From contig CALGDE010000131.1 in NCBI GenBank assembly GCA_937883785.1, positions 1 to 36,512 on the forward strand: a stretch of DNA of 36,512 nt, in the 5' to 3' direction. The DNA is from an uncultured cyanobacterium. GTDB taxonomy: Bacteria; Cyanobacteriota; Cyanobacteriia; CACIAM-69d. The notes below the pieces were generated by a model. It saw nothing but the letters and a program-made list of their open reading frames with translations, did not search any database and had not been told where the DNA came from. This document shows, piece by piece, positions 1 to 36,512 of this stretch (the first letter of the stretch is position 1; each line of letters begins with the position of its first letter). Made by a program: the position numbers and the translations under genes.

Positions 1-16
1 TTCTGTTCTCGTTTTA

Positions 17-361
17 TCAGCTCTCGTCAAAAGCGGCATAAGTGGGATGCTCCCTTGTGTTGTGATGTTTGCTCTGGGCAGGCTGATCAATCGGAGATTG
101 ATCAGAAAATGCCATGTCGGACTTAGCATCGGTCCTGAGTGCATCAACGGGAGCGATCGCCTCTTGCCCTTGAACGGGCTCACCAATTTCTGCAAGGGCA
201 GGCGATCGCTGGATTAAGGCGCTGCTGGACAATCCCAACGTGGATAAACCAGCCACAATCCCCAAACCAATGGGGAGCGATCGCCTTTTTAGGGATCGAC
301 GCCAGTAATCTAAACGGCGCTTTAAACGGCGCTGATTTAAACAATATTGATACTTAGCCAT
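17..361 (-). CDS. Small exported or membrane-anchored hypothetical protein
   Basis: I do not recognise a family for this 114-residue protein. The first ~28 residues are very rich in Arg and Lys. A hydrophobic stretch follows at about residues 29-50 (starting LPIGLGIVAG), then an Ala-Leu-Ala sequence at about 55-57 that could be a signal peptidase I site. The remaining ~57 residues are polar and probably disordered. This looks like a long-n-region signal peptide or a signal anchor, so the product is probably periplasmic, thylakoid-lumenal or extracellular. The start is well supported: the ATG is preceded by GGGAGGAATAA, a strong Shine-Dalgarno site (367-371) six bases upstream. It runs in the same direction as the EAL gene upstream but is separated from it by ~340 bp, so it probably has its own promoter. 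Function unknown. Confidence 0.6.
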   Translation of the reverse strand: MAKYQYCLNQRRLKRRLDYWRRSLKRRSLPIGLGIVAGLSTLGLSSSALIQRSPALAEIGEPVQGQEAIAPVDALRTDAKSDMAFSDQSPIDQPAQSKHHNTREHPTYAAFDES

Positions 362-697
362 TTATTCCTCCCGCGATCGCCCGCCAAATTTCATAAGGTC
401 TTACATTCAACCCAGGGCTGCGCCTTATTTCAGGAATCAGGAAATAAGTCTTAAATTTGCTCAGATCGACGTATCGAAATTTAATTTCGCTTTTACGATT
501 TATTTCTGTGATTGAAAAAAATCCCCTTATTAAAACAGTCAATAACAAAGCTGAATCGACGCCGACAGGCGCCTTATTTGACCTTAGTATCAGTCTAAGC
601 TTAGGGGGTTATCCCCTCTATAAAGCCATCTTTTTTCTTAAAGAATTTCTTTCCAAAGACTTTTATTTAATATTCAGGGATAAATTCCAGGCAAGTT
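362..697. other. Gene-poor spacer between exported protein and EAL gene
   Basis: I see no convincing gene in this 336-bp stretch. Short frames on both strands lack ribosome binding sites and have no recognisable composition. It holds a small palindrome (CTAAGCTTAG, about 595-604) followed directly by AGGGG-GTTA-TCCCCT, a possible weak stem downstream of the EAL gene. No clear T tract follows, so it is only a candidate 3' structure. The promoter of the small exported protein should lie near the left end. Confidence 0.35.
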
Positions 698-2128
698 TCA
701 GGCAATTTCCCTGAACCAGGCGGGAACCATTTCTGGCGGCAGAGCGCGGGCAAAATAATATCCCTGGATTAAAGGATCGCCTATTTCCTTCAGCATCTCT
801 ACGTGATTTCGCGTGCTGGCGCCTTCAGCAATAATCGTCAATCCTAAATTTTCTGCTAGCTGAAGCAGCGTCCAGATAACAATTAAATCGTCCCCGCGCT
901 TTTCCATCTGCTCCACAAAAGAGCGATCAATTTTCAACGTATCAATGGGGAGTTGGGTAAGGCGACTTAGGGAAGAATACCCCGTTCCAAAATCATCAAT
1001 GGAAATTGAAATCCCCAAACGCCTTAATTCCTCCAGGGCAGGCAAAATAGTTGTATCACCTTCGGCAAAAGCGCCCTCAATCACCTCCAGCGACAGGCAT
1101 TGGGGATCCAGTTCCGTACGAGCCAGAACGTCGCGAACAGTGGCAACAAAGTCAGAATTATCAAACTGCTGAGGGGCTACGTTAACGCTTACCCTCGCCG
1201 TTTTATCCACCAACCCCTGTCGCTGCCAGCTTTTCAAGGCATTGCAGGCCATTTCTAACACCCACCGCCCCAGCTCAATAATCAGCCCAATTTCCTCCGC
1301 AATGGGAATAAATTGCACCGGAGAAATCCAGCCACGCTTCGGGTGGTACCACCGACATAGGGCTTCAAATCCCCTAACTTCGCCACTGGTCGGCGACACA
1401 ATGGGCTGGTAGTGCACCTGAAGCTGGTTGTTGGCGATCGCCTGACGCAAAGCCATTTCCAATTCCCACTGCTCCATTAGTTCCTGGTGCAGGCTGGGGT
1501 CAAACAGTACGCACCCTTCGCGATCGCCTCCCTGGGCGTGAAGCAGTGCCGATTGGGCATTGCGCAGCCACACCTCATGCCACGGCGCCAGCTCCGAACA
1601 CCCCGATTCCAGCCATGCCCCCGACGCGTCCACATCCTCCGGATCCAAGGGAGGCATATCGGTGCCCAGAACAGTACCAATACTTACGGTCAAAGTGTAA
1701 GACTGCTTTTGGATCACCATCGGCTGCGCCATCAGCTGCTGCAGCTCCCGCGTTAGGGGCATTAAGTTGTCGCGATCGCCCTCTCGGGAAACCATCGCCA
1801 AAAATCGTCCATCTTGCAGACGGCGGCTCCACCCCGAAGTCCCTACCCAATTTCCAAGGCGCTCGGCCATGATTTCCAAGACTCGCTCCACCCAGGCACC
1901 ATCCAAAGCGCCAGCCAACATGGCTAGGCGATCCACCTCAATTAGCATCAACATTTGAAAGGCGTTGCTGGCTTTAGGGGTAGAGCGAAAAGAACTGGTC
2001 CCAAGCTGATTAACAGGAGTGGCCAGAGAAAGAACATTTTTTGAAGCAGCCATTGCAGGCTCTCGGCGCAGGGGAAGCTGTGGAGACGACATACGAAACA
2101 TGGGCGAGCGTGAACAAAATTCGTACAT
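698..2128 (-). CDS. EAL-domain c-di-GMP phosphodiesterase with degenerate GGDEF domain
   Basis: This 476-residue protein is predicted to be a cytosolic c-di-GMP phosphodiesterase. Residues ~55-210 resemble a diguanylate cyclase fold (Leu-Thr-Val-Ser-Ile-Gly near 146-151) but have no GGDEF signature, so this half cannot be a normal cyclase and is probably regulatory. Residues ~222-470 are an EAL domain. The EAL glutamate is E255; the other expected metal or catalytic positions are N316, E348, D378-D379 (DDFGTGYSSL), K399, E435 and Q455, all present. One oddity is the usual AEGVET loop, which reads AEGAST and so loses the second glutamate. There is no transmembrane segment or PAS domain. Alternative starts are Met13 and Met26. 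None has a strong ribosome site, and the first ~50 residues are low in conservation signals. No operon partner is evident. Confidence 0.9.
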   Translation of the reverse strand: MYEFCSRSPMFRMSSPQLPLRREPAMAASKNVLSLATPVNQLGTSSFRSTPKASNAFQMLMLIEVDRLAMLAGALDGAWVERVLEIMAERLGNWVGTSGWSRRLQDGRFLAMVSREGDRDNLMPLTRELQQLMAQPMVIQKQSYTLTVSIGTVLGTDMPPLDPEDVDASGAWLESGCSELAPWHEVWLRNAQSALLHAQGGDREGCVLFDPSLHQELMEQWELEMALRQAIANNQLQVHYQPIVSPTSGEVRGFEALCRWYHPKRGWISPVQFIPIAEEIGLIIELGRWVLEMACNALKSWQRQGLVDKTARVSVNVAPQQFDNSDFVATVRDVLARTELDPQCLSLEVIEGAFAEGDTTILPALEELRRLGISISIDDFGTGYSSLSRLTQLPIDTLKIDRSFVEQMEKRGDDLIVIWTLLQLAENLGLTIIAEGASTRNHVEMLKEIGDPLIQGYYFARALPPEMVPAWFREIA

Positions 2129-2598
2129 TCAGTATCAAACGACACGAACTGCATCTAAGCGCACAAATAATTGAAACAGGCGAATGCTTAAATTCGCCTT
2201 AAATATTTCAAATAAACTTAAATATATGTCTAAAGGTACAGTACCATTCCCTGGAGCTTTCAAACGCTTTTAATGAACAGTGAAGAGGGGGTCATTTAGC
2301 AGGGGTTTTATTGGCTTCATTCCCCTTGAAATTCAGCTTGTTTCCAAGGAAAAACAGTAGTCTGCGCAACAGAACAAAAGATATTTTTGTTACGTTTGTT
2401 CAGAATTAAAACGAGGGCACATGATCTTCGTCCAGCGATTTCAGTTCAATCGTTTTACAGTTCAAATCATTTCAGGACGGTAAATAGATTTTTGCCAATC
2501 AATAAAGTTTTCTTCGTTGAAATAATCTATAAAAAATAATCTATGGGATTTTTAGGGGTAGCAACTTTGGGCGTACAAGGCACCTATTGGAGGGCTTG
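2129..2598. other. A/T-rich divergent intergenic region
   Basis: This region separates the leftward EAL gene from the rightward thioesterase gene and must carry both promoters. No gene is seen. A perfect 8-bp stem, AGGCGAAT / ATTCGCCT (2178-2185 and 2192-2199, 6-base loop), has no T tract on either side. It could be an operator or a 5'-UTR structure of the EAL gene. Confidence 0.4.
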
Positions 2599-3297
2599 AT
2601 GGTTTTTAGCTACTCCTATCAAGTGCAGTTTAAGGATACGGATGGGGCTGGAGTCGTTTATTTTTCTCGCTTCTTAGATATTTGTCACGGCGCCTATGAA
2701 GCGTCATTGGCGGCGAAGGGAATTATTCTGCGGGATTTTTTTTCGGGCAACTGGCGACCAACCTATTCATACATAAATTCAGATCCAAATAAGGATTTTG
2801 ACAGGCATAGGAACGCTAAACTGGATCGCCCTTTGACAATCCCTCGGAAAGATTATGTCGAAGATCGCATCACGGGGGGCCATCCAATAGCCCCTAATCA
2901 AACAGTCCTTAATCAAACAGACACAAAGCAAACTGAAGCCACTCCAATAAACCTGACCCAAGAGGATAAAGATTGGTCTGGAGCGATCGCCATTCCTATT
3001 GTGGAAACCCAGGGAAAATTTTACCGCCCCTGTCGCTGTGGCGATTTGCTAACAGTTAGTTTGCACGGTCAATTAATAGATAAGGATGAGTTTAAGGTTG
3101 AGTATCAGTGGTGGTTAAGCGACCTTATCAATGAAACGGTAAAGGGGAATACCAAAGGCAGTATTGAAAACAAAAATCGCCCCATTGGAACAGCAATGAC
3201 TCGTCATGTGTGTGTGTCTGTAAAAGATGGGCGATCGCAGGGGCGGTATCAATTGCCACCAGTACTCTATGACTGGCTGGAGTTTGTGGGGGCGTAA
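2599..3297 (+). CDS. Hotdog thioesterase, 1,4-dihydroxy-2-naphthoyl-CoA hydrolase type, with central insert
   Basis: The predicted role is release of 1,4-dihydroxy-2-naphthoate from its CoA ester in cytosolic phylloquinone (photosystem I quinone) synthesis. The N-terminal motif FKDTDGAGVVYFSRF (residues 11-25) matches the 4-hydroxybenzoyl-CoA thioesterase-type hotdog active site, with Asp15 as the likely catalytic residue. The pattern continues with CHGAYEASLAAKGI, and the second half of the hotdog resumes near residue 129 and ends with TRHVCV. Cyanobacterial enzymes of this family are usually ~140 residues; this one has 232. The excess sits in a hydrophilic insert at about residues 50-130 that contains a 15-bp DNA duplication. 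I chose the ATG at 2599 because GGAGGG lies just upstream (2589-2594); a TTG at 2587 would place that site inside the coding region. Substrate assignment is by family only. Confidence 0.8.
   Translation: MVFSYSYQVQFKDTDGAGVVYFSRFLDICHGAYEASLAAKGIILRDFFSGNWRPTYSYINSDPNKDFDRHRNAKLDRPLTIPRKDYVEDRITGGHPIAPNQTVLNQTDTKQTEATPINLTQEDKDWSGAIAIPIVETQGKFYRPCRCGDLLTVSLHGQLIDKDEFKVEYQWWLSDLINETVKGNTKGSIENKNRPIGTAMTRHVCVSVKDGRSQGRYQLPPVLYDWLEFVGA
2895..2924 (+). repeat. 15-bp direct duplication inside thioesterase insert
   Basis: TAATCAAACAGTCCT (2895-2909) is followed immediately by TAATCAAACAGACAC (2910-2924). The first 11 bases of each unit are identical. The reading frame is kept, adding five residues. 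It lies in the extra central segment of the thioesterase, suggesting that segment grows by slippage. Confidence 0.7.
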
Positions 3298-3300
3298 AAG

Positions 3301-3390
3301 TCCGGTGTTTAGGATCCTGGTGTTTGGGATCCCGGCGTTTAGGATCCCGATTTTTAGAAGTCCGATGTTTAAGTGGCCGGTGGCGAGGAG
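3301..3390. repeat. 15-bp imperfect tandem repeat, 5-6 units
   Basis: Reading from 3301 the units are TCCGGTGTTTAGGAT, CCTGGTGTTTGGGAT, CCCGGCGTTTAGGAT, CCCGATTTTTAGAAG and TCCGATGTTTAAGTG, followed by a degenerate sixth unit to 3390. The array begins four bases after the thioesterase stop codon and runs across the stop codon of the convergent dehydrogenase gene, whose TAA falls inside unit 5. There is no stem-loop typical of a terminator, although both genes converge here. Confidence 0.85.
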
Positions 3391-4304
3391 GGGGAAAATT
3401 CTCGGTAGGCGCGGATGGCTGCCTGGGTACCCTGGAGCCGGCCGTCACCGTTATCGGCAGCGGCTACTTTTTGAAAACATTGATTAGCCCACTGGGTAAC
3501 GGGAAAAGGGGGGCGATCGCCGCCAACGGTTTGTGCCGCCTGCAGGTTTTCCAGCACCAGCCGCAGATCCTTCACCATATGCTCCATGGCAAAGCCGGGG
3601 GCAAAATCTGAGGCAATAATTTTTGGTCCCAGATTTGCCAATGCCCAAGACCCCGCCGCGCCAGTGCTGCACACCTCCACCACCAGGTTCGGGTCTAGCC
3701 CTTGGGCGTCCGCCAAATTTAGCGCCTCACACAGGGCCGCCATATGTCCAGCGCAAAGCACCTGGTTACACAGCTTCACCGCCTGCCCGCTGCCCACGGG
3801 GCCGCACAGGGTAATATTCGCCCCCATAATTTCCAGCCACGGCAACGCTTGTTCAAAGTCGCCGCGATCGCCCCCCACCATAAAAGTCAGCGTGCCCTGT
3901 TGCGCCCCAATATCGCCGCCGGAAACAGGCGCATCTAAGAATCGAATTTGTTGCCGTTCCTCCAGTGCCTGGGCAATATTTCGCGCGGCGCCGGGGCCAA
4001 TGGTGCTGGTTTCAACCACCAATGTGTTGGGTTGGGCATGGTTAACAACGCCGTCGTCCCCTAGCAACACCGTCTTGACGTCGGGTACATCTCCCAGGCA
4101 GGTAAAGATAATTGACGCATCCGCCACCGCTTCGTCAATGGAATAGCACTGGACGGCACCAGCGGCGATCGCCCTTTGAATATCGGGGCGATCCTCCGTG
4201 CGGTTCCAAATTTTGATGGTGGTCTCTTTTCGGGCTTGCGCTAAATTTGCCGCCATGGCGCTGCCCATTACCCCCATGCCCAGAAATGCAATCCCTGTCA
4301 TCAT
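3369..4304 (-). CDS. NAD(P)-dependent beta-hydroxyacid dehydrogenase (3-hydroxyisobutyrate dehydrogenase family)
   Basis: This 311-residue cytosolic oxidoreductase has an N-terminal Rossmann domain with GMGVMG at residues 9-14. The substrate motif is DAPVSGG (124-130) followed by GAQQGTLTFMVGG. The catalytic-lysine region is GSGQAVKLCNQ, with Lys177. The all-helical C-terminal domain follows. Family members reduce or oxidise 3-hydroxyisobutyrate, tartronate semialdehyde, glyoxylate or succinic semialdehyde, and sequence alone does not fix which. Length and motif spacing are normal. The start is one of two adjacent ATGs. The last codons and the stop lie in a 15-bp tandem repeat, so the C-terminus (FSPSSPPAT) is probably not conserved. 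The HAD phosphatase gene lies 112 bp upstream on the same strand and may be cotranscribed. Confidence 0.9.
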   Translation of the reverse strand: MMTGIAFLGMGVMGSAMAANLAQARKETTIKIWNRTEDRPDIQRAIAAGAVQCYSIDEAVADASIIFTCLGDVPDVKTVLLGDDGVVNHAQPNTLVVETSTIGPGAARNIAQALEERQQIRFLDAPVSGGDIGAQQGTLTFMVGGDRGDFEQALPWLEIMGANITLCGPVGSGQAVKLCNQVLCAGHMAALCEALNLADAQGLDPNLVVEVCSTGAAGSWALANLGPKIIASDFAPGFAMEHMVKDLRLVLENLQAAQTVGGDRPPFPVTQWANQCFQKVAAADNGDGRLQGTQAAIRAYREFSPSSPPAT

Positions 4305-4416
4305 CGACGTCCTCTAAAGCTTTGTGTATTTAAGGCTTTTAAAACTAGAGCTTTTGTATCTAAAGCTGTCACGTCTTAAAACCGCCCTTCCTTAAATTTT
4401 CGGTGTCGTTCATTCG

Positions 4417-5256
4417 CTACTCGCCAGCAATTTTCTGCAACATCGCTGGCGTTAGCTCCGTAACGGAATCACACACCACATCAGCGCCCTTATCTTGCAA
4501 AGTTTGACGATAACGTTGGTGCACCTCCCGGTTCGCCAACGCATGGGGGGGCACAATACCCACCGCAAAACATCGAATATCTGGTCGTGCCTTCCGCGCC
4601 TGCAGCACCGTTTTCATATCCGCCACCGTGTCCCCCGCGTAAACCACAACGGCGTTTTCCGGTGCATCAGTTAACTGGTCCACCACCTGAAACAGTCCTG
4701 TCGGATCCGGCTTATCCGGCGCATCCCCCATTGCCACCAGAACCGGCTCCTTTATTCCCAGGCGATCGCCCAACACATACTTGGCCGACCCCGGCGTTGC
4801 CCCACTAAAAAAACCCCAGGCAATCTCCGCCGCCGTCAAGCTTTCCCAATAGTCCGGCGTTGCCAACAGGGGCTCATCGCGAATGTAGCCGGTCCACGTG
4901 GACGCATCCTCAGGGTTAGGACCGCGATAACGCTTCTGGAAAAAATCCACAATGGTGTCGTAATCCAAGTCGATAGACGGACGATCGCGACCTTGGGACT
5001 CAAAATAGCGGTAGACCAATTCCTGGGAGCCCAACCAGTCGTTATTCCAATCCCCCTCTGCCTTCAAGTCATCAATATCAGTCATTGTTGGTCGAAACGC
5101 CCCGCCGGTAAAATGCTCCACCGTATCCGCCAGCGCCCGTCGATAGGAATGGCTCACGTCCCGCACCACGCCGTCAATATCGAACACAACAATGGGAAGC
5201 GGGGAAGAAGGAGCCATAGGGAAAAATGAGGCAAAAAACAGGAAAGGATTGTTCAT
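4417..5256 (-). CDS. HAD superfamily phosphatase (subfamily IA, TIGR01548-like)
   Basis: This 279-residue HAD-fold hydrolase shows motif I as FDIDGVVRDV (nucleophile Asp26, acid/base Asp28), motif III as DKPDPTGL near 181 and motif IV as AGDTVADM (207-214). The overall pattern, including a long cap region between motifs I and III, matches the cyanobacterial and archaeal HAD-IA group annotated as TIGR01548. The physiological substrate of that group is not established; an imidazoleglycerol- or histidinol-phosphate connection has been suggested from gene fusions elsewhere. The first 13 residues are hydrophobic and may not be translated: Met14 is a plausible alternative start. Met1 was kept because AGGG lies six bases upstream. 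The gene is divergent from ycf65. Confidence 0.85.
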   Translation of the reverse strand: MNNPFLFFASFFPMAPSSPLPIVVFDIDGVVRDVSHSYRRALADTVEHFTGGAFRPTMTDIDDLKAEGDWNNDWLGSQELVYRYFESQGRDRPSIDLDYDTIVDFFQKRYRGPNPEDASTWTGYIRDEPLLATPDYWESLTAAEIAWGFFSGATPGSAKYVLGDRLGIKEPVLVAMGDAPDKPDPTGLFQVVDQLTDAPENAVVVYAGDTVADMKTVLQARKARPDIRCFAVGIVPPHALANREVHQRYRQTLQDKGADVVCDSVTELTPAMLQKIAGE

Positions 5257-5301
5257 AGTCTGCCCTAAGATTAGGGTTTCTTTGAACAGATTCTGACTTT
5301 A

Positions 5302-5330
5302 TTGTTAAAACCTTCGTGGGGTAATATAGA
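5302..5330 (+). promoter_or_regulatory. Predicted sigma-70-type promoter of ycf65
   Basis: A -35 box TTGTTA (5302-5307) and a -10 box TATAGA (5325-5330) are separated by exactly 17 bases. They lie ~50 bp upstream of the ycf65 ATG, which implies a short leader starting near 5337. Confidence 0.55.
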
Positions 5331-5381
5331 ATGCTGTGGCGGTCACCACGACCCTATCGACCGATAAACAACGCGTAATTT

Positions 5382-5717
5382 ATGTCTACTGAAGAAACCA
5401 CCATCCCAGAAGGTACAACTGCCCGATTTATTCTAAAAGTCTTGTGGTTAGAAGATAATGTCGCTCTGGCTGTTGACCAAGTTGTAGGTAAAGGCTCTAG
5501 TCCCCTTACTTCGTACTTTTTCTGGCCGCGCAACGACGCTTGGGAACAGTTGAAGACCGAGATGGAAGCGAAGCATTGGATTTCTGAGGCTGAGCGGGTC
5601 AGTTTGTTAAACCGAGCAACTGAGATTATTAACTATTGGCAGGAGGAAGGTCGTAAGCGTCCCTATTCTGAAGCAAAAGCCAAGTTCCCCGACATCATCT
5701 TTACCGGTAGTTCATAG
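5382..5717 (+). CDS. ycf65: Plastid/cyanobacterial-specific 30S ribosomal protein PSRP-3 (Ycf65)
   Basis: This 111-residue protein matches PSRP-3/Ycf65, a small-subunit ribosomal protein found in cyanobacteria and plastids. Diagnostic segments are [20 protein letters not shown] (residues 16-35), [18 protein letters not shown] and [18 protein letters not shown]. Full length is present. The N-terminal ~14 residues are acidic and variable, as is usual. The gene stands alone with a close promoter and a strong terminator about 110 bp downstream, so it is probably monocistronic. I see no Shine-Dalgarno sequence directly before the ATG, which is common in cyanobacteria. Confidence 0.95.
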
Positions 5718-5753
5718 GTTTTAGCTACAAAAGTTTTGGCTAAAAACTTATGG

Positions 5754-5771
5754 GCGGTCTTTACTGACCGC
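5754..5771 (+). other. Perfect 6-bp stem in ycf65 3' region
   Basis: GCGGTC (5754-5759) and GACCGC (5766-5771) form a stem with loop TTTACT. No T tract follows, so it may protect the 3' end or pause transcription before the main terminator 55 bp further on. Confidence 0.4.
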
Positions 5772-5826
5772 ACTGCGGGTCAATAAGATCCACATTTGAG
5801 CTTTTATTCAAGCTTTGGATAAGAAA

Positions 5827-5855
5827 AGCAGGCTGATTGCAAGCCTGCTTTTTTT
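5827..5855 (+). terminator. Rho-independent terminator after ycf65
   Basis: AGCAGGCT (5827-5834) and AGCCTGCT (5842-5849) form a perfect stem, extendable to 11 bp through the flanking A and T bases. The loop is 7 bases and seven Ts follow (5849-5855). It lies inside a longer open frame that continues into the NUDIX gene, which argues that NUDIX translation starts only at 5914. Confidence 0.9.
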
Positions 5856-5913
5856 GTTGTTTTTTATTTATTGCTTTTTGTTTGTTGAGTTTCCACTTGA
5901 TTTGAGAGGCTGT

Positions 5914-6471
5914 ATGAACACTTCAAACGTGCCGCATTTTTCCGAAGGTTCTCCTCAATTCTCAAGGGTATTTTTAGAGTCAACAGTGTATGGTCAAAGC
6001 CTAGACGCCCTAGTGATTGCCTGTGTGGATGTGGTTTTGATTTGGGGCGATCACGTCCTTTTGGGACAACGAAAACAGCCCCCCCGCGACGACTGGTGGG
6101 TGATCGGTGGGCGCATGGTTCATGGCGAGTCACCCCTTAAGGCAGCCCAGCGCAAGTTGCAAGAAGAAGCTGGATTGACGGACATTAAGGAGAGCCGCCT
6201 GGAATTTATCGGCGTATTATCCACCCGATTTTCTGAGCGTAGTCAGCCGCCCCAGCACCATGGTCTTCACAGCATTAACTTGACCTATCGCCTGAAACTG
6301 ACGGACGCTGAAGGGCAGGGAATTCAGCTCGATTCAGCAGAGTATGGACGGTGCCAATGGTTCACACTGCCAGAAATCAGCCACCACCTCCAGAACAGTC
6401 TCGAAATGGATCGAGCCCTGGCACTGACGGTAAAGCTTTCAATGACAGAACAAGATACTCCCAATTCCTAA
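5914..6471 (+). CDS. NUDIX hydrolase with altered Nudix box
   Basis: This 185-residue predicted hydrolase should cleave a nucleoside-diphosphate-linked substrate. The Nudix box is at residues 66-88: G66, E72, then R80-K81-L82-Q83-E84-E85-A86-G87-L88. The consensus REUXEE therefore reads RKLQEE, with the first catalytic-helix glutamate changed to lysine; the two later glutamates remain. Around it are WWVIGGRM before and FIGVLSTRF after, a layout reminiscent of GDP-mannose mannosyl hydrolases, which also deviate in the box. I chose the ATG at 5914 because AGAGG precedes it and because a longer TTG-initiated frame from 5815 would translate through a strong terminator hairpin, giving a spurious hydrophobic N-terminus. 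It is followed by a 167-bp gap before the oxygenase gene and is probably a separate unit. Confidence 0.85.
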   Translation: MNTSNVPHFSEGSPQFSRVFLESTVYGQSLDALVIACVDVVLIWGDHVLLGQRKQPPRDDWWVIGGRMVHGESPLKAAQRKLQEEAGLTDIKESRLEFIGVLSTRFSERSQPPQHHGLHSINLTYRLKLTDAEGQGIQLDSAEYGRCQWFTLPEISHHLQNSLEMDRALALTVKLSMTEQDTPNS

Positions 6472-6638
6472 TCGAGCGATATTGCTGTCCCCTTTATCTA
6501 AATTTTCCACCCTTTTCTTTGCATATATTTCTTTGCACATAATTTAGGGCAGCTTTATTGCTCAATACACGCTGCTTAGGACACTATTTACGCTAATTAT
6601 TTTCTTTTTAAACCAGTTCAATCAGACAAAATCTAACC

Positions 6639-7394
6639 ATGTGGAAAAGTTTTAATGCTTATCCTTTAACTGAAGAAAATTTGTACGGTTTGATTAAAAA
6701 TACCATTCCTCTAATTCGTGTTCCTAGGTTCGGAACCGATCAAGAAGCAGAGGAACTTGCTGAACGTTTTTTACAGTTTGCTGCTCGATCTAATTCGGTT
6801 AAGACCGTAACCCGAATGGGTATTAGCCAATATGAACAGGGCACAGTGGGCGGCAAAGATAACTATTTTCGCCGAGTGGAAGGAGCCTGGTCTAATTTAA
6901 TTACGGTTTGCAAAACCACCTTTAACCCCACAGTAAAAGTGATGGGGATCTTAAGGGAATATTTTGCCGATGTAGATATCCTCACAGAGGAAGGATATGG
7001 GCGTTACTTTGCCGGAGTAGCAAAATTAAGAACGGGAGAAACGCCCGTTCACAGCGATTTTCCGCTCCTTGGGGCAACAGATTGGGCGATCGCTAAAATG
7101 GAAGCCCAGCTTTCGTGGAACTTTTATTTGCGCATACCAGCTCAGGGCGGGGAGCTAAGAATATGGGACAAACTATGGCAAGTGGAAGATGATCGGCTAC
7201 TAGAAAAGGGAACGTATTATCACGATAAAAAAATCATTTCTGATATTCCTTCAATTACGATAAAGCCAGTGCTAGGTGAGTTAATCCTCTTCAATTCTCG
7301 AAATTACCATACTGTTCTACCGGCACAAAATCGCATTGCCATGGGGTCTTGGATCTCCTTAATGCCCGACGAAAGTTTGAGACTGTGGTCTTAA
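6639..7394 (+). CDS. 2-oxoglutarate/Fe(II)-dependent oxygenase-like protein
   Basis: This 251-residue protein looks like a cytosolic 2OG-Fe(II) dioxygenase. The facial triad appears as H138-S-D140 (VHSDFPLLG) with distal His224 (RNYHTV). Arg232 (NRIAMGSW) is well placed to bind the 2-oxoglutarate carboxylate. GGELRIWD at 170-177 matches the double-stranded beta-helix strand found in prolyl-hydroxylase-like members. The substrate is unknown. The gene ends two bases before a GNAT start codon, so the two are almost surely translationally coupled. By eye its codons are more A/T-rich than the flanking housekeeping genes. The start ATG has no obvious Shine-Dalgarno site. Related oxygenases serve in natural-product or peptide hydroxylation, and that is only a hint here. 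Confidence 0.75.
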   Translation: MWKSFNAYPLTEENLYGLIKNTIPLIRVPRFGTDQEAEELAERFLQFAARSNSVKTVTRMGISQYEQGTVGGKDNYFRRVEGAWSNLITVCKTTFNPTVKVMGILREYFADVDILTEEGYGRYFAGVAKLRTGETPVHSDFPLLGATDWAIAKMEAQLSWNFYLRIPAQGGELRIWDKLWQVEDDRLLEKGTYYHDKKIISDIPSITIKPVLGELILFNSRNYHTVLPAQNRIAMGSWISLMPDESLRLWS

Positions 7395-7396
7395 GT

Positions 7397-7924
7397 ATGG
7401 AAATTAAAGCCCTATCTCCAGGGATGAGTTCGTCATATTTAGATGCGATCGCCACCCTAAGAGTTAGGGTATGGTCGCACCAACTCAAAGAAAAAGCTTT
7501 CGTAGAAAATAAATGGTGGGACAAACACGATCTTCACGCTTTTCACTGGATTGTTCTGAATGAAAACAGTGAATTAGTGGCTTCAGCTCGCTTATCTACT
7601 CACAATACAGTAGTCGAACTTCCTGACTTCGAAGAGATTAAAGCGCTTTTAACCGAACTCCCTAGCCCCATAGCAATGATGAGTCGACTGGTCGTCAGCC
7701 CTGAATATCAAAGGAGGGGAATTGCTCAAAAACTGGATGTAGCTAGGCTACAAAAGGCCACACAGATTAATGCCCAGTCCATCGTTTTACAAGTTCCCGC
7801 TTACCGCAGAAAGGCAATTAAAAAACTAGGCTTTAAATGTATTGGAAAAGCTAAGGAAGAGACTTTTCATGGGACATCTAATATTGATTTCTTCCTATAC
7901 GCCAAAGTTCATAGCCTTGATTAG
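7397..7924 (+). CDS. GNAT-family N-acetyltransferase
   Basis: This 175-residue predicted acetyl-CoA-dependent acyltransferase has the GNAT motif A as RLVVSPEYQRRGIAQKL (residues 97-113), with the R-R-G-I-A pyrophosphate loop. Strand beta-4 precedes it (MMSRLVV), and a motif B-like YRRKAIKKLGFKCIG segment lies at 136-150. The acceptor substrate is unknown. The ATG lies two bases beyond the oxygenase stop codon. A longer frame from 7349 overlaps the oxygenase and is rejected because the natural start follows the stop directly. Tight coupling suggests that both enzymes act on one pathway. The downstream ATP-grasp gene converges on it with a 39-bp gap and no clear terminator. Confidence 0.85.
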   Translation: MEIKALSPGMSSSYLDAIATLRVRVWSHQLKEKAFVENKWWDKHDLHAFHWIVLNENSELVASARLSTHNTVVELPDFEEIKALLTELPSPIAMMSRLVVSPEYQRRGIAQKLDVARLQKATQINAQSIVLQVPAYRRKAIKKLGFKCIGKAKEETFHGTSNIDFFLYAKVHSLD

Positions 7925-7963
7925 GGCACTTTAACTTCGTTAGACCATAAGAAATTGTTCTCG

Positions 7964-9028
7964 CTATCGCTTTAGACTTTTTAGCCAAGTTCTAATTTTA
8001 AGGCGAGTACTGAGCTGATAGGGATAGGGAAGAATTTTCAATAGGGATAAAGGCAGAAACTTTGCCACTTTTATCAGGTAAGATTCACGATACTTACTTA
8101 GTCCTGTCGAAAGGAAAATTTTTATCGACGAAGGTCTTTCGTCATTAATTAATTTGAGTTCACTTGCAAATGTATCTGCAAAATAACTGTGGGTTACTAC
8201 CCGTTTTTTCTGCAATTCGTTCACCATATCTTTGATGCTTAGGCTCATTGGATTGGTGTTAATTTCCCACACTTGAGGAACACCATCAATTAAACTGTAG
8301 TCAATACGTCCATAGTCAATATTTGCCAGTTTAAAAATACTCCGAAGCATAGACTCATGGGGATTAGTTTTTACATATTCTTCCTCTTCTAAAAGATTTC
8401 TCTCTTCGACCAATTCAGGGCATTTAATCATCCATTGATAATTAAAGAAAAGATGCCTGGGAATGATTTCACCGCCCACAATAAAGGACGAATATTTTCT
8501 AAAAAGTCCGTCTTGATCAGCTGTGGAACAAAATTCAGTGATGATTTTATTGTCAAGGCTTTCTCCTGCTTCAGAGAGTCGACTTACGGCTTGATCCAAT
8601 TCTGTAGGGGTATTGATTAATCCGGTACGGCTGCCCCGATGGTCATTTTCGCCTCGGATAAAGACAGGAAATTTTTCTGGCTGACGATGTTCCGTCAAAC
8701 GATAAACGTTGAACTGATTAATTCCCTTTAGATACAGGCTGCGCAACAGTTCATAGCGTCGTTTGGAACGAGTGGGATGATTTAGCAGGCGAATTCCTTT
8801 TCCTGAATTAGCTAACTGCTCCCAAATCCTGGCGCTTCTCTCCGCCTCATCGGGATTAAGACGCTCAATATCCGAGAAAATATAGGTTCCCAATGGCAGT
8901 ATCTTCATTTGCCAAAGCTGCTCATAAAACAAAGGGCGCACAAAGGAGGCGGAAGTTTTAATGCCCCATGACTCTAAGTAGTTGACGATTGTATAGGCGG
9001 AAGATTGACGAACTACGTAGAAGATCAT
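7964..9028 (-). CDS. ATP-grasp superfamily protein, substrate unknown
   Basis: This 354-residue protein ends its core with YGRIDYSLIDGVPQVWEINT followed by Asn-Pro (residues 239-260). That is the ATP-grasp metal-binding signature, with D243, E255 and N257 as expected magnesium ligands. An N-terminal pre-ATP-grasp-like region (1-85), then FPVFIRGEN (120-128) and KIITEFCST (161-169), fit the nucleotide-binding subdomains. The C-terminal ~60 residues are basic and hydrophobic. Members of this superfamily ligate carboxylates to amines or thiols, including peptide-tailoring enzymes. No RimK, D-Ala-Ala or carboxylase subgroup is recognised. The start ATG has no clear ribosome site. Upstream on the opposite strand lies a transposon relic, so its promoter region may derive from one. 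Context with an oxygenase and an acetyltransferase suggests a biosynthetic island, which is inference. Confidence 0.7.
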   Translation of the reverse strand: MIFYVVRQSSAYTIVNYLESWGIKTSASFVRPLFYEQLWQMKILPLGTYIFSDIERLNPDEAERSARIWEQLANSGKGIRLLNHPTRSKRRYELLRSLYLKGINQFNVYRLTEHRQPEKFPVFIRGENDHRGSRTGLINTPTELDQAVSRLSEAGESLDNKIITEFCSTADQDGLFRKYSSFIVGGEIIPRHLFFNYQWMIKCPELVEERNLLEEEEYVKTNPHESMLRSIFKLANIDYGRIDYSLIDGVPQVWEINTNPMSLSIKDMVNELQKKRVVTHSYFADTFASELKLINDERPSSIKIFLSTGLSKYRESYLIKVAKFLPLSLLKILPYPYQLSTRLKIRTWLKSLKR

Positions 9029-9036
9029 TACGTCAA

Positions 9037-9126
9037 AAAAGACCAGGGAGTTTATTGGGGCGTGTGCTCAGTCAGGCGCCAGAAGCTTCATACCGTGGGG
9101 AGTACACGCCCTCTCGAGTCAAATAG
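9037..9126 (+). mobile_element. Relic of IS200/IS605-type tnpB 3' end
   Basis: In one frame this segment reads KRPGSLLG, then RVLSQAPEASYRGEYTPSRV, then Lys and a stop. From memory this resembles the C-terminal tail of cyanobacterial TnpB proteins of IS200/IS605-family elements. The frame opens directly upstream of the ATP-grasp start codon, and no further TnpB sequence is seen, so only the last ~28 codons remain. GGGCGTGTGCTC (about 9058-9069) and GAGTACACGCCC (about 9100-9111) form a near-perfect inverted repeat, as expected for such an element's right-end structure. The identification is from pattern memory and is moderate at best. Confidence 0.5.
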
Positions 9127-9221
9127 GTTAGAGGCTGTAACCTTCGCTATTATTGGGTTTGAAGTTTAACGGAGCACAGCCAGTTCACTTCGATTATTCC
9201 CCGATTCTGTGCCGCAATATC

Positions 9222-10127
9222 TTATCTGCCTGCCATTTCGCTTTCTCGAATTTCCTCGATGATATTTTTCAAATCAGCAACGCTGGACTGATAAACCTCA
9301 CTGCAAAAATGACAGGTTGCTTCTGCGCCGCCGTCCTTTTCAATCATGTCTTGAAGCTCTTCCGGTCCTAGCATTTTTAAGGCGGTAAACATCCGCTCTT
9401 TGGTGCAAGGACAGTGGAATTTCACGGTTTGCTCTTCGGGGAAGATATGCAAGCCCATATCTCCCATCAACTCTTCAAAAATATCGGGGAGCGATCGCCC
9501 CTCCCGCAGCAGGGTACTAAAGCCAGCCAGGTGCCCTACCCGCGATTCCAACTTGGTCACCAGCTCCTCTTCGACGGCAGCTTTCGGCAAAATTTGAATC
9601 ATAAAACCACCGGCAGCGGTCACCCCAGAACTATCCACAAAAACGCCTAGGGAAAGGGCCGACGGCGTTTGTTCAGAATTAATCAGAAAATTCGCCACAT
9701 CATCGCCAATTTCGCCGGAAATAATTTCCGTAGTGCTAGAAAACGGACGACCGTAGCCCAACTCTCGAATGGAATGTAAAAAACCGCGACCCACCGCAGC
9801 CCCCACATCCAACTTGCCATTAGGCTTCGGCGGCACTTCCACCGTAGGATTGCCCACATAGCCCCGCACGGTGCCATCCAATCCCGCATCCGCCAGAATG
9901 CCCCCCAGGGGACCATCCCCCTTAAACCGCAAATTAACCCGCGAATCAGGATGCTTCATATTGGACACCAACAGCAGCCCTGCCGTCATCGTTCGCCCCA
10001 GCGCCGCCGTTGCTACCCGCGACAAACCGTGACGACAGCGGGCTTCTTCTGTGAGTTGGGTGGTGATGGTACCCACAACGCGGATGCCACCGTCAGCGGC
10101 AATGGCTCGGATTAGGCGATCGCTCAT
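9222..10127 (-). CDS. hslO: Redox-regulated holdase chaperone Hsp33
   Basis: This 301-residue cytosolic chaperone is activated by oxidative unfolding. The C-terminal zinc-binding redox switch is intact: C239-x-C241 (HCPCTKERM) and C272-x-x-C275 (ATCHFC). The N-terminal substrate-binding core begins SDRLIRAIAADGGIRVV and includes the conserved RHGLSRVATAALGRTM, followed by FKGDGPLGG and VRGYVGNP. Length is typical. I start at the ATG at 10127 rather than the in-frame TTG at 10139, because the family begins with M-(S/T)-D-x-L-x-R. The gene is divergent from hemB across a ~330-bp region, which could place a redox chaperone and a tetrapyrrole gene under shared local control. Confidence 0.95.
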   Translation of the reverse strand: MSDRLIRAIAADGGIRVVGTITTQLTEEARCRHGLSRVATAALGRTMTAGLLLVSNMKHPDSRVNLRFKGDGPLGGILADAGLDGTVRGYVGNPTVEVPPKPNGKLDVGAAVGRGFLHSIRELGYGRPFSSTTEIISGEIGDDVANFLINSEQTPSALSLGVFVDSSGVTAAGGFMIQILPKAAVEEELVTKLESRVGHLAGFSTLLREGRSLPDIFEELMGDMGLHIFPEEQTVKFHCPCTKERMFTALKMLGPEELQDMIEKDGGAEATCHFCSEVYQSSVADLKNIIEEIRESEMAGR

Positions 10128-10139
10128 AGGTTTAAGCAA

Positions 10140-11508
<1,369 letters not shown>

Positions 11509-11544
11509 AGTCGACCCACCAACCAGTCTAGAAATCATTAAGTG

Positions 11545-11575
11545 GGCAATGTCTTCGGATGTTGCCGCTTTTTTT
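11545..11575 (+). terminator. Rho-independent terminator of hemB
   Basis: GGCAATGTC (11545-11553), a TTCG tetraloop and GATGTTGCC (11558-11566) form a 9-bp stem with two G-U pairs. Seven Ts follow at 11569-11575. Confidence 0.9.
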
Positions 11576-11673
11576 GTGAACTATCCCCCAACTTTTTTGA
11601 GCGAAACTATAGTGGTGACAGCGGGTTTAACAACCAAGTTTAGTCATTAAAGTTTAGTCATCAAACATTACCT

Positions 11674-12069
11674 ATGCTGGGGACGTTTCAACAAAGTCAG
11701 CTGCGGGTTGAAGTGGATGCGTCGGCAAAGGTGATCGCCGATTTGCTACTACTGCCGGAAAATTGGGGCACGTGGCTCTTGCCCCGCCAGCTTTACAACA
11801 GCTTGCCGGAAACATTAACGCCGGGGGTAATTTACACGTTAGGACAGGGAGCGATCGCCGTTAACCACGAAGTGCAATCCGTTAGCGACCACAGCCTGCG
11901 ATTAATATTAAGCGGCGGCGTCGACGGCTATCACGAGTGGAAATGGGGCGAAGGCTGGGTCCAAGCACGACTGGAAGGGGTTTCTATCCTGCCGTTAAAA
12001 CTATCCCAAACCTTGACCCTGGGGCGACTGCGTCTTGTGGCGGCTCAGCGCAGCAAAGCCAGTGTTTAA
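11674..12069 (+). CDS. Small SRPBCC/START-like domain protein, conserved-type hypothetical
   Basis: This 131-residue protein is not firmly recognised. The layout resembles the SRPBCC (Bet v 1/START-like) lipid-binding fold: an N-terminal strand LRVEVDASAKVIADLLL as in polyketide-cyclase-like domains, a loop with W31 and W34, LTPGVIYTL, and the C-terminal HEWKWGEGWVQARLEG followed by VSILPLKLSQTLTL. No catalytic residues are evident. The gene is preceded by the hemB terminator and by its own ~100-bp upstream region, without a strong ribosome site. Nothing in the context fixes a function. Confidence 0.6.
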   Translation: MLGTFQQSQLRVEVDASAKVIADLLLLPENWGTWLLPRQLYNSLPETLTPGVIYTLGQGAIAVNHEVQSVSDHSLRLILSGGVDGYHEWKWGEGWVQARLEGVSILPLKLSQTLTLGRLRLVAAQRSKASV

Positions 12070-12187
12070 GGGGCGCGGGCCTATTATCAATAATCTCCAG
12101 AAGCCTTATGCAGTGGATAATAAACACTCTTTGAAAATAAAAAGTGCTCGGGGCTGAAATCCTTACGGATCTTAAATTAGGGCTTTA

Positions 12188-12424
12188 TTAAGCTAGCGAC
12201 CCGGCTTTGGCAGCGTTTTCTTCAGAATTTGGGCTGGCTTCGGATTTCACCCGAGATTCCTGGACAAGCTGACCATCCAGGAAAGCTCGCTGCAAAGTGA
12301 CAAAAGCGTGGAAATCTTCGCGATCGCATTTCCCTTCCAACAATTCGCGCAGCCCATCCTCAGCATCAATACTGAGATATCTCTGGGATAAGGCATCTTG
12401 AACAATTTCGCGAATCGAAGTCAT
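12188..12424 (-). CDS. Small hypothetical protein, conserved-type
   Basis: This 78-residue acidic protein starts TSIREIVQDALSQRYLSIDA and continues with EDGLRELLEGKCDREDFHAF. The first ~55 residues look like a compact helical domain, followed by a polar tail rich in Ser, Glu, Asn and Ala. I recall similar small proteins in cyanobacterial genomes but can assign no function. The ATG at 12424 was chosen over an in-frame TTG at 12430; AGAG lies about six bases upstream. A HIP1 site lies within the gene. Confidence 0.65.
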   Translation of the reverse strand: MTSIREIVQDALSQRYLSIDAEDGLRELLEGKCDREDFHAFVTLQRAFLDGQLVQESRVKSEASPNSEENAAKAGSLA

Positions 12425-12755
12425 TACCAAATCTCTGTAGCTATTCTTAATCGCTTGGCATAATTAGTATCCCGAAAAGCCTTCAGTGTGTAGGTGATGG
12501 TTGCGAGGGAGGATCGTGATAATAGTGAAAGCTTTCTGTGACAGCTTAAATTCTTAGCTGTGACATGAGTCACTGGAGAAAAAATACGGGTTTAGGAAGG
12601 TCAACAAAGACGAAAAGCAGCGCGGAGCTGAACCTAGCCCCCACTGCTTTTGATTCGATATTGGTACTAACGCTGCTTCGACGCTCACTTCAACGCTAAT
12701 TGCCCCCAAGCCCGCGGGAAAACAACGTCAAAGGTAACGTCTGAAGCTCCAAAAT
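12425..12755. other. Spacer between small gene and hemL, carrying a terminator-like hairpin
   Basis: No gene is evident in this 331-bp stretch. It contains the upstream region of the leftward small gene and a hairpin downstream of hemL that is listed separately. Confidence 0.4.
12613..12651 (-). terminator. Probable terminator downstream of hemL
   Basis: AAAAGCAG (12613-12620) and CTGCTTTT (12644-12651) pair perfectly around a 23-base loop in which AGCTC/GGGGCT-type pairing can extend the stem. Read leftward it ends with a short T run. It lies ~105 bp past the hemL stop codon. Confidence 0.5.
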
Positions 12756-14054
12756 CTACAGGCTAGACATCACGTCACGGGCCGCAGCTAAGGTGGCATC
12801 AATATCCGCTTCCGTGTGAGCCAAGGACGTAAAGCCTGCCTCAAACTGGGACGGAGCCAGGTAAATGCCACGCTCCAACATTCCCCGATGGAAACGGCTA
12901 AATTTCTCCAGATCGCATCCTTTGGCGTCGTCGTAATTGCGCACAGGACCCGCAGTGAAGAAAAAGCCAAACATGGCGCTGAGGGAGCCACCGCAGGCTT
13001 CGTGGCCGGTTTCTCCGGCGATCGCCAACATCCCCGTCGCCAAGCGCTTGGTGATTTCGTCGAGGCGATCATACGTGCCAGGACGACGCAGCAGCTCCAG
13101 GGTTTTGATACCCGCCGTCATCGCCAAAGGATTACCGGACAACGTGCCCGCCTGGTACATGGGCCCCGCAGGAGCCACCATTTCCATAATGTCCCGACGA
13201 CCACCGTAGGCTCCAACGGGCAAACCACCGCCGATAATTTTGCCCAAAGTGGTTAAGTCGGGGGTAATGCCAAATTTTTCTTGGACACCACCGTAGGCAA
13301 TACGGAAGCCGGTCATCACCTCGTCAAACACCAACAGCGCACCGTACTCTTGGGTGATCTCCCGCAAGCCTGCCAAGAAGCCAGGATCAGGCAGGATAAA
13401 GCCAGAGTTACCCACAATGGGCTCAAGGATGACGCCAGCGATTTCGTCAGGATATTGGGCAAACAGCGCCTTAACCGCTTCCAAATCGTTATAGGGAGCA
13501 GTCAGCGTGTGCTCGGTGACGGACTTGGGTACGCCGGGGGAGTCGGGCAGTCCTAGGGTGGCGACGCCAGAGCCCGCCTTCACGAGGAACATATCCCCGT
13601 GACCGTGGTAGCAGCCTTCGAATTTCAGCAGGCGATCGCGCTTGGTATAAGCCCGCATCAGCCGCTGCACCGACAAACACGCCTCGGTGCCAGAGTTTAC
13701 AAAGCGCACCATTTCAATGCTGGGTACGGCGTCGATCACCATTTCCGCCAGCACATTCTCCAACGCACAGGGAGCCCCAAAGCTAGTGCCTTTACTGAGA
13801 GCCTCACTCAACGCTTCCAGCACTTCGTCATTGGCGTGTCCACAAATAGCAGGGCCCCAGGTGCCGATGTAGTCGATATAGCGGTTGTTGTCCACGTCCC
13901 AGGCATAGGCTCCCTTGACCCGGTCAAAAACAATGGGCTGACCGCCAACGGATTTGAACGCGCGCACGGGAGAGTTAACGCCGCCGGGCATTAGCTTCTG
14001 GGCGGCATTAAAAATTGCTTCTGATTGACTGGTATTAAGGGCGGTTGCGACCAC
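12756..14054 (-). CDS. hemL: Glutamate-1-semialdehyde 2,1-aminomutase
   Basis: This PLP enzyme converts glutamate-1-semialdehyde to 5-aminolevulinate, the last step of the C5 route that feeds HemB. The 432-residue protein shows the PLP lysine K272 in [18 protein letters not shown] and the cofactor aspartate region FDEVMTGFR (243-251). The N-terminal [13 protein letters not shown] and the gating-loop region [16 protein letters not shown] are also typical. Length is normal. The start is GTG, supported by AAGGAG (complement of 14061-14066) six bases upstream. The gene is convergent with hemB at a distance, with two small genes between them. Confidence 0.97.
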
Positions 14055-14446
14055 AGTGATCTCCTTACCTGTTGGAATTTTTTGTTGGGGTTTGGTCTGA
14101 AATAAATGTTGGAGTCGTCTAGAAATTATCGATCAGTGAAAATTTAGGCGACCAGGACAATTACGGAGACAAAATTAAGATTCTCAAATTGCACTTAATT
14201 GTAATTTAGAAACCTTTGGGGCTGACTAGAACGGCGATCGCCCGTACAAAATCGTTGCAATTATTGCTTTTTTTAGCCTTTTACCCACTGTCCCTACTCA
14301 GCAAAAAGCCCAGGGGCGCGGGCGCACTCTGGGCTTTTTGCTGGAGCATGATTGCCCCGTAGAGGGAAAGGGACATCAACACAGCTCGCCATAACGTTGC
14401 CATCCGTGTTGATGCCGTGTATCAAGAGATCTCTTTAGAGATCCCT
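14055..14446. other. hemL upstream region with terminator of the large RTX gene
   Basis: This 392-bp stretch contains no gene. The left half is the A/T-rich hemL promoter region. The right half holds a strong terminator (listed separately), a second inverted repeat CATCAACAC / GTGTTGATG (about 14374-14382 and 14407-14415) and GATCTCT-TT-AGAGATC (14428-14443) just past the RTX stop codon. Confidence 0.5.
14301..14341 (-). terminator. Strong terminator of the RTX gene
   Basis: GCAAAAAGCCCAG (14301-14313) and CTGGGCTTTTTGC (14329-14341) are perfectly complementary over 13 bp around a G/C-rich 15-base loop. The A/T end of the stem provides the T run in either direction. It lies ~105 bp past the RTX stop codon. 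Confidence 0.85.
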
Positions 14447-17400
14447 TTACAGACCAGGGGTCTCCGTGATGCCTGGAATTGCCGGAGTTTCACCTAACGC
14501 TCCCGGTGCGCCGCCGGTGGGGGATTCAGGGGTCGTGGGAGACGGATCAGCCGTTCCAGGGGGCGTGGGCAACGGATCGATGGGCAACGGCGTAACCCCT
14601 GCGGGGGGCGTTGGGGCAGGTGGATTCAAGGTTTCCTCGCGCACATCGTCGATGGACAAAGCCGAGAACGGTGTGCCATCTAAAATAGCGATCGCCACCC
14701 CAGCGGGGTTGCGTACTTCCACCCGTTCACCGCCCACGTTCACAAAGGACACATCATCCAACGTTAAACCGCCTTCAAAGGCAAGCTGATCCGTCGCCGG
14801 GGTGAAGTCAATAATCAAGTCAACGCTACCGTTATCTTGAATCACAAAGGTATCGTTACCGGATCCGCCAATTAGGGTGTCGACACCGCGATCGCCGAAG
14901 AGCACATCATTACCCTGGCTACCGAACAGCGTATCTTCACCACGACCGCCCAGCAGGGTGTCGTCGCCCTCGCCACCGTTCAGCAAGTCCTCGCTACGGT
15001 TCCCGAAGAGCACGTCGTTACCCAAACCACCGGATAGGACATCGCGACCGTCAGCGGCAGACACCGCTTCCGAGACCCCCGCTGCGCTACCGAACAACGT
15101 ATCGTCCCCTTCATCGCCACATAAGGTATCCCCTTCGCGATCGCCCCGCAGCAAATCATTCCCCGCGCCGCCAAACAGGATATCCTCCTGTCGCCCGCCG
15201 CGAATGGAATCGTTGCCGGTGTTGCCCACCAAGGTGTCAGCCCCGAGATTACCCAGCAGCAGGTCATTGCCACCACCGCCGAACATCAGGTCAGCGCCAT
15301 CTTCAGCAGACTCCTGGTTAAAGCTGTCGAAATTACCGCCCACCAGGGTGTCCTCACCCAGGTCACCATTCAACGTGTCCTGACCCTGGTCACCAAACAC
15401 GATGTCGTTGTTCTTACCGGCGGACACAATGTCGTTGTCCTTACCGGCATAAACCACATCGTCCCCTTCGCCAGCATTGATGCGGTCATTGCCTCGGTTA
15501 CCGAAAATGCGATCGCCATCTTGTCCCGCAGGCACCGGAGCCTCAGCCCCCAGTCCACCAAGAATGGAATCGTCACCCAAATCACCGAAAATCAAATCAC
15601 GCCCGGCACCACCGGCCACAATATCGTCACCGCGACCACCGGATACGATATCGTCTCCCGTTTCACCGTTCAGCACATCGTTGGCTTCGTTGCCGTTGAG
15701 AATATCGTTACCGGAGCCGCCAAACACCGTATCCTGACCGTCAGGGTCGCTAATGGCAAAATTACCGGTACCGCCATAGAGCAAGTCATTGTCCCGATCC
15801 CCCAGCACCACGTCATTACCGCGATCGCCCAGGGCAAAATCATCCCCCTGACCGCCGCGCACAAAGTCGTCGCCCTGACCACCGAAGACCAAATCATTGC
15901 CATCGCTGCCCTGGAGAAAATCATTCCCCGCGTTGCCAAACAGCTCATCCCGATCCTCATCGGACAAGTCCCCAATCAGTTCAGCAATCTGTCGCCCTAG
16001 CCCCCCAAAAATCAGGTCATCACCCAAATCACCCAGGATTCGGTCATTGCCGCGATCGCCCAACAGCTGGTCATTCCCCTGACCGCCATTAACCGTATCG
16101 TCGTCGGCCCCAGCAAAGATCACATCATCTCCGCCATTACCATTCAGCAAATCATTACCGCGACCGCCCCCTAGGCGATCTGGACTACTGTCTTGAAGGG
16201 CAGACAACAAACTGCCAAACAAACTATCGTCGCCGTCATTGCCCAGCAGCTCATCAATCCCCGGGCTACCAATCACCAAATCGTTGCCCAACAGCCCCGA
16301 AAAACGAGTGCTCTCCAGTAGGGAAACAATCTCCCCAGCGGACAAACCACCAAAGCGAGTATCAGCAAACTGAGGCGCATCCCGCAAGGACAAATCCGGC
16401 TGCTCCCGCAAATTCGTCGGCACCTTCATGGAAAAACCAAAGGGCTCCGGCGACGGCTCCGGTGGACAATCCTCCGGGCGATCCACCTCCAATCCAGGGA
16501 AGCGATCCGTAACCGGAATAGGAGCCGTTACCTTGGCGGCGATCGGGAAATTGTAAAACGGATCCCCCGCCCGATTCGTCTGAATCACCACATTGCCGGC
16601 AAACGTGCCGCCCACCGTCGGCGTAAACTGAATCGGCAACTCCAGTACCTGCCCCGGCGGCACCACCCGTCCCGCAAAATCACCAACCACAGCAAACCCA
16701 CTGGGCACCGTGATTGCATCAATCACCAAATTATTAGCGCCCGTATTGTTAACCCGAAACACCTGAGTAATTGGGTCGCTACCCACAATGCACTGCAACA
16801 GCCCATTGTTAGACAACAAGCTACCTTGCCCAGACGTACGAGAACCCCCATTACGTAGACCAGCACCGGTCAAAACGTCGCCGTTACCCTGGTCTCCCGT
16901 AGTAGGCGCCTGCCCAGGGAAACCAAAAGTTAGCGGCGTTCCATCGGGAATAACCGTCCCTCCCGGCGTCGAAACCGTCAACGTCGTTGGAGGAGCACCA
17001 GGTCCCTGAGGCGTTCCACCGCCCCCAGGCGTCGGTGTCCCCGGCGGAGGGAACACACCTCCCGTACCAGGGGTCACCGTTCCCACATTTCCAATGGTGA
17101 CAATCCCTTGAGAAGGACTGCGGTTCGCCCCATCAAAAATACTGAACTGAAATTGAGTGCCAGAGAAACCCACATTTGCTTGGAAAAATAAGTTCCCAAA
17201 ATCGGTGGCGCTTAGGTCAAAATCCGCTGTCGTAACAGCCGTTCCCCCTAAAGAAGGATTGCCCACAAACAATTGCCCACCGGTTGGCAGGGTTTCGATG
17301 CGATAGGCATCCGCCCCGTTGGAAATAATATTTCCGTTAGGGTCGCTTCCCGTCGGCAAATTACCGCTTCCAACCACCGGCAGCGAGAAAAATGCCGGAG

Positions 17401-20400
17401 TATTAGTAGCACCCCCCTGAGGAGGTTCAGTCAAGTCAAGGATGCTGTTAGGCGTCGTAAAAAATGACGCATTTTGCGTAGAAGGAGCAGCCGTGCCAAG
17501 GGTCGTAGAAAACGTCACCGTGCCTTCTACCGGACTGGTGTTGCCTTGGTTATCCGTAGCCGCAAACATAAACGACGTGGTGGCATTGGTGGGACTACGA
17601 AACCGCAAATTACCCACTTGAGCAGCCGGAATAACGGTGCCCGGCGTCACAGGTGTTTCAACGCCCCCCACCAACAGGAACAAATCAGCCCCAGCAGGAA
17701 GCTTTGTTATGGTGTATGACGCAATGGGATCGCTATCAGGATCCGTTACTGCCCCAGGCAAATCCACCGGCTGGGCAACACCCGGCGTGAAAGTCTCGTT
17801 GATATTTTCTGTCAACGGCGGCTGATTGGTCGTAGGCGTCGATGCCACCACTTGGTTTGTATCCGTAGCCGTCACCACCTGGGGGTTGCCAGTGGGAGAC
17901 AAAGCTGGCGGGATGGTCACTTCTGCGGTGTTAGTGACGCTCCCCCCTACGGTGACATCATTATCAACCCTCGCCGAAACCCTAAAAGTAATCGAGTCAC
18001 CCACATTAAGCTGCCGAACCTGAACGCCGTTCAACGTAAAAACGAAGTTTCCTGGTCCGGGGATATCGTTGACGGGGCTTAAAACATTTGTGCTTGTGAT
18101 TCGATTTCCGTTCTGATCAAATGCTTCCCAACCCAGAATGGTCAAATTACCATCAGGCACGTCTGTCACCAACAAGGGTGTCGCCGCAGTAACGTTCGCC
18201 CCTCCTTGATTGTTAAGCGTGACGTTGTATTGCACCAAAGCTCCGGGAGTCACCTGGGCCACATTGTCAGTTTTGCCAACATTCAGATTAATCTGAGGCG
18301 AGGCGGTGGCCACATTGTTGAGGGTGACAATTCCGGGAGTTTGACTAGAGTTTGTTCCGTCGGAAATAGAGAACTCAAACGTTGTTGGTCCCGTAAAACT
18401 TGAGTCAGCCCTGAAAAATAAATTGCCGAAATCCGCTGCACTTAAGTTGAAGCCCGCTGCTGCAACAGGCGTTGATGTACCTAGGTTTGGGTCGCCAATA
18501 AATAGCTGACCACCAACAGGCAAAGTATTGATGGTGTAGGCGTCAGTTCCCCCTGAAATGCTGCCATCCACATCTTGTCCAGTGGGTAGTAGCCCCCCTC
18601 CGTTTAAGGGGATATTAAATCTAGCAGGCTGATTGACGCCACCAGGCTGAGTCAGATCGATGCTGGTGCCAGGAATAACGGAGAAGGATGCATTTTGGGT
18701 TTGGGGCGGGTTGTTTCCAGGGGGAATACTGCTGGACAGGTTATAGGTACCAGCGGTGGGGCTGACGTTTCCCTGGCTGTCAGTGGCTGTAAATTTAAAC
18801 GATGCAGGATTAGGGTTGGGGCTTTGGTAAACCAGCGTGTTGATGGCACTTGCCGGAATGGGCGTGTTTGCCGTTACGGGAGTTTGCACCCCATTGATGG
18901 TGATAAACAGCGTTCCCTGAGTAGGGAGTTCCGTAATGGTGTAAGTGGTAATGGGATCGCTGTCAGGATCCGTTACTAAAGACGCCAACGGGACCGTGGT
19001 AGCGGCATTAGGAACAAATGTACCTGAGGCGCTGCTTGTCTCAGGGGGACGGTTTGCCGGGGGTACGATGATCTCATCAGCATCGATCGCCCTTATGTCC
19101 CGCTCAAGGGGGCTTAAATCAGGATCCAATACACCTAGAGGTAAAGTAGCAACCACTTCGTTGATGGCTACGGTTCCAGTGGGGCTATTGCTGATGTCCG
19201 CAATGATGGTGAAAGTAACCGTTTCTCCAGCTGCGAGCCGCTGAACCTCAATATTTTCTAGGTTGCCTGTTCCGGTGGTTTGATTAACAGCGGCGTTTCC
19301 CGTTGTGGTTGCAGACCAGCTCCGAATGGTGATGTTTGAGCTGGCTGGCGGCGCATCGTTAATCAGTAGGGGAAATGGAGGCTTAATTTCGTTGTCGCCG
19401 CCGTTGTGAGCCACTGTAACGGTGTAGGAAACGGTGCTGCCAGGGGTAACCTGAGTAACGCCATCAGATTTTGTAAGGTCAATGTCAATAACTGGCGATG
19501 GAAGGGGCAGCGTTGCCAAGTCACCAATGTTGACAGCTTGATTAGGAGAGATGGGGTCGTCAGCGCTCAATCTCGTCGTTACCCGACGAACGATTTGCCC
19601 GGTTGCTCGATCCAGCTGCAAAAGCTCGTTGTTTACAGCGTCAGATGCATACAATTCACCGTCGTATCCGAAGGCAAGACCTGCAATTTCAGCAGAAACA
19701 GTACCAATGAGTTGAGCCTGCAAGTTGATGACTTCTACAGTGCCATCTTGGGTGAGGGTGCTGGAAACGATGGGGCTAAAGTCGATTGTTCCGTCGGAGT
19801 TGGGACGCCCAATACGATAGAGTTCGCTAATTTCGCGACCGTCACCGCGTTGATTCAAGGCACCTGTTCTGAATCCTCCTTCGGTAGTGGTGGTATTTCT
19901 ACCAACCTGCTCAATGGAGGTGATTGTGTTGTCGGTAACTGTGATGGGTGTGGTTGCGGTGCCCGGATCAGTGCGAAGGGCTAAGTACAAACTGCCATCA
20001 GCAGGGTCAAAGGCGAGGTCTCCAGAACCAGCGCCTTCGTGGAATGCAATGGCGTTGTTGCCAGGAGTGCTTGGGTCGTAATCGATGCTCGGCGTAACTG
20101 TATTGCCGTTATTAAAATTAACGTCGGTTACGCCAGGGAAACGGTTGCTGCTGTTCACAACATTATTGATGCCGATGTAACCCAGAGCAGCAAGCCCAAG
20201 TTGCTCTCCAGTTGCAGAGACGTTAATAAATTGCAGCTCGTTACCGCGACCAAATACTAAATTGCTGAATTGGTCGAATGCCGCGCGTCCGGCAGTTACT
20301 CGTCCACCGCCAGGAGGTTCTGCCCCATCAGTAATATTTTTCGAATTGGAGGTGAATTCGAATCTGGAAGGCGATCCAACCAGTGCCTCACCACTGCCTA

Positions 20401-21259
20401 GCTGGGGAGTAACTCCATTATCGAAAAAGCCAATTTGCGCAGAGGTTAGCGGAGCCCTGCCTGGGTTACGGTTGTTGAGATAATAGACAGAGTTGGTCTC
20501 TGGGCGTCTACCAATTGCACTGGATCTCAATTCATTTGCAACACCAGGGATGGGAAGATCGCCGGCACCATCAACACGTACAACCGATCCGGTTCCCAAA
20601 TCTACGGTGACCAAATCATTTTGATTACCAGTATTTAATCCAGTGATGCCGTAGAACTGGTTTGGAAAGCCAAAGTGGGCGGGGTATGCGTCGATTGTTT
20701 TTGCATCCCAAGCCAAAGCTGATCGTATTGCCCCCAAAATGCGGTCCAATGACCATAGTGCTCCCACTGTTGGCGAACCGATGGCGTGGGAGGCGGCGGC
20801 GACATTGATGGATTTGCTGGCTAGGAGCGATCGCCACGTTTCCAGGAAGCTTTGCCCTTGGGCATAGGCTCCCGAATGGCAACCATAAATAAGCAGATCT
20901 GCCCCTTGGGATAAACTTTTAGCCCACTGTCTGACCTGATCGGCGTTGTTGTGGAGCGTTTGTGCGGTGATCCAGTTGGAACCCAGATAGAGCTGACCCG
21001 GACGACCGTAGGCAATTAGGTGTAGCGCTTTCAGGTTGCCATAGCGGCTTATGATTTTTGTGATCGCCCGGAAATCATCAGTCCCCTTCAGAACAATGGG
21101 GTGGATGTCCGCGTTGATGTTTGCCACCAAAGAATCCAAATGGGGGATTCTGGCGTCAATTAAGGCGATCGCCGTAGGAGCTGCCGGTAGAGCAATTGAT
21201 TGTAATGTTGCGGAGCTGTGCGTTTTGTCAGTGCCTGAGGTCGTTAATAGGTCAGCCAT
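14447..21259 (-). CDS. Giant DUF4347 / RTX calcium-binding exoprotein
   Basis: This 2270-residue protein is probably secreted by a type I system and acts at the cell surface or outside. Residues ~33-197 are a DUF4347 domain (LHLIAYGRPGQLYLG at 79-93; LLIYGCHSGAYAQG at 122-135). Residues ~200-585 look propeller-like, as in domains reading LAFGYDGELYAS. Residues 590-985 and 990-1395 are two copies of a three-module beta-sandwich unit (DUF11-like, cadherin-like, third module). A Pro/Gly linker spans ~1395-1425 and a choice-of-anchor-D-like domain ~1488-1580. RTX repeats (GGxGxD type) run ~1655-2135, followed by a serralysin-type C-terminal segment with DLIIDFTPATDQL and a proline-rich tail from 2212. 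There is no N-terminal signal peptide, as expected for type I export. Where DUF4347 proteins usually have Ser-His-Gly, this one has Ala-Tyr-Gly at 83-85; Cys127 is kept. No ABC exporter is nearby. Its substrate or ligand is unknown. Confidence 0.92.
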   Translation of the reverse strand: MADLLTTSGTDKTHSSATLQSIALPAAPTAIALIDARIPHLDSLVANINADIHPIVLKGTDDFRAITKIISRYGNLKALHLIAYGRPGQLYLGSNWITAQTLHNNADQVRQWAKSLSQGADLLIYGCHSGAYAQGQSFLETWRSLLASKSINVAAASHAIGSPTVGALWSLDRILGAIRSALAWDAKTIDAYPAHFGFPNQFYGITGLNTGNQNDLVTVDLGTGSVVRVDGAGDLPIPGVANELRSSAIGRRPETNSVYYLNNRNPGRAPLTSAQIGFFDNGVTPQLGSGEALVGSPSRFEFTSNSKNITDGAEPPGGGRVTAGRAAFDQFSNLVFGRGNELQFINVSATGEQLGLAALGYIGINNVVNSSNRFPGVTDVNFNNGNTVTPSIDYDPSTPGNNAIAFHEGAGSGDLAFDPADGSLYLALRTDPGTATTPITVTDNTITSIEQVGRNTTTTEGGFRTGALNQRGDGREISELYRIGRPNSDGTIDFSPIVSSTLTQDGTVEVINLQAQLIGTVSAEIAGLAFGYDGELYASDAVNNELLQLDRATGQIVRRVTTRLSADDPISPNQAVNIGDLATLPLPSPVIDIDLTKSDGVTQVTPGSTVSYTVTVAHNGGDNEIKPPFPLLINDAPPASSNITIRSWSATTTGNAAVNQTTGTGNLENIEVQRLAAGETVTFTIIADISNSPTGTVAINEVVATLPLGVLDPDLSPLERDIRAIDADEIIVPPANRPPETSSASGTFVPNAATTVPLASLVTDPDSDPITTYTITELPTQGTLFITINGVQTPVTANTPIPASAINTLVYQSPNPNPASFKFTATDSQGNVSPTAGTYNLSSSIPPGNNPPQTQNASFSVIPGTSIDLTQPGGVNQPARFNIPLNGGGLLPTGQDVDGSISGGTDAYTINTLPVGGQLFIGDPNLGTSTPVAAAGFNLSAADFGNLFFRADSSFTGPTTFEFSISDGTNSSQTPGIVTLNNVATASPQINLNVGKTDNVAQVTPGALVQYNVTLNNQGGANVTAATPLLVTDVPDGNLTILGWEAFDQNGNRITSTNVLSPVNDIPGPGNFVFTLNGVQVRQLNVGDSITFRVSARVDNDVTVGGSVTNTAEVTIPPALSPTGNPQVVTATDTNQVVASTPTTNQPPLTENINETFTPGVAQPVDLPGAVTDPDSDPIASYTITKLPAGADLFLLVGGVETPVTPGTVIPAAQVGNLRFRSPTNATTSFMFAATDNQGNTSPVEGTVTFSTTLGTAAPSTQNASFFTTPNSILDLTEPPQGGATNTPAFFSLPVVGSGNLPTGSDPNGNIISNGADAYRIETLPTGGQLFVGNPSLGGTAVTTADFDLSATDFGNLFFQANVGFSGTQFQFSIFDGANRSPSQGIVTIGNVGTVTPGTGGVFPPPGTPTPGGGGTPQGPGAPPTTLTVSTPGGTVIPDGTPLTFGFPGQAPTTGDQGNGDVLTGAGLRNGGSRTSGQGSLLSNNGLLQCIVGSDPITQVFRVNNTGANNLVIDAITVPSGFAVVGDFAGRVVPPGQVLELPIQFTPTVGGTFAGNVVIQTNRAGDPFYNFPIAAKVTAPIPVTDRFPGLEVDRPEDCPPEPSPEPFGFSMKVPTNLREQPDLSLRDAPQFADTRFGGLSAGEIVSLLESTRFSGLLGNDLVIGSPGIDELLGNDGDDSLFGSLLSALQDSSPDRLGGGRGNDLLNGNGGDDVIFAGADDDTVNGGQGNDQLLGDRGNDRILGDLGDDLIFGGLGRQIAELIGDLSDEDRDELFGNAGNDFLQGSDGNDLVFGGQGDDFVRGGQGDDFALGDRGNDVVLGDRDNDLLYGGTGNFAISDPDGQDTVFGGSGNDILNGNEANDVLNGETGDDIVSGGRGDDIVAGGAGRDLIFGDLGDDSILGGLGAEAPVPAGQDGDRIFGNRGNDRINAGEGDDVVYAGKDNDIVSAGKNNDIVFGDQGQDTLNGDLGEDTLVGGNFDSFNQESAEDGADLMFGGGGNDLLLGNLGADTLVGNTGNDSIRGGRQEDILFGGAGNDLLRGDREGDTLCGDEGDDTLFGSAAGVSEAVSAADGRDVLSGGLGNDVLFGNRSEDLLNGGEGDDTLLGGRGEDTLFGSQGNDVLFGDRGVDTLIGGSGNDTFVIQDNGSVDLIIDFTPATDQLAFEGGLTLDDVSFVNVGGERVEVRNPAGVAIAILDGTPFSALSIDDVREETLNPPAPTPPAGVTPLPIDPLPTPPGTADPSPTTPESPTGGAPGALGETPAIPGITETPGL
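14855..16297 (-). repeat. RTX (hemolysin-type calcium-binding) repeat block
   Basis: About 480 residues are made of nonapeptide repeats of the GGxGxDxUx type, for example GGQGDDFVRGGQGDDFALGD and GNDLLRGDREGDTLCGDEGD. They form calcium-loaded parallel beta-rolls in the known family. Longer interruptions near residues 1757-1770, 1833-1841 and 2058-2070 break the array into several rolls. Confidence 0.9.
17075..19492 (-). repeat. Internal duplication of a ~400-residue three-module unit
   Basis: Unit A (residues 590-985) and unit B (990-1395) share matching landmarks in the same order. Examples are KSDGVTQVTPGSTVSYTVT versus KTDNVAQVTPGALVQYNVT, VTDPDSDPITTYTITELP versus VTDPDSDPIASYTITKLP, and DAYTINTLPVGGQLFIGDP versus DAYRIETLPTGGQLFVGNP. 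The spacing between matches is 399-411 residues, so a whole block was duplicated and has since diverged. Confidence 0.85.
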
Positions 21260-21997
21260 TATTTATTTTTTTAGCTTCAAAGGTTGTGTTGGACCGGTTG
21301 AGGTTACCCAACGATGGAGCAGAGATATTTGCAGTCGCAGCAATGTCGCCGCATTGCCACAAAAATAGAAATCGACAAGAGTGTGACGATTTCGGGAATA
21401 ATTCCAGAAATTTAAAGAAGCACCATATGGAGACGGAGTATTTTCGCCGAGGTTCCTCCTGTAGATGGAACCTTACATTCACTTAACTTTTACTTTGACG
21501 GTAAGAATTCGTAAATTTCGCGTGATGGTTGCAGTAGTTACTTATTTCTTCCCAGAAGTTTCACCTTACCGGTGACAAGCCATAGGCTTTACGCAAGTCT
21601 TATGCACCTTCTTAAGGTCAGTTCCTAAAAAAACATTAGTCCTGAAGACCGCTGGGTATGTTGATTAAAGCTTGTCAGAGTCTATCTACCAACCTTTCTA
21701 AAAGTTAGTGTCAGGATAGCCAAAGCACAACGTTCCAGTGTTTTTCTTCAAAAGTTTGAATACTTCTTTTTAATCCAACCTAATGCTTAGAACTGCGCCT
21801 GAATACGGAAACTGGTAGTTGCACGTGCAAATTCTACCCCATCCCCTAGAAACTGGATTCCTTCAATTGCCTGCTTCCCTACGACTTAGCGTTTAAGTTG
21901 CCCACTGCGTTAGGGTGCCCGTAGCATTTGACACTAAATCAACCATTAATGTCTCTGTTAACTTGATTGGGTCACTGGTACGCAGGGTTTCGTGAGT
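21260..21997. promoter_or_regulatory. Long divergent intergenic region between RTX protein and esterase
   Basis: These ~740 bp hold no recognisable gene. They should carry the RTX promoter (leftward) and the esterase promoter (rightward). A perfect 7-bp stem AGGTTCC / GGAACCT (21450-21456 and 21467-21473) encloses TCCTGTAGAT, about 190 bp before the RTX start. It would lie in a long 5' leader or at an operator. The length is unusual for this otherwise compact window. Confidence 0.45.
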
Positions 21998-22624
21998 ATG
22001 AAAATTTTGCCCCTTGGAGATTCGATTACCGATGGTTACGGAGTGCCAGGGGGGTATCGATGGCGTTTGGGGAAGCGTCTGAGGGAAGCGAGACTCGACA
22101 TTGAGTTTTTAGGATCTCTTAAAAATGGACCGCAGGGTTGGAGCGATCGCCGTCACGAAGGTCATTCAGGCTGGCGAATTGATCAAATTCAACAGCGAAT
22201 TAAAGGCTGGTTAGCCAATGGTGCTCCCGAGCTAATTTTGCTCATGATTGGCACTAATGATGTGGTGCAGGAATTTAGTGTGGGAGAGGCGCCTGCCCGG
22301 TTAGAACCGTTAATCAACACGATTTTTCAATGTTGTCCGTCTGCAAAGCTGGGGGTGGCGACGATTCCGCCAATTTTGGATTTTTTCCCAGCGGGGGACG
22401 TTCCTATTGGGGCACGGCTCAATATCGAAGCAGAAAAGTATAACCACAGGGTGCGATCGCTGGTGCAGCGCCTTAAGGGTGACCAGCGGGATATTTTTTT
22501 AGGGGATGCCCATCCCATTTTTGAGCCCGCAGATCTCCCTGACGGGATACATCCTAATCGTGTCGGTCAGGACAAGCTGGGAGAATTTTGGTTTCAAACA
22601 ATTTGTGAAGCTTACGATTTGTAA
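21998..22624 (+). CDS. SGNH/GDSL hydrolase, carbohydrate esterase family 3-like
   Basis: This 208-residue esterase has the SGNH blocks in order. Block I is LPLGDSITDGYG with nucleophile Ser9. Block II/III includes GHSGWRIDQI and LLMIGTNDVV with the oxyanion Asn87. Block V is DLPDGIHPN with the D182-x-x-H185 dyad. The GYRWRLGKRL and EGHSGWRI segments match the carbohydrate esterase 3 type (acetyl-xylan esterase-like), so deacetylation of a polysaccharide is a reasonable guess. No signal peptide is visible. I start at ATG 21998; an in-frame GTG at 21992 is closer to an upstream AGGG and would add two residues. It is divergent from the RTX exoprotein and followed by its own terminator. Confidence 0.88.
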   Translation: MKILPLGDSITDGYGVPGGYRWRLGKRLREARLDIEFLGSLKNGPQGWSDRRHEGHSGWRIDQIQQRIKGWLANGAPELILLMIGTNDVVQEFSVGEAPARLEPLINTIFQCCPSAKLGVATIPPILDFFPAGDVPIGARLNIEAEKYNHRVRSLVQRLKGDQRDIFLGDAHPIFEPADLPDGIHPNRVGQDKLGEFWFQTICEAYDL

Positions 22625-22632
22625 GACTTGAG

Positions 22633-22672
22633 AAAATGCATTGGCGAGGAGACTTCGGCAATGCATTTTTTT
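22633..22672 (+). terminator. Rho-independent terminator of the esterase gene
   Basis: AAAATGCATTG (22633-22643) and CAATGCATTTT (22659-22669) are a perfect 11-bp stem. The T tract runs from 22666 to 22672. It begins eight bases after the stop codon. Confidence 0.9.
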
Positions 22673-22673
22673 G

Positions 22674-22701
22674 GACGCGTATTTTGAGACGCGTATTTTG
22701 A
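22674..22701. repeat. Perfect 14-bp tandem duplication
   Basis: GACGCGTATTTTGA occurs twice in direct succession (22674-22687 and 22688-22701), immediately after the esterase terminator. Confidence 0.85.
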
Positions 22702-22764
22702 AATGCTCTTTGCTGAACGCCTTTTCCAAAGGCATGTCATTAACTGAATGTCAGAAGTTTCACC

Positions 22765-22997
22765 CAGTGGAGATTAAATGCCCTTTCAAAACAAAAAAAT
22801 TGGGGGCTGAGTTTCTTACAGCCAGTGCCTTTAAAACGTGAATGAACGACAGCCACCAAAGAGCTATGGAGTTTAGGATGTGTCATCTTTAAGTGCCATA
22901 AGCCTGACACAGTGGGGAGTCCACGCCTTTTCAGAACAAAGTATGTTAAGGACCAAAATCCTTGTATTTACTGGCTGAGATTTGAATGATGACAGCC
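22765..22997 (+). mobile_element. Degenerate tandem ~145-bp relic, possibly of tnpB ends
   Basis: Two diverged copies are visible. CAGTGGAGATTAAATGCC (from 22765) matches CAGTGGGGAGTCCACGCC (from 22910), and both continue into TTTCA(A/G)AACAAA, about 24 of 31 positions alike. GAATGAACGACAGCC (22840-22854) matches GAATGATGACAGCC (22984-22997). The period is 144-145 bp. The second copy shares GTGGGGAGT-x-CACGCC with the tnpB-like relic near 9.1 kb. No intact transposase frame is present. Identity as an IS200/IS605 remnant is an inference from that shared motif. Confidence 0.45.
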
Positions 22998-23050
22998 TTC
23001 AATAGGTTTTGAATCAGGTGTTTGGGGCGATCGCAAAAGTATCTGAGATA

Positions 23051-23614
23051 ATGGGCGCGATACTGAAGCAATTTTGCCCTGATTTTATGCAACTGTTGGA
23101 TGCCCGTGGTCGCCTGTTTGGCAAGGTCAGCATTCTAGATTTAGGTGCTGTGCTGACAATTTTGGCGGTTATTTTCGGAATTTTATTTTTGCCCGGCAGT
23201 GGCGGCTCCGTTGCCCAGGTGGGCGCAAATAAAACGCCAGTGGAAATTGACTTGATTGTGCGAGGACTTTCGGTGCGCGACCCTCAGGTGGTGGTGGATG
23301 AGCTAATGGCAAATAAGTCCACCAAAATTGTGATTCGCAATCAGCCTTACGGCACCATCAAAGTCAAGTCCGTGGAATTGCTAGAGCGCACAACGTCGGT
23401 GCCCCAACCCGATGGCTCTGTTAAAGCCCTTCCAGATCCGCGCCCGGAGCTATACAACACTGATATGTACATTGTTCTGGAAGGCAATGCGATTATTCGT
23501 GATGACGGACCAGTGTTGGGCAACAGCAAGATTAAAATTGGTACTCCGGTGGAGCTAGAAGGGAAAACTTACGGGTTTAACACCTCGGCGATCGACGTGC
23601 GAATTCTAGAGTAG
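23051..23614 (+). CDS. DUF4330 single-pass membrane protein
   Basis: The 187-residue protein has the N-terminal block LLDARGRLFGKVSILDLGAV followed by a hydrophobic segment (ILAVIFGILFLPG), typical of DUF4330 proteins from cyanobacteria. The C-terminal ~135 residues form a predicted beta-rich soluble domain (VEIDLIVRGLSVRDPQVVV and onward) that would face the lumen or periplasm. Function is unknown in the family. Start choice is uncertain: TTG 23009, GTG 23018, ATG 23051 and ATG 23087 are all in frame. The family usually begins within one or two residues of the LLD motif, which favours 23087. I list 23051 because a TGAGA sequence precedes it. A very strong hairpin follows ~95 bp downstream. 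Confidence 0.8.
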   Translation: MGAILKQFCPDFMQLLDARGRLFGKVSILDLGAVLTILAVIFGILFLPGSGGSVAQVGANKTPVEIDLIVRGLSVRDPQVVVDELMANKSTKIVIRNQPYGTIKVKSVELLERTTSVPQPDGSVKALPDPRPELYNTDMYIVLEGNAIIRDDGPVLGNSKIKIGTPVELEGKTYGFNTSAIDVRILE

Positions 23615-23708
23615 TTTGGAACTGGAATCGCTTGAATAGTTCGAATTGGGGGCTTTTGAGAGAACCTACCGGTGATCCGAAAATCGGTCAAAAAATCACA
23701 CAACAGAA

Positions 23709-23755
23709 AAAAGGTCAAAACTGGTTCAAGTAAGTAAAACCAGTTTTGACCTTTT
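23709..23755 (+). terminator. Perfect 18-bp hairpin terminator after DUF4330 gene
   Basis: The left arm (23709-23726, starting AAAAGGTCAAAACTGG) and right arm (23738-23755) are perfectly complementary over 18 bp with an 11-base loop. T-rich sequence follows on the right and an A-rich run precedes on the left, so it could act in both directions. Confidence 0.85.
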
Positions 23756-24055
23756 CTTTTTGGGTATGGTCAGTTCGATAGAAAACAGGGCAGTTTTGCG
23801 TCACGTAATGAGGCTGAATCCTGACCGTAGGCTTGGCCAACCCTTCACGAGCGATCGCCCTCAGCAATCAATCGCTGACTGTTCTATTAATTAAAGAATC
23901 AACCATAGTTTTAACTCTGGTCATCGGCTAGAGGAGTTTCTCTCTTGTGCCTTCTCCAGATACTTACCCTGAGCATTTTTATCTATGCACAATCTATGGG
24001 CGAAGGAATGCCGGGGCAATCGCCCCGGCATTCCTCTACAAAGCAACAGAGCAAC
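23756..24055. other. Spacer downstream of rpoC2 with a G/C-rich hairpin
   Basis: No gene is evident in this 300-bp stretch. It ends at the rpoC2 stop codon and contains the hairpin at 24005-24034 listed separately, plus one HIP1 site. Confidence 0.4.
24005..24034 (-). terminator. G/C-rich perfect hairpin at the end of the rpo operon
   Basis: GGAATGCCGGGGC (24005-24017) and GCCCCGGCATTCC (24022-24034) pair perfectly over 13 bp around a 4-base loop. It begins ~20 bp past the rpoC2 stop codon. No T tract follows on the leftward strand, so it is either a T-less terminator or a 3'-end stabiliser for the operon mRNA. Confidence 0.6.
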
Positions 24056-27000
24056 TTATCCTTCAGCCTCGCCCTCCTTGGGAGCCTCATTGGCGGCGTC
24101 CAAAACTTCGCCAATGTCAGCCACGCCGCTGCGCCTTACGGCCGCGCTGGCGGTTTGGTCATCAACCATCTCCTCATCTTCCAAGATGGCAGGATTACGA
24201 CCACCACCGATCACCTCCGAGGACAAGTCTAGATTCCCCTCTCGCTCATAAGCTCGAGCCGTGCGATCGTCGAGAATCATATTGTCTCCAAAGGTTTCCT
24301 TATCGCCAATCAACACAGCACCGTCCACTGGCTGACGCCCTTCATAGGCACCATCCATATCAGCACTGCCATCGTCATAGGCGTTAAAGCCAGTACCCGC
24401 AGGAATCAAACGACCGATAATCACATTCTCTTTAAGACCCCGAAGCCAATCTGACTTTCCTTCGATCGCCGCTTCCGTTAGAACCCGGGTAGTCTCCTGG
24501 AAACTTGCTGCTGAAATAAAGCTGTCGGTGTTCAGCGATGCCTTGGTGATTCCCAACAGCACCGGTGTATATAGGGCAGGCGCAGCCCCAGTAATAGACA
24601 TCGCCTCATTAACCCGCTCCACCTGCTGTAGCTCAATCAGCTCCCCAGGCAACATGGTCGTATCGCCGCCATCGTCAATACGCACCTTGCTGGTCATTTG
24701 CCGCACGATCACCTCAATATGCTTGTCGGAAATATCAATGCCCTGGGACTGATACACCGACTGCACCTCGTTTACTAGGAAGGTTTGCACCTCCTGTAAA
24801 CTTGCTAGCGCCGCCTCATAGGAGGCCATAGATTCACGGTGGTAGTTGTAGAACACATCGAGAATCTCGTGGGGATTAGAAGGACCATCGGTCAAAGCTT
24901 CCGCCGCCGATACCGTGTGTCCATCGGGAATCATCACGCTTTGGCCGATGCCAATGGGGTATTCAGCAATGGTGCCGTCGGACTCGATCACCTTAATCTC
25001 CACCATCTCATCGTCGCTGTAAACAACCTGGGCAGTCCCCGGGCGACGAGCCAAAATGCAGGCTTCCTTGGGCTTACGTGCCTCCAGTAGTTCCTCAATT
25101 CGCGGTAGACCTTGGATAATATCTCCCGTTTTCGCCCGCTCGAACACCAGCAATACTAGGTTGTCTCCCCGCTGTACCAAATCACCGTCATCAATGTGCA
25201 GCACCGCTTGGGGAGAAACGCGGTAAGGACGTCCTAGACGCAAAGCCACTTGACCATCAGCAACGCCCTCAACGCGACCGGACTCCGTAGCCAACACACC
25301 GTCAGCCACCTTGCTCTTTCCAGCGACCACCATATCCCCAGGGCTTACTAGAGGCGTTTGTCCCTCAAGATCCAAAGACACCAGGTCACCGGGACGCTCC
25401 ACCAGCAACCGGCGCAGAATTTCCGCATCATCGCGAATGCCTCGTACCACTCCTGGTTCTTTACACTGAATCTCCGTGCGTGCTACCACCGCGTTGGGTT
25501 CCACATGGTCGCCGTCGCCAACCAGCAGACGGGTATGGGTACTGCCCTGGGTGGTATCCGCCGCAATATCTCGACGCACTACCAGCGACTCCAAAATCAC
25601 TAGCTGCAATCGCAAGTCATTTTCATCGCTGTCGACACCCACCAGCTCAATATCTGCCGCTAACTGGGACGCGCTACCATCAATTTCCAACAGCAGTTGC
25701 GTTTTCAACAGGTCTACGCCGTCCACGGACTTGACGCGATCGCCATCCTTATGGGCCAATCGCTGCACCGTCCGTAGGCTAATGGCCCGCTCCGCCTCAT
25801 CGCTAGCTTCCTGGCTAGGCACCATAGGCTCGTCAGAGACCTGGAACTCAGACACGGACCGCAGCAATAGTGCCGACCCTTCAGGGGTTTCAATGTACTC
25901 CACCTGGGTCAGCCCTTCAGCGGTTACGTCAGCCATAATCTCTTCGCCCGCGTTAAAGAGGCGACCGTCCACTGTGGCAATAATATCCGGATCATCAATC
26001 ATCCGGAGATCGCCAGGCTTGATGGTAATTTCCCGCAAAATATCGTTCTTTTGAACGACTTCTACGATTCCAGAAGTTTGGCAGAAAATATCCTTGACGA
26101 TTTCCGTTCCTGCCTCCACAAACTGTCCATCCTCCACCATCAACAGGGAGATGTCCTTGTTAACCTCGTGGGTTTCCTCAGGAATCCACAGCAGCGTTCC
26201 CCCTTGGATCACCTCGAAGCCTTGCTTACCCTTACCGCTGCGCTTCGCCACCTCAACACCGGAGTAGCGCAAGATGCCCCCTGTCTGGGTGCGATAGCGA
26301 TCGTCCACCAGCTCAGCCACCACCTGATTGTGCTGCACCTTAGTCCCCGGCGCCGCAATCAAAGAAAATAGCTGGTCCTGCGCCCCTTCAATCAAATAGT
26401 GATCGCGCCCTTGGCTGCTTTCAACCCGCACCCGCGCGTCGTTCAGCATTACCGACGCCGTAATAATTTCAATCTCTCGGCTGCTGCTCTTTTTCTCTGC
26501 CTCTTCGTCTTCAGGAGCCAAGCGCACAATACCGCCGTGCTCTGTAACCAGACGAGTTTCTGCCAACACACTGCCCGTCTCAACGTTATCGCCGTTGCCA
26601 ACGGAAGGCTCCGCCCCCGGCAGTAGATTGTAAACCTCTCCCGACAGCACCCAAACCAGACCACCCCGCTGAGCAATGCGAGTGGTGTTACCCTGACGGT
26701 CCTTTTTCTCCTCGGGAATGATGCCGTCAAACATCACTTCCCCAGCAACATCAGCGGCTACGTCCTTAGCCGCCTTCTCCGTAGACTTTTTAGTGCGCCC
26801 AGAAATTGGCACCTCTGACAGGATTTGCCCCTCGTACACTGGGTCGCCATCGCGAGCAATCAAAATTGCCCCTTTATTCACTTCAAACTGGAATTTCTTG
26901 TTGCTGCCGTCTGCTTCAATGGTGATTTTCGCCGCCGCTTCCATCACGTAAGCATCTTCCCCATGGCGGGTACGGAAGGGACGCCCCTTAAACTTCTTCG

Positions 27001-28102
27001 GATGGCGCACGGTGCCATTGTAGGGAGCCCGCACCTGATCGGCCACTTCCCCGGTAAATACACCACCGGTGTGGAAAGTACGCATGGTGAGCTGTGTACC
27101 CGGCTCGCCGATAGACTGGGCAGCAATGATACCAACAGCTTCCCCTAGATCCACCATTTGCCCATGGGCAAGGCTCCAGCCATAGCACTGGCGACACACA
27201 GAGCGTGCCGCTTCACAGGTTAGGGGCGATCGCAGGAAAACCTCTTTAACTTTGGTCTCACCGATCATCTTGGTCAGGCCGCCAGAAAATGCCTGGTTAC
27301 GCTCCATCAGCACCTCACCGGTTTCAGGGTGCAGCACATCCCGTGCCAAAACCCGACCAAGCAGGCGATTTTCCAGCGGAATCAGCACCCGTTCACCGTC
27401 CGTCATGGGACGTACGGTAATGCCCCGCTCAGTGCCACAGTCGTGCTCACGAATAATGGTGTCCTGGGAAACGTCCACCAAACGACGGGTCAAATACCCG
27501 GAGTCCGCCGTACGTAATGCCGTGTCTACCAGTCCCTTACGAGCACCATAGGAAGAAATAATGTACTCCGTTACCGTCAAGCCCTCACGGAAGTTGGTTT
27601 TAATAGGCAAGTCAATAATTTGACCTTGAGGATCCGCCATCAATCCCCGCATTCCCACTAGCTGACGCACCTGGGACAAATTACCCCGCGCCCCAGAAAA
27701 CGCCATCATATAAACCGAGTTAAGGGGGTTATTCGCCTCAAAATTGCGCACCACCTCTTGCTTCAGCTCTTCACTGGTACCGTTCCATGTGTCAATTACC
27801 TTCTGGAAGCGCTCTACCTCTGTAATTTCCCCGCGCTCGTAGCGACTTTCGGTACGACGAATTTCTTCCTCCGCCGCCTCCAGCAACTTGCGCTTCACCG
27901 CCGGAATTTGCAAATCGTCTACGCTAATGGAAACCCCCGCGCGGGTGGCAAACTTGAAGCCTAGGTCCTTTAAAGCATCAGCCAAGTGGGCAGTGTTAGC
28001 GGTGCCATGGTTGGTGAACGACCAAGCAACCAGCTTACGAAGCTGCCCCTTGTTGACGATGCGGTTGTAGAAAACAGGTTTTGCCGGAGTTTTGTCAGCC
28101 AT
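24056..28102 (-). CDS. rpoC2: DNA-directed RNA polymerase subunit beta-prime (C-terminal part)
   Basis: This 1348-residue subunit is the C-terminal portion of the split cyanobacterial beta-prime. Visible landmarks are zinc ligands C222 ([12 protein letters not shown]) and C296, C303, C306 ([16 protein letters not shown]). Bridge-helix sequence spans residues ~187-211 ([18 protein letters not shown]), and the trigger loop follows at ~320-347 ([20 protein letters not shown]). The trigger segment is then interrupted from ~350 to ~985 by the large cyanobacterial SI3 insertion of repeated sandwich-barrel domains, before resuming at [15 protein letters not shown]. The tail is acidic. The start ATG has GAGG (complement of 28107-28110) five bases upstream. 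It is the last gene of the rpoB-rpoC1-rpoC2 run, 128 bp after rpoC1. Confidence 0.98.
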
Positions 28103-28230
28103 AATTCCTCGGACGGTATAGCGCTACGTGTTTGCTGGGGGATTACTGGGCAGTATTTTGGGCAGAGTAATACGGTTCAAGAGAGAGGCTGCCCTAAGGG
28201 CTCTCCCTTAACTCGCTCTTTGTAGTGGCG

Positions 28231-30300
28231 CTAACGGATGATCGCCTCCTGTATCTGATGGTTGAAGATAATCCGTCCTGGCGTCGTTCGAATGTACTGG
28301 GAAACCACCTCCCCAGCGCTATTTTCTCGCACCAGTCGTAAAGGCGTATTGCTCTTAGAGCCAAAATACAGCCGAGTCACTTCGCCGTCACCCACGCTTG
28401 CTTCCTCTGCGGCGATCGCCTTACGAATCACCACCGCGTCAGTCGTAACTCGCAACACCTGCCCTGACACCTCCGTGGTCACCGACTCCGCCAGGGAAGC
28501 CCCAGCCATCAGCACATCTCCAGCATGCACCGTCGGGGGCGCCCCTTTCAAAGGCACCTCCACTGTGTCTTCGGTAATAACCAACGGCTCCGCTTCCGCC
28601 TCATTGGCATCCACCTCACCCTCATACCGCAACCAAACATAGGTATGTAGATTCACCAACCCCTGGTCATAGGCCGTAATCGCATCCTCCATGCTGCCAA
28701 AATAGCGACGCACATCAGATCGCTGTGCCGGATTGTCCGCCGTTAAGTAATAACAGCCCAAAACCATATCCTGACTAGGGGTCACCACAGGCGTTCCCGT
28801 TGCAGGAGACAAAATATTATTCGACGCCAACATCAACAGCCGCGCTTCCGCCTGAGCCTCCAAAGACAGTGGCACGTGAACCGCCATTTGGTCGCCATCA
28901 AAGTCCGCATTAAATGCAGGACAAACCAATGGGTGAAGCTGAATTGCACGACCATCCACCAAGATGGGCTCAAATGCTTGAATCCCCAATCGGTGAAGGG
29001 TGGGCGCTCGATTTAACATCACCGGATGCCCCTCGATTACTTCCTCCAGCACATCCCAAACCTGGGGATCATTGCGCTGAATCATCTTTTTCGCTGCCTT
29101 GATGTTATTTACCAGCCCCTGCTTAATAAGCCGGTGAATCACAAAAGGCTGGAACAGCTCGATCGCCATTTCTCGAGGCAACCCACACTGGTGAATTTTC
29201 AGGCTAGGACCCACAACAATGACCGAACGCCCAGAGTAATCAACCCGCTTACCCAGCAAGTTCTGCCGGAAGCGCCCCTGCTTACCCTCGATAATGTCTG
29301 ACAAAGACTTTAAGGGGCGATTATTCGCTCCTACCACCGTCCGTCCGCGGCGACCATTGTCAATTAGAGCGTCTACCGCCTCCTGCAGCATCCGTTTCTC
29401 ATTACGCACAATGATTTCCGGCGCCAGAATCTCCTGAAGCCGTGCCAAACGATTATTTCGGTTAATAACCCGTCGGTATAGATCATTCAGGTCAGAGGTA
29501 GCAAATCGCCCCCCGTCTAGCTGCACCATAGGGCGCAAATCTGGAGGAATCACCGGAATAACGTTCAATACCATCCAGTCAGGCTGAGACTGGGTAGCAA
29601 TAAAGTTATCAATAACCCGCAGGCGCTTGATTAGCTTTGCGCGCTTCTGCCCCTTTGCTGAAGCAATCTCCTCCCGCAACCTCTCCGCCGTTTCTTCAAG
29701 GGGAATATCCTCTAACAAACGCTGAATCGCTTCAGCTCCAATTCCCACCTCAATATCTTCGAGGGTGGAATCTTCCTCATACATTTGGTCTTCGATTTCG
29801 ATCCACTGGTCTTCGCTGAGCAGTTGCTTATAATTCAGATTCTCAGCATTACCAGGATCCAAAACCACGTAGGCGTTGAAGTACACCACCTGCTCCACAT
29901 CACGCAGGGGCATATCCAACAAAATCGCCATGTAGCTGGGTATCCCCTTCAAATACCAAACATGGGTCACCGGAGCCGCCAGCTTGATATATCCCATGCG
30001 GTGGCGACGCACCCGGGACTCAGTAACTTCAACGCCGCAGCGCTCACACACAATACCCCGATGGCGCACCCGCTTATATTTGCCACAGTGACATTCCCAA
30101 TCCTTTGCCGGACCAAAGATTTTTTCGCAGAACAAACCATCCATTTCCGGCTTCAGCGTCCGATAATTGATTGTTTCCGGCTTAGTCACCTCCCCAACCA
30201 CTTGCCCATTAGGCAACGTACGCTCTCCCCACTGGCGAATACGCTCTGGAGAAGCCAAACCAATTTTGACGTAGTCAAACCGCTGCTTAAGCTTAGACAT
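28231..30300 (-). CDS. rpoC1: DNA-directed RNA polymerase subunit gamma
   Basis: This is the N-terminal portion of split beta-prime and carries the catalytic aspartates in NADFDGD (464-470), which bind the active-site magnesium. The N-terminal zinc ribbon is C70, C72, C85 and C88 ([20 protein letters not shown]). Other landmarks are the rudder/lid region near [16 protein letters not shown] and [19 protein letters not shown]. The length is 689 residues, whereas cyanobacterial gamma subunits are usually about 620-630. The excess lies at residues ~571-655, between the [14 protein letters not shown] segment and the conserved C-terminal [12 protein letters not shown]. The inserted part (for example [20 protein letters not shown]) resembles a small sandwich-barrel hybrid domain like those in the SI3 insertion. 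The start ATG has only weak ribosome-site character. Confidence 0.98.
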
Positions 30301-30368
30301 TACTTATGGGGGGTAACTGAGGTAAAACTGTAAAAAATCAAGCACAGGCACAACAATGGGTGTTGCGC

Positions 30369-30394
30369 GGGAAACCCCAAAAACGGAGTTTCCC
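30369..30394 (-). other. Stem-loop in rpoB-rpoC1 spacer
   Basis: GGGAAAC (30369-30375) and GTTTCCC (30388-30394) form a perfect 7-bp stem, just left of the rpoB stop codon in the 104-bp gap. No T tract is present, so it is more likely an mRNA processing or stabilising element than a terminator within the operon. Confidence 0.45.
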
Positions 30395-30404
30395 TAAAAA
30401 TTCA

Positions 30405-33400
30405 TCAAACGCCCACCTGACCTTGGGATTCTTCAGGCACCGGTGCCGGAGGCGGGGTTGTTCCTCCTTCAGCAAACGCTTCGTAAGTGGGTCGGCTGGG
30501 AGCGCGACGGTTACTTACATCTGCCATCAGATCAACTTCAACCTCACGGCTACTTCCATCTTCCTGAATATCGCTCTTGTGAACTGCGATATCCAAACAT
30601 AGCGACTGAAGCTCCCGCATTAATACCTTGAACGACTCAGGGGTTCCTGGGCGAGGAATAGTCTTGCCTTTAACGATCGCATTCAACGCCTCATTACGTC
30701 CCTGCATATCGTCAGACTTAACGGTCAACAACTCCTGCAAGATATAAGCGGCTCCGAAGGCTTCCAAAGCCCAAACCTCCATCTCACCAAAACGCTGTCC
30801 CCCTTGCTGAGCCTTACCACCCAACGGCTGCTGGGTAACCAAGGAGTAGGGACCGGTGGACCGGGCATGAATTTTGTCGTCCACCAAGTGAACCAGCTTC
30901 AGCATGTAGGCTTTACCCACGGTCACAGCTCGATCAAAAGGCTCCCCGGTGCGACCGTCATATACCTGAATCTTTCCAGCGTTATCAGGATCAAATAACC
31001 AATCGATACCGGTTTCATCACGACTTTCCTGAAGCTTGCCATGGACTGTGCGCCGGGACGCCTCTGCTCCGTACATCTCGTCAAAGGGCGTCACCTTAAA
31101 ACGCATCCCCAAACAATCTCCAGCCCAGCCCAGCAGGCACTCAAAGATTTGCCCCACGTTCATCCGGGACGGCACACCCAGAGGGTTCAAAACCACATCC
31201 ACCGGCGATCCATCAGGCAAGTAGGGCATATCTTCCACCGGCAAAATCCGGGAAATAATTCCCTTGTTTCCGTGGCGGCCTGCCATCTTATCGCCCACCT
31301 GAATCTTCCGCTTCTGGGCCACATAAACGCGCACCACCATGTTGGCTCCCGGCGGTAGCTCATCGCCCTGCTCCCGGGTAAACACTCGCACGTCCACCAC
31401 GCGCCCCTTTTCACCGTTAGGGACCCGCAGGGAGTTATCCCGTACATCCCGCGCCTTCTCGCCGAAAATTGCCCGCAGCAATTTTTCCTCTGGCGGCTGG
31501 TCCGACTCACCCTTCGGCGTCACCTTACCCACCAAAATATCGCTGGATTCCACCCAGGCACCAATACGGATAATGCCGTTTTCATCTAGCTGCCGCAGGG
31601 TGTCCTCACCCACGTTGGGAATTTCCCGGGTAATTTCTTCCGGTCCCAGTTTCGTCTGACGGGCTTCAATTTCATACTTTTCAATGTGAATCGACGTGTA
31701 GACGTCTTCGCAAACCAGACGCTCACTAATTAAGATGGCGTCCTCGTAGTTGTAACCTTCCCAGGGCATGTAGGCGACGGTCACGTTTTGCCCCAAGGCT
31801 AGCTCGCCCCCTTCAGTGGCCGAACCGTCGGCTAGCACCTGTCCCGCCTTCACCCGCTCGTTGTAGTACACAAGGGGACGCTGGTTTAAACAGGTGTCCT
31901 GGTTTGAACGCTGATACTTTTGCAGCACGTGCTCGTGGGTGTTGCCGTCGGGATCGGTAATGATCACTTTGTCTGCTGACACATAGCTGACTACGCCGTC
32001 GGTTTGGGAAACCGCTACCATTCCCGAGTCACGGGCAGCCTGAGCCTCTAAGCCCGTTCCCACCAGGGGACGCTCTGGACGCAGCAAGGGTACTGCCTGG
32101 CGCTGCATGTTAGATCCCATCAATGCACGGTTTGCGTCATCGTGCTCTAAGAAGGGAATCAGCGACGTTGCCACCGAAATAATCTGCACTGGTGATACGG
32201 CAACATAATCCACCTGATCCGGGGTGGTGGTAGTAAATTCCTGTCGGTAGCGCACCGGCACCGTCTCGCCCATGATGTAACCGTCGCCATCCAGGGGAAT
32301 ATCTCCCGGAGCCACCCGTAAATCGTCTTCTTCATCCGCAGTCATATAAAGCGGCGGCTTATCCTTCAGCACTTTGCCGTTTTCCACCGGGTAAGACGGG
32401 GTAGCAATAAAGCCGTAAGGAGTGACCCGGGCATGGGTAGCCAATGATCCAATGAGCCCTGCGTTTGGTCCCTCAGGAGTCTCAATAGGGCAGATGCGCC
32501 CATAGTGACTGGGGTGAATATCTCGCACCGCAAAGCCTGCCCGCTCACGGGTCAAACCGCCAGGTCCTAGTGCACTTAGACGGCGTTTGTGGGTCAGCTC
32601 AGCCAGGGGATTCGTCTGATCCATAAACTGAGATAGCTGGGACGATCCAAAGAATTCTTTAATGGCTGCCACCAGCGGCTTGGGATTCACTAAAGAGGCT
32701 GGGGTTAGGGTGTCCGAATCAGACACGGTCATCCGCTCTCGAATAATCCGCTCCAGGCGATTTAGACCCACCCGTACCTGATTTTGCAGCAACTCACCTA
32801 CGGAGCGAACGCGACGGTTACCCAAGTGGTCAATATCGTCGGTGCTGCCCAGGTCGTATTCCAAGTTGATCAAATAGTCGATCGCCGCCAAAATATCCTG
32901 CGGGGTCAGAACCCGGGTCACGTCAGGAATATTCAAGTGCAGCTTGCGGTTAATCTTATAGCGACCCACTTTGCCCAGATCATAACGCTTGGGGTCAAAG
33001 AAACGAGACTCCAGTAGCTGTTGACCACCAGATACAGTAGGCGGCTCACCGGGGCGTAGCTTCCGATAAAGCTCCATTAGGGCCTCATCTTCCGAAAAGT
33101 CCCCTTCTTTCTCAATGGTGCGCTCCAAATAATCCGGGTGGCGAAGTCCATCCAAAATCTCGGCGGTGCTCCAGCCCAAAGCCTTGAGCAACACCTGTGC
33201 CGACAGTTTGCGGGTCTTGTCGATGCGAACCCACACCATGTCGTTCTTATCAGTCTCAAACTTGAGCCACGCTCCCCGATTGGGAATCAAGCTGGCACTA
33301 TAGCTACGACGTCCGTTCTTGTCCGTCTCTGACTTGTAGTAAACCCCAGGGCTGCGGACGATCTGATTAACAATGACTCGCTCGGCACCATTGATAATAA

Positions 33401-33740
33401 ACGTGCCGCGATCTGTCATTAAGGGCAGGTCCCCAATGAACACTTCCTGCTCTTTAATGTCGCCCGTCTCTTTGTTAATTAGACGCGTTGGCACATACAT
33501 TTGCACCGAATAGGTGGCGTCCCGCCGCTTGGCTTCATCCACGTCGTACTTAGGACGCTTCAATTTGTAGCGATTGCCCAAAAAGTGCAGCTCTAACTTA
33601 CCCGTGTAATCGGTAATGGGGGAAAAGCTGTCCAGCTCCTCAATCAACCCTTCTTCCAAAAACCATCGAAAACTAGCCCGTTGAATTTCAACCAAGTCGG
33701 GCAAAGTAAAGTTGGGGGCGGAATAAGTTTGTTCAGTCAT
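30405..33740 (-). CDS. rpoB: DNA-directed RNA polymerase subunit beta
   Basis: This catalytic-core subunit has 1111 residues. Family landmarks include [20 protein letters not shown] near the start, the rifampicin-pocket region [20 protein letters not shown] followed by [31 protein letters not shown]-like sequence (here [20 protein letters not shown]), [35 protein letters not shown] and the C-terminal [21 protein letters not shown] moved the start from an in-frame TTG (33752) to the ATG at 33740, which matches the family start and has GAGAAGAGGC immediately upstream. The C-terminal ~20 residues are Pro/Glu-rich. The gene is followed by rpoC1 and rpoC2 in the same direction and preceded by tatD across 354 bp that should hold the operon promoter. 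Confidence 0.98.
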
Positions 33741-34094
33741 GCCTCTTCTCAAGTAGCGATCGCGGTGGGCAGGGGTAGGCGCTTAAAAGAACAGCACCAG
33801 CAGTCAGCAAAAGCGGTCAATTACCAGCGCTATATCGGAGGGCTAGTGGGCAGGGTTCTGGGCTCAAAATTGTAAGTAGGCATAAACGCAATTAATGCAG
33901 TCATTTACCAGTTTGAAAGGGGGCGGGGGCGAGAACGTGAGGGAGTGAAAGCTTGAAATAAATAAAACTTAAAAAGGCAGAAACCCCCTAATTTTTGCGC
34001 GGTAGCTTTTCAAATCTCTTTTGCCTTTTATCGAGGATCTTCCAGGTGAGCATTTCCTTCAGAGACGCTAAATTTCATTCCACTGTCTGTGAAG
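33741..34094. promoter_or_regulatory. rpoB upstream region
   Basis: No gene is seen in these 354 bp. It is the expected promoter and leader region of rpoB-rpoC1-rpoC2. AAAAGGCA (about 33971-33978) and TGCCTTTT (about 34021-34028) are complementary but 42 bases apart. That could form a long-loop structure downstream of tatD, but the evidence is weak. Confidence 0.4.
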
Positions 34095-34913
34095 CTATGA
34101 AGCAAGCATCTCAACGGCATCGGGCAAACCAAATAAATCTAAAGCATTGGCAAAGGTCGTCTCAGCCAACGAATCCAGCGACTCTTCCCGGGCGTCTGCC
34201 AAATGGCTAGCCACCTGAAATACAAAAGCTGGTTCATTGCGCTTTCCTCGATGGGGCACCGGGGCCAAAAAAGGACAATCCGTCTCCACCAGGAGGCGAT
34301 CAGCAGGCACAATCCGAGCAGACTCCCGAATCGTCGATGCATTTTTAAAGGTCACCGTACCGCTAAAGCTGATGTAAAAACCCAAGTCCAGAAACCACTG
34401 CGTTTCCTCCGGCGTCCCCCCCCAACAATGCATTACCCCCCTCAGAGGGCGATCAACGCTCGTCGATTGAAAACGTCGAAGATACTCAGCCATTTCCTTG
34501 GCTGCGTCTCGACAGTGCACAATCACAGGCAAATCTAGATCGTGAGCAATACGTAAGTGCGCTTCAAGGGAGGCTAGCTGATGGCCACGAGCCTTGGACT
34601 TAAAAAAATCTAAGCCCGTTTCTCCCACAGCGACCACCCGATTAGAGGAAGACGCCATTTGGGCAATTTGCTCACCTAACTCTTCAGTCCATTGGCTTTC
34701 CGCCTCTAAAGGATGCAATCCTACAGCACAGTAAAGTTCTGGAAATCGAGTTGACAGCGCCAGGATCTCATCAAACTCACCAGGACTAACACAAGAATGC
34801 ACTAGCCTTTCAACCCCCGCCTGAAGCCACCGCTCACGCACAGAATCGATTTCCCCCTTTAAAGCGGGAAAATTGACGTGTACGTGAGTATCAATAAGGC
34901 GCACAGTAGGCAA
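34095..34913 (-). CDS. tatD: TatD-family metal-dependent hydrolase (deoxyribonuclease-like)
   Basis: This 272-residue TIM-barrel hydrolase has the metal ligands of the TatD family: H10 and H12 (DTHVHVNF), E98 (VGETGLDFF), H133 (VHCRDA), H162 (MHCWGG) and D212 ([10 protein letters not shown]). The C-terminal [12 protein letters not shown] segment is also typical. Members act as 3'-5' DNA exonucleases in the cytosol. Length is normal. The gene sits between rpsT and rpoB on the same strand, an order I recall from many cyanobacteria, but 107-bp and 354-bp gaps make a single transcript uncertain. No strong ribosome site precedes the ATG. Confidence 0.93.
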
Positions 34914-35020
34914 AAATCTGAAGAACTATAGGTAGATTCGCCGCTTGTAAAAACTATGTGGTAACTAAACTCATTCTAGGAGAACTGCCCAAAAACCACA
35001 TTCGACAGAACCAATTTCTA

Positions 35021-35320
35021 CTAAGAGGATAGGGAAGCGGTTGCTGCCTTGTAGTACCGGTCTAGCCGAGACTTTTTGCGATCACCGTTGTTGCGATGGT
35101 AAACGCCGCGCTTGACCGCCCTATCAATTTTGCTCACCGCCGCAGATCGCGTGAACTTAATCGTATTTTCCGCATCAGCACCAGGCTCAGACACATAAGC
35201 ATCTACCGCTTGGAAATACTTTTTCGTCAACGTACGCACCGCCGACTTGTACGCCTTATTCCTCAGGCGATTTCTCTCAGAAATTTGTACGCGCTTAATT
35301 GCAGATTTAATGTTTGCCAC
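35021..35320 (-). CDS. rpsT: 30S ribosomal protein S20
   Basis: This 99-residue basic protein begins [20 protein letters not shown] and ends with the typical [20 protein letters not shown] followed by a YYKAATASL tail. It binds 16S rRNA and is full length. The start codon is GTG, with no better in-frame ATG nearby. In E. coli rpsT also uses a non-ATG start (UUG), which takes part in translational autocontrol; a similar role here is possible but not shown by sequence. It is transcribed toward tatD and the rpo genes. Confidence 0.97.
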
Positions 35321-35459
35321 AGCCTATTTCCAAGTCCCTTCCGAATTGAGTCCCAGACCAAATGTCCGACCATTAATGATACACCCTATGGTGCTTTTTG
35401 GGTAGTAGCACCCTGAATTGAAAATTCTTTCCTGGCGCGTGCCACTAAGTTGGCGACTT

Positions 35460-35738
35460 CTAAACCACAGAGGCGATCGCCTGAGCCAGGTCAAAATCCT
35501 TTTCCGTCAGCCCGCCAGCATCATGGGTAGTGAGATTAACGGTCACCTTGTTGTAGGAAATCGATAAATCAGGATGATGGTCCGCCGCCTCAGCTGGCTC
35601 TACAATGCGGTTGACGAAGGCGATCGCCTCAATAAAATTTTTAAACTTAAAGATCCGCTGAATAGCATCACCTTGCAATTCCCAGCCATCTAAGGTCGCT
35701 AAACGATCTTGAACTTGCTCAAACGTCAATACGGGCAT
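35460..35738 (-). CDS. Pterin-4a-carbinolamine dehydratase
   Basis: This 92-residue enzyme dehydrates 4a-hydroxytetrahydropterin for pterin recycling. The active-site histidines are H54-H55 (ADHHPDL) and H72 (TTHDAGGLT), with the family tail EKDFDLAQAIASV. A longer open frame reaches 35891. I start at ATG 35738 because the family begins here (PVLTFEQVQDRLATLDGW) and because GAGAGGAGAG lies ~9 bases upstream; the extra 51 residues have no family match. Cyanobacteria also carry pterin dehydratase-like proteins linked to Rubisco assembly, but the intact HHP motif favours the enzyme. Confidence 0.92.
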   Translation of the reverse strand: MPVLTFEQVQDRLATLDGWELQGDAIQRIFKFKNFIEAIAFVNRIVEPAEAADHHPDLSISYNKVTVNLTTHDAGGLTEKDFDLAQAIASVV

Positions 35739-36429
35739 GGTCGTCGCTCTCCTCTCGCTCCAAACTGTCTCCAAAAAACTATCCGCTCCTACCCGGAACA
35801 GAATACCAATCGGCATCAAACCTAAAACCCGAAGGATGGTTGAGCGTTTCAGCATACCTAGTGGATAGGAGCGGTCTAGCTGGGTTATCAATTGGAACTT
35901 GACTGCCGGAGATACATCCAGAACCGAAGCCCAAGCAAGCTAACCCTTTGCTTGCAATGATGAAATTGCAGAAAATTGGTGCCTAGTCTTTTATCCGGCG
36001 ATTAGTCCGGTACACAGCCAGCTTTCTCCAACTTGATAACCCATCAACATATCGCTGCTACAACTCATGGGCAACACCTCCTGCGCTTACTAATAGGACA
36101 TTGATCGCTCTGAGGCTAAAGCTTTAATCGCTATAACGCACCGCCATTTATCACTTCCATGGAAGAACAAATTGATTCAGCTTGTATAGCAGCCTTAGCG
36201 GACCAGTACAGTAATCAAGTTAGCACAAGTTTTTGATGTTGGGGGCGGCGCAGGTTACAGACCACTGGCACGTTTCAAAATTTTGCAGCTGTGCCAATGG
36301 CGCCATAAATGGCGCTGCGAAAATGTCGTAAAAAAATGCCCCCAGGATAAATCCGGAGGGCATTTTGCAATTTACCTGCTAATAGTTCGTCGAAAAACTA
36401 CTTACTGTAAAAAGTCAGCAAGCCAATGT
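35739..36429. other. Gene-poor stretch between pterin dehydratase and psbD
   Basis: No gene is confidently seen in these ~690 bp. A 25-codon frame at 36159-36236 (MEEQIDSACIAALADQYSNQ and onward) lacks a ribosome site. A perfect palindromic stem GCGCCAT-AA-ATGGCGC lies at 36300-36315 and the psbD terminator at 36330-36366. The left part is the promoter and leader region of the dehydratase gene. Confidence 0.4.
36330..36366 (-). terminator. psbD: Terminator of psbD
   Basis: AAAATGCCC (36333-36341) and GGGCATTTT (36358-36366) pair perfectly, with partial pairing inside. Read leftward the stem ends in seven Ts (36336-36330). It lies ~65 bp past the psbD stop codon. Confidence 0.88.
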
Positions 36430-36512
36430 CTACAGAGCATTACCGCGAGGCAGTACTTCCTCAGGGAATACAAAGTTCTCGTGGGGCTGATCTTGAGGAG
36501 CCATCCAGGCAC
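36430..36512 (-). CDS. psbD: Photosystem II D2 protein, C-terminal end (partial)
   Basis: Reading leftward from the window edge, the last 26 codons encode AWMAPQDQPHENFVFPEEVL followed by PRGNAL and a TAG stop. This is the invariant C-terminus of D2, the reaction-centre partner of D1 in the thylakoid membrane. Only ~27 of the usual ~352 codons lie in this window; the rest continues beyond the right edge. In most cyanobacteria psbD overlaps psbC downstream. Here the gene instead ends with a terminator and no psbC follows, so this is likely a stand-alone extra psbD copy (such copies are often called psbD2). Confidence 0.93.
   Translation of the reverse strand, partial: AWMAPQDQPHENFVFPEEVLPRGNAL

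Follow-up and report, generated by a model that had tools for sequence, protein, structure and literature searches.

Three kinds of described system come close to the locus studied here: carrier-free iron/2OG enzymes, amino-acid hydroxylases and ligases of the ATP-grasp fold. In WelO5-type halogenases, glycine (or alanine) replaces the iron-binding aspartate. LdoA, an L-leucine 5-hydroxylase, belongs to the nostopeptolide 4-methylproline pathway, and one report describes the conversion of 5-hydroxyleucine into 4-methylproline in a NosE/NosF-type gene setting, with GriE and LdoA sharing only 14% identity (PMC5676206). SadA, an N-substituted L-amino acid 3-hydroxylase (PDB 3W20/3W21), is described as hydroxylating N-acyl-leucine and accepts N-succinyl-leucine (PMC3665795). 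The fungal E-64 pathway combines an αKG oxygenase, an ATP-grasp enzyme and an amide bond synthetase and uses no NRPS (PMC12568646).

The locus lies in a stretch of 36,512 nucleotides (the window) from an uncultured cyanobacterium (contig CALGDE010000131.1, assembly GCA_937883785.1), and is composed of three genes, here called OX, GNAT and ATPG. We tentatively read this block as an NRPS-independent, small amino-acid tailoring pathway, acquired before the split of two congeneric species, in which the three enzymes would act as steps.

Layout, composition and history of the block

All three enzyme genes of the block are real, and their arrangement, described in an earlier note on this DNA, was confirmed. 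OX (6639-7394, plus strand) encodes a 251-residue 2OG-Fe(II) hydroxylase of the WelO5/SadA fold group, identified from Pfam, site residues, fold model and relatives. GNAT (7397-7924, plus strand) encodes a GCN5-type N-acyltransferase of 175 residues, assigned through Pfam Acetyltransf_1; its ATG at 7397 stands two bases behind the OX stop codon, as had been described. ATPG (7964-9028, minus strand) indeed converges on this pair and encodes an ATP-grasp ligase-like protein of 354 residues, recognised by alignment and fold model. The block is flanked on the left by a NUDIX-domain gene (5914-6471, plus strand; Pfam NUDIX, 6.6e-17) and on the right by the gene for the chaperone Hsp33 (9222-10139, minus strand; Pfam HSP33, 9.5e-89), both of normal composition and both syntenic in the congeneric genome (G001). 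Nothing in the block was recognisable as an exporter, a regulator or a further biosynthetic gene.

The A/T-rich codons noticed previously are borne out by GC3 values of 0.39, 0.38 and 0.39 in the three genes, whereas 148 other long ORFs of the genome average 0.58 (sd 0.07). For both GC and GC3, OX, GNAT and ATPG each lie at or below the 0.7th percentile of the genome's ORFs. In G001, which the earlier note overlooked, counterparts of all three genes lie between a NUDIX-domain gene and an Hsp33 gene, just as in the window, with only short gaps. The block in the window's genome (G000) shares about 76% nucleotide identity with that in G001, dS is above 1, and dN/dS of about 0.06-0.14 across the three genes indicates purifying selection. 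A recent acquisition is rejected on this divergence of a block with shared neighbours, and acquisition before the split of the two congeneric species is favoured. The Hsp33 neighbourhood is not conserved in G002-G005; hence, no empty site is demonstrable.

Between ATPG and the Hsp33 gene, outside the proposed pathway, lies an interspersed repeat of about 124 bp (9058-9181, no strand assigned) with 41 matches in the genome, its own copy included. This element had been taken for a tnpB-like tail, an identity that was not confirmed. The 54-residue ORF spanning it is without a match in Pfam, Rfam gave nothing in the window, the repeat included, and no tnpB-like ORF was seen beside any of five other copies, judged by eye over flanks of about 0.2-1.5 kb. 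Moreover, the repeat is missing from the corresponding gap of G001, where the block is whole. Because the block of the congener stands without it, the repeat did not bring the block, and transposon-borne transfer is unsupported.

A class-wide search of 388 cyanobacterial genomes found ATPG in 10, OX in 13 and GNAT in 10. The three enzyme types had been said to recur together, but all three are present in only 2 of the 388 genomes, G000 and G001. The genus is sampled by these two genomes, and because both carriers are congeneric, the OX-GNAT-ATPG adjacency may be one ancestral event kept by general synteny; the tie of ATPG to OX-GNAT rests on one ancestral arrangement. The suggestion of an acquired joint mini-cluster therefore survives in part: the atypical composition and the intact block in two species speak for it, whereas the rare co-occurrence and an acquisition unmarked by repeat or transposon speak against it.

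The hydroxylase and its acyltransferase partner

Pfam, alignment and fold together reveal in OX the HxD...H iron triad and the 2OG-binding arginine. The site residues proposed earlier, H138, D140, H224 and R232, are invariant across eight aligned relatives. Pfam matches OX to WelO5 (2.2e-10) and to 2OG-FeII_Oxy_3 (9e-07), and the OX model superimposes best on WelO5 (Z 23.5, rmsd 2.8, 239 residues, 18% identity), with SadA next among the fold groups (Z 18.9, rmsd 3.1, 218 residues, 16% identity). No entry was recognised as GriE among the matches to solved structures, which did include WelO5 and SadA. A WelO5-type halogenase identity is disfavoured, with Asp140 present and invariant among the aligned relatives; the corresponding glycine of WelO5 is visible in structure entry 5iqu. 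Because Asp140 occupies the HxD position, OX is expected to be a hydroxylase and not a halogenase. OX is intact, and as a hydroxylase it is expected to work without a carrier protein.

The closest cyanobacterial relatives of OX (31-35% identity, full-length) adjoin NosE/NosF-like 4-methylproline genes. Alongside large AMP-binding proteins, these relatives (L040-L042) have an ADH_zinc_N gene (2.4e-24) and a P5CR_dimer gene (4.9e-36) as neighbours. Their gene context, rather than a sequence match to LdoA, suggests that they are LdoA-type leucine 5-hydroxylases. By analogy with these LdoA-like relatives and with SadA, the substrate of OX would be an amino acid. The OX tree contains 13 of the 14 class-wide matches together with two plasmid proteins, a broken copy in G277 (L057) being left out.

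GNAT falls within its Pfam family, scoring 35.9 bits (9.9e-09) with Acetyltransf_1 against a cut-off of 20.7. Among the 388 cyanobacterial genomes, its only strong match outside its own genome is found in G001, with 71% identity and a dN/dS of 0.135. The two-base spacing between OX and GNAT is identical in G001; therefore, the two genes are probably co-transcribed, and their link is strong. The action of SadA on N-succinyl-leucine fits an acyltransferase as the partner of OX.

The ATP-grasp protein and its relatives

The ATP-grasp fold attributed to ATPG agrees with its model (pLDDT 86.6), which superimposes on RimK/LysX/ArgX with a Z of about 15.7 and an rmsd of 4.1 over 258 residues. Overall, the matches to these ligases reach Z about 15, with rmsd 4.1-4.7 over 253-263 residues and 12-15% identity. 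Ddl and the graspetide ligase PsnB (Z 12.7, rmsd 4.9, 242 residues) are also among the fold matches. The metal site D243/E255/N257, likewise reported before, is invariant in 15 aligned relatives, and the fold together with these acidic/Asn ligands places ATPG in the ATP-grasp superfamily. ATPG has no Pfam match at E<=1, and its best NCBIfam score is 14.3 bits against a cut-off of 310, outside the named RimK, LysX and Ddl families. In addition, its profile found no match up to E 10 among the sequences of solved structures. The ATPG family is without a Pfam or NCBIfam model of its own.

Gene neighbourhoods of ATPG relatives contain other partners. An aKG-HExxH peptide beta-hydroxylase adjoins the relative in 4 of 31 neighbourhoods, and an adenylation-carrier-thioesterase (A-T-TE) protein does so in three. 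Some relatives have a GT25-like protein and an A-T-TE protein as a partner pair, and some have a radical SAM neighbour. The count of 31 includes a degraded copy (L065, in G262), which was dropped from the tree, and a distant relative (L064, in G335) below the tree cut-off; it omits weak matches in G075 and G087 (L043 and L044) and in G008, G444 and G497. Plasmid-borne matches, from Pseudomonas, Acinetobacter and others, are among the matches listed. These recurring partners make a tailoring role plausible for ATPG, and a substrate shared by OX, GNAT and ATPG is not thereby established.

The combination of an ATP-grasp enzyme with an A-T-TE protein brings to mind mycosporine-type clusters. Used as a query in G000, the A-T-TE protein gave only weak matches, the best about 26% identical, which disfavours an NRPS-fed pathway. 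Because of this low identity, ATPG is the only amide-forming candidate found for the block.

A proposed pathway, its rivals and known systems

In the tentatively preferred tailoring pathway, OX would hydroxylate an aliphatic amino acid, leucine-like and either free or N-acylated, with no carrier protein. GNAT may N- or O-acylate the hydroxylated amino acid, as a tailoring or a self-protection step. ATPG would turn a carboxylate into an acyl phosphate and couple it with an amine, so that a dipeptide or an amino-acid amide results. What we infer here is the acyl acceptor, an amide as product and one substrate common to all three enzymes. The convergent position of ATPG, outside the OX-GNAT operon, counts against a single pathway, and so do the 13 other ATPG-bearing genomes, none of which gave an OX match in a search without a positive control.

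A credible though less probable arrangement is that of two unrelated units, an OX-GNAT operon whose product would be an acylated hydroxy-amino acid and, next to it, an independent ATPG gene serving a role of its own, with only a low-GC acquired island in common. The opposite strand of ATPG agrees with this, and its relatives point the same way: the 29 neighbourhoods outside the genus contain no OX or GNAT homologue, and in G002, of the same family, ATPG stands beside glycosyltransferases with OX and GNAT absent. However, the unusual GC is the same in all three genes, G001 has kept them together across short gaps, and a hydroxylase accompanies ATPG relatives in the four neighbourhoods described above.

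It is unlikely that ATPG decorates a cell-surface polysaccharide with an amino acid that OX and GNAT prepare or cap. On a Paracoccus plasmid, genes for a flippase and an O-antigen ligase do flank an ATPG relative; in G002 and G313 the relatives adjoin glycosyltransferases, some of them HpsE-type, and at L110 one follows a glycosyltransferase gene. Nevertheless, many ATPG relatives are without polysaccharide-gene neighbours, no glycosyltransferase was found in the region read around the block, and the GT25-like partner gave no homologue in G000, G001 or G002. A locus for modifying a ribosomal peptide or protein, in which ATPG would act on a peptide in the manner of RimK or the graspetide ligases, is improbable: the top fold matches, PsnB, and the peptide hydroxylase and radical SAM neighbours elsewhere fit it, but the short ORFs in the scanned gap upstream of OX differ between G000 and G001 within unalignable intergenic DNA, none being conserved, and the WelO5 and SadA fold groups act on small molecules. 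A defence role was set aside, since PADLOC gave no more than a short 2OG model and one weak match of the kind expected by chance.

If the tailoring pathway is correct, the three genes of the block would form a carrier-free route by which a cyanobacterium makes hydroxylated amino-acid amides, and one that is readily expressed and tested. It would also bring to light an uncatalogued ATP-grasp family, whose HExxH, A-T-TE and glycosyltransferase partners hint at small molecules or glycan decorations of a new kind. Should it be wrong, a corrected annotation would still result, in which a GNAT accompanies an LdoA/SadA-like amino-acid hydroxylase and the ligase next to them is an orphan. A wider generalization appears doubtful, namely that the ATPG family, thinly spread over several bacterial phyla, repeatedly pairs with iron/2OG hydroxylases of unrelated fold, here a WelO5-like one and in Planctomycetota aKG-HExxH enzymes. 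The products would be amino-acid amides, both hydroxylated and capped, with the block studied here as the smallest complete version and GNAT providing the cap or self-protection.

Literature listings on such ATP-grasp proteins and their possible oxygenase, GNAT, HExxH, exopolysaccharide or GT25 partners yielded precedents, and no description of the block was recognised in them. The block is probably a modest variation on known chemistry. The RimK/LysX/ArgX ligases have the fold of ATPG in common at low identity, and ATPG lies outside their models. WelO5, carrier-free by its Pfam name, is the best fold match of OX, which differs from it by Asp140, while SadA resembles OX in fold at an identity of only 16%. 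LdoA-type hydroxylases are like OX in their HxD...H...R site; their setting comprises NosE, NosF and NRPS genes, whereas the block is without these and OX is partnered by GNAT. Compared by enzyme types, the E-64 pathway shares with the block an oxygenase and an ATP-grasp enzyme without an NRPS, whereas the block has a GNAT and no recognised amide bond synthetase.

Layout, composition and age of the block

The three genes are located between a NUDIX gene (5914-6471) and an Hsp33 gene (9222-10139, minus strand), on one contig (C131) of the 4.84-Mb, 167-contig assembly (G000), which PSRP-3/Ycf65 and the relatives recovered place among the cyanobacteria. OX, a 251-residue 2OG-Fe(II) hydroxylase (6639-7394), and GNAT, a 175-residue acyltransferase (7397-7924), lie on the plus strand, the GNAT ATG following two bases past the end of OX, and ATPG, a 354-residue ATP-grasp ligase-like protein, is encoded on the minus strand (7964-9028). 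The earlier note had described this block largely correctly, and the residues it named hold: H138, D140, H224 and R232 at the catalytic site of OX are invariant among eight OX relatives, as are D243, E255 and N257 at the ATPG metal site among 15 ATPG relatives.

The three genes are A/T-rich, in line with the codon bias suspected before. Their GC3 values (OX 0.39, GNAT 0.38, ATPG 0.39) compare with a mean of 0.58 (sd 0.07) for 148 long ORFs from the window and fifteen 15-kb stretches of the same genome, and each falls at or below the 0.7th percentile for both GC and GC3. The deviation in synonymous codon likelihood is milder (6.8th, 1.4th and 8.8th percentile, respectively), and NUDIX and Hsp33, on either side of the block, show ordinary composition. 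G001, the sole congener in the genome set, has the same gene order (HAD, PSRP-3, NUDIX, OX, GNAT, ATPG, Hsp33) and an identical OX-GNAT spacing, with the stop of OX at 3494 and the GNAT ATG at 3497. The proteins of the two genomes are 85% (OX), 71% (GNAT) and 79% (ATPG) identical, with pairwise NG86 dN/dS of 0.06, 0.135 and 0.07, ratios that are rough because dS (1.4-1.8) is near saturation. Conserved order, identities and dN/dS together indicate that acquisition of the block probably predates the divergence of the two species, both of which have retained it.

The transposon relic with a tnpB-like tail proposed beside the block was not confirmed. The edge is occupied by a repeat of about 124 bp (9058-9181) with 41 matches in the genome including this copy, most of them about 72-86% identical to it. 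Rfam has no entry for the repeat, Pfam gives no match for the 54-residue ORF over it, and visual inspection of five other copies showed no tnpB-like ORF. The repeat is absent from G001; the simplest reading is that it inserted independently in the G000 lineage, and it is uninformative on how the block arrived.

Co-occurrence and the ATP-grasp family

Among 388 genomes of the class, evenly sampled out of a larger group, OX matched in 13, and GNAT and ATPG in 10 each. Full-length, strong ATPG matches occur in six (G000, G001, G002, G026, G183 and G313); the remainder comprise three weak or partial matches and a degraded copy with in-frame stops (L065:2898-3631 in G262), which suggests gene loss in some cyanobacteria. 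Apart from short generic GNAT matches in the other genomes, GNAT is confined to G000 and G001, which alone carry the complete trio. A search that had no positive control returned no OX match in 13 of 13 other ATPG-bearing genomes, and among 31 ATPG neighbourhoods OX or GNAT homologues are present in those of the window and G001 only. Under the test that the earlier note set for itself, the joint action on one substrate is thus weakened by this rarity of the trio, yet it stays plausible because each gene is itself rare and both congeners keep all three.

No family model matches the window ATPG protein, and a few of 15 members have weak D-Ala-D-Ala-ligase-type or similar matches; the family is without a model of its own, and its fold is RimK/LysX/ArgX/Ddl-like. 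ATPG also matched in 10 of 294 Planctomycetota genomes. In a 29-row tree the six cyanobacterial proteins group together (91/90), G000 and G001 being sister to the others, with deeper branches poorly supported.

The most interesting part, beyond the original claim, is that this unnamed family has recurring hydroxylase partners. In four of the 31 neighbourhoods (L010:8001-10293, L012:3767-6475, L013:8001-10598 and L015:7902-10877), three from Pirellulaceae and one from a more distant planctomycete, the ATPG relative is convergent with an aKG-HExxH peptide beta-hydroxylase. All four hydroxylases contain HEFYH, those of L010 and L013 match TIGR04267, and that of the distant planctomycete shows 30-34% identity. 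Three cyanobacterial neighbourhoods (G026, G183 and G313; L039:7100-11816, L062:7176-12528 and L063:3266-10436) instead place a GT25-like gene and an adenylation-carrier-thioesterase (A-T-TE)-like protein of about 905 residues beside ATPG, possibly an undescribed small cluster. The GT25-like gene was not found in G000, G001 or G002, and the best A-T-TE match in G000 is just 26% identical. L062 additionally has an amino-acid racemase gene; L063 carries genes for an HpsE-type glycosyltransferase and for a protein partly similar to the MslH epimerase model. An HpsE-type glycosyltransferase lies near ATPG in G002 and G313, a flippase and an O-antigen ligase adjoin the relative on a Paracoccus plasmid, and at L103:5047-7914 the ATPG relative is followed by radical SAM and 2-hydroxyacid dehydrogenase genes.

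Fold and likely substrate of OX

OX matches the Pfam families WelO5 (2.2e-10) and 2OG-FeII_Oxy_3. Since four of five structure models have pLDDT 46-64, the fold comparison rests on a single good model (83.7), which resembles the carrier-free halogenase WelO5 (Z 23.5, rmsd 2.8 over 239 residues, 18% identity) and the N-acyl-leucine hydroxylase SadA (Z 18.9, rmsd 3.1 over 218 residues, 16% identity), further matches scoring Z 13.3 or less. The closest cyanobacterial relatives (G135 35%, G096 35% and G061 31% identity) fall into a single group (100/100) with OX and two plasmid-encoded proteobacterial proteins when 15 relatives are placed in a tree, although its branches are long. Homologous zinc-alcohol-dehydrogenase genes adjoin all three cyanobacterial relatives. 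Pyrroline-5-carboxylate-reductase-like genes were seen next to two of them, in G096 and G061. Proteins with adenylation domains, large in size, are also adjacent, as judged from one scanned representative of each neighbour type. This arrangement matches that of the 4-methylproline pathway, which opens with the leucine 5-hydroxylase LdoA as outlined in PMC5676206. SadA is described as hydroxylating N-succinyl-leucine (PMC3665795). From this context and the SadA activity, our best guess for the OX substrate is an amino acid resembling leucine, either free or N-acylated.

A possible joint pathway and its precedents

The link between OX and GNAT is strong, judging from spacing, strand and conservation, that of ATPG to the pair is circumstantial, and a joint pathway of all three is plausible but unproven. 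The favoured route would be carrier-free: OX would hydroxylate first, GNAT would then acylate, and ATPG would form an amide via an acyl phosphate, the established ATP-grasp chemistry. Dapdiamide biosynthesis, with its oxygenase and ATP-grasp enzyme, parallels the block, and GNAT-mediated self-resistance against amino-acid antimetabolites offers a parallel to its acyltransferase. In the fungal E-64 pathway, as outlined in PMC12568646, an aKG oxygenase is paired with an ATP-grasp enzyme and no NRPS takes part, a precedent for the proposed OX-ATPG coupling. The argolaphos cluster, as presented in PMC8976061, also combines an ATP-grasp with GNAT proteins, and there either type may form the amide bonds.
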